64,000 nt of DNA from Pontixanthobacter gangjinensis (GTDB taxonomy: Bacteria; Pseudomonadota; Alphaproteobacteria; Sphingomonadales; Sphingomonadaceae). Below the pieces are notes generated by a model. That model searched no databases. It was not told the origin of the DNA and saw only the letters and a list, made by a program, of their open reading frames with translations. The DNA is taken from the NCBI RefSeq assembly GCF_009827545.1, contig NZ_WTYS01000001.1, forward strand, positions 1,079,772-1,143,771, given 5' to 3'. The position numbers were made by a program, and so were the translations under genes. Below are positions 1-64,000 of the stretch, piece by piece; position 1 is the first letter of the stretch, and each line of letters begins with the position of its first letter.

Positions 1-42
1 AGGGATTTATCCACCCTGATAACCGAGTCGAGAGGAACCGAA

Positions 43-1218
43 ATGGCCGATCTGGAAGCTTTCCGTAGTGAGACCCGCGCATGGCTTGAAGCCAATTGCC
101 CACAAGAGATGCGCCAACCTGTGCGTGATGAAGACGACGTTTACTGGGGCGGCCGCAAGGCCACCTTCAAGAACGACGCGCAGAAAGCATGGTTCGACGT
201 TTGTGTGGCGAAGGGTTACACCGTCCCGGCATGGCCCAAAGCTTATGGAGGCGCTGGTCTTGACGCGGCGCAGGCCAAAGTTCTCCGCCAGGAAATGGCC
301 CGCATCAATGCCCGCCCGCCACTGTCCAGCTTTGGCATTTGGATGCTTGGGCCAGCTTTGCTGCAATTCGGGACCGAAGAGCAAAAGGTTCATTTCCTCG
401 GTGAAATTGCCCGCGGCGAAATCCGTTGGTGCCAAGGTTATTCGGAGCCGGGTTCGGGTTCGGACCTCGTTTCAATGCAGACATTTGGCGAGGATAAGGG
501 CGACCATTGGGAAGTTAACGGCCAGAAGATTTGGACGTCTTATGCTGATCAGGCTGACTGGATTTTCTGCCTTGTTCGAACTGACAAGGCTAACAAATAT
601 CAGGGCATCACGTTCATGCTCTTCGACATGGAAAGCGAAGGGGTCAGTACCAAGCCAATCCTTCTGATCAGTGGCAACAGCCCGTTCTGCGAAACTTTCT
701 TCGACAATGTCGAAGTGCCAAAGGACCAATTTGTCGGTGAAGTAAATCGCGGCTGGGATGTGGCGAAATACCTGCTCGGGCACGAACGCGAAATGATCTC
801 AGGAGCGGGCGGAGGTGGTCTCACCTCGGCCATTGGTGCCGCGATGCAGCGCCATGCTCAAAAGGACGGGGGCGAACTCGACCCCGTGCTGCGCGCCGAG
901 CTGGCCATGTTTGATGTTGATGCGCTCGCCTATGCTGCGATGGGGGAGAAATTCCTTGACGAGATGAAGGGCGGCCAGGGCCATCCGGCGCAGCCGAACA
1001 TGATGAAATATGTCGGGACAGAGCTAAACAAACGCCGCCACGAATTAATGATGTCAGCCGGTGGTTCGCGAAGTCTTGAATGGGACAGCGAGGAAACCGG
1101 CGGCGGCAAACCATCGCGCGGTTGGCTTCGCACGAAAGCCAATTCAATCGAAGGCGGCACCAGCGAAGTCATGCTGAACGTCGTCGCCAAGCGTATTCTT
1201 GATCTGCCGGGAGCCTGA
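43..1218 (+). CDS. acyl-CoA dehydrogenase (first of an adjacent pair)
   Basis: 391 aa flavoprotein of the acyl-CoA dehydrogenase family, expected to oxidise an acyl-CoA to the 2-enoyl-CoA with FAD. The flavin/substrate-loop motif WCQGYSEPGSGSDL lies near residues 129-142, and the C-terminal signature NSIEGGTSEV followed by NVVAKRILDLPG is intact. The start has a good AGAGGAA ribosome site 7 bases upstream. A second, shorter dehydrogenase follows after 3 bases and then an SDR, so the three are probably one operon. Family knowledge: such unequal adjacent pairs often form heterotetramers (as in PimC/PimD or ChsE-type enzymes). The substrate cannot be told from the sequence; an unusual or bulky acyl chain is an inference. 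Confidence 0.93.
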   Translation: MADLEAFRSETRAWLEANCPQEMRQPVRDEDDVYWGGRKATFKNDAQKAWFDVCVAKGYTVPAWPKAYGGAGLDAAQAKVLRQEMARINARPPLSSFGIWMLGPALLQFGTEEQKVHFLGEIARGEIRWCQGYSEPGSGSDLVSMQTFGEDKGDHWEVNGQKIWTSYADQADWIFCLVRTDKANKYQGITFMLFDMESEGVSTKPILLISGNSPFCETFFDNVEVPKDQFVGEVNRGWDVAKYLLGHEREMISGAGGGGLTSAIGAAMQRHAQKDGGELDPVLRAELAMFDVDALAYAAMGEKFLDEMKGGQGHPAQPNMMKYVGTELNKRRHELMMSAGGSRSLEWDSEETGGGKPSRGWLRTKANSIEGGTSEVMLNVVAKRILDLPGA

Positions 1219-1221
1219 TCG

Positions 1222-2361
1222 ATGCCATTATTTTACGATGAAGATCAGACCATGCTCGCTGACACTGCAGCGCAGTTCATGGCAGAAGAAGGTTCTATCA
1301 AGAAGCAATTGCGCCATTGGCGCGACCGCGATTGCAAGGATGGTTTCGGCCATGAATTGTGGAAGCAATTTGCCGAAATGGGCTTCACTGGCATTCTTGT
1401 CGGCGAAGACGATGGCGGCATGGGCATGGGCAATGTCGAAGCCGGAATTGTTCTGGAGCAAATCGGCCGCAACCTCACACCGTCACCCTTCCTTACTAGC
1501 TCCGTGTTGGCTGCGACTGCACTCAACAATGCCAGCGCCGATTTGCGCGGTCGCTACCTGCCCGGCCTGATTTCGGGCGAGCATGTCTTCGCTGTCGCTA
1601 TCGACGAAGGGGCAAAGCACCACCCTGAGCGAATCAAAACCAAGGCCGAGAAATCAGGCAATGGCTTCAAACTGTCCGGTCAGAAGGATTTTGTAATCCA
1701 CGGCGCGAGCGCCGATATGATAATCGTTGCTGCGCGCACATCGGGCGCTGATGATGATGATGACGGTATCACTCTATTTGCTGTGCCAAAGGATGCAGCC
1801 GGTCTCGATCAAGATGCGGTGAAGCTGGTTGACAGTTCTGTTGCGACGCATTTGAAAATGGATAATGTCGAGCTGGACGGTGACGCTGTAATTGGCGAAG
1901 TTGATGGTGGCCGCGAGATCTTGAACAAGGTGCTCAATGCTGGCCGTATCGGCGCCGCTGCAGAGGGTTGCGGTGTTGCCGGTGCATCGATGGATATGAC
2001 CATCGATTACCTCAAGCAGCGCAAGCAATTCGGCAAATTGATTGGCGAGTTTCAGGCGCTTCAACACCGCGCTGCGCATCTCTACTCCGAAGTTGAAATT
2101 GCGCGGGCGATTACAATCAAGGCTGGCCAGCTTCTCGATGGCGACAGCGAGAAAGCCGACCTGATGGTCTCGGTTGCCAAATCGAAAGTCGGCCAGGCCG
2201 CCGGTCTTGCCGTGCGCGAAGGCGTGCAAATGCATGGCGGAATTGGCATGACCGATGAATATGATATCGGCCTGTATATGAAACGAGACCGTGCGCTGAA
2301 CGAGTTTCTCGGCGATGCATATTACCATGCCGAGCGTGTTGCCCGGCTGAGCGGATATTGA
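1222..2361 (+). CDS. acyl-CoA dehydrogenase (second of the pair)
   Basis: 379 aa acyl-CoA dehydrogenase paralogue, distinct in sequence from its upstream partner. The C-terminal half carries YLKQRKQFGKLIGEFQALQHR (near residues 265-285) and the typical tail VQMHGGIGMTDEYDIGLYMKR. The N-terminal helical domain begins LFYDEDQTMLADTAAQF. The middle has an acidic loop (DDDDD near residue 176) that is probably surface exposed. It starts 3 bases after the preceding gene and overlaps the next reading frame only if that gene used an unlikely TTG start. Likely a heteromeric partner of the neighbouring dehydrogenase in degradation of an acyl-CoA side chain; the substrate is unknown. Confidence 0.93.
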   Translation: MPLFYDEDQTMLADTAAQFMAEEGSIKKQLRHWRDRDCKDGFGHELWKQFAEMGFTGILVGEDDGGMGMGNVEAGIVLEQIGRNLTPSPFLTSSVLAATALNNASADLRGRYLPGLISGEHVFAVAIDEGAKHHPERIKTKAEKSGNGFKLSGQKDFVIHGASADMIIVAARTSGADDDDDGITLFAVPKDAAGLDQDAVKLVDSSVATHLKMDNVELDGDAVIGEVDGGREILNKVLNAGRIGAAAEGCGVAGASMDMTIDYLKQRKQFGKLIGEFQALQHRAAHLYSEVEIARAITIKAGQLLDGDSEKADLMVSVAKSKVGQAAGLAVREGVQMHGGIGMTDEYDIGLYMKRDRALNEFLGDAYYHAERVARLSGY

Positions 2362-2372
2362 GGAGAGAACCC

Positions 2373-3182
2373 ATGATGAATTTGAAAGATCTGTTCGGCC
2401 TTGAAGGCAAAATTGCGCTGGTAACCGGCGGCTCTCGCGGCATCGGCAAGATGATCGTCGAAGGTCTGCTGGAGGCTGGCTGCGCGAAAATTTACATCGT
2501 CGCACGCAAGAAGGCGCAAGTTGATGCCACATCCGAAGAACTGGGTGACAAAGTCATCGGCCTGGTCGGCGATTTGTCGCAGATGGACGGCATTCAGGCG
2601 TTGGCCGACGAATTGGCGAGCCGCGAAGACAAGCTGGACCTGCTGGTAAACAATGCTGGCGCGGCATGGGGCGAACCGTTCAAGGACTTTACCGAAGCGG
2701 GTTGGGACCGGACAATGGACCTCAATGTCAAAACCCCGTTCTTTCTGACGCAAAAGCTGCACGGCCTCCTGAAAGCGGCTGGCACGCCTGAACGTCCGGC
2801 CAAGGTCCTGATGATCGCCAGTATTGACGGGATGAAGTCCAACCCATGGCCAACATATCCCTATCAGGCATCAAAAGCGGGTCTTATCCACCTGACGCGG
2901 CGGATGGCGGCGGAACTGGTGCATGATAATATCATCGTCAATGGCATCGGCCCTGGCGCTTTCCCGAGCGAAATGAACAAAGCTGCGCGCGATCAGGAAG
3001 AAATGGTCAAGCGCGGCATCCCCTCGCGCCGCGTTGGTGTCACCGAAGATATGGCCGCAGGCGCGATTTATCTGCTCAGCCGTGCGGGTGATTACGTAGT
3101 GGGCACGACAATCCCGATTGATGGCGGCGTGGTAAACGCGAATATCGGATCGGGTAATTTCGTTGATCCGTCGGGCGAATAA
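2373..3182 (+). CDS. short-chain dehydrogenase/reductase (SDR)
   Basis: 269 aa classical SDR. The cofactor loop VTGGSRGIG is near residues 17-25, NNAGAAWG follows near residue 95, and the active-site YPYQASKAG gives the Tyr-x3-Lys pair near residue 168. The C-terminal IPIDGGVVNANIGS is typical. Start chosen at the first ATG of an ATGATG pair because AGGAGAG lies 5 bases upstream; an upstream TTG inside the previous stop region has no such site. It closes the operon with the two acyl-CoA dehydrogenases and is followed by a strong terminator. It probably acts as a 3-hydroxyacyl-CoA or hydroxy-lipid dehydrogenase in the same pathway, which is inference from context. Confidence 0.92.
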   Translation: MMNLKDLFGLEGKIALVTGGSRGIGKMIVEGLLEAGCAKIYIVARKKAQVDATSEELGDKVIGLVGDLSQMDGIQALADELASREDKLDLLVNNAGAAWGEPFKDFTEAGWDRTMDLNVKTPFFLTQKLHGLLKAAGTPERPAKVLMIASIDGMKSNPWPTYPYQASKAGLIHLTRRMAAELVHDNIIVNGIGPGAFPSEMNKAARDQEEMVKRGIPSRRVGVTEDMAAGAIYLLSRAGDYVVGTTIPIDGGVVNANIGSGNFVDPSGE

Positions 3183-3218
3183 TCGCTCGACACTGAGGTT
3201 TGCAGTTCGATGAGGACA

Positions 3219-3247
3219 GGCCGCCGGAGCAATCCGGCGGCCTTTTT
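3219..3247 (+). terminator. intrinsic terminator after the dehydrogenase operon
   Basis: A perfect 10-bp stem GGCCGCCGGA / TCCGGCGGCC with a GCAA loop is followed by five T. It sits 36 bases after the SDR stop. Confidence 0.9.
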
Positions 3248-3314
3248 CATACGAGAAAAATTTCACTTTCGCGAGAAACGGTTCTGACTACCGGATCATG
3301 GCCGAATGTTGGAC

Positions 3315-3424
3315 TTAGGGTTACACCTGTAACCTAACACATCTCGGGCAACTCATTGAAAAGCAATGAATATGCTGTTGGATAACGGGTGACACATTTG
3401 CTCGCCCTTACAATTTGGGCGGAT
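3315..3424 (+). repeat. dispersed ~110-bp element, copy 1 (possible small RNA)
   Basis: Aligns without gaps over 90 bases with 20454-20543: the first 27 bases are identical, the last 30 match at 27, and the middle 33 match at 19. The 5' part holds the palindrome GGTTACA-CC-TGTAACC. After the aligned part comes a hairpin CGCCC-N9-GGGCG (3403-3421). No reading frame is conserved between copies. This copy lies in the 350-base space between the SDR terminator and the 3' end of the sodium-channel gene; I see nothing else in that space. Function unknown. Confidence 0.65.
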
Positions 3425-3535
3425 GCGATATGTGATCAGAGCAACTACAATGTGAAAGAATGGCAAGAGATTAGCGAAGCTAGGGCATGTAGGAAAGCGT
3501 CGGTAAGTAGGGTGGCAAGCGGACGCCAATGCTGC

Positions 3536-4330
3536 TTAGTTTTCACCCTGCTCGCGAAGTGCAGTTATTTCGCGCCGAAGCGCCCGCAATTCGCCAAGAA
3601 TTTCCTCGCGTTCGCCATGCGCTTCTTCATCGGTCGCCTCCGACATTGCGTTGACGATCACACCGATGAACAAGTTCAGCACAATAAAGCTGGTGACGAG
3701 AATGAATGGCACGAAAAACGCCCAGGCATAGGGATATATCTCCATTACCGGCCGCACTATGCCCATCGACCAACTTTCCAGTGTCATGATCTGGAAAAGT
3801 GAATAGAGTGAGTGGCCCAGCGTCCCGAACCACTCGGGGAAAGCTGTTCCGAACAGCTTTGTGGCCATAACCGCGCTGATGTAGAACAGCAGCAGCAGCA
3901 TCACGATTACAGTTCCGATACTGGGAATCGCGCTGAACAGGCCGACAATGACCTTCCGCATGCTGGGCACCACGGAGACAAGTCGCAACGCGCGCAGGAT
4001 GCGCAATGCCCGTAGCACCGAAAACTGTTGGCTGAGCGGAAAGAGCGCTACGCTTACAATGACAAAATCGAAGACATTCCAACCATTTTTGAAGAAGCTA
4101 AGGCGAAAGGCGAACAGCTTCAGAGAGAGCTCGACAACGAAGATCGCAATTGCAATGCGGTCGAGTGTAGAAACGAGCTGGCCATATTGTGCCATGATCG
4201 CTGGGGAAGTCTCCATCCCCAACCCGATCGCATTAATGACGATCACGGCCGTAATGGCGCTTTCAAAGCGTTGCGACTCTATGAATGAACGAACACGTTC
4301 GCGCGAAGATGAATAGAAAGAGGATGACAT
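3536..4330 (-). CDS. bacterial voltage-gated sodium channel (NaChBac/NavAb type)
   Basis: 264 aa with the six-helix plan of a BacNav subunit, which works as a homotetramer in the inner membrane. The S4 segment VLRALRILRALRLVSVVPSMRK has regularly spaced arginines. The pore carries TLESWSM near residues 180-186, identical to the selectivity filter of the characterised NaChBac/NavAb channels, and predicts sodium selectivity. The S6 helix ends in LFIGVIVNAMSEA and is followed by a charged C-terminal coiled coil (GEREEILGELRALRREITALREQ). I prefer the ATG at 4330 because it gives the usual family length; a TTG at 4387 would add 19 residues. The gene stands alone, divergent from an esterase. A role in motility or Na/pH homeostasis is known for relatives, not shown here. 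Confidence 0.92.
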   Translation of the reverse strand: MSSSFYSSSRERVRSFIESQRFESAITAVIVINAIGLGMETSPAIMAQYGQLVSTLDRIAIAIFVVELSLKLFAFRLSFFKNGWNVFDFVIVSVALFPLSQQFSVLRALRILRALRLVSVVPSMRKVIVGLFSAIPSIGTVIVMLLLLFYISAVMATKLFGTAFPEWFGTLGHSLYSLFQIMTLESWSMGIVRPVMEIYPYAWAFFVPFILVTSFIVLNLFIGVIVNAMSEATDEEAHGEREEILGELRALRREITALREQGEN

Positions 4331-4567
4331 TGCAGCGCCGATATAGGGTTTTGAGCGGGACAGAACAGAGAGAAACGAGTTGGCCAATAGAGATAATGTT
4401 TAAATGTGGGTCGTGAGCGGCCGTGCTGCTGTTAGGACCTGCTCCAAGTGGCTGGAGCGTCACACTTGGGTGGCAACCTTTCCTTAGGTAATTGACCTCG
4501 CGGGCAGTCAGATGCGCTAGTTTCTGCTTCCTAACACCATGCCCCAACTCTACTGACCGCACTTCTT

Positions 4568-5779
4568 ATGCTATCAACCTATCTCATCGTTCATTCGCTG
4601 TTGGCGCTCTATCTGCTCACAACTGGAGTTGCCGGAGCATTCCATACCAAGCTGCCGAGCAAGGTTCACAATCTTTCATTTATCTATTTCGGTTGGAGCC
4701 TGATCGGTCAGATCTTTAGCCTTCAGCTGCTATCGCTGGCTTTTGTGTCACTATGTTTTGCCGCATTTGGACCGGAGCCGAAATTTATCATCGGGCTGGC
4801 TAACGTGTTCTCGATGGTGTGCTTCATCATGATAATGAGACAAGCCTGGTTGAGCAGCCAGGTTCTGAGCCGGGTCGAGCCAAATGGTCAGGCAGCTTCG
4901 GTATGGCGCTTTTTTGCAGGAGCATTATTCCCTATCCAATTGGGCAGCCGCGGCGTCAGGCGGATCAAGAACATTGCCTATGGGCCAGAAGGCCGAAAAC
5001 ACCTGCTCGATATATACCTCCCGAAAGGACCAGCGACAGCTCCCATGCCCGTCCTGTTGCACGTCCATGGCGGGGGCTGGATAGTCGGCAGCAAACACCA
5101 GCAAGCACAGCCTTTGATTCAATACATGGCGTCCCAAGGATGGCTCGTGATCGACATAAATTACCGGCTTGCCCCGTGGAACCGGATGCCAGTGATGATC
5201 CAGGATGTAATCCGAGCTGTCGCATGGACCAAGGCCAATATTACGTCCTACAATGGTGACCCGGATTTCGTGGCTTTAACAGGTGGGTCGGCAGGTGGTC
5301 ATTTGGTTGCACTCGCCGCGCTTGCGTCCAATGTTGACGGTCTCAGGCCCGAACTTGGCGATGCCGATTGCACCGTTGATGCGTGCATCCCGGTGTATGG
5401 GCTTTACGATCTGCTCGACCAGAATCAAGCGATGGAAGTCGGGGTGGGCGAAATCAGATCGTTTATGACGCGGTTCGTGATGCCAAAATCATATTCCGAA
5501 GACGCGGCCCTGTGGGAGAAAATCTCACCGATTAATCATATCAGCCCAAGCGCGCCGCCAATGCTGATCCTGCATGGGCAGCATGATTCACTTGCGGATC
5601 TCGAAAGCGCAAAAGCTTTTGCTGAAAGCTTATCGCGGATATCAAAGAACAAGGTCACGTTTGTTGATCTGCCTGGACAGCAGCACGCTTATGACTGCGC
5701 CTACTCACCTCCGGCCCCGGAACATGCAAGAGCTGTTCATCGATTTCTCGAAAGCGTCCGCAAGGACAAACAGCGCTGA
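4568..5779 (+). CDS. alpha/beta hydrolase (HSL/BD-FAE-like esterase) with N-terminal membrane segments
   Basis: 403 aa. The first ~110 residues form three or four hydrophobic helices and probably anchor the protein in the inner membrane. The catalytic domain follows with the oxyanion motif HGGGW near residue 166, the nucleophile elbow GGSAGGH near residue 240, and a late acidic/His pair (HGQHDSLAD and QQHAYDCAYS). This is the pattern of small carboxylesterases acting on acyl esters. The start ATG has no clear ribosome site. It ends 22 bases before the end of gmk on the other strand. The natural substrate is not known. Confidence 0.85.
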   Translation: MLSTYLIVHSLLALYLLTTGVAGAFHTKLPSKVHNLSFIYFGWSLIGQIFSLQLLSLAFVSLCFAAFGPEPKFIIGLANVFSMVCFIMIMRQAWLSSQVLSRVEPNGQAASVWRFFAGALFPIQLGSRGVRRIKNIAYGPEGRKHLLDIYLPKGPATAPMPVLLHVHGGGWIVGSKHQQAQPLIQYMASQGWLVIDINYRLAPWNRMPVMIQDVIRAVAWTKANITSYNGDPDFVALTGGSAGGHLVALAALASNVDGLRPELGDADCTVDACIPVYGLYDLLDQNQAMEVGVGEIRSFMTRFVMPKSYSEDAALWEKISPINHISPSAPPMLILHGQHDSLADLESAKAFAESLSRISKNKVTFVDLPGQQHAYDCAYSPPAPEHARAVHRFLESVRKDKQR

Positions 5780-5801
5780 TTGGTCGCGAAGATCGCCAGT
5801 T

Positions 5802-6437
5802 CTACTCCATCAATTCGCGCACAAATGGGATCAACCCCGTCTGCCGTGTCCGCTTCATCCGTTCTGCGTGCAGAATCTCGCGCACCTTTACGAAACATTC
5901 ATCGACGTCATCATTGACCACGACATAGTCATATTCGGCCCAGTGGCTGATTTCATTCCGGGCACGCTCCATACGGCTATCGATGACTTCGGCACTGTCG
6001 AGCGCGCGGGTTTCCAATCGGCTGCGTAAAGCGGCGAGGCTCGGGGGCAGCAGAAATACACTGACCGCATCCTGTTGGTCTTTTTGGTAAAGTTGCTGGG
6101 TGCCCTGCCAATCAATGTCGAACAGGAAATCTTGTCCTTCTTTCAGACCTTGGCGGATATAGCCCTTGGGCGTGCCATAGCGATGGTCGAACACATGCGC
6201 CCATTCGTAAAAATCGTCCTTTTCGACCATTTCATCGAATTTCGCATCGGATACGAAATGATAATCGATCCCGTCCACTTCGCCTTTGCGCGGGGGGCGG
6301 GTGGTGGCGGAGACGGAGAGCTTGATCTCCTCATCAGCGCCCAGCAATTTGTGCGACATGGTGGTCTTTCCCGCTCCCGACGGGGAAGAAAGGATAAACA
6401 TGATACCGCGGCGGGAAAGGGTGCTTTGATCGGCCAT
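5802..6437 (-). CDS. gmk: guanylate kinase
   Basis: 211 aa, normal length. It phosphorylates GMP to GDP with ATP in the cytoplasm. The P-loop is SSPSGAGKTT (near residues 17-26), followed by SVSATTRPPRKGEVDGIDYHFV, the GMP-binding region, and DIDWQGTQQL. It is the last of three genes reading leftwards from sspB, with an 86-base gap before it. ATG start. Confidence 0.97.
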   Translation of the reverse strand: MADQSTLSRRGIMFILSSPSGAGKTTMSHKLLGADEEIKLSVSATTRPPRKGEVDGIDYHFVSDAKFDEMVEKDDFYEWAHVFDHRYGTPKGYIRQGLKEGQDFLFDIDWQGTQQLYQKDQQDAVSVFLLPPSLAALRSRLETRALDSAEVIDSRMERARNEISHWAEYDYVVVNDDVDECFVKVREILHAERMKRTRQTGLIPFVRELME

Positions 6438-6523
6438 GGCTGCTCATGCGACAGGGCGGGCCAAATAATCAAGTCCTGCGGCAAAATTCGGCAAATTTGC
6501 CTGTTCGCCCCATTATGCGCCTT

Positions 6524-6910
6524 TTACTCGTCGGCGTCTTCGCTCCTGGCCTGCTCGATTAATGTCTGATCGCCGGCCTTCTTCGCATCGCGGCGGCGCT
6601 GGCTCCGGTCCCACAGGGTTTTGACCAGCAATCCGCTGCCAATTACGACTGCGCCGGGAGTGGACTTTGTCGCCAATTTGGCCACCGCAACTGTGGCCAA
6701 CGTCTTTTTCAGACTGCGATTATTGACGATTTCCTGCGCGGTGTCTTTGCCATAACGGCCTTTCAAAAACCGCTTCTCGACAAATCCGCGCATGACGGAG
6801 GTTCCCACGCGCATGACAATATCTGCCATCATCACATTGGTCGCAGGGTTGGTACTTGGACCGGGTACGGATGCGGAATTATCGGACAATGCCTTTGATT
6901 TCTTTGCCAT
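6524..6910 (-). CDS. conserved hypothetical protein
   Basis: 128 aa of unknown function. It has a low-complexity N-terminus, a basic middle (VEKRFLKGRYGKDTAQEIV), one weakly hydrophobic stretch (TPGAVVIGSGLLVKTLW, near residues 85-101) and a charged tail (DRSQRRRDAKKA). The stretch could be a membrane-associated helix. It lies between sspB and gmk on the same strand, 50 bases after sspB. I recognise no family; the reading frame is supported by length and by position in a same-strand series. Confidence 0.7.
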   Translation of the reverse strand: MAKKSKALSDNSASVPGPSTNPATNVMMADIVMRVGTSVMRGFVEKRFLKGRYGKDTAQEIVNNRSLKKTLATVAVAKLATKSTPGAVVIGSGLLVKTLWDRSQRRRDAKKAGDQTLIEQARSEDADE

Positions 6911-6960
6911 AATTGGCCCTCCGCTACGCTCTTGTTCCGCCCAGGGCGGAGTCGGAGCGG

Positions 6961-7464
6961 TCAGTTTTTGCGGCCGAAATCGACCGTGACGACGTTTGAG
7001 CCGTCTTCGCTGTCAATCACGGCTGGGTGGTCTGCCTCTTCCGAACCGTCATTTTCCGCCTCTTCATGCGGCTCAGGTGCCATGTCAGCGACGGTCGCCT
7101 GAAATTGCAGCCCGAAATCAACCGCCGGATCAACAAACGCAGTGATCGCTGCGAAAGGTATATCGAGCTTGGAAGGCACCGCGTTAAAGCTGAGGCCAAC
7201 GGTAAAGCCGATATCATCAACCGCCAGATCCCAAAATTTGTTTTGCAACACGATGGTCATTTCATCGGGGAAACGCTCACGCAAAACTTTCGGAATGGAC
7301 ACGCCCGGCGCACCCGTTTTGAAAGTGATGTAAAAGTGATGGTTACCTGGCAATTCGCCGCCGCCATCGACAATTTCGCCCAAAACACGGCCTACTACGG
7401 CGCGCAAGGCTTCTTGTACGATATCATCATACGGGATCAGGCTATCGGGTGTGTCGTCGCTCAT
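6961..7464 (-). CDS. sspB: SspB family ClpXP adaptor
   Basis: 167 aa, alphaproteobacterial SspB. It tethers ssrA-tagged and other substrates to ClpXP. Recognisable segments are IPYDDIVQEALRAVVGRVL at the N-terminus, NHHFYITFKTGAPGV, and MTIVLQNKFWDLAVDDIGF, which forms the substrate-binding sheet. An acidic flexible tail (EPHEEAENDGSEEAD) ends in VVTVDFGRKN, a plausible ClpX-binding peptide. The gene is divergent from hisB with an 85-base shared upstream region. Confidence 0.93.
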   Translation of the reverse strand: MSDDTPDSLIPYDDIVQEALRAVVGRVLGEIVDGGGELPGNHHFYITFKTGAPGVSIPKVLRERFPDEMTIVLQNKFWDLAVDDIGFTVGLSFNAVPSKLDIPFAAITAFVDPAVDFGLQFQATVADMAPEPHEEAENDGSEEADHPAVIDSEDGSNVVTVDFGRKN

Positions 7465-7549
7465 AACAAGACGCTAGGTGGCGGGGAGAATGCGCGGGGT
7501 CAAGCTTCAAAGCCTTGCTTGTGATAAAAGGCTGCGTATAGCGCGTCTT

Positions 7550-8143
7550 ATGCGCACTGGGAAAATAGAACGAAACACCACCGAAACGAAGATCTTCGTC
7601 GAGGTCAATCTTGACGGGACCGGCACTTATGATGTGTCGACCGGCATCGGTTTTCTGGACCATATGGTCGAGCAATTCAGCCGCCATTCGCTGATCGATG
7701 TGACGATGAAGATAGACGGTGATTTACATGTCGACCAGCATCACACGACAGAAGACAGCGCGCTAGCGCTGGGTCAGGCGCTGGCCCAGGCGATGGGCGA
7801 TATGGCTGGCATCGGCCGCTATGGAACCGCCTATTCACCAATGGATGAGACACTGGCGCGGGTTGCGCTGGATATTTCCGGGCGGCCTTATCTGGTATGG
7901 AAAGCCGGTTTCAGTCAGGAAAAATTGGGCGAATGGGACACCGAACTGATCGAACACTGGTTCCATTCAGTCTCGCAAACTGCCGGTATCACGCTGCATG
8001 TTGAGCTAATCTACGGTTCCAACAATCACCATATTTGCGAGGCGATTTACAAAGGCTTTGCCCGGGCAATGCGCGCCGGCGTGGAACTCGATCCGCGCAA
8101 GGGCGATGCGATCCCCTCCACCAAGGGGCAGCTTGGTGGATAG
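7550..8143 (+). CDS. hisB: imidazoleglycerol-phosphate dehydratase
   Basis: 197 aa, the monofunctional HisB of histidine biosynthesis. It dehydrates imidazole glycerol phosphate to imidazole acetol phosphate. Metal-binding motifs are present: [25 protein letters not shown] and [18 protein letters not shown]. The start at 7550 gives [12 protein letters not shown], the usual N-terminus; the frame is open further upstream but homologues do not extend there. It begins the local his cluster; hisG and hisD are not in this window. Confidence 0.97.
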
Positions 8144-8271
8144 GATCCGCCAATCGGCTGCGCAGCAGCCGCAAGGCCGCCAAGGTTCTTTGGTTTCCGC
8201 CCGCAGCGACGCGATCATTGATTGCGTGAGCGAGGAGGTCGCACGCCCGCTTGGGTGCGCGGAAAACAAAC

Positions 8272-8901
8272 GTGGCTGAGGTGATCGCGCTGATAGATTA
8301 CGGCGCGGGTAATCTCCATTCGGTGCACAATGCGCTGAAAGCTGTCGGAGCCGAGGGTGTTAGCGTTACTTCCGATCCCGACGTTGCGCGCGCGGCGGAC
8401 CGGATTATTCTGCCCGGGGTTGGATCATTCAAGGCATGTGCTGAAGGTCTTGCCGCGATTGACGGCATGATCGCTGCAATGACCGAGCGAGTGCAAATTG
8501 GCAGTGCGCCGTTCCTTGGCATTTGTGTGGGAATGCAATTGCTCGCCACGCACGGGACCGAACACGGTGTTACTAAAGGGCTTGGCTGGGTGCCGGGTGA
8601 AGTGCGCGCCATCGAACGGACTGATCCGGCGATCAAGGTGCCGCATATGGGCTGGAACGACGTGGCCCTTTCCTCGCACGCGCCGAAAGGCGGCTTGATC
8701 GAGGAAGGCGAGGCTTACTTCCTCCATTCCTATCATTTCGCGGTGGATGATCCGCAGCATATTGCCGCGATGACCGACCATGGCGGCGGATTGGTTGCGG
8801 CGGTGGCGCACGATAGTGTAATCGGGGTCCAGTTTCATCCTGAGAAGAGCCAGGCTTATGGGCTGGCTTTGCTTGAGAGGTTCTTGCATTGGCGGCCGTG
8901 A
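8272..8901 (+). CDS. hisH: imidazole glycerol phosphate synthase, glutaminase subunit
   Basis: 209 aa class I glutamine amidotransferase that supplies ammonia to HisF. LIDYGAGNLHS opens the protein, the catalytic Cys lies in FLGICVGMQLL, and the His-Glu pair is in GVQFHPEKSQ near the end. The GTG at 8272 matches the conserved N-terminus. A TTG at 8251 is possible because GAGGAGG lies 12 bases before it, and would add seven residues. About 100 bases separate it from hisB, containing a small hairpin GGCTGC-GCA-GCAGCC but no gene I can support. Confidence 0.95.
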   Translation: MAEVIALIDYGAGNLHSVHNALKAVGAEGVSVTSDPDVARAADRIILPGVGSFKACAEGLAAIDGMIAAMTERVQIGSAPFLGICVGMQLLATHGTEHGVTKGLGWVPGEVRAIERTDPAIKVPHMGWNDVALSSHAPKGGLIEEGEAYFLHSYHFAVDDPQHIAAMTDHGGGLVAAVAHDSVIGVQFHPEKSQAYGLALLERFLHWRP

Positions 8902-8914
8902 AAAGAGAGTTGGC

Positions 8915-9643
8915 ATGATCGTATTTCCCGCAATCGATTTGAAGCAAGGCCAAGTTGTGCGTCTTGCAGAAGGCGATATGGACCGCGCGACGGTCTATGG
9001 TGATGATCCCGCCGCGCAAGCAATATTGTTTGCGGAGGCTGGCGCAGAGCATTTGCACGTGGTTGACCTCGACGGCAGTTTTGCCGGAAGCGCCCAAAAC
9101 CGCGAGGCGGTGGAGGCAATTGTCGCAGCGTTCCCCGGCTATGTGCAGCTTGGCGGGGGTATCCGAACCCGCGCTGATGTTGAAGGCTGGTTTGATGCAG
9201 GCGTGGCCCGGATTGTTATTGGTACCGCAGCGCTGAAAGATCCCGATTTCGTTAAGGAAATGGCCAAGGACTTCGTAGGCGGCATCGTTGTTGCGGTGGA
9301 TGCGCGTGACGGGATGGTTGCAACCGATGGCTGGGCCGAAGTGTCCGATGTTCGGATCGAGGATATGGCGCGGCGGTTCGAAGATGCGGGCGTTGCCAGC
9401 CTGCTGTTTACCGACATTGGCCGCGATGGGATGCTGAAGGGCTGCAATATCGACGCGACTGTGGAACTGGCGCAGCGCACCGATCTGCCGGTGATTGCCA
9501 GCGGCGGGGTCAAGGGCCTCGACGACATTCATATTCTGTCGATGCAGTCGCATATCGGGATTGAGGGCGTTATTACAGGCCGTGCGCTGTATGATGGCCG
9601 CTTGGATTTGACTGCGGCGTTGGCGATGGCTGCGCGGGCGTGA
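8915..9643 (+). CDS. hisA: phosphoribosylformimino-5-aminoimidazole carboxamide ribotide isomerase
   Basis: 242 aa (beta/alpha)8 barrel. [17 protein letters not shown] at the N-terminus carries the catalytic Asp8, and the paired phosphate sites are GGGIRT and ASGGV, with FTDIGRDGM near residue 165 containing the second catalytic Asp. It isomerises ProFAR to PRFAR. ATG with an AAAGAGAG purine stretch just upstream, 13 bases after hisH. Confidence 0.97.
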
Positions 9644-9671
9644 TCTTCGATGCAATTATAGCACTAATGCA

Positions 9672-10433
9672 ATGACCGTCCGCATCCGCGTCATTCCCTG
9701 TCTCGATGTTGCCGATGGCCGCGTGGTCAAAGGCGTCAATTTCGTCGATCTGCGCGATGCGGGGGATCCGGTCGAGCAGGCGCAGGCCTATGATGCGGCG
9801 GGGGCGGACGAGCTGTGTTTCCTCGATATCTCCGCCACGCATGAAGGGCGCGGCACCTTGCTTGATGTCGTGAAACGCACTGCCGAGGTTTGCTTCATGC
9901 CGCTGACTGTTGGCGGCGGGGTTGCTTCGGTCGAGGATGCGCGCGCGCTACTGCTGGCGGGGGCGGACAAGGTCGCAATCAACAGTGCGGCGGTAAAGCG
10001 GCCCGAAGTGGTGTCCGAAATCGCTGCACGGTTTGGCAATCAATGCGTGGTTGCTTCCGTCGATGCGCGCAAAACGGGCGACGGCACATGGGAAATCTTC
10101 ACCCACGGCGGCCGCAAGCCGACCGGCATCGACGCATTGGAGCACGCAAAGAACCTTGCTGCATTAGGCGCAGGCGAATTGCTGGTGACATCAATGGATG
10201 GGGACGGGACCAAGGCCGGCTACGACCTTGAATTGACCCGGGCCATAGCCGATTCGGTGAGCATTCCGGTGATCGCCAGCGGCGGTGTCGGCACGCTCGA
10301 TCATCTGGTGGAAGGCGTGACCGAGGGACATGCTAGTGCGGTACTTGCCGCATCAATCTTCCATTTCGGCGAGCATACTATTGCCGAAGCTCACGCCGCG
10401 CTGAGGAGCGCCGGATTACCCGCAAGGGCCTGA
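9672..10433 (+). CDS. hisF: imidazole glycerol phosphate synthase, cyclase subunit
   Basis: 253 aa barrel paralogue of HisA, partner of His[20 protein letters not shown] contains the catalytic Asp11 and [13 protein letters not shown] the second catalytic Asp. Phosphate sites are GGGVAS and [10 protein letters not shown]. It converts PRFAR and ammonia to imidazole glycerol phosphate and AICAR. Full normal length. Confidence 0.97.
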
Positions 10434-10539
10434 GAAAGAATTGCAATCACCTCAAATGTAAATGGATGTCTCCGGTTTCATTGTGGGACGGCTAGTTTGT
10501 TGCAGTTGCGAAAAGGGTTAATCCGGCCAGAAAGGGGGA

Positions 10540-10737
10540 ATGAGGAATTTCACCCCTGCCATCATACCCGCCGCCATCGTTGCTAGCGCGCTGACCATGG
10601 TCTCTGCCCCCGCCGCGGCGTGGAGCGGAACGCAAATTCCCGAACCCAGCAATCTTGCCTTGTTCGGCCTCGGATTGGCCGGATTTATTGTTGGCCGTCA
10701 GATCGCCAAAAACAAGCGCAGTTCAGGCGAAGATTGA
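10540..10737 (+). CDS. PEP-CTERM mini-protein
   Basis: 65 aa, made almost entirely of two sorting signals. Residues 1-27 look like a Sec signal peptide (hydrophobic run, SAPAAAW cleavage region). After about eight residues comes IPEPSNLALFGLGLAGFIVG followed by RQIAKNKR, which is a PEP-CTERM signal: Pro-Glu-Pro, transmembrane helix, basic cluster. Family knowledge: PEP-CTERM proteins are processed by exosortase; none is seen in this window. AAAGGGGG lies nearly against the ATG, unusually close. It sits between hisF and hisE on the same strand after a 106-base gap. The mature product would be tiny; its role is unknown. Confidence 0.75.
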   Translation: MRNFTPAIIPAAIVASALTMVSAPAAAWSGTQIPEPSNLALFGLGLAGFIVGRQIAKNKRSSGED

Positions 10738-10768
10738 CCGCATTCGCATCGCGCTTCATGGAAGCGGG

Positions 10769-11110
10769 ATGGACACGCTAACCCGTCTCGAACAAACTAT
10801 CGCCCAGCGGCGCAATGCCGACCCCGCATCCAGCTATGTTGCGCAATTGCATTCGCGAGGACTGCCCGTCATCGCGCGCAAATTGGGCGAAGAGGCGGTC
10901 GAAGCGATCGTTGCTGCGCTTTCCGAAGACCGGAGTGAAATGGTCGGCGAGGCGGCTGATGTGATGTTTCACCTGATGGTGCTTCTGTCGGCCAAAGACA
11001 TCCCGCTGCGAGAGGTGATGGCCGAACTGGACCGGCGCGAGGGCATTTCGGGGATCGATGAAAAGGCCAGTCGGACAGCGGGCCGAGCCCTACAGCAGGA
11101 GCAGCCATAA
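10769..11110 (+). CDS. hisE: phosphoribosyl-ATP diphosphatase
   Basis: 113 aa MazG-like all-alpha pyrophosphatase of the second histidine-pathway step. Metal-binding acidic pairs are in [13 protein letters not shown] and EAADVMFHLMVLL. The ATG at 10769 gives MDTLTRLEQTIAQR, the usual beginning; the frame extends upstream through the PEP-CTERM gene without support. Its TAA stop overlaps the ATG of the HIT gene (TAATG). Confidence 0.95.
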   Translation: MDTLTRLEQTIAQRRNADPASSYVAQLHSRGLPVIARKLGEEAVEAIVAALSEDRSEMVGEAADVMFHLMVLLSAKDIPLREVMAELDRREGISGIDEKASRTAGRALQQEQP

Positions 11111-11487
11111 TGGCGATTGATGCGACCCAGCCTTATGATGACCAGAATGTCTTCGCCAAGATTTTGCGCAGGGAAATTCCTTCGACCAAATTGTATGAAG
11201 ACGAATGGGCCTATGCTTTCCCTGACATCAACCCGCAGGCTACCTTGCACGTGCTGGTGATTCCCAAAGGACCCTATGTCAGCTGGGATGATTTTTCGGC
11301 TAAGGCTTCGGATCAGGAAATTGCCGGTTTCATCCGCGCCGTCGGTAACGTTGCGCGGATGCATGATCTGGTTGAGCCGGGTTACCGCTTGCTCGCCAAT
11401 GTCGGGCCGCATGGCGGACAAGAGGTGCCGCATCTGCATGTCCATTTGTTTGGCCAGCAATTTTTGGGGCCGATGATCGCCCGATGA
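11110..11487 (+). CDS. HIT family nucleotide-binding protein
   Basis: 125 aa member of the HINT branch of the histidine triad superfamily. The triad HLHVHLFG is at residues ~111-118, and the fold shows in VFAKILRREIPSTKLYEDE and HVLVIPKGPYVSWDD. Relatives hydrolyse AMP-amino or AMP-lysyl compounds. Its start overlaps the hisE stop by one base, so the two are translationally coupled; this hisE-HIT neighbourhood is common in alphaproteobacteria. Confidence 0.93.
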   Translation: MAIDATQPYDDQNVFAKILRREIPSTKLYEDEWAYAFPDINPQATLHVLVIPKGPYVSWDDFSAKASDQEIAGFIRAVGNVARMHDLVEPGYRLLANVGPHGGQEVPHLHVHLFGQQFLGPMIAR

Positions 11488-11579
11488 TCGTGAAATAGGC
11501 ACCGTTCGGCGAACGGATTGCATATGATGCAACAAACGCTTGCCCCCCGATTCGGCGGCGCGTAAATGCGTTGGCAACG

Positions 11580-12062
11580 ATGACCATAACGCCAAACCCG
11601 CCCGGTGGAATTTTCGACGGCCCGCTGCATCTTTATGCGGTCAGGGTTTATTACGAAGATACCGATTTGTCGGGCATCGTTTATCATGCCAATTATCTGC
11701 GTTGGTTCGAACGGGCCCGGTCCGATGTGCTGCGCATGTTGGAAATTGACCAGCGCGCGGCGATTGAAGCCGGTGAGGGTGCTTATGCAGTCGCCGATCT
11801 CCAGCTAAAATATGTGAAACCAGCGAAGCTCGACGATGATGTGATTATTCACACGCTGTGCACCAAGCTGAAAGCGGCAAGCGTGATTATGCATCAGCGC
11901 GCGTTTAGGATGCTTGGTGAAGAGTTAGGCGGCGGTTCACAATTGCTGTGCGAAGCTACTTTCCGCGTCGGCTTTGTTGCTCCCGATGGCCGCCCGCGCA
12001 GGCAGCCACAGGCATGGCGCGATGCCTTTGCCCCGATTATTGCCGAAGAAGGTTCCGAATGA
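11580..12062 (+). CDS. ybgC: YbgC-type acyl-CoA thioesterase of the Tol-Pal operon
   Basis: 160 aa hot-dog fold. The catalytic segment VYYEDTDLSGIVYHANYLRWFERARSD is near residues 24-50. It hydrolyses acyl-CoA/ACP thioesters and is typically the first tol gene. ATG at 11580 preferred over a TTG three codons earlier. Its stop overlaps tolQ by four bases (ATGA). Confidence 0.94.
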   Translation: MTITPNPPGGIFDGPLHLYAVRVYYEDTDLSGIVYHANYLRWFERARSDVLRMLEIDQRAAIEAGEGAYAVADLQLKYVKPAKLDDDVIIHTLCTKLKAASVIMHQRAFRMLGEELGGGSQLLCEATFRVGFVAPDGRPRRQPQAWRDAFAPIIAEEGSE

Positions 12063-12778
12063 CCAATCTGCCTGTCCTGTCTTTAGTAACCGCAGCCCCC
12101 GAAGCGAACGGGCGGCTCGATCCGCTGCAATTGTTCCTTGATGCCGATATCGTGGTGCAAGCCGTGATGGCAGGATTGTTGATCGCCAGCGTGGTCGTAT
12201 GGATGATCATTATCAGCTTTAGCCTAAGGATGGCTGGTGTGCGCAAACGTTGCTCCGATTTTGAGGGCGATTTTTGGAAAGCAGATGATTTCGACGCATT
12301 GGTGAAGGAGCGCTCAAAGAAAAACATCCCGTCGGCCAGAATTGCCGCCGCCGGAATGGGCGAATGGCGGCGTTCGGTTAATGGAAAAGGTGGCCCGACG
12401 GACCGGGACGGTACGCGCCAGCGGCTTGCCAGCGCAATGGAAAGCCAGGTTGCGCAAGAAGCCGACATGCTGGCCGACCGGCTCAATTTCCTCGCCACTG
12501 TCGGCTCGGTGGCTCCGTTCGTGGGGCTGTTCGGCACGGTCTGGGGCATCATGAACAGCTTCTTCCAGATCGGGGTGCAGGAAAACAGTTCGCTCGCAGT
12601 GGTTGCGCCGGGTATTTCGGAAGCTCTGTTTGCGACTGCGATCGGCCTCTTCGCAGCCATTCCGGCGGTGATCGCCTACAACCGCTTCAGCCACAGCGTG
12701 AATTCGCTCGAATCGCGGATGCAGCGATTTGCCGACCGGTTCCACGCCAGCCTCAGCCGAGAGCTGGAGCGTCTGTAA
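12059..12778 (+). CDS. tolQ: Tol-Pal system inner-membrane proton channel subunit
   Basis: 239 aa, MotA/TolQ/ExbB family. Three membrane segments: residues ~34-54, and two late helices in LNFLATVGSVAPFVGLFGTVWGIM and GISEALFATAIGLFAAIPAVIAYN, which carry the proton-path Thr residues. With TolR it uses the proton gradient to energise TolA. The start lies inside the ybgC stop; the stop is followed directly by tolR. Confidence 0.96.
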   Translation: MTNLPVLSLVTAAPEANGRLDPLQLFLDADIVVQAVMAGLLIASVVVWMIIISFSLRMAGVRKRCSDFEGDFWKADDFDALVKERSKKNIPSARIAAAGMGEWRRSVNGKGGPTDRDGTRQRLASAMESQVAQEADMLADRLNFLATVGSVAPFVGLFGTVWGIMNSFFQIGVQENSSLAVVAPGISEALFATAIGLFAAIPAVIAYNRFSHSVNSLESRMQRFADRFHASLSRELERL

Positions 12779-13270
12779 ATGGCGATGGGCATGGCATCTT
12801 CATCCCGCCGGGGCGGACGCCGCAGCAAGCGCACCCCAATGGCGGAAATCAATGTCACACCGTTTGTCGATGTGATGCTGGTGCTGCTAATCATCTTCAT
12901 GGTTACCGCGCCGCTGCTTAATTCCGGTGTGCCGGTTGAATTGCCCGATAGCCGGGCTTCTGCTTTGCCTCAGGAACAGGACCCGATTACGATCAGCATC
13001 GGCGCGACCGGAATAATCTATCTCGATGACGAACCGCTTGCCAATGGCGAGCTGCCCGGACGCCTCTCCAATATCCGTCCCAACGCGGATGGCGAGTTGC
13101 CAGCAATCACGCTGCGCGGCGACCGTGCGCTTGATTATGGACGCGTGATGGCGGTGATGGGCGAGCTTAACCGCTCCGGTTTCAACCGCATCGCACTGGT
13201 CACCAATGGCGTTGCCGCGCCCCCGCAAATGGATGGTGCAGTCAGTGGCGGTTCAGATAGCGAGCAATAG
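12779..13270 (+). CDS. tolR: Tol-Pal system protein TolR
   Basis: 163 aa ExbD/TolR family. One N-terminal membrane helix, INVTPFVDVMLVLLIIFMVTAP, contains the essential Asp near residue 29. The periplasmic domain follows (EQDPITISIGATGIIYLDDEPL) and the usual GDRALDYGRVMAVMGELNRSGF. It starts immediately after the tolQ stop; in-frame ATG codons at residues 1, 3 and 5 leave the exact start open. Confidence 0.95.
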   Translation: MAMGMASSSRRGGRRSKRTPMAEINVTPFVDVMLVLLIIFMVTAPLLNSGVPVELPDSRASALPQEQDPITISIGATGIIYLDDEPLANGELPGRLSNIRPNADGELPAITLRGDRALDYGRVMAVMGELNRSGFNRIALVTNGVAAPPQMDGAVSGGSDSEQ

Positions 13271-13282
13271 CTGTTTTACATT

Positions 13283-14122
13283 ATGCAACAAACGCGGTTC
13301 AGAGATGAGGAGATTATCGGCTTTGCGGTCGCACTGTTCCTGCATCTGGGGTTGCTTGGTGTGTTGCTGCTTAAGCCTGAACCGATTGTAGTTGAACCGA
13401 TTCAGACTGTAACGGTCAGTCTCGCCGAGGATGTCGGATTGGAAGCGACCGCGCCCGAGATAATTCCAGAGAGCCGAATGGCGATGTCTCCGGTGCTATC
13501 AGAGCTTCCTATGCCTCCGGTCGCGCAGCCGGAAGTCACGTCGGAGCCGGTGCGGACTCTCGCGCCAACCCCGCCAGTTTCCACCCCGAAGCAGGCCACT
13601 CGCCCGACGCAGCCCGAGCGCACTTCGCGCACGCCAAGCCGCCAACCAAAGCCCGACACATCGAGCAGGCGGCGGCCCGATAAGCCTGCAAGCCAGGCTG
13701 CCGCGCAGCCAAAACAAGGCGGCGCGTCGCGGCGTTTTGACGAGGCATTCGCCGGAGCAGGATCAAGCACCACTACAAGTGAGACGCGTGCTCCAGCCGC
13801 CGTTATCGGGGCGAGCGAGCGCGCTTCAATCGGTCAGGCACTGGCTCGCCAATTGAAGCCACATTGGGCAGCGCCACAGGGTGTCGATATTGACAAGCTG
13901 GTGACCATAATCGCGTTTGAGTTGAATGAAAACGGGTCGCTTCGGGGCTCGCCTCGCCTTGTGCGTCAGACAGGCGTAAACGATTCAAACCGTGCGCAGG
14001 CAGAGCGGCATGTTGAGCAAGCTATGCGAGCCATTAGATTAGCGGCACCATTCAAGCTTCCACCTGAATATTATTCAGCATGGAAGAAGATCGATGGTGC
14101 CAGATTCGACAGGAATTTATGA
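13283..14122 (+). CDS. tolA: Tol-Pal system protein TolA
   Basis: 279 aa. A single membrane anchor (FAVALFLHLGLLGVLLL, residues ~13-29) is followed by a long Pro/Thr/Arg-rich periplasmic linker (~75-150) and a TonB/TolA-like C-terminal domain (GQALARQLKPHWAAPQGV, ending FKLPPEYYSAWKK). It spans the periplasm between TolQR and Pal/TolB. Identification rests on fold pattern plus its place between tolR and tolB, since TolA sequences diverge fast. Its stop overlaps the tolB start (ATGA). Confidence 0.9.
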   Translation: MQQTRFRDEEIIGFAVALFLHLGLLGVLLLKPEPIVVEPIQTVTVSLAEDVGLEATAPEIIPESRMAMSPVLSELPMPPVAQPEVTSEPVRTLAPTPPVSTPKQATRPTQPERTSRTPSRQPKPDTSSRRRPDKPASQAAAQPKQGGASRRFDEAFAGAGSSTTTSETRAPAAVIGASERASIGQALARQLKPHWAAPQGVDIDKLVTIIAFELNENGSLRGSPRLVRQTGVNDSNRAQAERHVEQAMRAIRLAAPFKLPPEYYSAWKKIDGARFDRNL

Positions 14123-15501
14123 TGATCATGCGATATTTTTCGGTTGCGCTTCTGCTATTGTCTGCTCCTGTCATGGCACAGGATTTGGGCGAACGGGTGC
14201 CCGAAGTTGCGCAGGTGGAAACTGTCGAGGAGGAGGGGCTTTCCTTCACCGTCACCGATGATCGAGACTGGGAAGACCTTGGCATCGCCATTGCCAGCTT
14301 CGCCACAGACCGTGATGTGCCAACGCCGGCAAGCAGCGACGGAACCGGCGCATTGGGCAGAGAACTGGCGCGCGTGGTATTCAACGATTTGCGCAATAAT
14401 GGCCTGTTCAAACCAACCGGACCCGACGACTTGCCGCGCCCCACATATGCCCAGATTACCGCCCCGGCATGGGCGGTTTGGGGCAATCGCAGCGCTGAAA
14501 TGCTCGTTCACGGCTATGTCCGGGCTCGTCCCGATGGCCGGTTGACGGTCGGGTGCTACCTTTATGATGTTTCGTTGCAGGATGAATTGGCGCGCGCAGG
14601 TTGGGTTGTCCCGCCAAGCGATTGGCGCCGTGCCGCGCATAAATGCGCTGACCTCGTTTATTCCCGACTGTCGGGCGAACAACCGTTTCTTGATAGCAGG
14701 ATCGCCTATATCGCGGAAACCGGCCCCAAGGATAATCGGGTCAAACGCCTCGCGATTATGGACAGCGACGGGGCCAATCACCGCTTCATCACCACGGGCC
14801 GATCCACCGCACTGACGCCGCGCTATTCGCCCGATTATCGTAAGCTGCTCTATTTGAGCTATACTGACGGCAATCCGCGTATCTACGTCTATGACATCGG
14901 CACTGGCCGTCAGACGCTGATCACGGAAAGTACCAATCCAACCTTCGCGCCGCGCTGGTCACCTGACGGTAAATGGGTTCTCTATTCCATGGCTGTTTCG
15001 GGCAACACCGATATCTATCGCATATCCGCAAATGGCGGTCCAAGCGTGCGGCTGACGAACACTCCGGGCATCGATATTGGCGGTTCTTACTCGCCAGATG
15101 GCAGCAAGATCGTGTTCGAAAGCGACCGTTCGGGTAGTCAGCAGATATATGTGATGGACGCCACTGGCGACAATCAGAAACGCTTGAGCTTCTTCGGCGG
15201 ACGCGCCGCGACGCCAGAATGGAGCCCGCGCGGGGACCAGATTGCGTTTACTCACATCGGCGGCAATTTTCGGATTGCAGTGGTCAGCCCGAGCGGCGGC
15301 AGCCTGCGGTATTTGACAGATAGTTGGCAGGATGAGGCCCCTACATGGGCACCCAACGGCCGTATTATTCAGTTCTTCCGCACGGCCCGCAATTCTGGCG
15401 AGGCCTCAATCTGGCAAGTCGATCTGACTGGCCGAAATGAAAGGAAGCTTCCGACGCCGGTAGACGCGTCTGACCCGGCTTGGGGCCCGATTTTGCCTTA
15501 A
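14119..15501 (+). CDS. tolB: Tol-Pal system periplasmic beta-propeller TolB
   Basis: 460 aa. Signal peptide in the first ~25 residues (VALLLLSAPVMAQD), an N-terminal alpha/beta domain, then propeller blades with repeated WSPDG-type motifs (SPDYRKLLYLSY, WSPDGKWVLYS, YSPDGSKIVFESDRSG, WSPRGDQIAFT, WAPNGRIIQFF). It binds Pal in the periplasm. ATG at 14119 chosen because it overlaps the tolA stop and AGGAA lies upstream; ATG codons at 14122 and 14128 are alternatives. Confidence 0.96.
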   Translation: MMIMRYFSVALLLLSAPVMAQDLGERVPEVAQVETVEEEGLSFTVTDDRDWEDLGIAIASFATDRDVPTPASSDGTGALGRELARVVFNDLRNNGLFKPTGPDDLPRPTYAQITAPAWAVWGNRSAEMLVHGYVRARPDGRLTVGCYLYDVSLQDELARAGWVVPPSDWRRAAHKCADLVYSRLSGEQPFLDSRIAYIAETGPKDNRVKRLAIMDSDGANHRFITTGRSTALTPRYSPDYRKLLYLSYTDGNPRIYVYDIGTGRQTLITESTNPTFAPRWSPDGKWVLYSMAVSGNTDIYRISANGGPSVRLTNTPGIDIGGSYSPDGSKIVFESDRSGSQQIYVMDATGDNQKRLSFFGGRAATPEWSPRGDQIAFTHIGGNFRIAVVSPSGGSLRYLTDSWQDEAPTWAPNGRIIQFFRTARNSGEASIWQVDLTGRNERKLPTPVDASDPAWGPILP

Positions 15502-15574
15502 GGCCGTACGATAGACTATGTTGGTTCGTTAATTACCCCCTGATTAGGGGCCCCTCTGTGTTAGGAGACGCAAT

Positions 15575-16099
15575 ATGAATACCCGTTTCGCGACTATCGC
15601 AATTATCACTGCGGGCACTTTGGCGCTCGCTGGCTGCAAAACCAAAGCACCGGATATTCTGCCTCCGACCTCGACCGGACCGGTGCAAACCGCGCAAACA
15701 GATACGACCCCGGTTGCGACCGGACCGAGCTTTGGCTCGCAGGAGCATTTTGTCGATGCGGTCAACGGCCAGAACGTTATCTATTTCGATACAGACCGGT
15801 TCAATATCGACACTGCAGACGCAGCCGCATTGCAGTCACAGGCGCAATATTTGATGCGGTATACCAACATCACAGTAACAATCGAAGGTCACGCGGATGA
15901 GCGCGGTACCCGCGATTACAATTTGGCCCTGGGCGAACGCCGCGCCAATTCGGCCAAGAACTACCTTACCAGCTTAGGCGTTCCGGCAAGCCGGATCAGC
16001 ACTGTCAGCTATGGTAAGGAACGCCCGGTAGCTGTGGGATCCAACGAACAGGCTTGGGCGCAAAACCGCAGAGCTGTTACGGTTGTGATCGGTCGGTAA
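15575..16099 (+). CDS. pal: peptidoglycan-associated lipoprotein Pal
   Basis: 174 aa. Lipobox LALAGC with lipidated Cys21, a short Thr/Pro linker, then an OmpA-like domain: VIYFDTDRFNIDTADAAAL, IEGHADERGTRDYNLALGERRA and a C-terminal RRAVTVVIGR. It links the outer membrane to peptidoglycan. TAGGAG lies 8 bases upstream of the ATG. A 73-base gap after tolB holds a small CCCC/GGGG hairpin that may tune expression. Confidence 0.97.
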   Translation: MNTRFATIAIITAGTLALAGCKTKAPDILPPTSTGPVQTAQTDTTPVATGPSFGSQEHFVDAVNGQNVIYFDTDRFNIDTADAAALQSQAQYLMRYTNITVTIEGHADERGTRDYNLALGERRANSAKNYLTSLGVPASRISTVSYGKERPVAVGSNEQAWAQNRRAVTVVIGR

Positions 16100-16120
16100 T
16101 TCGGCCTAATATCGATTTGA

Positions 16121-16160
16121 ATTTCGGGGCGGTTGCGCGAGAGCGGAGCCGCCCTGAATT
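16121..16160 (+). terminator. probable terminator after pal
   Basis: An imperfect inverted repeat pairs AATT and GGGCGG on the left with CCGCCC and AATT on the right, loop ~15 bases, followed by TTATTCTT. It lies 22 bases after the pal stop. There is no clean U run, so it may be only a partial terminator. Confidence 0.5.
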
Positions 16161-16171
16161 TATTCTTCCCG

Positions 16172-16321
16172 TTATTTCGTCAGAAATGTCGCGCCGAAAA
16201 CTTGCGTTTCGCCAGCTACAGACGAGCCTGTTGGCAGATGATCGGCGAGCGACATCGTCACAGCAAACAGCGCCATAGTCAGCGCGCAAACTGTTGCGGA
16301 AAAGGAAACTTGCTTGCTCAT
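16172..16321 (-). CDS. possible small exported or membrane protein
   Basis: 49 aa reading frame read from the sequence: MSKQVSFSATVCALTMAL at the start, then a hydrophobic stretch ending MSLADHLPTG, and a hydrophilic tail with FGATFLTK. The basic N-terminus plus ~18-residue hydrophobic core resembles a signal peptide. A weak GAGCGG site lies ~8 bases before the ATG. It converges on pal and takes up most of the 400 bases between pal and the J-domain gene; the rest (16322-16506) shows nothing I can name. Function unknown; it could be chance. Confidence 0.4.
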   Translation of the reverse strand: MSKQVSFSATVCALTMALFAVTMSLADHLPTGSSVAGETQVFGATFLTK

Positions 16322-16506
16322 GATGATATCCGCTCGGGTTCAATTCAGCAGCGCCCTAGCGCTGATATGTGAAGGATCTATTGCAATGCAACATTTCACA
16401 CTGCAACTTTGTTCCCGAGCTTTCCATTTAGCGCAATAATCTCTAGATAGATCGCTATGCCAATCAGACAAACGACTTTCTGCCAAGCCCAGTGGCGTCT
16501 TTTCCC

Positions 16507-17043
16507 GTGAGTGGGCGAGGCCGGTCAAGCGATTGGGGGTTTCCCCGCTGGCGCAGCTATGGCAGCGATCAATCTGCGGTCGCGCAAAAGGAATGCGACC
16601 GGCATGGGTGCAGCGAGGCTGGCCTGTGCCCCGCTCCCAAATCACCCAACAACCCTGACCGTTGGCATTTCTGTCAGAAGCACGCTGCGGAATATAACAG
16701 GGGCTGGGACTATTTCGAAGGTCTGGACAAGGAAGAGGCTGCCGAACGCAAGCGCACTGAACAGCGCGATGCCGATGCTTATACCGAAGCTTCGCATTAT
16801 GGCTGGGCAGGCGGAACGGGCGATGGCAACCGTACCGCAGATGAAATGCTGGCGCTGGAGGCGCTTGGTCTGGAAGCCGATGCCGAGTTCGAAGCGATAA
16901 AGCGCTCATTTCGTATCAAGGCCAAGGCCATCCATCCCGACGTCAAACCGAATGACGAGGAAGCAGCCAAAGAATTTCAGAAAATCCAGGTTGCTTACGA
17001 AGTTTTGAAACAAGCCGAAGACCGACGCGAGTGGAAGGGCTGA
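16507..17043 (+). CDS. J-domain protein with N-terminal zinc-ribbon-like region
   Basis: 178 aa. The C-terminal J domain (from ALEALGLEADAEFEAIKRSF) contains the invariant HPD in KAIHPDVKPND near residue 145, so it should stimulate a DnaK-type chaperone. The N-terminal part has spaced Cys/His (CDRHGCSEAGLC and FCQKHAAEYN) that may bind metal. SGRGRSSDWGFPRWRSYG at the start supports the GTG at 16507; a GTG at 16492 would add five residues. The partner is unknown. Confidence 0.88.
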   Translation: MSGRGRSSDWGFPRWRSYGSDQSAVAQKECDRHGCSEAGLCPAPKSPNNPDRWHFCQKHAAEYNRGWDYFEGLDKEEAAERKRTEQRDADAYTEASHYGWAGGTGDGNRTADEMLALEALGLEADAEFEAIKRSFRIKAKAIHPDVKPNDEEAAKEFQKIQVAYEVLKQAEDRREWKG

Positions 17044-17098
17044 GTGATTGTCTGAACGGCAGTCGGGCGGCGCACCAACCAATATTACTGACGGTGCA

Positions 17099-18034
17099 AT
17101 GTGCCTTCAGACAATCGTCGATGACATTGCGGCAGAAATGGCGCTGGTTACCGAGCGTGGACGCGTTGCCGATTATATTCCCGACCTTGCTTGCGTATCG
17201 CCGTCAAAATTCGGCATCGCGATCGCGCTTGCGGATGGTTCCTGCTTTACTGCGGGTGACGCTGACGAAGCGTTCTCCATCCAGAGCATCACCAAGGTTT
17301 TCAGCCTGACGATGGCGCTCGGGCTGGTTGGTGACGGTTTGTGGCAGCGGGTCGGGCGGGAGCCGTCGGGCACGGCATTCAATTCGATTGTGCAGCTTGA
17401 AACCGAATCAGGCATCCCGCGCAATCCGTTCATCAACGCAGGTGCGATCGTCCTCGCAGATATTCTACTCGCCAATTATGAGCCGGCAGAGGTGCTCGGC
17501 GAGTTCGTCCGGTTCGTCCGCGAGCTGGCCGGTGATGATACTATTGTAATCGACCATCAAGTGGCAAAAGGGGAGGCGGCAACCGGTTTCCGCAATATGG
17601 CGCTGGCCAATTATATGCGGTCATTCGGTAATATTCATCACGAAGTCGATAAGGTCCTAGGTGTTTATTTCCACCACTGTGCGTTGGCGATGAGCTGCCG
17701 CCAGTTGGCGCTTGCAAGCCGCTATTTGGCGTGTGGTGGACGCAACCCTGATACCGGCTATGCCATGGTGCCGGCCAGGCGCGCCAAACGGATATTGTCG
17801 CTGATGCTGTCCTGCGGCCATTATGATGGTTCGGGCGAATTCGCGTTCAGAGTCGGTTTGCCGGGCAAGTCGGGTGTGGGTGGCGGTATCCTTGCGGCTG
17901 TGCCTGGTATCGCATCGATTGCTGTCTGGTCACCGGGATTGAACGAGCGCGGCAATTCGCAGATCGGCTCCTTTGCGCTGGAGCGGCTGGTGGAGAAAAC
18001 TGGCTGGTCGGTGTTTGAAGAGCGTAACCACTAA
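17099..18034 (+). CDS. glsA: glutaminase
   Basis: 311 aa, serine-dependent beta-lactamase-like glutaminase that converts glutamine to glutamate and ammonia. The catalytic S-x-x-K is in [16 protein letters not shown] near residue 62. Other family motifs are [22 protein letters not shown] and [15 protein letters not shown] at 17099 gives the usual [14 protein letters not shown] beginning; an upstream TTG at 17048 overlaps the J-domain region and is less likely. Its stop codon abuts the stop of the convergent ATP-grasp gene with no space. Confidence 0.95.
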
Positions 18035-18937
18035 TCAGGCCAATCGCGCTACAATCGCTTCTGCTATCCGCTCGCCAAGCTCCGGCCCTTGCACCGGATA
18101 GAGAAACGGCTCGATTGCTTCCGCCTCCATCACCAGCAGTCCGCCATCATCAGCGCGCAACATATCGATGCGGGCATAGAGCGGGGTGTCTCCGGGTGTT
18201 GTTCGGGGCATCGTCCGCAGCACCGATAGTGCCGACGCAATGTCTTGGTCCGATGGATTTACCGACGTCTCTTGCCCGCCATAAAGCGATTGGATCCGGT
18301 ATTCGCCCTTGGATGGTGTCTTCTGGATAGCATGAGAAAATGCACCATCGATAAACACAAAAGACAGCTCGCCTTCTGCCTGTATTGCGGGGAGGAAGGG
18401 TTGGATCATCGCCTTTTGACCCATTTGCCATTCCGCATCGGGGAGGTCATCTTGTGCAAAAATGAGCTGCCCGATTGCACCCCCACTCACGCGGAGCTTA
18501 ACTACCAAGCGATCGCACCCAAAATGCTCGAACGCCGCCGATATGTCGGCGCGGTTTGGATTGTCATTCCATAGGGTCGGAATGGTCTTCACCCCGACTT
18601 TCGCCAAGTCTTGCAGATAGACTTTATCGATGTTCCAGCGGACCAATGCAGGCGAATTGCACACTCTTACACCGCTCGCCTCAATCGCCTCGATTTTGGC
18701 AAGGAATGCTTCGGGCTGATCTTGATAATCCCACACAGTGCCGAGCAGAACCAAATCGAACTGCGCAAAATCCCCAAGCGGCGAATGCCAGTCAATCTCG
18801 GTTAACTCTGCACCGCGTTCTTCCAGGGAAGGGCGCAGAGCAGCGACCTGAAGGTCATGCTCGAACGCATCTCCTCTTCGCTCGGTGCCCGACGAAGGCA
18901 GAGTTTCGGGGCAGGCTAAGAAGCCAATTTTCATCAT
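18035..18937 (-). CDS. ATP-grasp domain protein (RimK/DcsG-like)
   Basis: 300 aa. The middle and C-terminal halves read as an ATP-grasp fold: CDRLVVKLRVSGGAIGQ with the ATP-binding Lys, MIQPFLPAIQAEGELSFVFIDGAFSHAIQK, and LYARIDMLRADDGGLLVMEAEAIEP with the metal-binding Glu residues. Such enzymes ligate a carboxylate to an amine or thiol via an acyl phosphate. The substrates are unknown; relatives include the cycloserine-pathway DcsG. ATG at 18937 is favoured over one four codons earlier. It lies head-to-tail 17 bases after the PLP enzyme, so the two may be co-transcribed. Confidence 0.82.
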   Translation of the reverse strand: MMKIGFLACPETLPSSGTERRGDAFEHDLQVAALRPSLEERGAELTEIDWHSPLGDFAQFDLVLLGTVWDYQDQPEAFLAKIEAIEASGVRVCNSPALVRWNIDKVYLQDLAKVGVKTIPTLWNDNPNRADISAAFEHFGCDRLVVKLRVSGGAIGQLIFAQDDLPDAEWQMGQKAMIQPFLPAIQAEGELSFVFIDGAFSHAIQKTPSKGEYRIQSLYGGQETSVNPSDQDIASALSVLRTMPRTTPGDTPLYARIDMLRADDGGLLVMEAEAIEPFLYPVQGPELGERIAEAIVARLA

Positions 18938-18954
18938 AGCCTGCCCCAATTAAC

Positions 18955-20274
18955 TTAGACTTGAGCCAAGGCTTGTTCGAAGTCGGCAATCAGATCATCC
19001 GGGTCTTCGATGCCGATGGAAATGCGCACCAGATTGTCGGTGATGCCGAGTTGCGCTTTGCGCTCGTCGGGCACGGACAGATGGGTCATCGCTGCTGGCA
19101 GGCTGGCTAGTGTTTCTGTCCCGCCGAGGCTGACCGCCAGCTTGGCAATCTTCATACTGTCGAGGAAACGGAAGGCCTCTGCTTCGCCGCCTTTGATAAA
19201 TAGCGAGAAGGTTGATCCTGCACCCAGACAGTGACGGTTATAAATGTCCTGTTGGCGTGGGTCGTCGATAAAGCCGAGATAGCCGAGCCCTTCGACTTTG
19301 GGGTGATCTCTTAGGAAAGCGCAAACTTTTGCGGCGTTTTCGCCAGCACGCTGCATCCGCAATTCCACGGTTTCAAGCGAGCGCAACAGCATCCATGCGG
19401 TGTTCGGATCGCAGATCCCGCCCATCGTGTTGCGCAATGCGCGGACCGGATCCATCCATTTCTTCGCGCCTGCAATGCTGCCTGCAACCAGATCAGAATG
19501 TCCGCCGACATATTTTGTCAGCGAATAGACGACTACGTCAGCGCCGTGATCGAGAGGACGCGACCACAAAGGACCAAGGAAAGTGTTGTCGATCGCAATT
19601 GGCGTTACATCCGCGTCGAGGATGACATCGCGCGAAGCCTGTACGGCTTCGATATCAACCAGCGCATTGGTCGGGTTGGCCGGGCTTTCGAGATAAACCA
19701 TGGCGACTTTGCCGCCTTGATCTGCGGCTTTGACCTTGGCCTGTTCAAGCACAGCGTCAATTTCTTCGCGCGTCGCACCAGCGGCAAAATCAATATAGGT
19801 GATACCGAATTTGCTGAGGATTTTGGCAACAAAGCCCTCCGTCGCGGCATAAAGCGGCCCGGAATGGACGATAACATCGCCTGCGTTGCAATAGGCCAGC
19901 ATCATCACCGTAATCGCGGTCATCCCGCTGGAGAATGACAGCGAGTCTTCCGCGCCATCCCAAATGCTCAAACGATCTTCGAGGATTTCCTGATTGGGTC
20001 CGTTAAAACGGGAATAGACGAGGCCTTCCGCGCCGCCGGGGCGCTTGCCGGTGATGCCTTCGAAATGGCGCTTGCCTGCTGCCGAATTTTCAAACGCGAA
20101 AGTCGATGTGAGGAAGATCGGAGCCTTCAGCGAACCTTCGGACAGCGCCGGATCGTAACCATGGCCCATCATCAGGGTCGATGGCTTCAGCTCGCGGCCG
20201 CCAATTGTGGTGACTTTAGGCTTGGGATTTCGGCGCGGGGTGGGGGTGGTGACAGCGTCGGTTGCATCGGTCAT
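18955..20274 (-). CDS. Cys/Met metabolism PLP-dependent enzyme (methionine gamma-lyase / cystathionine gamma-synthase family)
   Basis: 439 aa fold-type I PLP enzyme. The Schiff-base lysine is in VVVYSLTKYVGGHSD near residue 256; cofactor and substrate residues are in YSRFNGPNQEILEDRLS and SFSSGMTAI. It should catalyse gamma-elimination or gamma-replacement on methionine, homoserine esters or cystathionine; which of these cannot be read from the sequence. The start ATG at 20274 has AGGAAG nine bases upstream. A Pro/Arg-rich stretch (TPTPRRNPKPKV) precedes the domain. Confidence 0.92.
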   Translation of the reverse strand: MTDATDAVTTPTPRRNPKPKVTTIGGRELKPSTLMMGHGYDPALSEGSLKAPIFLTSTFAFENSAAGKRHFEGITGKRPGGAEGLVYSRFNGPNQEILEDRLSIWDGAEDSLSFSSGMTAITVMMLAYCNAGDVIVHSGPLYAATEGFVAKILSKFGITYIDFAAGATREEIDAVLEQAKVKAADQGGKVAMVYLESPANPTNALVDIEAVQASRDVILDADVTPIAIDNTFLGPLWSRPLDHGADVVVYSLTKYVGGHSDLVAGSIAGAKKWMDPVRALRNTMGGICDPNTAWMLLRSLETVELRMQRAGENAAKVCAFLRDHPKVEGLGYLGFIDDPRQQDIYNRHCLGAGSTFSLFIKGGEAEAFRFLDSMKIAKLAVSLGGTETLASLPAAMTHLSVPDERKAQLGITDNLVRISIGIEDPDDLIADFEQALAQV

Positions 20275-20289
20275 GCCGGTGTTCTTCCT

Positions 20290-20380
20290 ACTTAAATGCT
20301 CCCAGGAAGGCAGGAGCTGGTCGGATATTCTGGCTTGGACCAAATGGCCCCGTTCCTAACCTCCGCAGGAACGCATCACC
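20290..20380 (-). promoter_or_regulatory. structured 5' leader of the PLP enzyme gene
   Basis: Read on the minus strand, the leader holds a perfect hairpin GTTCCT-N9-AGGAAC, then GGGCC-ATTT-GGTCC, and close to the start GCTCC-N8-GGGAGC. I compared it by eye with the SAM-I, SAM-II and SAM/SAH consensus sequences and saw no match. It may be an attenuator or chance structure. Confidence 0.3.
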
Positions 20381-20453
20381 GAGAAATATTGTGCTGCGAA
20401 TCCGGTATCATCTGTAACCAGTGGGTTCAAGCGGTGTGCCCTCTTTGTAGGCT

Positions 20454-20563
20454 TTAGGGTTACACCTGTAACCTAACACACCTCGGCCAAGCCTTTGGAA
20501 GAAAGTAATTAGCCTGTTGGAAAACGGGTTACAGATTTGCTCGGCCCTGCGATTCAGGGTTTT
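20454..20563 (+). repeat. dispersed ~110-bp element, copy 2 (possible small RNA)
   Basis: Second copy of the element at 3315-3424. The identical 27-base 5' block starts here and includes GGTTACA-CC-TGTAACC. After the aligned 90 bases comes CCCTG-CGATT-CAGGG followed by TTTT (20545-20563), a terminator-like hairpin whose stem bases differ from copy 1 yet still pair. The copy lies in a ~390-base space between the PLP enzyme and the SLC13 transporter genes. Confidence 0.65.
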
Positions 20564-20624
20564 GGAAGGGCAAGTTCGGAACCACGATTTCAAAGAGCGA
20601 ACCGGGTTTTACAGCCGCAGTCCA

Positions 20625-20670
20625 CTGTAGGAAAACGCCGGGAGCCAGTGCCCGGTTTCCGTTCCTACAG
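20625..20670 (-). terminator. 46-bp inverted repeat across the SLC13 stop codon
   Basis: CTGTAGGAA at one end pairs perfectly with TTCCTACAG at the other; inside, CCGGG pairs with CCCGG. The transporter stop codon is part of the outer stem. There is no U run, so it is either a Rho-dependent end, an mRNA-stabilising hairpin or a small palindromic repeat. Confidence 0.45.
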
Positions 20671-22215
20671 TATCGCCGCCACCATCCACACCAGCGCGAC
20701 AATCAATCCGATCCCGACCATATCAAGCACAAAGCCCGCGCCGACCATCCGGCTGAGTTTGATCCGCCCGGTGGACCATGCAATTGCATTCGGCCCTGTC
20801 CCGGCAGGCAGCATAAAGCCCCAACTGGCGGCAAGCGCGGCGGGCATAGCTAGCAAAATCGGGTCAACGCCCATCGCCACTGTCAGGCTGGCGACCACCG
20901 GAATAATCGCGCTGGCGGTGGCGACGTTGCTCGCAAATTCGGTGATCAAGACGACCATTGCGACGATTGCCAGCGCGGTCAGAATCAGCGGCACTGCGCT
21001 CAGCGGCAACAACGCTTTGCCGAGCCATTCGGCCAGGCCCGATGCGCCCATACCAGCGGCCAAGGCCAGTCCGCCGCCAAACATCATGATCACGCCCCAC
21101 GGCGCACGATCCGCTTCTGCCCATGTCAGCAGTGGACGCCCAGTACCGTCGGGCAGAATGAACAACAGGATGCCAGCAGCGATGGCGATCGTGCCATCGG
21201 TCAGCGAACCATCTGGCAGATAACCTTTGAGCAACGGCGCGGTCATCCATAATGCGAAGGTGATGGCAATCAGCGGTACCAGACGCTTTTCTGCCGACGA
21301 CCAAACTGTCTGAGTCTGGATCGCCTCGCGGGCTGCATCCACATCAAAATGCGTGACCGAAACCTTCTGGACTTTGGAGATTATGAAGGCGGCCACAGGC
21401 ACGCCCACGATAACAATCGGGATACCGAACATTGCCCATTCGGCAAAGCTGATTTGCACCCCGATCATTGAATCGAGCAGCGCCACCGCAATTCCGTTGG
21501 TGGGTGATCCGACAATCGTTCCCAGACCTCCAATTGACGCGGCAAAGGCAATCCCCATCGGCAATGCCCCGGCGAGGCCGTCCTGATCATCGGCGGCTAG
21601 ACCCCCGCCAGCCAGCACGGCCAAGGCCATCGGCATCATGATAAGCGAGGTTGAGGTGTTGGAGATCAGCATCGACAACACGGCCGCGCTGACCATAAAT
21701 GCCAGCAACAGCTTTTCCGCGCCCGACAACACCAAGCCGCCCAGCACGGCAACCGCAAGGATCAGAATGATCAGGCTGGTTGAGGTGTTGAAGATAAGCA
21801 TCGAGAGCAGCGACGCGCTGACAATCACCGCAAGCCAGATGCGTGTTGTTTTTGGCGGCATGCCCACCCCGCTGCCAACCGTCTTGAGGATCGCAAGCGA
21901 CAGCCTGCGGTGCAGTCCGGTCCGTTCGATGGCCAAAGCAATAAACGCCCCGCCCAAAATCAGAAACAGGATCGGCGCGTAATAGGCGCTGGCGGTTTCC
22001 TTTGCGGTCAACACCCCGCCAAATGGCAGCACGAGGAACGGCAACAAGGCCGTTGCTGTGAGCGGAATCGCCTCCGTCATCCACCACGCCGCCATCCAAA
22101 CAACCAGCCCCGCGACCAACCACGCCTCTTGCGGCATCCCGGCAGGCGGCGGCGCGAGCAGTGTCAGGGCGAATGCAGCAAGGCCTAGGATGAAGCCGAT
22201 TTGGCGCGGTGTCAT
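20665..22215 (-). CDS. DASS/SLC13 family sodium:anion symporter
   Basis: 516 aa with about 11-13 hydrophobic segments. Two repeated units contain the SNT signature (NTSTSLIILILAVAVLG and SNTSTSLIMMPMALAVLAG), a hallmark of the VcINDY-type fold, and near the end LAASWGFMLPAGTGPNAIAWSTG matches the DASS C-terminal signature. It probably imports di- or tricarboxylates (or sulfate) with sodium. A 72-base gap separates it from the Nramp-like gene upstream on the same strand. Confidence 0.92.
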   Translation of the reverse strand: MTPRQIGFILGLAAFALTLLAPPPAGMPQEAWLVAGLVVWMAAWWMTEAIPLTATALLPFLVLPFGGVLTAKETASAYYAPILFLILGGAFIALAIERTGLHRRLSLAILKTVGSGVGMPPKTTRIWLAVIVSASLLSMLIFNTSTSLIILILAVAVLGGLVLSGAEKLLLAFMVSAAVLSMLISNTSTSLIMMPMALAVLAGGGLAADDQDGLAGALPMGIAFAASIGGLGTIVGSPTNGIAVALLDSMIGVQISFAEWAMFGIPIVIVGVPVAAFIISKVQKVSVTHFDVDAAREAIQTQTVWSSAEKRLVPLIAITFALWMTAPLLKGYLPDGSLTDGTIAIAAGILLFILPDGTGRPLLTWAEADRAPWGVIMMFGGGLALAAGMGASGLAEWLGKALLPLSAVPLILTALAIVAMVVLITEFASNVATASAIIPVVASLTVAMGVDPILLAMPAALAASWGFMLPAGTGPNAIAWSTGRIKLSRMVGAGFVLDMVGIGLIVALVWMVAAIL

Positions 22216-22287
22216 GAAGTAGGTCGCTCTCTTTTGTTATTTTTTAGCGTTATCTGACTGTGTCGCAACTAACAAACAATCTGGGCC

Positions 22288-23535
22288 TCAGCGATAGTTC
22301 AGCACGAAATATCCAGCGGTCATCACGCTCATCACGCCGATTGCGATTAAACTCTGGATGCGGATGGCTCGATTGGGCCGGGCCGCGTCCGGCATCGCGC
22401 AACGCGTCACAACCAGATGATTGAGTACGCCAATGATTGGCGCAGACAGAAATGCAAGCGAAGTCGCCAAATCGATGAACTGGCCAAAATCCGAAAGAAA
22501 GAAAATCAGCACTGAAAGCGCCGATATGCCGATGCTCATGATGATTGTGACATAGGCGCGGCGCAACCTAACCGGATCGCGCACTCCGCTAATTTCTTCG
22601 TAAGCCGAGGTAAAGGATTTGCCGTAAGCATCGAAGGCGACGAACATTGTAGATAGCATCACTGCGAATGCAGAAATTGCTGCCAGCAGTGCAGGGATTG
22701 GCCCAAGAGTCTCGCCGTAAAGAGCGATGATCTGGGTGGCGAAACCTACCGCATCGGAGGCTGGCTCGATGCTGGAATTGTGCATTATTCCGGCACCCAT
22801 GATGCAAAAGCAAATAGCCAGAATTCCGGTAACCACATACCCTGTGAGAAACCCTTTACGTGTTTCGGACAGGGTTGCCCTATCGTCGTCTGGCACATCC
22901 TTTTCTGCCTGCACTGTCCAAATTGACTGGGGAACAGATACATCGAGCGGGTTGGGCATGAACCCAGCCAGCGCAATGATAAATAACAGGGAGGCTGGCT
23001 GGCTCATCCAGCTCACATCAGCCAGCGTTCCCCATTCAATATTCGGCAGGACCAGCACTGTCGTTGATAGCGTGGCAATGATTAGGAACGCCATCAGGAT
23101 GCGATTGACCCGGTCGAGCCAGCTGTATCCGCCCCAGATTAGCAAGAATGATGTTGATCCGATGACTATCGCCACCAGCACGGGCACGCTCAAATCAATG
23201 CCGGTAATGGCGCCAAGTAATCCTGCGGTTGTCGCGCTGATCGCAGCGAGGATAATGGGCGCCACTGGCAGTATGACAATGCAAAACAGGATCGGAGCCC
23301 AAACTCCCAATTCACGATATCCGGCAAGGAGCGATCTGCGCGTAGATTGGCCGTAATCAACACCGAAACGATAGGCCGGATATTTGAGGATGTTGATCAG
23401 GATTATGATGCCTGCGAGCGCGAGTCCAAATAGCGCACCGGCACGCGTAGATTGCACCAAATGCGATACGCCGACAGCAGCGCCCGAAAATAACAGCCCC
23501 GGACCAAGTGTCCGCCAGAAATGCAGGTTACTCAT
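22288..23535 (-). CDS. Nramp-related transporter lacking the canonical metal site
   Basis: 415 aa, about 11 membrane helices with Nramp/LeuT-fold character (PGLLFSGAAVGVSHLVQST in helix 1; FIIALAGFMPNPLDVSVPQS in helix 6). The DPGN motif of true Nramp metal transporters reads GVSH here, and the helix-6 MPH reads MPN. It is therefore an Nramp-family member whose substrate may not be Mn/Fe. ATG at 23535 chosen for the GGGGGAG site nine bases upstream. The gene is followed by the SLC13 transporter. Confidence 0.82.
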   Translation of the reverse strand: MSNLHFWRTLGPGLLFSGAAVGVSHLVQSTRAGALFGLALAGIIILINILKYPAYRFGVDYGQSTRRSLLAGYRELGVWAPILFCIVILPVAPIILAAISATTAGLLGAITGIDLSVPVLVAIVIGSTSFLLIWGGYSWLDRVNRILMAFLIIATLSTTVLVLPNIEWGTLADVSWMSQPASLLFIIALAGFMPNPLDVSVPQSIWTVQAEKDVPDDDRATLSETRKGFLTGYVVTGILAICFCIMGAGIMHNSSIEPASDAVGFATQIIALYGETLGPIPALLAAISAFAVMLSTMFVAFDAYGKSFTSAYEEISGVRDPVRLRRAYVTIIMSIGISALSVLIFFLSDFGQFIDLATSLAFLSAPIIGVLNHLVVTRCAMPDAARPNRAIRIQSLIAIGVMSVMTAGYFVLNYR

Positions 23536-23610
23536 CGTGCATAACTCCCCCGTCTGGAAGCTATGCACGATCTGATAGAAATATCACGACATTGCCGCTT
23601 TACGCCGCAC

Positions 23611-23645
23611 AAAAACAAAAAGGGCGCACATTGCTGCGCGCCCCG
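23611..23645 (-). terminator. intrinsic terminator of infC
   Basis: On the minus strand GGGCGCGCA-GCAA-TGTGCGCCC (8 of 9 pairs) is followed by TTTTTG. It begins 25 bases after the infC stop, so infC ends here and rpmI/rplT are not co-transcribed at this locus. Confidence 0.85.
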
Positions 23646-23669
23646 TTTGATATCACGAATCGCCCAGGC

Positions 23670-24212
23670 TTACTTAGGCGATAACACCATCAGCATCTGC
23701 CGGCCCTCAAGCCGCGGGAATGATTCGACCTTGGCGTCTTCGGCTGTGTCTTCCTGCACGCGTTTGAGCAAATCCATGCCCAAGTTCTGGTGCGCCATCT
23801 CGCGTCCGCGGAAACGGAGCGTGATTTTGACCTTGTCACCATTATCGATGAATTTGTGCACGTTGCGCATCTTGACGTCATAATCATGCGTGTCGATGTT
23901 GGGGCGCATCTTGATCTCTTTGATCTCTTGCGTTTTCTGGCTCTTACGCGCCAGATTGGCTTTCTTCTGCGCTTCGAAGCGGTATTTACCGACATCGAGG
24001 AATTTGCACACGGGCGGGTCTGCGTTGGGCGAGACTTCGACCAGGTTCAGGCCAACGCCTGCTGCCTGTTCGATCGCTTCCTTGGTGTACATGACGCCGA
24101 TATTTTCGCCGTTCTCGTCAATGACGCGGACTTTATCGGATTGGATATATTCATCAAAGCGCGGGCCGCTCTTGGTGGGCGGCGTATTCATGCGCCGGGG
24201 TGGACGGGCTAT
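23670..24212 (-). CDS. infC: translation initiation factor IF-3, probable AUA start
   Basis: 180 aa if started at the ATA at 24212-24210; 173 aa from the ATG at 24191. The N-domain (SDKVRVIDENGENIGVMYTKEAI), linker (EAQKKANLARKSQKTQEIKEIKMRPNID) and C-domain (VKITLRFRGREMAHQNLGMDLL) are complete. IF-3 binds the 30S subunit and rejects wrong start codons. AGGAG lies exactly 8 bases before ATA but 29 before the ATG, and the extra residues ARPPRR resemble the usual basic IF-3 beginning. Rare starts on infC are known (AUU in E. coli) and serve autoregulation; use of AUA here is inference. The gene stands alone, without rpmI-rplT. Confidence 0.95.
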   Translation of the reverse strand: MARPPRRMNTPPTKSGPRFDEYIQSDKVRVIDENGENIGVMYTKEAIEQAAGVGLNLVEVSPNADPPVCKFLDVGKYRFEAQKKANLARKSQKTQEIKEIKMRPNIDTHDYDVKMRNVHKFIDNGDKVKITLRFRGREMAHQNLGMDLLKRVQEDTAEDAKVESFPRLEGRQMLMVLSPK

Positions 24213-24297
24213 GGGGCTTTCTCCTGATTGCCATTTGTAACTGCGTGCTACTTAGTGAGGAATGTAGCGAAGTGCTAGAGGGAGAAGGAGTCTTTTG

Positions 24298-24515
24298 TTT
24301 AGCCTCAAACGCCGGGTGCCTGCATCCACAGGCTTGGCTTCGCGCTAACCGCGCGGCAAGCGGTCGCTTGCTGGCTGCCGCGACCAAGATTCTTGGTGCA
24401 AGCCAGATACGCCGTGCTTGAAAAGTGGCCGCGGCAGCCAGAGCCTGACCGGTCGACGCGTGGTTAGCGCAGTAGCCTAAGGGAGCGGATGCGACCGCCG
24501 GTGTTTGAGGCTAAA
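24298..24515. repeat. ~218-bp nested palindromic element
   Basis: The outer arms TTTAGCCTCAAACGCCGG (24298-24315) and 24498-24515 pair at 17 of 18 positions. Further in, GCGCTAACC (24342-24350) pairs with GGTTAGCGC (24462-24470) and TGGCTGCCGCG (24372-24382) with 24430-24440; a small ACCAAG-ATT-CTTGGT hairpin lies at 24383-24397. The right arm contains the pdeM stop codon. It fills the space between pdeM and the infC leader and could be a MITE-like or REP-like element, a large terminator, or a structured RNA. Confidence 0.75.
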
Positions 24516-25212
24516 CCAGATTCTGTTCCCGCCTCCACAACGGGAATTGCACCAGCTTGCCTGCGGCGGGCAACATTGCATCAATCCTTTCAGCTGGTTG
24601 CATGGCGGCGAGAATTGCCGGGTCAGCGGCATCCATTCCGCCGGTCAATGCCCCGAAGGCAGGTAGAATCATGCGCCCTCCGCTGGTCTCGCTGGTGCTG
24701 ACTACCGCGCACGGGCGGCGAATGCGGCGCTTGCGGACACTGATTTGCAGGCGCGGGTGAAAATGGCCGGAGAATTCGGGCCGCGTTTCGCCTGCTTTTG
24801 CCTCGTGCCGCAGGACCATTCCGGCGATTTCCAATTCCTCGGCAATCTCGCCTCCGGCCCGGGCTTCCATATGGGGATCGTGGTTTCCTGTGATCCACAC
24901 CCAGTCGGTTGCGCGAGTGAGCGCCGACAACATTCCCGCCGCATGCGGTTCGAGCCGCGCCGATCCTTCGCTATCGTGGAAATTATCGCCCAGAGTAAAC
25001 ACCCGTCGCGCGCCGGTTTCGCGAATCGCCAAGGCAATCCGCTCCAACGTTTCGCGGCTGTCATAGGGGGGCAACATCTGGCCATGTTTGGCATAGAAGC
25101 TTGATTTTTCGAGGTGCAAATCGGCCACCAGCAAGGCACGTTCGCCCGGCCAATAAAGCGCGCCTGAGGTGGTCAACGTGAATTCTTGATTTGCGAACGA
25201 AAGGGGAACCAT
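24511..25212 (-). CDS. pdeM: ligase-associated DNA damage response endonuclease PdeM
   Basis: 233 aa calcineurin-like phosphoesterase. Metal-binding motifs in order: LLVADLHLEKS, FTLGDNFHD, WITGNHDPH and FSGHFHPR. These match PdeM, which in other bacteria is encoded with a DNA ligase, an Lhr-type helicase and an exonuclease; none of those is nearby, so it is an orphan copy of that repair module. ATG at 25212 gives the usual N-terminus (VPLSFANQEFTL); the open frame upstream runs through a regulatory region. Confidence 0.88.
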   Translation of the reverse strand: MVPLSFANQEFTLTTSGALYWPGERALLVADLHLEKSSFYAKHGQMLPPYDSRETLERIALAIRETGARRVFTLGDNFHDSEGSARLEPHAAGMLSALTRATDWVWITGNHDPHMEARAGGEIAEELEIAGMVLRHEAKAGETRPEFSGHFHPRLQISVRKRRIRRPCAVVSTSETSGGRMILPAFGALTGGMDAADPAILAAMQPAERIDAMLPAAGKLVQFPLWRREQNLV

Positions 25213-25261
25213 CGCTAGCGTTTGCAGCAGCACCATAAGATATGCAAGTTTGGTGGAATGA

Positions 25262-25275
25262 TTGATTTGCATCAA
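25262..25275 (+). promoter_or_regulatory. FNR/FixK-type box in the pdeM-hemF divergent region
   Basis: TTGAT-TTGC-ATCAA is a perfect match to the FNR/FnrL/FixK consensus TTGATN4ATCAA. It is 85 bases before the hemF ATG and 49 before the pdeM start. Oxygen-responsive control of hemF by FNR-type regulators is known in other alphaproteobacteria. Confidence 0.75.
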
Positions 25276-25360
25276 GGTATGCCGCAGCAATAACTGTCAA
25301 ACGCGAGGCCTTGACCAAACCGAGTGGCGCTTGGTGCCGCACTAGATTATACAGGGAACT

Positions 25361-26230
25361 ATGACTGACACTACCGAACACACCAATCGCGCCAAAGAAT
25401 GGTTCGAGACCCTGCGCACCAAAATCTGCAACGAGTTCGAGGCGATCGAACGCGAGACGGGTAGTGATGCTGCGTTCACCTTCACCCCGTGGGAGCGCGA
25501 GGAAGAAGGCAATTCTGACCCGGGCGGCGGGGTTCAGGGCTTGATGAAGGGCAAAGTGTTCGAAAAAGTAGGGGTCAATGTTTCGACTGTGCGCGGCAGT
25601 TTTGCGCCCGAATTCGCCGCCAGCATCAATGGTGCCAGTGCCGAGAACCCCGGTTTCACCGCAACCGGCATTTCGCTGGTGGCGCATATGGCCAACCCGC
25701 ATGTTCCAGCGGTGCATATGAACACGCGTTTTCTGACCACTGGCAAATCATGGTTCGGCGGCGGTGCGGATCTTAACCCGCCAATACCGTATGATGAAGA
25801 CACTGCCGATTTTCACGCTGCATTCCGGGCGGCCTGCGCAGCGCATAACCCGACCTATTATGATAAATTCAAAAAATGGGCGGATGACTATTTCTACATC
25901 CCCCACCGCCAATGCCATCGCGGGGTAGGCGGGATATTTTACGATCATATGGAATGCCCCGACGGCGACGGCAGCGGCGCGGCATTCGACCGCAATTTTG
26001 CCTTTACCAAGGACGTTGGCGAAACTTTCCTTGGCATATATCCCAAGCTCGTCCGCCGCCGGATGGACAGCGACTTTACCGACGCGGACAAGCTGCAGCA
26101 ATTGCAATGGCGCGGCCGCTATGCCGAATTTAATCTGGTCTATGACCGGGGGACATTGTTCGGCCTCAAGACCGGTGGCAATATTGATGCGATTCTAATG
26201 AGCCTGCCGCCCGAAGCGGTATGGAGCTAG
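25361..26230 (+). CDS. hemF: oxygen-dependent coproporphyrinogen III oxidase
   Basis: 289 aa cytoplasmic haem-pathway enzyme that decarboxylates coproporphyrinogen III to protoporphyrinogen IX with O2. Signature segments include GVNVSTVRG, AVHMNTRFLTTGKSWFGGGADLNPPIPY, CHRGVGGIFYDHME and WRGRYAEFNLVYDRGTLFGLKTGGNIDAILMSLPP. Full length. The FNR-type box upstream suggests regulation by oxygen. Confidence 0.97.
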   Translation: MTDTTEHTNRAKEWFETLRTKICNEFEAIERETGSDAAFTFTPWEREEEGNSDPGGGVQGLMKGKVFEKVGVNVSTVRGSFAPEFAASINGASAENPGFTATGISLVAHMANPHVPAVHMNTRFLTTGKSWFGGGADLNPPIPYDEDTADFHAAFRAACAAHNPTYYDKFKKWADDYFYIPHRQCHRGVGGIFYDHMECPDGDGSGAAFDRNFAFTKDVGETFLGIYPKLVRRRMDSDFTDADKLQQLQWRGRYAEFNLVYDRGTLFGLKTGGNIDAILMSLPPEAVWS

Positions 26231-26235
26231 GCTAC

Positions 26236-26835
26236 CTATCCTCGCCCGAGCGACTCCCAAAAACGCGCCTCGGCGCTGATTAGGCGCTCGATGTATTTTT
26301 CGTCGCGCGCGCAATTGATGGTAATTGGTCTGCGGCCGGGCAAATAGCAGAAGAAATCCATCGCCGCGAAGCCGGTTACCGCGAGCGTGTGCTGGAGCTG
26401 GCCGTAATAATGTCTTGGCACGCGCTGGTTTTTGGCGGTGCTATTATACGAACCGGTTCCGCATTTTATTTCGACCGCTGTGCCTGTGTCGAGGCAAATC
26501 CCGTCGAGGCTGCACCGCATCCATTCATGGGCGTTGCTCTGTAGACACAGTGGGAAGACTGAATGTCCCGTCAGCCGGTTGTAGGCGGCCCGCGCCTCAG
26601 GTTCGAGAGCAACACCGCGCGCCATTGCCCGCGATGATCTGACGGTTTGAGAAGCAGGCCGTTTCCCGAATTCGCGCTCTGCCCTAAGCTGTGCGAGCGA
26701 CTTCCACGGGTTTTCGCGCATGATCGCAGGCGCATCGGACGCGCCGACTCCGCCATACCTCCATTCCCGCCAGACTTCGGTGCCCTGTTCCAGATCGACG
26801 ATGGTGAAGGGCATTGCCGGTTCTTTTGTCATCAT
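26236..26835 (-). CDS. YqaJ-like phage-type exonuclease/recombinase
   Basis: 199 aa of the PD-(D/E)xK YqaJ/lambda-exonuclease family. ASDAPAIMRENPWKSLAQL, the acidic MRCSLDGICLDTGTAVEIKCG (catalytic Asp and Glu-x-Lys, near residues 110-132) and PRHYYGQLQHTLAVTGF fit the family. Such enzymes resect DNA ends for single-strand annealing and are usually phage or plasmid genes with a RecT/Bet partner. No partner or phage gene is nearby, so this is a domesticated or stranded copy. Convergent with hemF (5 bases apart), divergent from the Rieske gene. The ATG at 26814 is an alternative start. Confidence 0.8.
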   Translation of the reverse strand: MMTKEPAMPFTIVDLEQGTEVWREWRYGGVGASDAPAIMRENPWKSLAQLRAEREFGKRPASQTVRSSRAMARGVALEPEARAAYNRLTGHSVFPLCLQSNAHEWMRCSLDGICLDTGTAVEIKCGTGSYNSTAKNQRVPRHYYGQLQHTLAVTGFAAMDFFCYLPGRRPITINCARDEKYIERLISAEARFWESLGRG

Positions 26836-26909
26836 GCCCTTACGGTTGGCGATTGGAAATTGGCGCTTCGCCAGCCTAATCGCTTGCTTCTTATCCGCCG
26901 CCGGTCACA

Positions 26910-27758
26910 ATGTCAGCCATGACAGTTCAATCGCACCTTGCCCCGTCCGAAGAAGCCAATCTCCACTATCTTGGCAATTACACGCGCAGCATTCCCGTCA
27001 GCCTCAACCGGATGATGGAGAATGCGTATGATTGGGAGCATCTTCCTTTCGTCCACCCTTCCTCCTTTGCGTCAATTGAACTGATTGACCAAGGCGAATG
27101 GGGATGGCGTTGCAAAACCGGATTGCCGCCTGCTGCGGGTGGCGGAGAGCAGGAGGTCGAGTTGCTAGTCGACCGTCCGAACCATTATTGGGCGACTACG
27201 GTCCTGTCGGGCACGGGCGAGGGCATTCAAATTCACACTCAAGCTAGTGATAAAGGTTCAAGCGACGGACGGATGATCGCGATTGATGTCCGGTTCTACC
27301 TGCCGCAAGCGCCCGAAACAGCCGCGCAATCTGCGATGATCCTGGGGTATCTTCAGGGTCAGTATAAGACGCTGTATGACGAGGACGAAGCGCTGATGTC
27401 TTCACGCCAGCAAGCTCTGGATGATCGCAAAAAGGTTTCAGATGATATTCCTTCCAGCGTGGATTTGGGGATTGAGGCTGAACTGGATCGCGGCAAATCG
27501 CATCCGGTTTCGCTCGAGCGAGGACGCTTTGCGGTCCGCCATCACGGAGGCGAATGGATTGCCCATGCGGCGGTCTGTCCGCATATGCTGGGTCCGCTTG
27601 GCGACGCCGAAATTGACGCAGAAGGGCTGATCACATGCCCATGGCATGCCTATCGGTTTGAGATTGACGGCGGGGCAGAACAGCAGGGACGTTGCGGCGA
27701 CTTATTACCGCCACCGCCAATCAGATTGGTCGATGGACACTTGTTCATCGGCGATTGA
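26910..27758 (+). CDS. Rieske oxygenase-like protein with reversed domain order
   Basis: 282 aa. The C-terminal ~90 residues are a Rieske 2Fe-2S domain with C-P-H, 17 residues, then C-P-W-H (Cys near 222 and 243). The N-terminal ~190 residues look like the catalytic domain of ring-hydroxylating oxygenases: Asp41-x2-His44-x4-His49 in AYDWEHLPFVHP reproduces the spacing of the Asp205/His208/His213 mononuclear-iron region of naphthalene dioxygenase. In ordinary oxygenase alpha subunits the Rieske domain comes first. The substrate and the reductase are unknown. It begins 74 bases from the divergent yqaJ gene; an ATG three codons downstream is also possible. Confidence 0.78.
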   Translation: MSAMTVQSHLAPSEEANLHYLGNYTRSIPVSLNRMMENAYDWEHLPFVHPSSFASIELIDQGEWGWRCKTGLPPAAGGGEQEVELLVDRPNHYWATTVLSGTGEGIQIHTQASDKGSSDGRMIAIDVRFYLPQAPETAAQSAMILGYLQGQYKTLYDEDEALMSSRQQALDDRKKVSDDIPSSVDLGIEAELDRGKSHPVSLERGRFAVRHHGGEWIAHAAVCPHMLGPLGDAEIDAEGLITCPWHAYRFEIDGGAEQQGRCGDLLPPPPIRLVDGHLFIGD

Positions 27759-27808
27759 TACGGCATCGCTTAATCTAAATTTGAATTTTCCTTCCGGAGT
27801 CATCCCCA

Positions 27809-29695
27809 ATGCGTTTTTCAAGAGGTTTCGCCGCCGCTTTCAGCCTGCTGCTGGTAAGCGCTTGCAACATGTCCGGCGATGCGGGGGGCGATGCACCGAA
27901 GGTCGCACCAATCCTGACGACCGAGGATGCGAAAGACGACCAGAGCTTCGCCCAGCCAGAACTGGCGCGAGTGACGCATGTCGATCTCGAGCTTGACCTC
28001 GATTTCGACAAGCAGACGGTTTCGGGCAGCGCGATGCTCGATATCATAGCGGAAAAAGGTGTCGATATTGTCGTTCTCGATGATGATGGTCTGAAAATTG
28101 AAACGATTACCGATGCCGATGGCAAGCCGCTCGACTTTACGGTCGGTGAGGTTGTTGAAGGCAAGGGCGCACCGCTGTCGATTACGATGGGCGACGCGCG
28201 CGAGATTACCATCACATATTCCGCCAGTGATGCGGCGGCGCTGCAATGGCTAAGCCCGGAACAAACCGCTGGCGGCAAACATCCCTATTTGCTTAGCCAG
28301 GGTCAGGCGACGCTCAACCGGACATGGATTCCGACGCAGGACAGCCCAGGGATCCGCCAGACTTGGGCTGCACGGATTACCGCGCCGGATGAATTGACCG
28401 TCGTGATGTCCGGATTGTCGGAGGATGAACCGGAAACGCTGGACGATGGCCGCCGCGCATTCACCTTTGAAATGGACAAACCGGTTGCGCCCTATCTGAT
28501 CGCGATTGCGGCGGGTGATATCGTGTTCAAGGAACTCGGTCCCCGTTCGGGCGTGTGGAGCGAGCCGTCGATGATTGACGCCGCCGCCGCCGAATTAACC
28601 GATACCGAAGCGATGATTGACGCTGCCGAGAAGCTCTACGGCGACTATCGCTGGGGCCGCTATGATATGATCGTGCTGCCGCCAGCCTTCCCCTATGGCG
28701 GGATGGAAAACCCGGTCATGACTTTCCTGACCCCTACCTTCATCGCGGGTGACCGCAGCCTGACGGGCTTGGTAGCGCATGAACTGGCGCATAGCTGGTC
28801 GGGCAATCTGGTCACTAACGCCAATTGGACCGACAGTTGGCTGAATGAAGGCGTAACCTCCTATTTCGAAAACCGGATTGTAGAGGAGATTTATGGCAAG
28901 AAGCGCGCCGATCAGGAAGCCGCCCTCAGCTTTGCCGCGATTGAAGATACGCTGGCAGAGGTGGGCACAGATGATCCCGGCACCGCCTTGCATCAACCGG
29001 TCAATGTCGATTCTATCGGAAGCGCGATTGTGTATGACAAAGGCGCATTCTTCCTGCGAACGGTGGAGAGCATTGTGGGCCGCGACCGGTTCGACGCATG
29101 GTTGCAGCAATGGTTCGACAATCACGCATTCCAGCCTGCAACCTCGGCGATGATCCTTGCCGATATGGAAGAGAATCTGGTCAAGGACGAGGCTGAGGCA
29201 GAGCAGCTGCAATTGCGCGAGTGGATTTACGGCACCGGCCTTCCGGATAATGTCGCGCGGCCCGATCCGGCAGCCTTTGCCGAAGTGGATGCAGCGGCAA
29301 GAGCCTTCAGCGATAAGCGCAAGCTCGATACGGAAGCATGGGACAAATGGACCTCCGCCGAGCGCCAGCGTTTCCTCGCAAAAATCCCGCGCAAATTGAA
29401 CGAAGCCGAACTTGCCGGATTGGACGAAGGGCTGAAACTGTCAGCCTCGACCAACAATGAGGAACTATTCCTTTGGCTAGAGCTGGCGCTGCAGAACAAG
29501 TACGAAGCTGCTGTGCCCACGACCGAGCAATTCCTTGCCAGGGTCGGACGCCGCAAATTTGTCGCGCCCTTGTTCGAGGCATTGATGGATCAGGGCGCAT
29601 GGGGCCAGCCGATTGCGAAGCGGATTTATGCCAAGACCCGGGCCAGCTATCATTCGGTTACGCAAGGCACAGTGGATGGGTTGGTGAAGGGCTAG
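27809..29695 (+). CDS. M1 family metallopeptidase lipoprotein (LTA4 hydrolase/aminopeptidase type)
   Basis: 628 aa. Lipobox LLVSAC with Cys19 suggests membrane anchoring after export. The zinc site HELAH with the third ligand Glu in SWLNEG lies near residues 324-350, and the substrate motif GGMENPVMTFLTPTF is nearly that of leukotriene A4 hydrolase/aminopeptidase. A helical C-terminal domain follows. It probably trims N-terminal residues from peptides in the periplasm. A GGAG site precedes the ATG. Confidence 0.94.
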   Translation: MRFSRGFAAAFSLLLVSACNMSGDAGGDAPKVAPILTTEDAKDDQSFAQPELARVTHVDLELDLDFDKQTVSGSAMLDIIAEKGVDIVVLDDDGLKIETITDADGKPLDFTVGEVVEGKGAPLSITMGDAREITITYSASDAAALQWLSPEQTAGGKHPYLLSQGQATLNRTWIPTQDSPGIRQTWAARITAPDELTVVMSGLSEDEPETLDDGRRAFTFEMDKPVAPYLIAIAAGDIVFKELGPRSGVWSEPSMIDAAAAELTDTEAMIDAAEKLYGDYRWGRYDMIVLPPAFPYGGMENPVMTFLTPTFIAGDRSLTGLVAHELAHSWSGNLVTNANWTDSWLNEGVTSYFENRIVEEIYGKKRADQEAALSFAAIEDTLAEVGTDDPGTALHQPVNVDSIGSAIVYDKGAFFLRTVESIVGRDRFDAWLQQWFDNHAFQPATSAMILADMEENLVKDEAEAEQLQLREWIYGTGLPDNVARPDPAAFAEVDAAARAFSDKRKLDTEAWDKWTSAERQRFLAKIPRKLNEAELAGLDEGLKLSASTNNEELFLWLELALQNKYEAAVPTTEQFLARVGRRKFVAPLFEALMDQGAWGQPIAKRIYAKTRASYHSVTQGTVDGLVKG

Positions 29696-29718
29696 AAATA
29701 TCTCGCCGAGCGCCGCAA

Positions 29719-30636
29719 TCAAAAGTTGCAAATGGTTCGGGAAATCTTGTTGTCGCCTTCGCTCGTTGTCAGAAAAACGCCGTGGTCATCTGTCCAGCCA
29801 ATGGCCTCACCCTGTTTTTCGGACAAGATCGCCAAGTCGCAGACTGCGGCAGGTTCAAGTGGTGCACCATTTGGCAAATTCACCGTGATGTCGAAAAGAT
29901 AGACTTCGCGATAGGTCCGTACAGCCAACATCCGCCCGTCGCTTGCCAAGGAAGCATCGGTCACCCACCGGCCGATTGACCGGTTTGGAGTGATCGCAAA
30001 TTCAAAGTCACGCAGCGCGGTGGCAATCGTGCCAGATGATGTTACCGGATCAAAACTATAGAGCGCGATGCCGTTTGAGCGGCCCTTGGTTATCAAATTG
30101 ATCCGGCCATCCGTGGTAATATAAAATGCCTCGACATCATGCGAATTGTCTTCATATTTGAACCGGAGCGTCTGGATCAGACTTAACGATAGATCGCCAT
30201 TAACGGCGCTTTCTGCTGTGACTTGCGGTTCGGCAATTTTGTAGATCGCCGAATATTCGTGCTTCTCAGCATTGTCACCAGTTTCGCCAATATACAGGCA
30301 ATCTGCGTTGCTCCTGCCGTCAAAACACGGTGCCAGCTCGATAGCCTCCCAATCGCGATTATCGGCGCCCTCAATCCGCCAAGTGCCAAGATCATGCCCG
30401 AACTGGTCGAATGCATAGACTTCCGCCGCATTGCCGGAATCGTTGATGGTCCAAAAAATACCGGGCTGGGTCTTGCTTACAGCAACTCCCGAACTTTCCG
30501 TAATAACGCGGTTTTCGAAATGCCAATGTGGGCGATTTTCTTCGGCGACAGGATGCGCAGAGGACGTCGTGACGTGACCCGCTCCCAAGACCAAAAACGC
30601 AATGGATGCAGCTTTCATGTTTGGCATCAAAAGCAT
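29719..30636 (-). CDS. secreted hypothetical protein, beta-propeller-like
   Basis: 305 aa. The N-terminus has a signal peptide (MKAASIAFLVLGAGHVTTSSAHP). The rest has repeated short strand patterns with Asp-rich turns (FWTINDSGNAAEVYAFDQFG, DNRDWEAIELAPCFDG, CLYIGETGDN, SHDVEAFYI) that suggest a calcium-binding propeller or esterase-like phytase/lactonase fold; two Cys could pair. The catalytic role is unknown. Start at 30636 chosen for GGAGA about ten bases upstream; ATG codons at 30627 and 30618 are alternatives. It converges on the M1 peptidase gene with a 23-base gap. Confidence 0.72.
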   Translation of the reverse strand: MLLMPNMKAASIAFLVLGAGHVTTSSAHPVAEENRPHWHFENRVITESSGVAVSKTQPGIFWTINDSGNAAEVYAFDQFGHDLGTWRIEGADNRDWEAIELAPCFDGRSNADCLYIGETGDNAEKHEYSAIYKIAEPQVTAESAVNGDLSLSLIQTLRFKYEDNSHDVEAFYITTDGRINLITKGRSNGIALYSFDPVTSSGTIATALRDFEFAITPNRSIGRWVTDASLASDGRMLAVRTYREVYLFDITVNLPNGAPLEPAAVCDLAILSEKQGEAIGWTDDHGVFLTTSEGDNKISRTICNF

Positions 30637-30802
30637 TGGCAAAACGATCTCCGTGCATCGCCCGCAGGCGTTAATGCGATAGGTGGCGCAGGCTCGCAGG
30701 CGGGTCAAGTCAGCGGCCTCTGGCGAAATTCTATCGACAAAGGATTGGCATAGGCGCGATTTTCCGTTGCATCCGCCAGGAATCCCCCCACAATCGCAGG
30801 CG

Positions 30803-32893
30803 ATGCTGCGCCAATATGAATTAGTCGAGCGGGTTCTCGCTTACGATCCGGATGCCGATGAGGCGCTGCTGAACCGCGCCTATGTCTATACCGTGCAAAA
30901 ACACGGTAGCCAGAAACGCGCCAGCGGCGACCCTTATTTCAGCCATCCTATCGAAGTTGCCGGTTTGATGACCGATCTGCAGCTTGATCAGGAAACCATC
31001 ATGACCGCGCTCCTCCACGATACAGTGGAAGATACGCTGGTCACGATCGAGGATATCGAACGAAATTTCGGGCCGGAGGTCGCACGGCTGGTCGACGGGG
31101 TGACGAAGCTTAGCAAAATCGAGGCGATGCCCGAAGACGAGCGCGCGGCGGAGAATCTGCGCAAATTCCTGCTCGCCATGTCGGAAGATATCCGCGTGCT
31201 GCTGGTCAAGCTGGCCGACCGCTTGCACAATATGCGTACGCTGCATTTCATCAAATCACCTGAAAAACGCCAGCGAATCGCGCGCGAAACGATGGATATC
31301 TATGCCCCATTGGCGGAGCGGGTCGGCATGTACGAGTATATGCGCGAAATGCAGCTGTTGGCGTTTGAGCAATTGGAGCCGGAGGGATACCGCACAATAA
31401 CCGGCAGGCTCGAACAAATCCGCAAGCAGGATGGAGGGCAGGTTGATGCGATTGCGCTGGCAATCAAACAGGCGCTTGCAGAAGCGGGCCTTAAGGTTGA
31501 AGTGACCGGCCGCGAAAAACACCCGTTTTCAATCTGGAAGAAAATGGCCGAGCGGCACGTTTCGTTCGAGCAGGTAACCGACATCATGGCGTTCCGCGTC
31601 ATCACCCAGAATGAAGCCGATTGTTATGCGGCATTGGGCGTGGTTCACACCGTTTGGCAAAGCATCCCGGGCAAGTTCAAAGACTATATCTCCACCCCCA
31701 AAAACAACGGCTATCGCTCTCTCCACACATCACTGATTTATGAAAACTCGATGCGGGTCGAGGTGCAAATCCGGACCAAGGAAATGCACCAGACGAATGA
31801 ATTCGGACTGGCGGCGCATTGGGCATATAAGCAAGGAGACAGACCCGACGGCGCGGTCGGCTGGCTGCGCGACCTGATCGAAATTGTCGACGCCAGCCAT
31901 GATGCAGAGGAACTGCTCGAACACACCCGCATGGCGATCTATCAGGACCGGATTTTTGCGTTCACGCCCAAGGGGTCGCTGTTTCAACTGCCCAAGGGTT
32001 CAACGCCGGTTGATTTTGCCTTTGCGGTACACACAGATTTGGGCGCGCAAACCGTCGGCGCGAAAATCAATGGCCGCCATATTCCGCTGCGCACACCACT
32101 GAATAATGGCGACGTGGTGGAGATTATCAAAGGGCCTGGCGAGACACCGCAATTAAGCTGGCTGAGCTTCGTCGTAACCGGCAAGGCGCGCGCGGCGATC
32201 CGCCGGTCAGTTCGGCTGAAAGAGCGTGATGAAGTGGCAGAAATCGGCCGCAAATTGTTCGATGACATTGCCATTCGGGTGCCGGCGAAGATCGGCAAGA
32301 AGGCCACGCGTGAAGCAGTCAAAAGGCTCGAATTCGAAGAAGAAGAGGATTTGATGTATGCGATTGGCGCGGCCAAGCTGACCGATCGCGAGGTGATGGA
32401 AGCGCTGGTCCCGGGCTGCACCACCGACATGGAACCTGACAGCAATTGGGCGAAACAGGAGCGTGCGATCTCCATTCGCGGACTAACGCCTGGTGTCGGG
32501 TTCCAATTGGCGGAATGTTGCCATCCCGTGCCGGGCGACCGGATTGTCGGCCTCCGGAAACAGGGCGCGGGGGTGGAAGTCCACGCTATTGATTGTTTCG
32601 AGCTTGCGAGCGGGATTGATGCCGATTGGCTTGATCTGTCGTGGGGCCAAAAATCGAAAGGGGCGGTAGGGAAATTACGCGCTACCTTATATGACCGGCC
32701 TGGCGCTTTGGCGGAAATGGCGGGAATATTCGGCCAGAACGCTGCTAATATCCGCGCGCTGACCTTGTCTCAGACCGAACATCCCTTTGGCGTGTACGAG
32801 ATTGATCTTGAAGTGCAGGATATCGCCCATTTGACCCGAATTCTCAGCGCGCTGCGGGCGAGCGATGCAGTGGCGCAAGCAGAGCGGATCTAG
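30803..32893 (+). CDS. rsh: bifunctional (p)ppGpp synthetase/hydrolase (Rsh)
   Basis: 696 aa. In order: HD hydrolase domain (SHPIEVAGL and ALLHDTVEDT near residues 50-80), synthetase domain (SIWKKMAERHVSFEQVTDIMAFRVI and GYRSLHTSLIY), TGS domain (RIFAFTPKGSLFQLPKGSTPVDFAFAVH), zinc/helical segment with AECCHPVPGD, and a C-terminal ACT domain (LYDRPGALAEMAGIFGQNAANI). The intact HD motif indicates that it both makes and degrades the alarmone. The ATG at 30803 gives the usual MLRQYELVERV start. A VOC gene follows after three bases. Confidence 0.95.
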   Translation: MLRQYELVERVLAYDPDADEALLNRAYVYTVQKHGSQKRASGDPYFSHPIEVAGLMTDLQLDQETIMTALLHDTVEDTLVTIEDIERNFGPEVARLVDGVTKLSKIEAMPEDERAAENLRKFLLAMSEDIRVLLVKLADRLHNMRTLHFIKSPEKRQRIARETMDIYAPLAERVGMYEYMREMQLLAFEQLEPEGYRTITGRLEQIRKQDGGQVDAIALAIKQALAEAGLKVEVTGREKHPFSIWKKMAERHVSFEQVTDIMAFRVITQNEADCYAALGVVHTVWQSIPGKFKDYISTPKNNGYRSLHTSLIYENSMRVEVQIRTKEMHQTNEFGLAAHWAYKQGDRPDGAVGWLRDLIEIVDASHDAEELLEHTRMAIYQDRIFAFTPKGSLFQLPKGSTPVDFAFAVHTDLGAQTVGAKINGRHIPLRTPLNNGDVVEIIKGPGETPQLSWLSFVVTGKARAAIRRSVRLKERDEVAEIGRKLFDDIAIRVPAKIGKKATREAVKRLEFEEEEDLMYAIGAAKLTDREVMEALVPGCTTDMEPDSNWAKQERAISIRGLTPGVGFQLAECCHPVPGDRIVGLRKQGAGVEVHAIDCFELASGIDADWLDLSWGQKSKGAVGKLRATLYDRPGALAEMAGIFGQNAANIRALTLSQTEHPFGVYEIDLEVQDIAHLTRILSALRASDAVAQAERI

Positions 32894-32896
32894 CGC

Positions 32897-33259
32897 ATGG
32901 CGGTAACCGGCATCGACCATGTGCAATTGGCCATGCCTAAGGGCGGAGAGGGCCAAGCGCGGGCGTTTTATTCGGGGGTATTAGGGCTGGCGGAGGCGCC
33001 CAAACCGGCAGATTTGGCGAAGCGTGGCGGGTGCTGGTTTTCAGGCGGTTCGGCACATGTGCATCTTGGTGTAGAGGAGCCGTTTGCTTCCGCCAAGAAA
33101 GCGCATCCCGCGCTGTTGGTTGATAATCTGGCGGAAATGCGTGCACGACTGGATGCAGCAGGCGTAGCGTTTAACGATGGCAAACCGCTTGAGGGTTATT
33201 TGCGCGGTGATATCAGCGATCCGTTTGGCAACCGGATTGAACTGATGCAACGTATTTAG
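32897..33259 (+). CDS. VOC superfamily (glyoxalase/dioxygenase-fold) protein
   Basis: 120 aa with the beta-alpha-beta3 pattern of a vicinal-oxygen-chelate module: GIDHVQLAMPKGGEGQARAFYSGVLGL with a metal-type His, SGGSAHVHLGVEEPF, and ending GDISDPFGNRIELMQ with the terminal Glu. It probably binds a divalent metal; the substrate is unknown. It starts three bases after rsh and is likely co-transcribed, a pairing seen elsewhere in the order from memory. Confidence 0.85.
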   Translation: MAVTGIDHVQLAMPKGGEGQARAFYSGVLGLAEAPKPADLAKRGGCWFSGGSAHVHLGVEEPFASAKKAHPALLVDNLAEMRARLDAAGVAFNDGKPLEGYLRGDISDPFGNRIELMQRI

Positions 33260-33382
33260 CCTCGTGATCGCCAGCGCAGGCTGGGGCCGGGCGAAGACAA
33301 ACTCTGTGGTTGATTCGGGGTGGTCCTAGCCTGCGTTGCGGTTCGGTCGCGAGCCTGACTGCGCGTTCGGCGCTCCATTCGT

Positions 33383-34429
33383 TCACTCGCTAGCGGAAAC
33401 CCGCCGCACCGGCACAGGAATGTTGCAAATATCCGCGCCGCCAGCGGGTGCGATAAAGAACGGATCACGGCGATTGGCGCGGGCATCGGCATATTTGGCA
33501 AATGTTTCGCCCTCGGTTGAAAGATATTCGAAGGCAGGCCGATTTTCGGCGGGCAAATCGCTGGCGACGCGGACCGACAATATCGGGGTTCGCTTGTCAA
33601 ACTCGTCTTCGCGGTAGAAGCCGAGTTCACCCTTGCCACGCGGCAGGCTGGAGAGATGCTCCATTCCTTCGATAATCCGCCCTACCAGCGCGATGTTGCG
33701 ATCCAGATGCCGCGGCGCATGGCCGATGACGGTGTAAAGTTCTGCGCCAGAGCCAGTGTCGGGCGAATAGTTACGCCCGACGCCGATCATTCCGTAGCAG
33801 TGGACGGGCCACCATACTTGGTTCCAGGAGTATCCGGAAGTGGCTGCCGGCCAGCCGGAATAGAAATCCACCCTGGGGGCGTATGCGTCGCGACTATGCC
33901 ATGCCGGATAAGGCTCTGTTTCGACGGGTTGTAGCACGGCCTCCGTCGCCTTCCTCGATTGACGTTCCGCATCGCGCTCTGCGTTGCGATCCTGCCACTC
34001 GAACAGGCTCGATGTGTACTCCTCCTCCTCCATCACCTTCAGCCCTTCAGGCAGAACCTTCGTCTCGCCAGTCGCCTCAGGGTTGTCGTAATTCGGGTCG
34101 CCCCATTGGACGACGTAATTGTCCTGCACGCGGTTGACGCTGATATTGTCATACCATTCGGCGCGGGCGAAGGTTCGGATGTTGCTGACCCAGCCCTGGC
34201 TGAACGGCGCAGGCATCAACTGGATCACCACCTGCCGCGCATTGCCCTCGGCATCGGGCGCCAGAGTCATCACCAGCAAATCCTCCGCTGTAATGCTGAC
34301 CCACTCGCTGGCGGGGGCTCCAGCAACGATCTGTCCCGGCGAGGGCGGCCCCTCCGGCTCGGCATCCTGCGCGGCGGCAGGGAAAGTGAGGGCGACAGCG
34401 ACAGCAGCGAGCAGGCAATGTTTTTTCAT
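33383..34429 (-). CDS. exported cyclophilin-type peptidyl-prolyl isomerase
   Basis: 348 aa. Signal peptide in the first ~21 residues (LLAAVAVALTFPAAAQ). The N-terminal part is diverged (ASEWVSITAEDLLVMTL, RQVVIQLMPAPF) and interrupted by a charged ~60-residue insertion, but the second half shows the cyclophilin core: WWPVHCYGMIGVGRNYSPDTGSGAELYTVIGHAPRHLDRNIALVGRI. It is a likely periplasmic folding catalyst. ATG at 34429; the frame stays open through the neighbouring tRNA gene, which is not coding. Confidence 0.85.
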   Translation of the reverse strand: MKKHCLLAAVAVALTFPAAAQDAEPEGPPSPGQIVAGAPASEWVSITAEDLLVMTLAPDAEGNARQVVIQLMPAPFSQGWVSNIRTFARAEWYDNISVNRVQDNYVVQWGDPNYDNPEATGETKVLPEGLKVMEEEEYTSSLFEWQDRNAERDAERQSRKATEAVLQPVETEPYPAWHSRDAYAPRVDFYSGWPAATSGYSWNQVWWPVHCYGMIGVGRNYSPDTGSGAELYTVIGHAPRHLDRNIALVGRIIEGMEHLSSLPRGKGELGFYREDEFDKRTPILSVRVASDLPAENRPAFEYLSTEGETFAKYADARANRRDPFFIAPAGGADICNIPVPVRRVSASE

Positions 34430-34525
34430 AAGCGTTATCCTGCCACCGGAATCAACCTTGCGAAAGCCCCCTGTGGCGGCTAGTGCGCGCGTTCTGCCGG
34501 AAATCGCCAAGATTGCCGGTAGCGG

Positions 34526-34615
34526 GGACACGTGGCCGAGTGGTCGAAGGCGCACGCCTGGAAAGTGTGTAAAGGGGCGACTCTTTCGTGGGTTCGAATC
34601 CCACCGTGTCCTCCA
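34526..34615 (+). tRNA. tRNA-Ser (anticodon GGA)
   Basis: 90-base class II tRNA with encoded CCA. Acceptor stem GGACACG/CGTGTCC; anticodon stem CACGC/GTGTG with loop CTGGAAA giving anticodon GGA; long variable arm GGGGCGACTCTTTC; T arm GTGGG-TTCGAAT-CCCAC. It reads UCC and UCU. The adjacent type IV secretion operon makes it a candidate integration site. Confidence 0.95.
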
Positions 34616-34953
34616 TTTTTCTCCTTTAAGTAGCGGATAAAAAAGCAAGTTCTGCTGGGGCCTCTAATTTGCTGCCGCATCTGTTGCCGCACTGGTTTGC
34701 AGTTGCGAGCAGATATTGGCGAATGACGTAAGGGCGATCTCGTCAGGCACGCTCATTGATGGGCTAACCCCTTTTTGAACGCTGAAGTGTCAGTTTCGAA
34801 TCGCCGATGTCGCTGATCGGATTTTTGATAGTGTGACGCTGTGCTGTCATTGCTGCCAAGAGCCACGGGGAGGAGGGGGCGTGGTGCAGGAAGCGGCAAG
34901 TCCTCACGCAGCCCAAGCCCGGTTTGCGTGAGCGGGCTTTGTGGTTCCGCCTT
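34616..34953. other. 338-base intergenic stretch between tRNA-Ser and virB2
   Basis: No gene that I can support. A 30-codon frame on the minus strand (34664-34756) is too short to claim. At 34903-34940 two overlapping inverted repeats (CTCACGCA/TGCGTGAG and AAGCCCG/CGGGCTT) could form the 3' end of the virB operon, without a clear U run. I looked for a copy of the tRNA 3' end and for an integrase remnant and found neither convincingly. Confidence 0.5.
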
Positions 34954-35214
34954 CTACCCGCGTTGCGTCATAAACCCCATTAGCCCAGCCGCAATCACCG
35001 GCGCTCCAAAAATGATGAAGCACCCGAGAATAACCCGCATGCCCTGCCGCCAGTCAAGCCGCCCGGTAAGCATCATCACTCCGACAAACGCTACTGCTAG
35101 AACGCACAGGCCCGTTGCAACGCTACCCAGCATCGTGTCAGCAATCCACCCCGCTGAATCACCAAGCGCATTGCGGCCCGAAGGCTCGAACAAAGATCGC
35201 CGGAATTCTGTCAT
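34954..35214 (-). CDS. virB2: VirB2/TrbC-type T4SS pilin
   Basis: 86 aa. Two hydrophobic helices (SVATGLCVLAVAFVGVMML and VILGCFIIFGAPVIAAGLMGF) are separated by the polar turn TGRLDWRQGMR, the pattern of VirB2/TrbC major pilin subunits. Unusually it is the last gene of the operon and its N-terminus lacks an obvious long signal peptide. It overlaps the virB11 stop by four bases (ATGA). Confidence 0.82.
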   Translation of the reverse strand: MTEFRRSLFEPSGRNALGDSAGWIADTMLGSVATGLCVLAVAFVGVMMLTGRLDWRQGMRVILGCFIIFGAPVIAAGLMGFMTQRG

Positions 35215-36185
35215 CCGCCCGACCTGACCATGACTTGCGATACGCCGCGCTTGCCGCCCTCGCGGCCAAGTTGGACGAACACATCAACACTTGCGCGAAC
35301 GTAATGCCGCACATCATCCCATCCCAGCTTGGTTCCGGCTTGGAGAACCAGCAGCGCCAGCTGCTCAATGGCCCGCTCCGGTGTGTCGGCGTGAATTGTG
35401 GTCATCGAGCCGGGGTGGCCGGTGTTGACTGCGCGCAGGAAAGTGAACGCCTCCACCCCGCGCAATTCGCCCAGAATAATCCGATCGGGCCGCATCCGTA
35501 GCGCTGCAATCAGCAAATCCTCCGCAGAAATTTCCGCCTCGCTGGTCTGTCCTCGCGCGGCCAGCAAGCCAACGGCGTTCTCATGGGAAAGGCGCAATTC
35601 CTCGGTATCCTCGATCAGAATCAACCGTTCTTCGGCTGGAATTTCGGCAATCAGCGCGTTTAGAAATGTCGTCTTACCCGAAGATGTCCCGCCGGAAATC
35701 AGGATATTCTTGCGCTGAAGCACTGCATTCTTGAGAGCTGCTGGCGCCTCGCTGCCGCCGAGCGATTTATACTCGTCCGATATGTTCAGTCGAGCCGGGC
35801 CGTCTCGGGTCATGGAAAAGGCGTCCGCATCGATCCAGTCAGCCAGCGACATACCCGCTGCGACATGCCGTCTTATCGCTAGCACATGCCCGCCACGTGA
35901 TGCTGGCGGACCAACGATCTGGACGCGTGAGCCATCGGGTAAGCTTGCAGCAAGCAGCGGTTGTGACCGGCTGATGGCTTGCGAGCTATTGGCAGCAATC
36001 TGGCGTGCCAACCGACCAAGTAGCTTCTCGTCCAGCCCTTCAACACGTTCGCGCTCAATCTCGCCGCCGGTCGTTTCAAACCAAACTTCTTCAGGCTGGT
36101 TGATATAGATGTCCGTGACATCGTCCCGCGTCAGATAGGGGGCAAGCGGCGCAAGAAAGCTGTCGAGATAATAGCTGCTTTCCAA
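35211..36185 (-). CDS. virB11: VirB11 secretion ATPase
   Basis: 324 aa hexameric traffic ATPase on the cytoplasmic face of the T4SS. N-terminal domain begins FLAPLAPYLTRDDVTDIYINQPEEVWFE. Walker A is SGGTSSGKTTFLNAL near residue 170, the Asp box is LILIEDTEEL, and Walker B/His box regions are MRPDRIILGELRGVEAF and VNTGHPGSMTTIHADTP. It starts two bases after virB10. Confidence 0.96.
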   Translation of the reverse strand: MESSYYLDSFLAPLAPYLTRDDVTDIYINQPEEVWFETTGGEIERERVEGLDEKLLGRLARQIAANSSQAISRSQPLLAASLPDGSRVQIVGPPASRGGHVLAIRRHVAAGMSLADWIDADAFSMTRDGPARLNISDEYKSLGGSEAPAALKNAVLQRKNILISGGTSSGKTTFLNALIAEIPAEERLILIEDTEELRLSHENAVGLLAARGQTSEAEISAEDLLIAALRMRPDRIILGELRGVEAFTFLRAVNTGHPGSMTTIHADTPERAIEQLALLVLQAGTKLGWDDVRHYVRASVDVFVQLGREGGKRGVSQVMVRSGG

Positions 36186-36187
36186 GA

Positions 36188-37249
36188 TCAGAAATCCACG
36201 GTCGAAAAATCAAGATCGCGCGCCACAAAAATCGAAACGCTGGTGCCATGCCGGATTTTCAACGTGGGGCGGATCGATTGCTGGTTTTGAACCTGAATGT
36301 TCTGCGTACTGCCTGGCAGGGCGACGACCACTCCGTCGCCGCTTGTTTCTCTTGTTGCGATACCCACTCCGATATCGAGGACCGATTGTAGGATGGCACC
36401 CCCGAACCGTTGGAAGAATTTGCTATCGACATCGCCTTTCACTCCGGCGCGGCCAAGTGGATCGGAGGATGGCGAGTCGAGCGCGATGGTTACGCCGTCA
36501 GGGCGGATCAACCGTGTCCATTGGATCAGTGCACGTTTCTCGCCCAAGTTGAGCCCCGCTTCATATTCTCCATAGATGCGGCTGCCGCGTTGGATCAGGA
36601 TACGGGTCCCATCAAAGCTGTAGACGTCCCGTTGAACCAAGGCCCGTGCGGCACCGGGACGGGTGGAATTAAGCGCGGTTTCGAGCACAGCCGGAATGAC
36701 TGTGCCTTGCGAGATGGTGAGCGAGGGATTGAGGAACCGGCCAGCGCGCACGCGGCTATCGGCAATTTGAGGTGTCGGCTGCGAGCTTGCGCCGGGTGCG
36801 CTGCTGAAGGCACGATCGAATACAACAGAAGAAACAGGGGCCCCAGTCGGCGGAGGGGGATATTGCGGAGGCTGCGCACTTGCGATCGCACGAGGAAGTG
36901 TAGCCGGTGATCTGCTTGGCTGCTGCGGAGGTGCGGATGGCAAGGGGCGGACGGAGAAGGGTCGTTCACGGATATTGGCGAGCCGCGTTTCGAAGTCTTC
37001 AGGCAAACGCAGCGGTGGTGCAGCAGCTATTCTTGAACCATCAGTTGCAGCAACCGGTGCAATGGTTGGCGCATCCAATCTGGCGCGATTGGCATTGAGC
37101 GCAGAAAATAGCCAAATTCCTCCAATGAGGAGAATGACCGCGAAAACCCAGACGCCCAAATTTCCTGAATGCGACTTTGCTACGACCGGACGAATATCCG
37201 TCTCGTTTTCTGTGTTTCCAGGAGAATACTGGGCTGGTTGATCAGCCAT
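36188..37249 (-). CDS. virB10: VirB10 T4SS core/outer-membrane complex protein
   Basis: 353 aa. Cytoplasmic N-terminus, one membrane helix (VWVFAVILLIGGIWLFSA, residues ~33-50), a Pro-rich periplasmic linker (PPQYPPPPTGAP), and the TrbI/VirB10 beta-barrel domain: LTISQGTVIPAVLETALNS, ILIQRGSRIYGEY, DVDSKFFQRFGGAIL and IRPTLKIRHGTSVSIFVARDLDF. It spans both membranes. ATG at 37249 overlaps the virB9 stop by one base. Confidence 0.95.
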   Translation of the reverse strand: MADQPAQYSPGNTENETDIRPVVAKSHSGNLGVWVFAVILLIGGIWLFSALNANRARLDAPTIAPVAATDGSRIAAAPPLRLPEDFETRLANIRERPFSVRPLPSAPPQQPSRSPATLPRAIASAQPPQYPPPPTGAPVSSVVFDRAFSSAPGASSQPTPQIADSRVRAGRFLNPSLTISQGTVIPAVLETALNSTRPGAARALVQRDVYSFDGTRILIQRGSRIYGEYEAGLNLGEKRALIQWTRLIRPDGVTIALDSPSSDPLGRAGVKGDVDSKFFQRFGGAILQSVLDIGVGIATRETSGDGVVVALPGSTQNIQVQNQQSIRPTLKIRHGTSVSIFVARDLDFSTVDF

Positions 37250-37971
37250 CAACTATCGCCTTGAGGCTCAGCGCTTCGCTGCGCGGTGGCCTTGTCTTTG
37301 TCTATCCGGAACACAAGTTTACGGTGGACCCGGTCGATAACAAACACGCCGCTGCGCATATGCCCGTTGACCACCTGTTCATCGCCGGTCGGACCGATGG
37401 CAAAGATCGCTGGCAAATCCTGCTCTGGCGGAAACTCGATTGTGGTGCGCACACCGTCATCGCTGATCCGCGCTGGACGCACCGATTTATCTCCGCGCAT
37501 GCGGTAATCCCAAGTCTGGCCCGTAGGTTGGGGAATCTCTTGTTGTAGTTCTTGCGTGGGCATCAGTGGACCGGCTCCCGCATAAGTGAAGCTTACCAGA
37601 TAAGCAGATGTGAGCGTCATGGCCGTTTGCACGTTGAAGCGGTAATCGCGGCGACCTGTTTGAACCACCATTCCGGTGCTGGCCGGCTCACTCAGCGGCA
37701 AGATCAGAAAACTGTCGCCCTCTGCCGATACCCTGACATCGACCAGCGAGGGGTCTTCAAGACTAATCCGCCGGATCTGTTCGCCGGGTTCAAGCATGAC
37801 TGTAAGCCCGGTATTGGGCAGTGCGGTGAGGATGTATTCTTCCCCAGCAGTCCATTCTACGGTCTGGATGCGAGGGTTATCTGCGGATGGCTGCGGCACG
37901 ATTTGCGCCGATAGCGCTGCGGCACAAGGAAGCGCCAAACCCGGCAGAAAACGGAGCGGCACTATCATCAT
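37249..37971 (-). CDS. virB9: VirB9 T4SS core complex protein
   Basis: 240 aa with an N-terminal signal peptide (FLPGLALPCAAALSAQ). The TrbG/VirB9 domains are visible: ILTALPNTGLTVMLEPGEQIRRISLED, RRDYRFNVQTAMT, TWDYRMRGDKSVRPARISDDGVRTTIEFP and SGVFVIDRVHRKLVFRI. It binds VirB10 in the outer-membrane ring. The usual VirB7 lipoprotein partner gene is not seen. Overlaps virB8 by four bases. Confidence 0.94.
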   Translation of the reverse strand: MMIVPLRFLPGLALPCAAALSAQIVPQPSADNPRIQTVEWTAGEEYILTALPNTGLTVMLEPGEQIRRISLEDPSLVDVRVSAEGDSFLILPLSEPASTGMVVQTGRRDYRFNVQTAMTLTSAYLVSFTYAGAGPLMPTQELQQEIPQPTGQTWDYRMRGDKSVRPARISDDGVRTTIEFPPEQDLPAIFAIGPTGDEQVVNGHMRSGVFVIDRVHRKLVFRIDKDKATAQRSAEPQGDS

Positions 37972-38729
37972 TGTGACGGCGCCTGAACAGCCGGGCGGGC
38001 CTCTGTAGCGGGCGCGGGGCTAGCCTGCGGGATGCTGAGTTCAGGCAGGGTTTCTGCGTCACGTCGGTAGCGGGTCACCTGAAAGCCAAGTGGATTGATC
38101 AGCCGGTCTGCCTGCGTCATATCTGCGGCGCTGAACTCATAATCGATAATGGCTGCCCAATATTCGGGGGCCTGCGGTTGCGCGCCGGGATCGCTGCGAA
38201 TGGTAGTAAAGCGAACCATGGAACGGTTGGTATTCATTGAAGAGATGCTTCGGATCTCGGTCTTGATTGTGCCGCCGCGAGGCATGAAGGATATCGGGCT
38301 CAGCGGGTTACCCTCTTGCATTTGAGCGATGTAACGGCTGCGAGCATCGCCTGCGCTCCACAAACTGACCTTACGGTAATCCTCCTGCAAACCCGCTGCA
38401 TCAAAACTCTCGCGGGCGATTACATATTGCACCAAAAACGAGCGAGTAAGCGCTGCATCAGGAGCAATTACCTGAGTATCTAGTGGCGATAGGGCCTCTA
38501 CATGTCCGGTCTGCCGATCGACCAACAGTGTATAGGGAACTACGGTTTTCAGCGGAGTGAGATAAACGAGTGCAATGGCTTCAAGCACAGCAATCAGCGC
38601 GGCTACGCAGGCGACAATCCAGGCGATCCGCCTTGAACGTTCCACATCGGCTGTTACGCTGCGTGACCAATCACTTGGCGTGTCATATGCCAGGTCGTCC
38701 ATATCACTATGACCATCTGATGCATTCAT
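37968..38729 (-). CDS. virB8: VirB8 T4SS inner-membrane assembly factor
   Basis: 253 aa. Short cytoplasmic tail, one membrane helix (IAWIVACVAALIAVLEAIALVYL, residues ~35-57), and the NTF2-like periplasmic domain: RSFLVQYVIARESFDAAGLQEDYRKVSLWS, MVRFTTIR and the conserved INPLGFQVTRYRRD. A Pro/Ala tail follows. Overlaps virB6 upstream and virB9 downstream by four bases each. Confidence 0.94.
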   Translation of the reverse strand: MNASDGHSDMDDLAYDTPSDWSRSVTADVERSRRIAWIVACVAALIAVLEAIALVYLTPLKTVVPYTLLVDRQTGHVEALSPLDTQVIAPDAALTRSFLVQYVIARESFDAAGLQEDYRKVSLWSAGDARSRYIAQMQEGNPLSPISFMPRGGTIKTEIRSISSMNTNRSMVRFTTIRSDPGAQPQAPEYWAAIIDYEFSAADMTQADRLINPLGFQVTRYRRDAETLPELSIPQASPAPATEARPAVQAPSQ

Positions 38730-39958
38730 TGGGCAGCATCCCTTTTGGTGCCAGCTTGCGAGCTACGAGTGCCAGTTCTTCGGTAAGAACTACCTAGCCT
38801 TGGAACTGAGGCGAGCTCTGTGGCTGGGTTAGCTTGAGCGGCGCCTGTATCTCCACGAGATGCAAGCGTACCGCCTTGGTAAGCGTGAACCCGCGAACCA
38901 GCAATTTGCTCGCGCCGCACAGTCGTTTCGACACTATCCGAAATTCGTTCAACTCGGCTCCGATTGGATATTTGCACGGGTGAGGACGGATTTTGCTGAG
39001 CAAACATCGCCGAAGAAGCGTTTGTTCCAAGATGATAAGTGGGGAGGCTTGGCCAACCGCGGTTGAACGCAACTTTCGCCAAAAGCCAGATCATTGCAAA
39101 CTGGATCAGGGCAAAAGAGAGCGTGATTGCAAACAATTCAATGGGAGCCGACGGGGTAGCATATCCAAAACTGCGAACCCGAATTGCGTCTGCTAGCCAC
39201 GGTTCAAGGATCGACAATTGCAAGGCGAGCACCACTGTCGTTCCAATCGAGCCAATCACTGTAAGGGTAAGCCCCCTTAGCCAGCCTGAGAATATGCCGC
39301 GCGTTTGTTCGAACAGCAGCAGCCCCGCTGCCAGAGGCGCAAGTGCCAACAGCAAAGCAGCGGCTATGCGAAGCAAGCCAACGCTCGCTATCGTTCCAGA
39401 CAGATATGCAAGCCTACCATAGCCAAGCGCTGTATCATCCTGGATTGCTGTTCCTGCAAATCCCGCGCCTGTTTCGCTCCCTTCCAGAACCGCGCCAGTG
39501 TTTCTGCCAGTGCCAGCTTGCGCAAGGCTGACCATTGTACGGTCGGATTCCTGCAGTCGTTCAGCAAATCTTTGCGAAGTGCCACCAAGCGTGTTGGGCA
39601 CAATTGCGTTGGCAATTTGGGCTGGTCCGTCGAGCACTACGTCATGAACAACCGTACGGAATGCAGGCCACGAGAATGCAAGCGTCAACACAATCCCGAT
39701 TTTCAAGATACCGAACACCGCTTGGCCCATGCCAGCGCCCATGCCAGCGCCCATGCCGGGCGCAGGCCCAAACAGAAGCCGAATACCATACAGGGCTATG
39801 AACAATGTCAGCAACGCAGCCGCCACCGTTGCTGCCACCGATCCCGGTTGGCCAAGCGATTGATAGCCATAACTTCCGATTACCTGCGCTTGGCAATCAA
39901 TATGATCGATCACTCTCAATAAGAATCGGTCACCTGTAATGATCGATGGGCACGCCAC
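38726..39958 (-). CDS. virB6: VirB6/TrbL T4SS inner-membrane channel protein
   Basis: 410 aa with about six hydrophobic segments (VAATVAAALLTLFIALYGIRLLF; FGILKIGIVLTLAFSWPAF; LLRIAAALLLALAPLAAGLLLF; LTLTVIGSIGTTVVLAL; and others). DHIDCQAQVIGSYGYQSL near the start and WLRGLTLTVIG are typical. A Met/Gly run (GMGAGMGAGMGQ) and a long polar C-terminal tail are lineage features. GTG at 39958 preferred because it overlaps the virB4 stop (TAGTG). Confidence 0.9.
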   Translation of the reverse strand: MACPSIITGDRFLLRVIDHIDCQAQVIGSYGYQSLGQPGSVAATVAAALLTLFIALYGIRLLFGPAPGMGAGMGAGMGQAVFGILKIGIVLTLAFSWPAFRTVVHDVVLDGPAQIANAIVPNTLGGTSQRFAERLQESDRTMVSLAQAGTGRNTGAVLEGSETGAGFAGTAIQDDTALGYGRLAYLSGTIASVGLLRIAAALLLALAPLAAGLLLFEQTRGIFSGWLRGLTLTVIGSIGTTVVLALQLSILEPWLADAIRVRSFGYATPSAPIELFAITLSFALIQFAMIWLLAKVAFNRGWPSLPTYHLGTNASSAMFAQQNPSSPVQISNRSRVERISDSVETTVRREQIAGSRVHAYQGGTLASRGDTGAAQANPATELASVPRLGSSYRRTGTRSSQAGTKRDAAQ

Positions 39959-42387
39959 TACGCGGCCTGCCTCAAAAGAACGTGGAGCCAATTCGCCGGA
40001 TCAGGCCCCGTAGAGCCAACAATTTCGTCAAATAGCCGGACCGTTTTCTCGCGGCCGGACAGGATGACGAGAAGATCAGTTTCGCCCGTAAGATCAAGCC
40101 GGGCAACGACGCTCTCTTTGCCGTGTCTGATTAAAAAGCAATGCGAGCTATCGGGCAGAGTTCTGACAAGCTCGAATTCATGCGGCGTGAGACCAAAGCC
40201 GTGAATATAATCTTCAGCCCGGGCCTTGGGGTTGATCATGAAGATTTGCGTTGCAGCCTGCTCGATAATCGCGCTGGCTATCTTGCTGTCGAGCGCATCT
40301 TGCGCGCTCTGGGTTGCAAATCCAACAATGCCATTGCGTTTGCGAATGGTTTTTTCCCAGTCCTTCATCCGCCGGACAAAGACTTCGTCATCGAGCGCTT
40401 TCCACCCTTCATCTACCACGATGATAGACGGGGTTCCATCAAGCCGTTCTTCCACACGGTGGAAGAAATAGAGCATAGCCGGTGTGCGGACGACCGGATC
40501 ATCAAGAATGGAAGTCATATCGAAACCGACCGTTTCATGGGTGATATCGGTTTCGTCCATCTCATTATCGAACAGCCATGCCCGCTCGCCCGAGCCCCAC
40601 CACGGCGCAAGGCGTGATTTGAAATCGGACGACGTGGCTTTCTCTGCGCCTTTAAACAGCTCGGCAAGATAGCGAAGCCTGCGCCGCTTCATCGGCTGCT
40701 GGAAATTAATCTCGAGCGCATCGCGGATCTGGTCAAGTTCGGCTGCGCTGCAGCCGCCTGCGAGAATTGCCAACCACTCGAACAGGAAACTACGGTTGGC
40801 TGGCGTGTCGCTCAGTTGCAGAGGGTTGAGGCCTGACCGTGTGCCGGGGTTGAGTCTGTCATATTGTCCGCCAATGGCCCTGATAAACAATTCTGCGCCG
40901 CGATCCTTATCGAAGAAAATTATCCGCGGGTTGTATCTACGCGCCTGCGCAAGGAGGAAATTCATCACCACTGTCTTGCCCGAGCCAGAGGGACCTATGA
41001 CCGTGAAATTGCCCAGATCATTGTGATGAAAATTGAAGAAATATGGTCCCGCTGCGGTTGTTTCCAGTAGGGTGACAGCATCGCCCCAATGATTACCTTG
41101 GGGGCGGCCCACCGGGAAGTTGTGGAGGCTGGCGAAGCCGGCAAAATTGGTCGTTGAAACAAGTCCGCGCCGCGTGATGTAACGAAAATTGCCCGGGAAC
41201 TGCGCCCAAAATACTGGCTCCAGCGCGATATCCTCGCGCACCGCATTGATCCCTAGATCAGCGAGCAAGGCGATGACCTCCGCCACATGATGGCCAAGCA
41301 GCTTTAAATCATCGGCATAGATCGCGATGCTGGTGTGGTGTTCGCCAAAACCGGCGCGTCCGGCTGCAACTTCATCTTTTGCAGAGCCAAGCTCATCGCG
41401 AAGCGAGACAGCTTCATCTTCCGCTGAGCGCATTCGGCGGAGCACCATGTTCATGCGGCTGAGCGCCTGGCCCCGTTCAATGAAAGCGAAGCTTTGGCTG
41501 ACATTGAGCTCGAATGGCATCCGGTAGAGCTCGTCGAACATGCCGGGCATGGTACGGTTCGGATAGTCCTTGATCGAGAGGATGGCCGCAAAGCGTCTTC
41601 CATCCGCGCCTGTCGGGGCAAGCTCTACCGTATCTTGCCCAAAACTAATCCGCCGGGAGGGAATATGATGGCCGATATCGCCGTGCGGCGCGCCAACTGG
41701 CTTCATAACTCCGTTAAACAGGTAGGATAAGAACTCAACCGGCTCCGACCGCATGCCATTAGGCGTGTCATATCGCGATAAAACTACAGGCTCGTATGCG
41801 CCAAGGGCGGCGACCAATGCCTCGCGCGCATTTGATAGCGCATGCCTTTCCGCCAGCATCCGCTCGGCATTCTGGTTTGCAGCTTGGCCCAGCCATGACT
41901 TTACGCGTCCGGCCAACCCGATTGTGCCCGGCAGCGGCCTGCGAACCAAAGTCAGAAAAAGATCATTGACGAAGAGCTGCTTAGCTTCGAGCCGTTCGGT
42001 CCATCGATCGTTCAAATTTCTGGAAAAATCGTCGCCAAATTCGCCATCCAGAACTGTATCGGCGCGGCGGCGCAAGACGTGATGATAAATTGCAAAGCGG
42101 GATGTGCCGATTGCCCGGGTCATCGCATCGCGCAATTCTGCGCGGTAATTCAGTTCTTCGCTATCGGCTGTCTCGAACAGGAAGCCGCGCAGGCGGATTG
42201 TCTGCATCAACAGGCCGTCGCGTGTTTCGATGGTCACATCGTCTATATGCCGCGCGTAGGGAAGGTGACCGCCTGCCGGCACCTCGCGCGCAATGACTTT
42301 CGGATCGCGTGTCAGGGCCTGTAGGAATTGCACTGCCAGATCCCGTAATTCTTGACCCTTGGGCAATTGCGAACGCGCGAAATCCAA
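39958..42387 (-). CDS. virB4: VirB4 T4SS ATPase
   Basis: 809 aa, the largest T4SS ATPase. N-terminal domain AREVPAGGHLPYARHIDDVTIETRDGLLMQ; Walker A VIGPSGSGKTVVMNF near residue 452; Walker B SIIVVDEGWKALDD near residue 645; FATQSAQDALDS and the C-terminal helical region follow. It energises pilus assembly and substrate passage. The TTG at 42387 lies inside virB3; the true start could be slightly further in. Confidence 0.96.
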   Translation of the reverse strand: MDFARSQLPKGQELRDLAVQFLQALTRDPKVIAREVPAGGHLPYARHIDDVTIETRDGLLMQTIRLRGFLFETADSEELNYRAELRDAMTRAIGTSRFAIYHHVLRRRADTVLDGEFGDDFSRNLNDRWTERLEAKQLFVNDLFLTLVRRPLPGTIGLAGRVKSWLGQAANQNAERMLAERHALSNAREALVAALGAYEPVVLSRYDTPNGMRSEPVEFLSYLFNGVMKPVGAPHGDIGHHIPSRRISFGQDTVELAPTGADGRRFAAILSIKDYPNRTMPGMFDELYRMPFELNVSQSFAFIERGQALSRMNMVLRRMRSAEDEAVSLRDELGSAKDEVAAGRAGFGEHHTSIAIYADDLKLLGHHVAEVIALLADLGINAVREDIALEPVFWAQFPGNFRYITRRGLVSTTNFAGFASLHNFPVGRPQGNHWGDAVTLLETTAAGPYFFNFHHNDLGNFTVIGPSGSGKTVVMNFLLAQARRYNPRIIFFDKDRGAELFIRAIGGQYDRLNPGTRSGLNPLQLSDTPANRSFLFEWLAILAGGCSAAELDQIRDALEINFQQPMKRRRLRYLAELFKGAEKATSSDFKSRLAPWWGSGERAWLFDNEMDETDITHETVGFDMTSILDDPVVRTPAMLYFFHRVEERLDGTPSIIVVDEGWKALDDEVFVRRMKDWEKTIRKRNGIVGFATQSAQDALDSKIASAIIEQAATQIFMINPKARAEDYIHGFGLTPHEFELVRTLPDSSHCFLIRHGKESVVARLDLTGETDLLVILSGREKTVRLFDEIVGSTGPDPANWLHVLLRQAA

Positions 42388-42599
42388 AGGTCAAAAAAGC
42401 GCGGCTCGTTGAGGCAAAAGAGCATCCCGATGCCGTGAAATGCGAGCGCTGCGAGCAAGACCCACCAGCTTTTGAACACCAAAAACAGTTCGACGGCAAC
42501 GACGACATTGATGATGAAGAATGTGTAAGTGACGCCGGCAAACATCTGCGGACGCGTAAGAGCAACAAACAAAGTATCTTGCCGCAAACTGTCTGACAT
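42312..42599 (-). CDS. virB3: VirB3 T4SS inner-membrane protein
   Basis: 95 aa. N-terminal TLFVALTRPQMFAGVTY matches VirB3, followed by two hydrophobic helices (FFIINVVVAVELFLVF and WWVLLAALAFHGIGMLFCL) and EPRFFDLWISRVRNC. First gene of the operon; its end overlaps virB4 by 76 bases if virB4 uses the TTG. Confidence 0.9.
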   Translation of the reverse strand: MSDSLRQDTLFVALTRPQMFAGVTYTFFIINVVVAVELFLVFKSWWVLLAALAFHGIGMLFCLNEPRFFDLWISRVRNCPRVKNYGIWQCNSYRP

Positions 42600-42966
42600 T
42601 GACCCATCCCCCCAATGGCATCCCGATATCCCAGCATTGTCTGGAGAATCGGTGATCGCTCGACGCTAGCTTAACAAGAAAACTGAGTCATCTATTTTGC
42701 TTAAATTGTTCAGCATATAGCCCGTATGCTGAGGCTCAAGCGCCCCCGAGCTATTGTGCTAAACACGAGCATGGCATTGCTCTCTTAACGGAGAAATCGT
42801 GATAAGGGTTTGGGGTCTTATTTTCGCTTATTCGCCATTAGGACGAGACTCGAACCCTGCTCAAATCACGGCCTCAAACCTGTGTCATAGGTGCTGACGG
42901 GAAACAGCAGGTTTGAAGCTATTGGAGGGGTTGGAAATTGGCGGCGGTCAGACCCCGCCTGTGTTT
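42600..42966. other. 367-base intergenic stretch upstream of the virB operon
   Basis: Contains the presumed virB promoter. CAGCATA-N7-TATGCTG (42711-42731) is a perfect inverted repeat ~112 bases before virB3 and a candidate operator or hairpin. TCAAACCTG (42874-42882) pairs with CAGGTTTGA (42908-42916) near the end of the next gene and may be its terminator. A T-arm-like string GGGTTCGAGTC occurs on the minus strand near 42850, without a tRNA around it. Confidence 0.45.
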
Positions 42967-44346
42967 TTACTTCGAAGCTTTCGCCCCGGAAGCCGCTGCT
43001 TTACCAGCTTTACCAGCTTTGGCTGCATACATTTCCAGCCCGATAGCCCAGCGTCTTTGGAACCCGCGCCAATGTTCCGGCTGACCGTCCCCGGCGAGCG
43101 TGCCGTTCAACTGTTCGCCAAATGCCACTTCCCAATTGCTGTCATTGGAATCCACTGCTGGCACGTTAAGATAATCAGCCTTGCTCGTGTCGCCCTTCAG
43201 CGTCATGTCCAGGAAGGCGGTCACGAAATGCTGGTTGATCGCGTTCAGCCGTTCGCCGCGCCAGACTGGTTCCATCAGGAATTCCGAGGCGGTGAAACTG
43301 CTATCTTCAGGCATTTCAAATGCGTTGCCGACAATATTGTGCCGCGCCTCGCGGTAGACCAGCATGTAGCGGTCGCTGCCGATCAGATTGTCGAACAGCC
43401 AGGTTACGCCGTCCGAGTAATTGACGACATCATCCTGATTGCCAGCAACGACCAATGTGGGGACGTTGATCTTCGCCAGCGATTCCGCAGTCCACGCACG
43501 GTTGTCAGGCTGGCCGCCCCAAGGCGCGAAGGCCACCAGCGCGTCGATATCGGCGGCGTCTGCGGTCGCTGCAACAAGCTGCTCCTGTGCAGCTGTGGGC
43601 AAATTGGCCATCGGCTCATTGGTGAAGCTGTAGGGCGCACCAGCTGTCGCAATCGCGCCATATCCGCCCATCGAATATCCGATCAGGCCGATATGTTCAG
43701 GATCGATCAAAGCCGAAACAGGCTCGCCGCCCGATTGTGCCGCGCTAACGATCTGATCGAGAACCTGCCGCTGGTCGAGCGTGCGATCTACCAGTACATT
43801 GCCAAATGAGATGAGGAAGTCGGTAAGCCCTTCGGACTGCTGGTCTGCGTGATCGATAGATGCGACGACATAGCCGCGCGAGGCGATATGTTCGCCAAGA
43901 TTGCTGAATTGTGTGTCCCATCCGCCAAAGCCATGCGACATCAGCACCAGCGGGAATTTCTCGCCTGTTAGGGGCTGTGCGCCGTCAAAGGCGATGCCTT
44001 GGCTAACCACTTTGACCGGTACCTGAGTGCGCGGTTCCATCGTATGCTCGTAACGCAATGCCTCTGCGCCGGAGGGTTGCTGCGCAGGATACCAGATGCG
44101 GACGGAGACTTTCCGTTCGACCTCATCGAGACTGCCGGTAAGCGCGCCCCAGCCGTCGATCCGGGTGCGGTCAGGCAGAGCATATTCGCGCAATTCTGTA
44201 CCGACCGCGAATTCGCCCGTCCGGCCAAGCTCGGGGCTTTCCCCCGACTGGCCCGGATGTACAGTGGGCGTGACAACATAAGCGGTGGTGGCGGCTCCGG
44301 CCAAAAGCACTCCGGCCAGACCGACCGCGATGTAGCGTTTCTTCAT
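42967..44346 (-). CDS. exported alpha/beta hydrolase (PAF-acetylhydrolase/dienelactone hydrolase-like)
   Basis: 459 aa. Signal or anchor at the N-terminus (YIAVGLAGVLLAGAATTAYVV). The core shows LVLMSHGFGGWDTQFSNLGEHIASRGYVVASIDHADQ, the nucleophile elbow IGLIGYSMGGYGAI near residue 222, VPTLVVAGNQDDVVNY with the acidic residue, and a His in EARHNIVGNAF. The C-terminus is an Ala/Lys-rich tail (KAGKAGKAAASGAKASK). It probably hydrolyses esters or lactones in the periplasm; the substrate is unknown. It is downstream of sppA on the same strand after 45 bases. Confidence 0.86.
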   Translation of the reverse strand: MKKRYIAVGLAGVLLAGAATTAYVVTPTVHPGQSGESPELGRTGEFAVGTELREYALPDRTRIDGWGALTGSLDEVERKVSVRIWYPAQQPSGAEALRYEHTMEPRTQVPVKVVSQGIAFDGAQPLTGEKFPLVLMSHGFGGWDTQFSNLGEHIASRGYVVASIDHADQQSEGLTDFLISFGNVLVDRTLDQRQVLDQIVSAAQSGGEPVSALIDPEHIGLIGYSMGGYGAIATAGAPYSFTNEPMANLPTAAQEQLVAATADAADIDALVAFAPWGGQPDNRAWTAESLAKINVPTLVVAGNQDDVVNYSDGVTWLFDNLIGSDRYMLVYREARHNIVGNAFEMPEDSSFTASEFLMEPVWRGERLNAINQHFVTAFLDMTLKGDTSKADYLNVPAVDSNDSNWEVAFGEQLNGTLAGDGQPEHWRGFQRRWAIGLEMYAAKAGKAGKAAASGAKASK

Positions 44347-44391
44347 AGGTCGGCCTATTTTTTGAGTGGATTGGGGTGAGCCAATTAGCTT

Positions 44392-46272
44392 CTAGCCAGC
44401 AAACGAAGCGAACATTCGCGCTAGCCATCCTGCTGGAGGTGCGGTTTCGGTACGGGCATTGGGCGATATCGGGCATTCGAGGCAATAGGCCTGCATCCCG
44501 CGCACCGCCAGAAGCCGGTCGAGATCGCTCTGAACCTGACCCAGCAGCGCTTGCTGACGTCCGCTGACCATCGCGAACAGATCGCCTCGCTTGGCAGAAC
44601 GCGTCTCGCTCGACATCATATTGCGCAGCAGGCTGTCATAACCGCCGGGTGCATTGCCAAGGTGTTGGACATGCCATTCGCCGTCAGCCAACTTGGCTTG
44701 CTTGGCTGCATAGGCAATCGCATCATCTATTCCGCCATATTGGTCGACCAGCCCGATCTGGCGCGCAGTGCCGCCATCCCAGACGCGGCCCTGACCGATT
44801 GCATCGACTTGTGCCAGCGTGAGATTGCGCGATTTGGACACGCGTGAAATGAAGTCACGATAGCCGTCTTCGATGGAGGCCTGAAGGATCGAATCCACTT
44901 CGGGAGTAAAGCCCGAAATCAGATCGGGCTGACCGGAAAGCGGCGTGGTTTGCACACCATCACCATTTACGCCCCATTCCGTGGCGGCGCGCTCGAATGT
45001 CGGAATAACCGCGAAAATGCCGATTGATCCGGTGATTGTCTCTGGCTCCGCAAAGATCCGGTCGGCAGGCGTTGAAACCCAATAGCCGCCGCTGGCCGCG
45101 ACATTGGCCATCGAAACGATAATGGGTATCTCCATGGCCTTGTGCCGCAGGATCGCCAGCCGGATTTCTTCCGATGCCATCACCGAACCGCCAGGCGAAT
45201 CCACCCTGACAACCAGTGCTTTCAAATCGTCATCCAGAGCATCGTCCAACAGCGCTGCAATCCGGTCACCCCCAGCGGTGCCAGGGCCAGCTTCGCCATC
45301 GACAATTTCGCCAGCAATCGTGACAACGCCAATCGCGTCACCCGGCGTTTCCACCGCATTATCGGCCAACCATGCACCAAGCTCCGTCTTGGCATAGGCG
45401 CCGGGAGCTTCATCGAATTTATCTTCGCCTGCCAATTCGGCTACGCGCTCACCAAATTCTACGCGGTTGCCGATTTTATCAACCAATCCGGCAGCCAAGG
45501 CTGCGCTCGCAAGGTCACCCTGCGATTCAGCAACCCATTCGGCAGGGGTCTTGGTGACTTTGTCCAATTGCAATTGCGGACGGGCTTTCTTGACCTTGGC
45601 CTGCCATTCTTCCCACAGCGAGCCATAAAGCGCGGCATAATTCTCACGCGCTTCGGGCGACATATCGCCGCGAAGATAGGGCTCGACCGCCGATTTATAG
45701 GTGCCAACCTTGTAGACACGCGCGTTGATGTTCAGATTTTCGAGCAACTTGCCATAATACAGCCGTGACCCGCCCGGGCCGGCGATGACCGCGCCGCCCA
45801 ACGGGTCAACCCACACTTCGCTGGCATGGGCAGCCAGCATCATTGCATCATCGCTATACCCGATTGCATAGGTCAGCACGGGCTTGTCCGCTTCGCGAAC
45901 GCGGGCAAGCGCCTCGGCGACTTCCTGCATATGGACATGACCGCCGCCGACGAAGCTGGTTAGATCAAGCACAACTGCCTTGATCCGCTCGTCACTAGCT
46001 GCCTGATCAAGCGCGTGAACCAGATCGCGCGACTGGAATTCGCCAACCGGCGCTTGGCCAGAAAGCAACGCCTGAAACGGGTCGATCGCCGATTTTTCTT
46101 CGACAACAACGCCATCAAGATCAAGCAACAACGCGCCTTCGGTGACTTGGGCTGGGCTGGGGCGGGCAGTCAGTACCGCGAACAGCAAGGAGAAAAACAG
46201 CAGCAGAAAGAGCAGGCTGAGCCCGTCCTTTATTCCAACCAGTAATCGCCAGACTTTGCCTGCAAATGCCAT
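44392..46272 (-). CDS. sppA: signal peptide peptidase SppA, 67-kDa type
   Basis: 626 aa tandem-domain protease IV. Membrane anchor near the N-terminus (LSLLFLLLFFSLLFAVL). The catalytic Lys is in YKVGTYKSAVEPYLR (near residue 195) and the Ser in ANVAASGGYWVSTPADRI (near residue 395), the Ser/Lys dyad split between repeats. It degrades leftover signal peptides at the membrane. ATG at 46272 is used rather than the preceding TTG codon. Divergent from pyrB. Confidence 0.95.
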   Translation of the reverse strand: MAFAGKVWRLLVGIKDGLSLLFLLLFFSLLFAVLTARPSPAQVTEGALLLDLDGVVVEEKSAIDPFQALLSGQAPVGEFQSRDLVHALDQAASDERIKAVVLDLTSFVGGGHVHMQEVAEALARVREADKPVLTYAIGYSDDAMMLAAHASEVWVDPLGGAVIAGPGGSRLYYGKLLENLNINARVYKVGTYKSAVEPYLRGDMSPEARENYAALYGSLWEEWQAKVKKARPQLQLDKVTKTPAEWVAESQGDLASAALAAGLVDKIGNRVEFGERVAELAGEDKFDEAPGAYAKTELGAWLADNAVETPGDAIGVVTIAGEIVDGEAGPGTAGGDRIAALLDDALDDDLKALVVRVDSPGGSVMASEEIRLAILRHKAMEIPIIVSMANVAASGGYWVSTPADRIFAEPETITGSIGIFAVIPTFERAATEWGVNGDGVQTTPLSGQPDLISGFTPEVDSILQASIEDGYRDFISRVSKSRNLTLAQVDAIGQGRVWDGGTARQIGLVDQYGGIDDAIAYAAKQAKLADGEWHVQHLGNAPGGYDSLLRNMMSSETRSAKRGDLFAMVSGRQQALLGQVQSDLDRLLAVRGMQAYCLECPISPNARTETAPPAGWLARMFASFAG

Positions 46273-46383
46273 CAATCATGCCTCAAATTTGATACTTTAG
46301 GTGGTAGGTAGGGGCACTTGGCCGTTCAATCCAGCCGAATCCACTTGAGCGACACACTATGCTCGACTAAGGGCTTGGCTTTA

Positions 46384-47460
46384 ATGACATCGACGAAAAA
46401 TACACAGGCGCCGCAGGCCCCTAAGCCAGCAGGACTCGTGCGGGAATATCCGGCGGGATCGCAGGCCTTTCCGCATCGCGATCTGCTCGGCATTGGCCGG
46501 CTCCAGCGGCACGAAATTCTCTATATGTTGGACGAGGCCGAACAATGGGTCGCGCTCAATCGCCAATCTGCGAAACACAGCGACGCGCTGGCCGGGCTGA
46601 CAATCATCAATGCATTTTTCGAAAACAGCACGCGCACGCTGTTGAGTTTTGAGATTGCCGGGAAACGGCTGGGCGCTGACGTGGTCAATATGCACGCGGC
46701 GCAATCTTCGGTGAAGAAGGGCGAAACGCTGATTGATACCGCGATTACGCTCAACGCGATGCGCGCCGATGCGATTGTCATCCGCCACGGTTCGAGCGGG
46801 GCGGTGGAGCTGATTGCGAGTAAGGTCGATTGTCCCGTGCTGAATGCGGGTGACGGCCAGCATGAACACCCGACACAGGCGCTGCTCGATGCGCTGGCTT
46901 TGCGCCATTCCTTACGCGAACGCGGGCACAATGCGGATGATTTTACCGGACTGACGGTGACCATTTGCGGCGATATTCTGCACAGCCGGGTCGCGCGTTC
47001 AAACATTTTGTGCCTGACCGCCTTGGGTGCAAATGTGCGGCTTTGTGCGCCGCCTGCGCTGATGCCCGACGAGGTTGAAGCAATGGGCGCACAGCCGTTC
47101 CACAATTTCGACAAGGCGCTGGATGGCAGCGATGTGGTGATGATGCTGCGGCTCCAGACCGAGCGGATGGAGGGGCAATTTATCCCTTCGGCGCGCGAAT
47201 ATCATCATCTGTTCGGACTGACGATGGAGCGGCTGAAACGCGCCGCACCTGATGCATTGGTGATGCATCCCGGACCAATGAACCGCGGTGTCGAGATAGA
47301 CAGCGAAGTGGCCGATTTGCTCGATCGGTCGATTATCACGAGGCAGGTCGAAATGGGTGTCGCAATAAGGATGGCGGCGCTCGATGTGCTAACGCGCAAG
47401 CGGCGCGGCGTAGAGGGCTGGGCCGATGCGGACCTGAATGCGGGGGCACAATGGGCATGA
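46384..47460 (+). CDS. pyrB: aspartate carbamoyltransferase, catalytic subunit
   Basis: 358 aa. The carbamoyl-phosphate site [13 protein letters not shown] and the second loop [12 protein letters not shown] are intact, as are [17 protein letters not shown] and [14 protein letters not shown]. It carries out the first committed step of pyrimidine synthesis. A ~35-residue Gln/Ala/Pro-rich extension precedes the domain. ATG at 46384; the frame is open to 46318 without support. Overlaps the pyrC-like gene by ten bases, which fits the known class in which ATCase assembles with a DHOase or pseudo-DHOase. Confidence 0.96.
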
Positions 47461-48689
47461 AACAGCGCATCCCCCTGATAATCACCAACGGCACACTGGT
47501 TTTGCCGGAAGGCACCGCCAGGGGCGCGGTTCGCTGTGTGGATGGAATGATTTCAGAAGTTGGCGATGTCTCGCCGCAAGATGGCGATGAAACAGTCGAT
47601 GCGAAGGGCAAGTTGATTGCACCCGGCCTGGTCGATTTCGGCGTATTTGCAGTCGACAAGCCTGCGTTTCATTTTGGCGGGATTACACGTGCTGCGGTGA
47701 TGCCTGATCAGAACCCGCCGCTCGATTATCCGTCGCGGGTCAAGCTGGTCGCGCAGAGCGGCAAGCCCGATCTGTGGGTGCATCCGCTGGCTGCAGCAAC
47801 CAAAAGTCTCGAGGGCCGTGAACTGGCCGAAATCGGCCTGATGAAGGACGCAGGCGCGCGCGGTGTTGCCACGGGTCGTAACTGGATTGCTAATTCAGGC
47901 GCGATGCTGCGGCTGCTTCAGTATGCAGCGATGCTCGATCTGGTTGTGGTGAGCCACGCAGAGGACGCAGGCATTGCCGGCACTGCTTCGGCGACTTCGG
48001 GCGATATGGCGACGCGCTCGGGTCTGCCCAGCGCCCCTGCCGAAGCTGAAGCGCTGGCAGTCGCGCGCGATATTGCGCTGGCGGAAATGGCCGGGGCACG
48101 GCTGCATTTGCGGCAAGTAACCACAGCTGCGGCGCTAGATCTGGTTCGCGGCGCAAAACGGCGCGGTGTGCAAGTTACCGCCGGGGTGACGCCTGCGCAT
48201 TTTATGCTGTCTGATCTCGCCACTGCAGAGTTTCGTACTTTCGCAAGGCTGTCGCCGCCCTTGCGCAAGGAAGTCGACCGTCGGGCGGTTATCGCCGCAA
48301 TTGGCGACGGGACGATCGATACTATTTCGTCGGGACATGATCCGCGCGGGCCAGAGGACAAACGCCTGCCCTTCGCCGATGCTGAGCCTGGAATGGCGGG
48401 TGCAGAAACGCTGCTGGCGATGACGCTGACTTTGGTGCGAGATGATGTGATTTCTATCGAACGAGCCTTTGACTTGCTGTCCGCTGCGCCTGCGCGTTTG
48501 CTTGGTGCGAATTGCGGCATCTTGGCGGCTGGCAAAGAGGCCGATTTGTGCATAGTCGATCCGGAAAAGCCGTGGATTGTCGATTCCAGCCAGATGGCGG
48601 CCACTGCAGGCAACACGCCTTTTGATGGCCAGCCAACTCAGGGGCGTGCCACCGCTATATTCAAAGGCGGCGTGCGGATTACCGCTTAA
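47451..48689 (+). CDS. dihydroorotase-like protein lacking metal ligands (pseudo-DHOase, PyrC' type)
   Basis: 412 aa amidohydrolase-fold protein. The position of the metal motif DxHxH reads PGLVDFGVF (residues 58-66), so both His are missing, and the late Asp motif (usually TDHAPH) reads [18 protein letters not shown] keeps one His. Non-catalytic DHOase homologues in other bacteria hold ATCase in its active dodecamer, and the overlap with pyrB supports that role here; a true pyrC should then exist elsewhere. Its end overlaps the convergent DUF418 gene by 11 bases. Confidence 0.9.
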
Positions 48690-49983
48690 GCGGGAACAGC
48701 CTGCCGTAAGTCAGGCAGCGCCATAGCCATTCCAGCGGGCCATAACGGAACCGTTCGAGCCATGGTTTTGACCACAGCAGCATCACTGCCCATGCGCCCA
48801 GTACCACCAGATAAAGCTGCGCCCGGGTCAATTCGCCAAACAGGCCCAGGCCCCAGCCATGGAACACGGTGACCATTAGCACTGATGTGCCTAGATAGTT
48901 GGTAAATGCCGCCCGGCCTGCAGCACTTAGCCGAGATCCCAGCCATCCATTGGCCGATGGCGCCCATCCGGACAGCAAAGCGGCAAGTCCTAGCGCCATC
49001 ATGATACGGGGTATGGGCGACAGGCCCATAAAGGCCGCCAGTGTGGCATAATAAGTGAAGCCTGCTGACTGGGTCCATAGACCAATCAAGAGGGTGAGGG
49101 CAGCGCCGACTATCAGGCCAATCCAGCCCCACATCCGCTGCTTTGATTGATCGAGCCGGCAGTCGAACATTCCCATTCGGTAAATTGCCATGCCAATCAG
49201 CATTAGCGGCAAGGTTTCCCAAATGAAAAGGAGCAGGTTTGCAAAAGGATCTGCGGCGTGTTCGCTGAAATTATGCGCAACATAGCCAGCATAATCGCCC
49301 CCGGAAATAAGCGGCAATTCGGCTGCGTCATCGTCCAGCGCTATGGCCTGCCCCTCAGCCAGTGTGGTCCGGGTTTCAGCCATCGCCGCGCTTTCTCCAA
49401 ACGGGGTATCGGCGATATAATGCAGCGGCACCATCATAGCGGCATAGACCAGGGCACCGGCAAGATAGCCGCAGATGCCGACAATCAATTGCGTTTTGGC
49501 CCGCAGTTTCAGGAACAGCAAAGCGATAAGCCCGGTCAGCGCGTAATAGGTTAGAATGTCGCCTTTCCAGATGAAAAAGAAATGTATGAGGCCAAACACC
49601 AGCAGGAACATAAGCCGCTTGGCTTGCAGCCATCTGGTGGAGCCGCGTGCCCAAGCCTTCTCCATAAACAGCATCATGCCTGCGCCGAAAAGGAGCGTGA
49701 ACAATGCCCGCATTTTCCCATCGACAATGATGAACTGGGCAATCCACATCGAAGCGGAATATTCGCCATTATCGGTCATGAATGCCTCGGGCCACATATA
49801 GGCTGAGAATGGCTGGCCAAAAGCGACGATATTGGCCGCCAAAATGCCCAAAACAGCAATCCCGCGAATGAAATCAAGGCTTGAAATGCGCGATCCGCCA
49901 CTTGCCGAGACGGGCTGGACGTGGCCCTCATCGTCAGGAGTGACTGCTGGTTCTTGTGCGGCAAGAGATTCTGATGGTGACAT
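48679..49983 (-). CDS. DUF418 family membrane protein
   Basis: 434 aa with about 9-10 membrane helices. SRISSLDFIRGIAVLGILAANIVAFGQP near residue 32 and the C-terminal AAGRAAFTNYLGTSVLMVTVFHGWGLGLFGEL are family signatures. DUF418 proteins resemble acyltransferase-3 membrane proteins and may move or acylate a lipid-linked compound; this is not established. GAGGGGG lies six bases before the ATG. Confidence 0.88.
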   Translation of the reverse strand: MSPSESLAAQEPAVTPDDEGHVQPVSASGGSRISSLDFIRGIAVLGILAANIVAFGQPFSAYMWPEAFMTDNGEYSASMWIAQFIIVDGKMRALFTLLFGAGMMLFMEKAWARGSTRWLQAKRLMFLLVFGLIHFFFIWKGDILTYYALTGLIALLFLKLRAKTQLIVGICGYLAGALVYAAMMVPLHYIADTPFGESAAMAETRTTLAEGQAIALDDDAAELPLISGGDYAGYVAHNFSEHAADPFANLLLFIWETLPLMLIGMAIYRMGMFDCRLDQSKQRMWGWIGLIVGAALTLLIGLWTQSAGFTYYATLAAFMGLSPIPRIMMALGLAALLSGWAPSANGWLGSRLSAAGRAAFTNYLGTSVLMVTVFHGWGLGLFGELTRAQLYLVVLGAWAVMLLWSKPWLERFRYGPLEWLWRCLTYGRLFPLKR

Positions 49984-50069
49984 GATTACCCCCTCGGTCG
50001 TGCGGAGGGTGTAGCACCAGTGATGGATGTCAGTCAGCCCCTGAGGGAAAAATCAGCTCGAACTAGCAG

Positions 50070-51260
50070 TTATTTGGTCACGATGCAGTCTTGGCCACTG
50101 CGCTTGAGCGCATCGCATGCGGTCTGCGCGCCTGACCGGTTGGGATATCCGCCGACTTGCAATTTGACCACGCGGCCAGCGGGTACGATGAACTTCGATT
50201 TCCCCGATATTGCTGCATTGCTGGCCAGCCGCGACCACAATTTGTCGGCGTTCGAGGGGACCGAAAATGCCCCAAGCTGGATACGCCATGGGCCGCTGGA
50301 GCTGGCTGCCGGGGCAGCTTTTGGCGTCGCTGCGGGGGTTGGCTTTGGGACTTCGCTGCGCGGTGCGGCAGCGGTTCTGATCGGTGGTGCCTCACTCCGT
50401 GGTTGAACTGCATCAGGCCGGGCAAAATCTGCGCCTGCCTGCGCGGGGCTTTCGGTTCCGGTAACGCGGCTGGCCTCTGCGACGGCAGCTCTGGCTGCGG
50501 CAACCGAAGGTGGCACGCTTGTGCTGCGGATTGCCTGCGGAATTCGGCTTGTCGCCGTTGGCAGCGGGGCGGTTGAAGGTGCTGATCTTGGCACTGACTG
50601 GGAGGGAATTTGCGTGCCCGCCAGCTCAGTGCCGATCCCCAAATCGCGCGAAGCAAATTGCTGCGATCGTTTGGCGGTTGCATTCTGCTTGAGCGTTTGT
50701 GCCAGAAGCTGTGCTTGTTGGCGCTGATCCATGGGAATGAAATTATCCATTTGGGCAAGGCCCATCTTGGCAGGTTCGAACCCTTCCGCATTGGACAATG
50801 TCATCAGCGCATAGGCGCGGACCCAGTCTTTGCCCACCAGGTCGCCGTTGAAATGGCCGATACCTAGTAAATATTGAGCACGCGGGTTGCCACGGTCGGC
50901 AGAGGCAATGACGTAGGGCATCGCTTCTTCGCGGCGGCCGCTTTGGAAAAGCAACAAGCCATAGGTGTCGATTGCACGGATGTGCCCCTGCGCGGCTGCT
51001 TTGGCGATGAGAACTTCTGCCTGCGCGCTGTTTTGTTCGACGCCCCGTCCAAGCCGGTATGCCTGCGCCATGTTAAATTGGGCATCGGCATCGCCGCTGG
51101 CTGCCAGATCGCGCCATTCGCGCACCGCAGTCGTGTAATCTCCGCGATCCCAAGCCTCAAAGCCCCGGTCGAGATCGGCCATCGCAGGTGCGGCCCAACT
51201 GAATGCCATTCCCAATGTCAGGGCGGATGCCAGAACGCTTAATGCACGTGAACTTATCAT
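50070..51260 (-). CDS. exported Sel1/TPR protein with C-terminal SPOR domain
   Basis: 396 aa. Signal peptide (VLASALTLGMAFSWAAPAMA), then Sel1/TPR-like repeats over residues ~30-180 (GDYTTAVREWRDLAASGDADAQFNMAQAYRLG and relatives), an Ala/Pro/Ser-rich linker, and a SPOR domain at the end (GPWRIQLGAFSVPSNADKLWSRL to DCIVTK). SPOR domains bind denuded peptidoglycan at division septa. It is divergent from parA and resembles the SPOR lipoprotein on the other side of the parA pair. ATG at 51260 from the signal peptide. Confidence 0.88.
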   Translation of the reverse strand: MISSRALSVLASALTLGMAFSWAAPAMADLDRGFEAWDRGDYTTAVREWRDLAASGDADAQFNMAQAYRLGRGVEQNSAQAEVLIAKAAAQGHIRAIDTYGLLLFQSGRREEAMPYVIASADRGNPRAQYLLGIGHFNGDLVGKDWVRAYALMTLSNAEGFEPAKMGLAQMDNFIPMDQRQQAQLLAQTLKQNATAKRSQQFASRDLGIGTELAGTQIPSQSVPRSAPSTAPLPTATSRIPQAIRSTSVPPSVAAARAAVAEASRVTGTESPAQAGADFARPDAVQPRSEAPPIRTAAAPRSEVPKPTPAATPKAAPAASSSGPWRIQLGAFSVPSNADKLWSRLASNAAISGKSKFIVPAGRVVKLQVGGYPNRSGAQTACDALKRSGQDCIVTK

Positions 51261-51413
51261 AGCTGCTTCGCGAACCTTCTGTAAATTCTGCCTGCGCCTT
51301 AAACATACTACAGTGAACAAGGCGTTAGGAAAGAATTTCTTGCCCACCCACTTAGGCGAAACTGGCTGGCCGCCCGCACTTTCCCGAAAAATGACTATGA
51401 CACGGCAGCTACG

Positions 51414-51428
51414 TTAACTCAAAATTAG
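51414..51428 (+). promoter_or_regulatory. CtrA-like box upstream of parA
   Basis: TTAA-N7-TTAG matches 7 of 8 fixed bases of the CtrA consensus TTAA-N7-TTAA. It is 71 bases before the parA start in the divergent region. Short motif, so chance is possible. Confidence 0.35.
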
Positions 51429-51499
51429 GGGTATCCTGCGATTTCAGTCTCCGAACCGCATTTGGGCGGGCATTGAAACGGATTCAGGGGGACCAGGCC

Positions 51500-52216
51500 T
51501 TGCGTGTACTGGCGTTGGCATCACAAAAAGGTGGATCGGGTAAGACCACACTTTCCGGACATCTGGCAGTTCAGGCGCAACGCGCCGGAGCTGGACCGGT
51601 TGTATTGATCGACATTGATCCACAAGGATCGCTGGCTGATTGGTGGAATGAACGGGAGGCGGAATATCCAGCCTTTGCGCAAACAACCGTCGCCCGCCTT
51701 GCCAGCGATTTGCAAGTTTTGCGTCAGCAGGGCTTTAAACTCGCAGTAATTGATACGCCTCCGGCGATCACTATGGCGATCCAATCAGTTATCGGCGTGG
51801 CCGAACTGATTGTTGTCCCAACTCGTCCCAGTCCACATGATTTGCGCGCTGTTGGCGCTACCGTGGATTTGTGCGAACGTGCCGGTAAGCCGCTTGTGTT
51901 TGTCGTCAACGCTGCAACACCGAAAGCCAAGATTACTTCGGAAGCCGCCGTTGCCCTGTCGCAGCACGGAACCGTTGCCCCGATTACGCTCCACCACCGC
52001 ACAGACTATGCCGCATCGATGATCGATGGACGCACAGTGATGGAAGTCGACCCCAACAGCCGCAGCGCAGCCGAAGTTACCGCGCTATGGAGCTATATGG
52101 CGGACCGTCTTGAGAAGAATTTCCGCCGCACCGTTTTTGCTGCTCCTGGTTCAATGTCGCAAGTTGCGCCTTCACACCGTCCATCTGGTGGCTTTGGCCG
52201 CCGGGTCGCTCAGTAA
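51500..52216 (+). CDS. orphan ParA-family ATPase
   Basis: 238 aa. Deviant Walker A ASQKGGSGKTTLSGHLAVQA near residues 7-26 with the signature Lys; VVLIDIDPQGSLADWW; Walker B LAVIDTPPAIT; and VPTRPSPHDLRA. ParA ATPases position DNA or protein cargo on the nucleoid or pole. TTG at 51500 chosen because AGGGGGA lies 8 bases upstream; an earlier TTG at 51473 has none. No parB or parS is seen; the next gene and two SPOR proteins suggest an envelope cargo. Confidence 0.88.
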   Translation: MRVLALASQKGGSGKTTLSGHLAVQAQRAGAGPVVLIDIDPQGSLADWWNEREAEYPAFAQTTVARLASDLQVLRQQGFKLAVIDTPPAITMAIQSVIGVAELIVVPTRPSPHDLRAVGATVDLCERAGKPLVFVVNAATPKAKITSEAAVALSQHGTVAPITLHHRTDYAASMIDGRTVMEVDPNSRSAAEVTALWSYMADRLEKNFRRTVFAAPGSMSQVAPSHRPSGGFGRRVAQ

Positions 52217-52252
52217 TCGAGCGGGAACGGAACAAAGGCGGAGACCAATATT

Positions 52253-52861
52253 ATGACCGATAGCAGTTTTGCATCATTGAGCCCGACTTTGTTGGCTCGC
52301 AAAGGCGGCGCAAAGCCAGCCATGCGGCCGCAGGCTGCCATTCTAACCGGCGGCGCAGGTGCCAATGCGGCTGCAGCGCACAATCTTGAAGACCTTGGTT
52401 GGAATGATATGGGCGATGCTGAAGAGCCGCGTCACGACGCTGAAATCCTTCAACTAACGCCTGCTCCGGCCAATCCCGAAGCAGAGGCCGAAGCGCGTCA
52501 TAATGACGAAGAAGCGCAAGCCTTGCTCGCCGACATTCCGGCCAAAAGACCGGTCGTGTTGGAACAGCAAGACAAAATCGCGGAACATGTCGCTGTTCAA
52601 TCCCAGCCAAAACTGGCTGAACAAATTGCTCAGCCCAAGGCCCAGATTCGGACCCCGCGTAAGCGACGCTCCGCCTTGGAACGCGGTAAAAGAGCGGCAT
52701 TTACGCTCCGGCTTGACGCCGAACGCCATCTAAAATTGCGGCTTGCCTGCACCTTGCGCAATCGCAGTGCGCAGCAAATCGTAACCGATGCACTCGACCA
52801 GATGCTGGGCTCCATGCCCGACGTAAAATCACTCGCCGCGCAAGCGCGCAATTCGGAATAG
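52253..52861 (+). CDS. hypothetical protein with ribbon-helix-helix-like C-terminus, partner of ParA
   Basis: 202 aa. The N-terminal two thirds are low complexity, acidic and Ala/Glu-rich. The last ~55 residues (RAAFTLRLDAERHLKLRLACTLRNRSAQQIVTDALDQML) fit a ribbon-helix-helix or small helical fold, with one strand then two helices. It lies 36 bases after parA, so it may be the ParA regulator or adaptor in place of ParB. Function is inferred from position only. Confidence 0.75.
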   Translation: MTDSSFASLSPTLLARKGGAKPAMRPQAAILTGGAGANAAAAHNLEDLGWNDMGDAEEPRHDAEILQLTPAPANPEAEAEARHNDEEAQALLADIPAKRPVVLEQQDKIAEHVAVQSQPKLAEQIAQPKAQIRTPRKRRSALERGKRAAFTLRLDAERHLKLRLACTLRNRSAQQIVTDALDQMLGSMPDVKSLAAQARNSE

Positions 52862-52876
52862 ATAGAGGAACTCACT

Positions 52877-54304
52877 ATGCCCAAGATAGCCAACCATAAC
52901 CGGGCCATCATGCTGGCCGTGACGACTGCTCTAGCGTCGACCGCGCTCGCAGGCTGCACCACAACTGCCGCCGCGCCGGCCGATATGTCTGCTTCGAAGG
53001 CGCAAACCGCGCTTGCGAAGGGCAATACAAATCAAGCTATCAGTCATGCTGAAGCCACTGTCATGGCCGATCCACGCAATGCAGGGTACCGGGCCATGCT
53101 TGGCGCTGTCTATATGGAGGCAGGCCGGTTCACCTCGGCGGCCACCAGCTTTAAAGATGCGATGGATTTGGGCGACAATAACGGGCGCATCGCGCTTAGC
53201 CTTGCGTTAGCGCAGATTGCCGCCGGTCAGCAGCAACCGGCATTGTCGACGCTTAGCAAATATGGTGATTCGATTGATGCGAGCGATCTTGGCTTGGCCA
53301 TGTCGCTGGCGGGCCGGCCTGAGCAGGGTGTCCATATCCTCGGAAATGCGCTTCGCGGCGGTCAGGCCACTGCAAAAGTGCGTCAGAACCTCGCCTATTC
53401 GTATGCGCTTATGGGCAATTGGCGCGCTGCTCGCCTGATGGCGGCAGAAGACGTCCCGGCAAACCTGCTGGGTGACCGGATGAGCGAATGGGCGCAAACA
53501 GCCGCCCCTGAAAACTATCAGGCACGTGTGGCCAATCTACTGGATGTGCCGTTGGTCGGCGATGCGGGGCAGCCTGCTATGCTTGCGCTCGCCAACCATG
53601 CAACTCCAAGTCAGCTTGCAGCAGAATCTCTGCCATCTGCGCCGGTTCCAGCAACTCAAACAGCGACGGCGGGCAATTTTGCGGCCGCCGCGCCGCAATA
53701 TGAACTGCCTGCTCTCTCCTCGCGGCCCGAAAAGGCCGGCGGCGAGCTCCCGGCGAGGCAAGCCTATACTGCGCCTTTTGCGGATGCCACTGTTTCAGTT
53801 GCAGCTAACATTGTACCGGCAACAGCTGATCCCAAAAGCTTTGAGGATGCCTTCGTTGGCAGCGCGACTGGTGCTGCATCCAAACCGCGGGTTGCCTCAA
53901 ACTCCGTGACTTATGTTTCAAGCCCGACCGTCCAGAAGCTACAAAACGCACCTGCTGCCGGCCTTGGTGCTGTCAGCCCTGTGGCTCAGGCGTCTACTAA
54001 TTCGCCACAAGCTGGCGACCATTTGGTCCAGCTCGGCTCGTTCTCCAGCGAGGCTGGAGCCGAACGTGCCTGGGGCATTTATTTGAAGCGCTACCCGCAG
54101 TTGAAGAACTATCAGATGGTCATCACCGAAGCGCGTGTGCGCGGAAAAACCTATTTCCGGGTATCAGCGGGCGGTTTCCAGCGCGCAGCTGCAAGCAGCA
54201 TGTGTTCGAGCGTGAAGGCGAATAGCCAAGGGTGCTTCGCATGGGCGGCCAACAAGCCACTCCCCGGCGCAGTTGATCGCGGCGTGAGAATGGCCAGTCG
54301 CTAA
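52877..54304 (+). CDS. TPR lipoprotein with C-terminal SPOR domain
   Basis: 475 aa. Lipobox ALAGC with Cys27; TPR-like repeats at residues ~45-180 (AQTALAKGNTNQAISHAEATVMADPRNAGYRAMLGAVYMEAGRF); an Ala/Pro linker; then a SPOR domain starting GDHLVQLGSFSSEAGAERAWGIYLKRYP. Probably an outer-membrane lipoprotein that touches peptidoglycan. It starts 15 bases after the ParA partner gene, so the three form one operon. The gene ends at a strong terminator. Confidence 0.88.
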   Translation: MPKIANHNRAIMLAVTTALASTALAGCTTTAAAPADMSASKAQTALAKGNTNQAISHAEATVMADPRNAGYRAMLGAVYMEAGRFTSAATSFKDAMDLGDNNGRIALSLALAQIAAGQQQPALSTLSKYGDSIDASDLGLAMSLAGRPEQGVHILGNALRGGQATAKVRQNLAYSYALMGNWRAARLMAAEDVPANLLGDRMSEWAQTAAPENYQARVANLLDVPLVGDAGQPAMLALANHATPSQLAAESLPSAPVPATQTATAGNFAAAAPQYELPALSSRPEKAGGELPARQAYTAPFADATVSVAANIVPATADPKSFEDAFVGSATGAASKPRVASNSVTYVSSPTVQKLQNAPAAGLGAVSPVAQASTNSPQAGDHLVQLGSFSSEAGAERAWGIYLKRYPQLKNYQMVITEARVRGKTYFRVSAGGFQRAAASSMCSSVKANSQGCFAWAANKPLPGAVDRGVRMASR

Positions 54305-54361
54305 TCTGGACTGCTATTTTGGGCCGTAAATTTTACACCGACACAATTAGATAACAGCGAG

Positions 54362-54393
54362 AACGCCCTTCCTTAACCGGGAGGGCGTTTTTT
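54362..54393 (+). terminator. intrinsic terminator of the parA operon
   Basis: AACGCCCTTCC-TTAACC-GGGAGGGCGTT followed by TTTTC; ten of eleven pairs. It lies 57 bases after the SPOR lipoprotein stop. Confidence 0.9.
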
Positions 54394-54423
54394 CTTGCGA
54401 AACATTCGCAATAGACTTGCTAT

Positions 54424-54441
54424 TGAGAATAAGTCGCATTA
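54424..54441 (+). promoter_or_regulatory. Fur-type iron box upstream of bfd
   Basis: TTGAGAATAAGTCGCATT closely resembles proteobacterial Fur boxes of the TGAGAATAATTCGCATT kind, with one differing base. It sits between a TTGCTA and a TAGTAA hexamer spaced by 17 bases, i.e. inside the likely promoter, 33 bases before the bfd start. Confidence 0.6.
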
Positions 54442-54473
54442 GTAATATCCCGAACAGCCGGGAGATTGCGCCT

Positions 54474-54665
54474 TTGTATATCTGCATTTGCAACGCCATC
54501 AGGGAAACTGATCTGCGCCGTGCCGCTTGCAAATCGCAAGGCGATGCCGAGGCGGTTTATGCGGCGTTGGGCAAACGCCCCAATTGCGGCCAATGCCTTG
54601 AAGAAGCCGAATTGATTGTCGCCGAAGAGCGTGAAATGGCTCTGATGCCAGCTTACGCCGAATAG
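54474..54665 (+). CDS. bfd: bacterioferritin-associated ferredoxin
   Basis: 63 aa [2Fe-2S] protein. The four cluster cysteines are in YICICNAIRE and PNCGQCLEEAE (C-x-C, then C-x2-C). Bfd reduces the bacterioferritin core to release iron. TTG at 54474 has GGGAG nine bases upstream and matches the usual MYxCICN start; the frame is open further upstream but the extra residues are unlike the family. bfr follows 121 bases later, and the Fur-type box fits iron-repressed expression. Confidence 0.92.
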   Translation: MYICICNAIRETDLRRAACKSQGDAEAVYAALGKRPNCGQCLEEAELIVAEEREMALMPAYAE

Positions 54666-54786
54666 TTTCTTACAAACGCAAATCACTCGCAGCTGCCGGA
54701 AATCAGCCATTTTCTACCATCTGTACCTTGCCATGCACGTTCAGGACTGTGCATAATTGCATCCTGTTCAATTTAGGAGACGAGCC

Positions 54787-55272
54787 ATGAAAGGCGATCC
54801 CAAAGTCATCGAATTTCTCAATAAGGCGCTGACTAACGAACTGACCGCGATCAACCAATACTGGCTGCATTACCGTGTGCTCGATGATTGGGGGGTGACC
54901 AAACTGGCCGAATATGAACGGCACGAATCGATTGATGAGATGAAGCATGCCGACATGCTGGCAGAGAGAATTCTGTTCCTGAACGGCCTTCCTAATTTTC
55001 AGGCAATCCACAAGCTGAAAGTCGGCGAGACTGTCGAAGAAATCCTTAAAGCCGATCTTGCGGTCGAGCATGAGGCCATTCCGCTATTGATTGACGCGAT
55101 CGAGTATTGTGAAACTGCGCGCGATTATGGAAGCCGTGATTTGTTCGCCAGCATCCTGTCGAGCGAGGAAGAGCATGTCGATTTCCTTGAAACCCAATTC
55201 GACATGATTGAACGGATGGGCCTCGAAAATTACGTCCAGTTGCAAAGCAAACCGGCGGGCGAGGGCGAGTAA
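54787..55272 (+). CDS. bfr: bacterioferritin
   Basis: 161 aa haem-containing ferritin that forms a 24-mer iron store. All ferroxidase ligands are at canonical places: Glu18, Glu51, His54, Glu94, Glu127 and His130, with Tyr25. The haem-ligand Met52 is present, so this is a true bacterioferritin. TTTAGGAG lies upstream of the ATG at 54787. The separation from bfd (121 bases) leaves room for its own promoter. Confidence 0.97.
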   Translation: MKGDPKVIEFLNKALTNELTAINQYWLHYRVLDDWGVTKLAEYERHESIDEMKHADMLAERILFLNGLPNFQAIHKLKVGETVEEILKADLAVEHEAIPLLIDAIEYCETARDYGSRDLFASILSSEEEHVDFLETQFDMIERMGLENYVQLQSKPAGEGE

Positions 55273-55276
55273 AGCC

Positions 55277-55341
55277 CTATCCCTGCCAATTATCCCCGCC
55301 AACTATCCCCGCCAACTATCCCCGGCAGCTATCCGCGCCGT
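55277..55341. repeat. 13-bp tandem repeat, five copies
   Basis: Five units close to CTATCCCCGCCAA run without gaps from just after the bfr stop to the base before the der stop. The middle two differ from their neighbour in one or no base; the outer two are more diverged. It separates the convergent bfr and der genes. Confidence 0.8.
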
Positions 55342-56790
55342 CTATTTATCAGCGAAGGGGTTTTTCGAACTTTTCAGCGTGACGCGAACCGGCACCGATT
55401 CGAACCCGAGCTGCTTGCGAATGCCGTTGATCAAATAGCGTTCGTAACTCGTTGGCAGCATTTCCAGCCGTGTGCCAAACACCACAAAACGCGGCGGGCG
55501 GGTGCTCGATTGGGTAATATAGCGCAGTTTGATGCGTTTACCCTTCGGGGCTGGCGGCGGATTGTTGGTCAGTGCATGGTCGAACCAGCGGTTGAGCGCG
55601 GCGGTGGGCACGCGCTTTGACCAGCTAGCGCGGATTTCAAATGCCGATGACAACATTGTGTCGAGACCTTTGCCCGACAGCGCGCTGACCGCGAACAATG
55701 GCACGCCCTTGACCTGCGCCAAACCTTCATCGAGCGCGTGACGGATACCGTTGAACAGGCTGCTCGCGTCTTGTGCGATGTCCCATTTGTTGATCGCGAT
55801 AATTAGTGCGCGGCCTTCTTCGAGAACTTGGCTGGCGATTTTCAAATCCTGATGCTCAAGGCCCTGGGTGGCATCGAGAAGCAGTACGACCACCTCGGCG
55901 AAATCAATCGCAAGCTTCGCGTCCTGCACAGCGAGCTTTTCCAGCTTCTCGGTCACGCGGGCGCGTTTGCGCATTCCGGCAGTGTCGATCAGGCGGATGT
56001 CGCGGGTTTCGCCAGTACGCGGATCGTTCCATTTCCAGTCAACCGCAATCGAATCGCGTGTGATTCCGGCCTCGGGGCCGGTCAACAGACGGTCTTCGCC
56101 CAGCAGCCGGTTAATCAGCGTACTTTTGCCTGCGTTGGGGCGGCCCACGATGGCGAGCTTTAGCGGGCCGGACAAATCCTCATCTTCGGGCACATAATCT
56201 TCGCCAGCTTCTTCGGCGGCATCGCGAGCGGCCTGCACAGACACTTTCTTGGCTGCCGCAGCTTCGGCCTCTTCGGCTTCGATTCGCGCTTCGCTGTCGC
56301 CAATAATTGGCCATAGCGCGCCAAACAAATCAGCAATGCCTTCGCCGTGTTCAGCGGAAACAGGAACAGGGTCGCCAAAGCCGAGCGCATAGCTTTCGTA
56401 AATGCCCGGCTCTGCGGATTTGCCCTCGGCTTTGTTGCAAACCATCACCACAGGCACTTTTTGGCTGCGCAGCCAGAGCGCGATTTCCTCGTCGAGCGTG
56501 GTGATTCCAGCGCGAGCATCAATCACCATCATCGCAGCATCGGCGCCGACCAAGCTGATTTCGGTTTGCTTTCGCATCCGGCCGGGCAGCGTTTCGGGAT
56601 CGTCATCTTCCCAACCGGCGGTATCGACCACTTGGAATTTCAGGCCGGCAATCTCGGCATCGCCTGTGCGGCGGTCGCGTGTGACGCCGGGCTGGTCGTC
56701 AACCAGCGCGAGCTTCTTGCCAACCAGACGGTTGAACAAAGTCGATTTTCCGACGTTCGGACGGCCGATGATGATAACTTGTGGGAGCAT
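55342..56790 (-). CDS. der: ribosome-assembly GTPase Der (EngA)
   Basis: 482 aa with two tandem G domains and a C-terminal KH-like domain. First G1: IIGRPNVGKSTLFNRL with DTAGWEDDD; second G1: IVGRPNAGKSTLINRL (near residue 215) with DTAGMRKRARV and NKWDIA. It acts in late 50S subunit assembly. An acidic linker (EAEEAEAAAAKK...EEAGEDYVPEDED) joins the domains and is longer than in E. coli. ATG start; divergent from the CHAP gene. Confidence 0.97.
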   Translation of the reverse strand: MLPQVIIIGRPNVGKSTLFNRLVGKKLALVDDQPGVTRDRRTGDAEIAGLKFQVVDTAGWEDDDPETLPGRMRKQTEISLVGADAAMMVIDARAGITTLDEEIALWLRSQKVPVVMVCNKAEGKSAEPGIYESYALGFGDPVPVSAEHGEGIADLFGALWPIIGDSEARIEAEEAEAAAAKKVSVQAARDAAEEAGEDYVPEDEDLSGPLKLAIVGRPNAGKSTLINRLLGEDRLLTGPEAGITRDSIAVDWKWNDPRTGETRDIRLIDTAGMRKRARVTEKLEKLAVQDAKLAIDFAEVVVLLLDATQGLEHQDLKIASQVLEEGRALIIAINKWDIAQDASSLFNGIRHALDEGLAQVKGVPLFAVSALSGKGLDTMLSSAFEIRASWSKRVPTAALNRWFDHALTNNPPPAPKGKRIKLRYITQSSTRPPRFVVFGTRLEMLPTSYERYLINGIRKQLGFESVPVRVTLKSSKNPFADK

Positions 56791-56908
56791 GATTGGGCGC
56801 AGTTGGAACTTAAAGTGCCAATTGGCAAGGTTTGTGAGAAATGTGGTTGATTTATGTTAACCAATATCGGGAGGGGGATTCTAACCCAAATCGGCAAATA
56901 GACGCCGC

Positions 56909-57727
56909 ATGATACATCGGATTACATTTGGCATCGTTGCCGCTTTGCTGGTCGGTTCAGTTCCGGCAGTTGCTGAAACATCGGCGACGGCAAGCTATTC
57001 AAACAGTTCGGTGAACAGCCAGGAACTGCCCGCCTATTTGCAATGCGTACCCTATGCTCGCGAGCAATCTGGCATCCAAATTTACGGCGATGCACATACG
57101 TGGTGGGATCAGGCCGAAGGGAAGTTTGATCGCGGCAACCGGCCAAAAGTCGGCGCGGTTATGGCATTTCAGCCGCACCGCAATATGCGGCTTGGTCATG
57201 TTGCCGCAGTTAGCAAAGTGATCGACAGCCGGACTGTTTTGCTACGCCATTCCAATTGGTCGCCGATAAACGGCCGCCGCGGTCAAATTGAAAATGATGT
57301 CCGCGCGATAGATGTATCTGCGACCAATGATTGGAGCCAAGTCCGCGTTTGGTATGATCCGATTCAAGGTTTGGGCAAAAGCCCGTGGCCGATCCATGGC
57401 TTTATCTATCCCGAAAAAGCCAGAAGCTTCTCCCAGCCGGTGCAAGTCGCCCGTGCAGCGCCGCAATCCCGCAGTGCAGCGCAAGCCCCCGTTCGTCCGG
57501 CCCGCACAACATCGCCAGCGTTCGCAAACGCATTCGCCAGCTTAGAAGCCAAACCGCTACCTCGGCCAGCGAATGCGCAATCTCGCAACCAGTCGCAGCG
57601 TGCGTCACGGCATCAACAGCCAAGGGTTGCTGCTCCCGTAATTCGTCAGGCAGTCCAGCGTGTCCAGCCTGCACCGCAGACGCGCAGCGATGACTTTTCA
57701 GACGTGTTGGCGAAATACGATAATTGA
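56909..57727 (+). CDS. exported CHAP-domain amidase/peptidase
   Basis: 272 aa. Signal peptide in the first ~23 residues (ALLVGSVPAVAE). CHAP domain with catalytic Cys in LPAYLQCVPYAREQSG (near residue 46), GDAHTWWDQAEG, catalytic His in MRLGHVAAVSKVID and the HSNW motif. CHAP enzymes cut peptidoglycan amides or cross-links. A disordered Gln/Arg/Pro/Ala-rich tail follows from ~residue 175. It converges on the Sel1 gene with a 22-base gap. Confidence 0.92.
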   Translation: MIHRITFGIVAALLVGSVPAVAETSATASYSNSSVNSQELPAYLQCVPYAREQSGIQIYGDAHTWWDQAEGKFDRGNRPKVGAVMAFQPHRNMRLGHVAAVSKVIDSRTVLLRHSNWSPINGRRGQIENDVRAIDVSATNDWSQVRVWYDPIQGLGKSPWPIHGFIYPEKARSFSQPVQVARAAPQSRSAAQAPVRPARTTSPAFANAFASLEAKPLPRPANAQSRNQSQRASRHQQPRVAAPVIRQAVQRVQPAPQTRSDDFSDVLAKYDN

Positions 57728-57749
57728 ATTCTAATCACTGGTTGAGTCT

Positions 57750-58748
57750 TCACGCGCCGCCTTCGTTCGCGGCCAAATTGTCGATATATTGAACGGCGGC
57801 GCAGCTTGGTTCTCGCCCCAATTCGCACGCCATACCAAACAGTCGGCGCGCTTCGCTGACATTCTGGCTGACCCCGCGCCCGTCCAGATATTGGCGGCCC
57901 AAATTCTCACACGCCTCGCGGTTTCCCGCTTCGCAAGCGGTTCCAAAGATTGAAGCAGCCTTCGCCTGATCCTGCGGCACCACTTTGCCGTCGAGATAAA
58001 AGCTACCGACCAGATTGCAGCCCGCCGCATTGCTTACATTGCATGACCCGTTCGCAAGGCTGAACGCTGTCGCAGGATTAACGACCACGCCAGTGCCGTT
58101 GAGATAAAGGATGGCGAGCAAGTTGCACGCACCTTGCTGTCCAACGGCGCAACCAGTCTCGAAAATCGCTGCGGCGGCGGAGGCATCCTTTGCCAGTCCG
58201 TATCCGGCCAGCTTGCGCGACCCGAACGCTTCACACACTTCTCCCGCGCCATTGTTACACGCCAGGTTGAAGAAATATTCTGCGCGTGCCGGTTCGGCGG
58301 GAACACCAAGTCCATCAGCGTAAATCTGGCCTAGTTTCCCGCAAGAAGGCCAGAACCCTCCAGAGCAAGCCGTTTCAGCCAGCGCCAAGGCTCTCGCCTG
58401 ACTGGCGGTGATTCCATTTGCGGTGCTGTAAGCGTCAGAGGCGGCGCCGCAAGCGGGAGCGTATCCCGCATCGCAACCTTTCAACCAATAACGAACTGCG
58501 ATGACCATGTCCGGAGCTGTGCCCTGACCGCGACTATGGATCAGCGCGACATTGAAGCATGATTTACCTAGGCCGGCATCGCAGCTTTGATTGTAAGAGG
58601 CGAGCGCGGCCGCAAAATCGCCAGCGCGGTAAGCCTCGTTGGCTTGCTGGTGTACTGTTTCCGCGGGGTGGAGTTCCTGCGCAGCAGCCACCCAGGGCAA
58701 CCCGAGAAGGGCGGCCAAAGTGAGTATGCTGCGCAGAAGGTGCCGCAT
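57750..58748 (-). CDS. exported Cys-rich Sel1-repeat protein
   Basis: 332 aa. Signal peptide (LTLAALLGLPWVAAAQ) followed by about seven Sel1-like repeats of ~36 residues, most with paired cysteines eight or nine apart (e.g. CDAGLGKSC, CDAGYAPAC, CAVGQQGAC, CEAGNREAC), as in Helicobacter Hcp proteins. It is probably a periplasmic scaffold or binding protein. Its ATG overlaps the DUF3297 stop by one base. Ligand unknown. Confidence 0.87.
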   Translation of the reverse strand: MRHLLRSILTLAALLGLPWVAAAQELHPAETVHQQANEAYRAGDFAAALASYNQSCDAGLGKSCFNVALIHSRGQGTAPDMVIAVRYWLKGCDAGYAPACGAASDAYSTANGITASQARALALAETACSGGFWPSCGKLGQIYADGLGVPAEPARAEYFFNLACNNGAGEVCEAFGSRKLAGYGLAKDASAAAAIFETGCAVGQQGACNLLAILYLNGTGVVVNPATAFSLANGSCNVSNAAGCNLVGSFYLDGKVVPQDQAKAASIFGTACEAGNREACENLGRQYLDGRGVSQNVSEARRLFGMACELGREPSCAAVQYIDNLAANEGGA

Positions 58749-59086
58749 CAATCAGCTTTGGCAATTGGTGGTTCTTCGCCCAAATCTTCGTACCAAGCTT
58801 CGACCGGGCCTTTGAGCTTGATCGTCAGCGGCTGTCCCTTGCGGTCCATCGTCTTGCCCGCTTGAACGCGAACCCAGCCTTCGGAGATGCTGTATTCCTC
58901 GATGTCGGTGCGAACATTGCCCTTGAAGCGGATGCCGACGCCGCGCTGAAGTTTCTCAGCGTCAAAGAATTTACTGCGCGGATTGACCGAAATCTGATCC
59001 GGCGGGACGTCTGGACCTGTCTTGGCCGGAGCTGTCTCGGCGCCTGTTGTGTCAGGGCTTGTATCGGGGGTTTGATTGTCGCTCAT
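58748..59086 (-). CDS. DUF3297 family protein
   Basis: 112 aa. After a Thr/Pro-rich start, ISVNPRSKFFDAEKLQRGVGIRFKGNVRTDIEEYSISEGWVRVQAGKTMDRKGQPLTIKLKGPVEAWYED matches DUF3297, a small conserved proteobacterial family of unknown function. The gene is translationally coupled to the Sel1 protein gene. Confidence 0.9.
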   Translation of the reverse strand: MSDNQTPDTSPDTTGAETAPAKTGPDVPPDQISVNPRSKFFDAEKLQRGVGIRFKGNVRTDIEEYSISEGWVRVQAGKTMDRKGQPLTIKLKGPVEAWYEDLGEEPPIAKAD

Positions 59087-59345
59087 TATGCATTCCTGGC
59101 AGTTATTATCTGACTCGCGCCCCTAATGCGCTGACGGCGGGGCTGCAAGCTGCATCGGCAATCAGCCCGCCCAATGCACAATCCCTACTGAACGGGCGCT
59201 GAAACCGGTCAATCTGCCGAATATTTCTGCCTTAGCGCTGGTTTAGGCATCGCAGCGCTTGCCCTTTTGCGCGGGGCCTTTTAAGGGCACGCCCTTGCTC
59301 GCGAGGTAATGCTGAAAAGCGTTGTTGCGCGGTATCGTTCGGGTT

Positions 59346-59430
59346 GCGGGCGTGGCGGAATTGGTAGACGCGCTGGTTTTAGGTACCAGTATCTTACGAT
59401 GTGGGGGTTCGAGTCCCTTCGCCCGCACCA
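59346..59430 (+). tRNA. tRNA-Leu (anticodon UAG)
   Basis: 85-base class II tRNA with encoded CCA. Acceptor GCGGGCG/CGCCCGC; anticodon stem CTGGT/ACCAG with loop TTTAGGT giving UAG; variable arm ATCTTACGATGT; T arm GGGGG-TTCGAGT-CCCTT. It lies 71 bases before tig. Nothing was recognised in the ~260 bases upstream (59087-59345) apart from its likely promoter. Confidence 0.95.
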
Positions 59431-59501
59431 GAACGCCGCCTGCGCCTCGTAGAAATACGAGCGGAAAATACCAGATTTTGAAAAGGTTTAAGTAGCGCAC
59501 C

Positions 59502-61079
59502 ATGCAGATTAAAGAGACCACCAACGAAGGCCTCAAGCGCGCCTATCAGGTGACCATTCCGGCAGCAGATATTAGCAGCCGAATCGACGCCGAGATCAAG
59601 AAGGTTGCCCCGCAGGTCAAAATGCCCGGCTTCCGTCCTGGAAAAGTGCCAGCGAATCTGGTCAAAAAGATGCACGGCGAACAAATCCACGCGCAAACCG
59701 TCAATGACGTGATCCGCGAATCAGTTGATGAAGTTCTGAAGCAGAAGGCGCTGCGTCCTGCGATGCAGCCCGCGATTGACCTCGAAGAAGGTTATGAAGA
59801 AGGCAAGGACGCGATCGTAAAGATCGATCTGGAAATCCTGCCTGTCATTGAAACGCCTGATGTCGAAGGCCTCAAGCTTGAGCGTCTGACAGTGCCGGTT
59901 GCCGATAAGGCCGTTGAAGAAGCGCTGCAAAACATCGCTGATCAGCAAAAAAGCTACAAAGACGCGCCGAAATCGAAGAAAGCCGCTGACGGCGATCAGC
60001 TAATCATCGATTTCACTGGCAGCGTTGATGGTGTTGAGTTTGAAGGCGGCAAGGCTGAAGACGCTCCGCTGGTTATCGGTTCGGGCCAATTCATTCCCGG
60101 TTTTGAAGAGCAATTGACTGGTGCGAAAACCGGCGACGAGAAAACCATCACGGTCACGTTCCCGACGGATTACCAAGCCGAACATCTCGCCGGCAAGGAA
60201 GCGCAATTCGCGGTTGTCGTTAAGCAAGTGAAGGTCGAAGGCGACACGAAGCTTGATGATGATTTCGCCACTTCGCTTGGCCTCGACAGCCTTGATAAGC
60301 TGAAAGAGCTTCTCAAAGGTCAGCTGGAGCAGGAAACAAACGGCCTGACGCGCACGCAGATGAAGCGCCAATTGCTCGATCAATTGGCTGCCGGCCATGA
60401 TTTTGATGTTCCAGAGAAAATGGTTGAAGCCGAGTTTGAACAAATTTGGGCACAGCTTCAGCAAGAAGCCGCTAAGGATGAAGATCCTGATGGCGCGCTG
60501 AAGGAAATCGAAGCCGAGAAAGATGACTACCGCAATATCGCAGAACGTCGCGTGCGTTTGGGCCTGTTGCTTTCCGAAATCGGTCAGAAGAACGGCGTTG
60601 AAGTTTCTCAACAGGAAATGAGCATGCTGATCCAGCAAGCGGCGCAGCAATATCGCAATGAAGACCGCGAACGCTTCGTTCAGTACATCAATTCAGAGCC
60701 AATGGCTGCTGCACAGCTGCGCGCACCATTGTATGAAGACAAAGTTGTCGACTTCCTGTTCGACAAAGCTGAAGTAACCGACCGCGAAGTAACGCGTGAA
60801 GAGCTGGAAGCGGCAATCGAAGCTGATGAAGCTGCCGAAGAAGCGGCTGCCAAGCAAAAGGCTCCGGCCAAAAAGAAAGCAGCGGCTAAGAAGGCTCCGG
60901 CCAAGAAGGCGGCCCCTAAGAAAGAGGCAGCCAAGAAGGCTGACGATAAGCCAGCTGCGAAGAAAGCTCCGGCTAAGAAGGCGGCCCCAAAAAAGGAAGC
61001 TGCTGAGAAACAACCTGCAGCCAAGAAGGCTCCTGCAAAGAAGCCTGCCGCAAAGAAAGCTGCTCCTAAGAAGAAGTAA
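59502..61079 (+). CDS. tig: trigger factor with long lysine/alanine-rich tail
   Basis: 525 aa; typical trigger factors have ~430-450. The ribosome-binding domain has GFRPGKVPANLVKKMHG, in the usual place; the PPIase domain includes ADGDQLIIDFTGSVDGVEFEGG and GSGQFIPGFEEQLTG; the C-terminal chaperone arms follow. From about residue 446 the protein becomes ~80 residues of PAKKAAPKK-like repeats, similar to histone H1 or AlgP tails. It binds nascent chains at the ribosome exit. The usual downstream clpP-clpX are absent; an amidase gene converges instead. Confidence 0.95.
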   Translation: MQIKETTNEGLKRAYQVTIPAADISSRIDAEIKKVAPQVKMPGFRPGKVPANLVKKMHGEQIHAQTVNDVIRESVDEVLKQKALRPAMQPAIDLEEGYEEGKDAIVKIDLEILPVIETPDVEGLKLERLTVPVADKAVEEALQNIADQQKSYKDAPKSKKAADGDQLIIDFTGSVDGVEFEGGKAEDAPLVIGSGQFIPGFEEQLTGAKTGDEKTITVTFPTDYQAEHLAGKEAQFAVVVKQVKVEGDTKLDDDFATSLGLDSLDKLKELLKGQLEQETNGLTRTQMKRQLLDQLAAGHDFDVPEKMVEAEFEQIWAQLQQEAAKDEDPDGALKEIEAEKDDYRNIAERRVRLGLLLSEIGQKNGVEVSQQEMSMLIQQAAQQYRNEDRERFVQYINSEPMAAAQLRAPLYEDKVVDFLFDKAEVTDREVTREELEAAIEADEAAEEAAAKQKAPAKKKAAAKKAPAKKAAPKKEAAKKADDKPAAKKAPAKKAAPKKEAAEKQPAAKKAPAKKPAAKKAAPKKK

Positions 61080-61097
61080 GCTTCGCTTAGATTCGAG

Positions 61098-61136
61098 AAA
61101 GGGCGGGGCGCATATCAGTGCGCTCCGCCTTTTTTT
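61098..61136 (+). terminator. intrinsic terminator of tig
   Basis: GGCGGGGCGC-N8-GCGCTCCGCC followed by seven T, 20 bases after the tig stop. The A-rich left flank could make it work in both directions, serving the convergent amidase gene too. Confidence 0.92.
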
Positions 61137-61144
61137 ATGGCTGA

Positions 61145-62698
61145 CTATCGCTCGGCTGAGTCTGCATCCCACCGCTCAAAGCTGGGCTTAGGGAGTTGGG
61201 CGCTGCGGGCGCGCTCATAGGCGGCGCCTAATTTCAGCACCTCATGATCGGCCCATTTGGCTCCGAAGAAGCTGATTCCGATGGGCAGCCGTTCCACTTG
61301 ACCCATGGGTACGGTCAGATGAGGATAGCCCGCAATAGCAGCCGGACTTCCGAAGCCGATGCTGCCATTGAAATTGTCACCATTGACCAGATCGCTGGTC
61401 CAGCTTGGGCCTCTCGTCGGGGCGACCAGAAACTGCACGGCGTGTTTTGCCAGCAGCATGTCGAGCGTTTCTTTGCCAGCTATTCGCACGGCATTTTCGC
61501 GAGCTTTCTCGTATGCCTCGCGGTCGGTCGACTGTTCGGCGGTTTGAAATATGCTTTGTCCGAAATAGCGCATCTCGGTCCCAGCATTGGCTTCATTAAA
61601 AGCGATGAGATCAGCAAGGCTGCGCGGAGTTGGGTCCTCACCCTCCATTTCCGGAATGGACTCAAGATACTTTCCCATTTCCTCGCGCAATTCGAACAAC
61701 AGCACGGTGAAGCTGTCGCCATACATCTTAGTGTTGGGTTCAAATTCCACATCGACAAGCACGGCCCCGGCGCGCTCCAGATCAGCAAGAGCGATCTCGA
61801 AAACGGTCTCGACATCATCACGATTGCCGATCTGATCTCGCATCACGCCAATGCGAACGCCTTCAAGAGAATAGGCTGAAAGGCCAGAGGTGTAGTCGGT
61901 CAGTCGGTTTGGAACAGTCGATGTCACTGCGTCTGCAGAGTCCTCACCAGCGATGGCGCCCAATAGCATTGCTGCGTCCATGACAGTCAGGGCCATCGGG
62001 CCTGCCGTATCTTGGGTGCTGCTGATTGGCACCACGTGAGTTCGGCTTACAAGACCGACACTGGGCTTGAAACCAACAACTCCATTGATGCTCGCGGGGC
62101 AGGTAATCGAACCGTTGGTTTCTGTTCCGATGGCGGCCCATGCGAACCCTGCTGCGACGGCCGCACCGCTGCCTGATGAAGAGCCGCAGGAATTGCGGTC
62201 AATCGCGTGCGGATTTCGGGTAAGGCCGCCGATTGCGCTCCATCCGCTGGTCGAGCTGTTGTCGCGGATATTGGCCCATTCGGACAAGTTGGTTTTGCCA
62301 AGAACGATGCCACCGTTAACGCGTAAATTGGCAATCAAAGGCGCATCGCGCCGCGTCATATTGTTTTGAAGTGCCAGACTGCCGGCCGTGGTAGGCCATT
62401 CGGCGGTTTCGATATTGTCTTTGACTAACACCGTTTTACCTTCAAGCGGCAGTTCAACCCGGGAGACAGCCAGATCGGCAGCGCCGGGGTTGTATGCAAT
62501 GACTGCATTGAGCATGGGGCCGGCATCATCCAGCGTTTCGATCCGGTGAATTTGGTCCTTTACTTCAGCTACGCGGGCGGAGGCCGGGCCGCCATTGGTA
62601 AAAGCGGGCGGCTGTTCTTGCGCGAAAGCGAGACTAGCGCCGCCAAAATAGCATGCGCTGGACAGAAGCGCGGCGAGCGGGATTTTATGGATTATCAT
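61145..62698 (-). CDS. exported amidase-signature enzyme
   Basis: 517 aa. Signal peptide (ALLSSACYFGGASLAFAQ). Amidase signature family with the Ser-Ser-Lys triad: Lys in TVLVKDNIE (near residue 95), cis-Ser in NSCGSSSGSGAAVAAGFAW (near 170), nucleophile Ser in ETNGSITCPASINGVVGFKPS (near 194). It hydrolyses a carboxamide in the periplasm; the substrate is unknown. Confidence 0.94.
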   Translation of the reverse strand: MIIHKIPLAALLSSACYFGGASLAFAQEQPPAFTNGGPASARVAEVKDQIHRIETLDDAGPMLNAVIAYNPGAADLAVSRVELPLEGKTVLVKDNIETAEWPTTAGSLALQNNMTRRDAPLIANLRVNGGIVLGKTNLSEWANIRDNSSTSGWSAIGGLTRNPHAIDRNSCGSSSGSGAAVAAGFAWAAIGTETNGSITCPASINGVVGFKPSVGLVSRTHVVPISSTQDTAGPMALTVMDAAMLLGAIAGEDSADAVTSTVPNRLTDYTSGLSAYSLEGVRIGVMRDQIGNRDDVETVFEIALADLERAGAVLVDVEFEPNTKMYGDSFTVLLFELREEMGKYLESIPEMEGEDPTPRSLADLIAFNEANAGTEMRYFGQSIFQTAEQSTDREAYEKARENAVRIAGKETLDMLLAKHAVQFLVAPTRGPSWTSDLVNGDNFNGSIGFGSPAAIAGYPHLTVPMGQVERLPIGISFFGAKWADHEVLKLGAAYERARSAQLPKPSFERWDADSAER

Positions 62699-62873
62699 GC
62701 ACCGCAGACTGCCAGTTTGGTAATTTATCGCAAGGCTTGTGTTGCATGGCGGGACAGCGGTTCTGCTTTTACCCGCAATTTACCTCCGCCCTTTACAGCT
62801 CCACCACCCAGGGAAAATTGAGAGGGCAGGAGCGAGTTGCGAGCGAACAAAAATCGTAAGTCGTGAGTAGAAT

Positions 62874-64000
62874 ATGAGCCAATCACATGCCACCATAGCG
62901 GCTAGGCCGCAGCGTTATCACGACATCGACGGAGCGCGATCCGTTCTGATGTTCCTGTCGGTCGCTTTGCATGCAGGCACAGTCTATGCGCCAGCGCGGC
63001 CCTGGATAACAGCGAACACCGATAGTCACGCATTCTTTGACTGGCTGATTTTTGGGTTTCACTTGTTTGTTACACCGACATTTTTCTTTGTCGGCGGGTT
63101 CTTTACGGTGTTATTGCTGTCACGCCGCAGTGTCGGCGATTTCATCACAAACCGGCTCGTCCGCACTGGTATCCCGCTCGTAAGCGTTGCCGTGTCGCTC
63201 AATATGATTGAGCATCATTTGCGTTACATCGATGCCGGGGGCGGCGCGACATTTCTGGGCTGGATCGGAAGTGCAGAATTCATAGCAATCTGGATGGATG
63301 GCACTTGGGCTTTGCATTTATGGTTTCTGGTCAGCCTAATCCCGATGTTCCTGCTCGCCGGAGCGGTTCAGTGCGCTGTTCCGCGCAATTCATCTTTGAG
63401 GCAGAAGGTTGTCCAATTTTCAGACAAATTCGGCTTGTGGTTCGGCTCCAGCGCCGCATTTGCAATTTTCCTGTTGCTTGCGGCTTCCGCCAACACAGCG
63501 AATTATCTGGCTGCTGCGCAGATGCCGGGTGCTTATGATTTGATATTCCCGGGTTTCCAAAGCTGGTACAAATTGGTCAGCGAATTTCCCTTCTTTGTCA
63601 TCGGCGTGATGGCTGCGCTTTCGCCCGGCTTCTTGGCGGCTCTGGTGCGCTGGCGCGGGTGGATGCCAGCTGCTGCAGCACTCGCGTTGCTGGTTCAGCC
63701 CTATCCCGATGAAAGTCAGAGCCAGCTTGTTTCGCTAGCGATGCTTTTCGCCAACCAATTGGCAATCTGGACGATCGTTCTGTTCATTCTGCAATTCTTC
63801 CACCGGTATTTCTTTGCCGGTGGCCCCAAAACCGCCTGGCTGGCAGACTGCGCACTGACGATGTATTTACTGCACCACTGCCTTATCTATGCCTATGGCC
63901 AGTGGCTGGTAGCGGTGGATTGGCCCATCGCGCTGGAGTTTGCGATTTTGACCATTGTCACGGCCGCTACCGTCATTGTGATCCATGAATATGTGGTTCG
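62874..64000 (+). CDS. acyltransferase-3 family membrane protein (3' end outside the window)
   Basis: At least 375 aa, open at the window edge. It begins MSQSHATIAARPQRYHDIDG, followed by ARSVLMFLSVALHAGTVYAP with the conserved His in helix 1, and LIFGFHLFVTPTFFFVGGFF, typical of the acyltransferase-3/OpgC group. About ten membrane helices are visible. Relatives transfer acyl or succinyl groups to sugars of glucans or lipopolysaccharide. The 175 bases before it (62699-62873) hold only a presumed promoter. Confidence 0.88.
   Translation, partial: MSQSHATIAARPQRYHDIDGARSVLMFLSVALHAGTVYAPARPWITANTDSHAFFDWLIFGFHLFVTPTFFFVGGFFTVLLLSRRSVGDFITNRLVRTGIPLVSVAVSLNMIEHHLRYIDAGGGATFLGWIGSAEFIAIWMDGTWALHLWFLVSLIPMFLLAGAVQCAVPRNSSLRQKVVQFSDKFGLWFGSSAAFAIFLLLAASANTANYLAAAQMPGAYDLIFPGFQSWYKLVSEFPFFVIGVMAALSPGFLAALVRWRGWMPAAAALALLVQPYPDESQSQLVSLAMLFANQLAIWTIVLFILQFFHRYFFAGGPKTAWLADCALTMYLLHHCLIYAYGQWLVAVDWPIALEFAILTIVTAATVIVIHEYVV

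Follow-up and report, generated by a model that had tools for sequence, protein, structure and literature searches.

Dispersed gene-less units in Pontixanthobacter gangjinensis carry candidate recognition sites for a small-terminase paralogue and may be linked to its gene transfer agent

Analyses of two intergenic elements in the window, a 64,000-nucleotide stretch of the Pontixanthobacter gangjinensis genome (C1:1079772-1143771 of a single 2.888 Mb contig), indicated that they belong to a family of about 16 dispersed copies, each with the appearance of a docking site for a DNA-packaging protein of viral origin. The reading that we tentatively favor, while placing it a little short of an even chance, is that these are gene-less units bearing candidate recognition sites for a paralogue of the small terminase subunit (TerS), that they are co-expressed with the gene transfer agent (GTA) of this bacterium, and that they perhaps serve as packaging starts.

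A whole-genome BLAST search with copy 1 returned 15 full-length matches and one rearranged copy (~16 in total), with E values for the non-self matches ranging from 1e-19 for the best to 1.4e-8 for the weakest, which placed the repeat beyond chance. The initial annotation had described a two-copy element, a count that the search overturned, and the further copies for which it had advised looking in the whole genome were found. Much else in that description held. The copies at 3315 and 20454 aligned without gaps over ~90 bases, were identical in their initial 27 bases and differed at three of the final 30; both were intergenic, and no small ORF was common to the gene-less copies, in agreement with its denial of a shared reading frame. 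Its extent of ~110 bp was too short, as the element continues ~90 bp beyond the stated end, to TGTAGGAAA (3488-3496; 20626-20634), and although it had been placed on the + strand, what resembles a transcription unit (a promoter motif and a boxA-like sequence) falls on the minus strand instead. A tandem repeat, GGCCTACTCGTTACGGG, was observed beside one copy, ~200 bp beyond the element.

The whole unit is ~190 bp in length and contains a core of 92 bp, in which there were no indels in 15 of 15 full copies (Table 1). The mean pairwise identity of these copies was 97% at positions 4-30, 47% at positions 31-61 and 87% at positions 62-90, versus 25-26% in the flanks. The view of a constrained intergenic element, conserved at its ends and variable in between, was originally based on two sequences and was upheld across 15; the pattern in all of them indicated that selection maintains both the ends and the spacing of every copy. 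Each core has three GGTKACA motifs, two forming the inverted pair GGGTTACACCTGTAACC and the third situated 69 bp from the first. The T/G alternative within the motif varies independently at each of the three sites, with no compensation, which fits DNA recognition by one protein. The middle of the core has conserved islands (YAA, TGA and an A/T tract) that match the IHF consensus at one fixed position (mean 6.93 of 9 over the 15 copies), a score that none of 2000 column permutations equaled.

Table 1. Coordinates, in the window, of the features of the two copies.
Feature	Position	Strand	Basis
Copy 1, whole unit (core and minus-strand promoter region)	3306..3497	-	15-copy alignment; limits from conservation and TGTAGGAAA
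Copy 1, core, 92 bp, conserved ends and variable middle	3315..3406	.	no indels in 15 copies
Copy 1, paired site GGGTTACACCTGTAACC, GGTKACA half-sites (two) in inverted orientation	3318..3334	.	copy alignment
Copy 1, IHF-like site, YAANNNNTTGATW on +	3349..3361	-	within variable middle; consensus and permutation test
Copy 1, third site GGGTGACAC, 69 bp from first	3387..3395	+	copy alignment
Copy 1, weak boxA-like sequence, minus strand ATTCTTTCACAT	3450..3461	-	position equivalent to GCTCTTTGACAT of other copies
Copy 1, GCTA of promoter-like motif	3472..3475	-	exact TTTCCTAC-N13-GCTA
Copy 1, TTTCCTACA of promoter-like motif	3488..3496	-	9-mer almost confined to units in 225 kb of own DNA
Copy 2, whole unit	20445..20635	-	15-copy alignment
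Copy 2, core, 92 bp	20454..20545	.	15-copy alignment
Copy 2, paired site GGGTTACACCTGTAACC	20457..20473	.	copy alignment
Copy 2, IHF-like site	20488..20500	-	consensus at fixed place
Copy 2, third site GGGTTACAG	20526..20534	+	sequence
Copy 2, boxA-like GCTCTTTGAAAT	20587..20598	-	unit alignment
Copy 2, TTTTCCTACA of promoter-like motif	20626..20635	-	unit alignment

The copy at C1:1065195, ~14 kb before the window, was found to have a gene between its promoter and its core. In this copy TTTTCCTACA is 700 bp from the core, and between the two is an intact gene for a protein of 232 aa (C1:1064511-1065206; genes were called by simple codon usage) whose stop codon is the TAA within GTGTAACCC of the core and so lies inside the core. 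The 232-aa protein matched PHROG_4044 (terminase small subunit) at 7e-18 and, by hhalign (4.5e-22), the GTA TerS group, whose genes directly precede terL in the relatives G038 and G040, and tblastn identified phage homologues annotated as TerS with E values down to 4e-6. AlphaFold modeled the protein with a beta-hairpin, an HTH and a long helix, the latter two at a pLDDT of ~90 or more, and the named matches of Foldseek to BFVD viral models at E < 0.001 were mostly phage terminase small subunits. The best structural match in the PDB was Sf6 TerS (Z 7.6, 96 residues, rmsd 4.7), a Z score within the tool's ambiguous range that we regard as supportive only, and a PDB sequence search with the TerS alignment returned only stathmin-like coiled-coil noise. 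Together, the homology searches and the model indicated that the 232-aa protein is a small-terminase homologue, with a predicted N-terminal HTH and long helix as in phage TerS. A terS gene adjoins the core in this copy and in the case of the TerS-like genes of relatives, and is absent beside the other 15 copies in this genome, including both copies in the window. A second, diverged TerS-like gene of this genome (C1:1545684; PHROG_4044, 2e-23) has a Gly/His repeat in its C-terminal half.

Downstream of each gene-less core, at a distance of 80-190 bp, there is TGTAGGAAA(A) or a near match, which on the minus strand reads TTTTCCTAC and is upstream of the core. In most copies GCTA, exact or nearly so, stands at a fixed N13 after TTTTCCTAC. 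The promoter motif is followed in about eight copies by a GCTCTTTGACAT-type sequence, which we take to resemble the boxA antitermination signal. The 9-mer TTTCCTACA occurred almost only inside units in the 225 kb of the bacterium's own DNA that was scanned. The promoter motif of the units also precedes a stand-alone endolysin gene (C1:1249034), an arrangement that recurs in relatives, and the same motif was found before endolysin and TerS-like genes with reversed-pattern controls near zero. Elsewhere, TTTCCTACAAATAACC-N5-GGTTA was found before a gene pair of a capsule cluster, and TTTCCTACA(A/T)ATAACC-N5-GGTTA, kept in five genomes (e.g., G000:C1:665573), precedes genes for a small protein and a GDSL-like protein in a polysaccharide gene cluster. 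This pair might represent GTA head-spike genes, but the small protein had no sequence match among solved head-spike proteins.

The genome has its own RcGTA-like cluster (~C1:265895-280000), which is intact (TerS at C1:265895-266434, TerL, portal, capsid and megatron), with a capsid protein that matched Rcc01687 at 2.9e-86; for the detection of such clusters in these genomes the Pfam model GTA_TIM failed and DUF2460 succeeded. The leader of this main cluster carries a boxA-like sequence, CGCTCTTTGG. Based on the endolysin gene, the TerS-like genes and resemblance, the motif of the units is a presumed GTA promoter, and the units are likely to be under the control of the GTA programme. Phage TerS proteins use an HTH, whereas the TerS of RcGTA has none and binds DNA weakly and nonspecifically; TerS rings have been proposed to wrap ~100 bp, and in Rhodobacter the GTA lysis genes are outside the main cluster (PMC6854486). 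In Caulobacter, GafY together with IHF controls the GTA genes, as does GafZ, which is probably in an antitermination complex with NusA, NusG and NusE (PMC11150451).

Based on these observations, we infer that the TerS paralogue would bind the core, that the GTA would control the promoter and that packaging would start at the core. On the minus strand, the unit would consist of a dedicated promoter (TTTTCCTAC-N13-GCTA), a boxA-like sequence and a 92-bp cluster of three GGTKACA motifs with an IHF bend site. Once the GTA programme is on, the TerS paralogue would be made and would assemble on the IHF-bent cores, whose ~100 bp matches what a TerS ring is proposed to wrap. It would then recruit the GTA large terminase, and packaging would begin at ~16 chromosomal sites. 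The paralogue would have kept its DNA-binding domain, and its cognate sites would have spread as gene-less units. We propose that the natural function of the TerS/site pair is the choice of a packaging start. The wider reading is that the packaging start of this bacterium's own GTA is non-random and set by a dedicated HTH TerS and ~16 dispersed, gene-less, pac-like sites, that relatives have other site/terminase pairs, and that the sites determine which chromosomal regions undergo exchange; we consider this possible but doubtful. An HTH-bearing TerS paralogue tied by sequence to a family of sites is important as it makes the question of a GTA packaging start testable.

A BLAST search of 60 relatives found almost no copies at that sensitivity, and a pattern search identified three diverged copies, two of them in G005 and the third in G004. 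A database search with the core DNA had a single match in another species, Pontixanthobacter sp. CEM42 (apparently G005). The layout itself recurred in relatives with other sequences. TerS-like genes with TTTCCTAC upstream, nearly all as TTTCCTAC-N10-TCTGCCT, were identified in six relatives (G004, G005, G006, G009, G011 and G013), and most of these genes had a related motif cluster (e.g., GTGACACGGTGTCACCTTTGTCACC) at or near the stop codon. The pattern TTTTCCTAC-N13-GCY had 17 matches in G004, 14 in G007 and 11 in G005, versus 1 for the reversed controls, and most of the matches inspected were gene-less units, many with a boxA-like sequence, and with one of several cluster types. Cluster types differ between species, and in G004 and G005 the clusters of gene-less units match the ones that follow TerS genes in the same or the sister genome (z of 16-20 relative to shuffles). 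Another multi-copy type of cluster was observed in G007 and G005, consisting of GGATGTACTTCATCAACTAA and in most cases then CATCGTCACGCTGCGAATCGG, with the same promoter and a boxA-like sequence upstream; no cognate protein was found for the GGATGTACTTCATCAACTAA type. In addition, a site cluster was observed in the variable linker of the endolysin, within its reading frame, in G007 (GTGGTCCAAGTGGTCCATG) and in G022 (ATGTGTAACTTTCCAACAG, which is like the core described here). A unit also seems to be present at the 3′ end of rimO in this genome, G004 and G007, with differing cluster types, and the copy here (C1:2727662-2727758) is rearranged. In two congeners, G004 (C1:212000-231900) and G005 (C2:620000-639900), the GTA head-tail cluster is deleted or degraded, with transposase-like genes in its place and only tail genes left.

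Several observations count against the cores being packaging starts. The main GTA cluster has no TTTCCTAC upstream of its TerS gene. G004 and G005 have lost most of their GTA head genes and yet retain many units, an argument against a strict GTA role if the loss is old, although it may be recent. There are ~15 gene-less copies for one TerS gene, which seems more than packaging needs. For known GTAs, published work describes near-random packaging of host DNA and reports no discrete start site (PMC6854486, PMC9632790, PMC7947584). Finally, a bank of operators for an HTH protein would give much the same pattern of motifs.

The main alternative is that the TerS-like HTH protein has turned transcription regulator and that the cores with IHF are operators downstream of GTA-type promoters, acting as a switch or roadblock, with the gene-less units being regulatory or titrating. 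A pair of inverted half-sites accompanied by an IHF site is an ordinary arrangement for an operator, clusters are found at the end of the TerS-like gene and, in G007, in the endolysin reading frame under the same promoter, and in Caulobacter 18 of 20 GafY-bound regions were co-bound by IHF (PMC11150451). However, convergent genes flank 8 of the 16 copies (versus 5 of 48 gaps in the background, p = 0.002), a setting that offers no host promoter to regulate, and in every copy but one the unit's own promoter, 80-190 bp upstream of the core, drives no gene. We consider regulation an unlikely explanation of the units, albeit one to be taken seriously. If the sites are operators, they would represent a regulon for which we found no description in the literature, and a packaging protein turned regulator.

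The initial annotation had favored a structured RNA with compensated stems, and this was not supported. The conserved blocks have two possible helices, neither with covariation beyond shuffles in the larger alignment. The covarying 3′ hairpin is present in both copies in the window but is not family-wide, as its position and stem vary between copies; of the 15 copies, 4 had a stem that outperformed shuffles at p < 0.05 (combined p of 5e-4 by Fisher's method), the hairpin was missing or unremarkable in the others, and there was no common hairpin. The T/G position of GGTKACA is the sole variable stem position and its pairing is broken in 5-6 of 18 sequences, which, with the independence of the T/G changes, is as expected of a protein-binding DNA motif. 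The minus-strand alignment fold was barely better than that of column-shuffled controls. The plus-strand fold was better than its controls, with a covariation term near zero, and the palindrome alone may explain this signal. Rfam gave no family match for the element, the weak, sub-threshold matches to RcsR1 and BjrC68 being elsewhere in the locus, and a known RNA family was therefore dropped.

A minus-strand transcript of the units is possible, given the conserved promoter-like motif and boxA-like sequence, and it could be that the units are small RNA genes of ~100-180 nt on that strand, transcribed with the GTA programme, with the core as the conserved part of the RNA. The retention of the promoter-like motif with its fixed N13, and of the boxA-like sequence, in gene-less copies and in relatives is consistent with such genes, as are the intergenic, often convergent, positions. 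Against them are the lack of covariation in the conserved blocks, a minus-strand fold near the column-shuffled level, the lack of an Rfam match or a shared terminator, and the uncompensated T/G change at three sites and the IHF consensus, both of which fit DNA recognition, and we regard small RNA genes as improbable.

Other identities for the element were also considered. The resemblance to an integron attC site (RYYYAAC...GTTRRRY) was set aside as the copies are dispersed rather than arrayed as cassettes, and the conserved blocks greatly exceed attC boxes in length. An operator of host-gene promoters is unlikely as half of the copies lie between convergent genes. A MITE or other transposon derivative was not supported, as the aligned unit ends are not inverted repeats and the gene-bearing copy encodes a TerS-like protein and no transposase. 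The core DNA had zero matches in phage, plasmid and virome sequences, and an origin from these was dropped on this basis.

Units were also found at orthologous loci in different species, namely at trhO (this genome and G005), downstream of a peptidase gene (this genome and G004) and at topA (this genome and G007). The unit at trhO is absent in G004 and G007, and some other species are empty at trhO and topA, with the exact boundaries of the empty sites blurred by intergenic divergence. Such presence and absence, the differing cluster types among species and the single gene-bearing copy among many gene-less ones in one genome would be expected of selfish units, in which a TerS gene with its site, and site-only passengers, have their own neighborhood packaged in GTA particles and spread like phage-satellite islands, but this is the least probable of the explanations because several units are common to species at orthologous loci, the contrast between the ends (97%) and the middle (47%) points to enduring selection in situ, neither terminal inverted repeats nor a transposase was found, and GTA delivery with homologous recombination would not by itself create new loci.

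The units in which we tentatively see candidate TerS recognition sites have features of several known systems. In phage lambda, cosB comprises three gpNu1 sites and an IHF site, and phage pac/cos packaging sites adjoin terS. The site described here is at a TerS gene in the gene-bearing copy, has repeated candidate motifs with an IHF-like site between them and is ~100 bp; unlike pac/cos, the units are present as ~16 dispersed chromosomal copies, most without a gene, with their own promoter motif and often a boxA-like sequence. Phage satellites (PICI/SaPI) redirect packaging with their own TerS, and a separate TerS with its own sites could likewise bias whose DNA is packaged; however, the units have one gene or none, and no integrase, replication or regulation genes. 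MITEs and BOX and ERIC elements are short, dispersed, intergenic, non-coding bacterial repeats, as are the gene-less units, which differ in the conserved ends with exact spacing, the promoter motif, the non-transposase gene in one copy and in that no terminal inverted repeats were found. As for RcGTA and CcGTA (PMC6854486, PMC11150451, PMC9632790), this bacterium has its own RcGTA-like head-tail cluster, the TerS of which is homologous to the protein of the unit; IHF, antitermination of the Nus type and lysis genes located separately are established traits of GTAs. In contrast to RcGTA, whose TerS is without an HTH and for which no discrete start sites have been reported, there is here an HTH-bearing TerS paralogue tied to a repeated DNA site.
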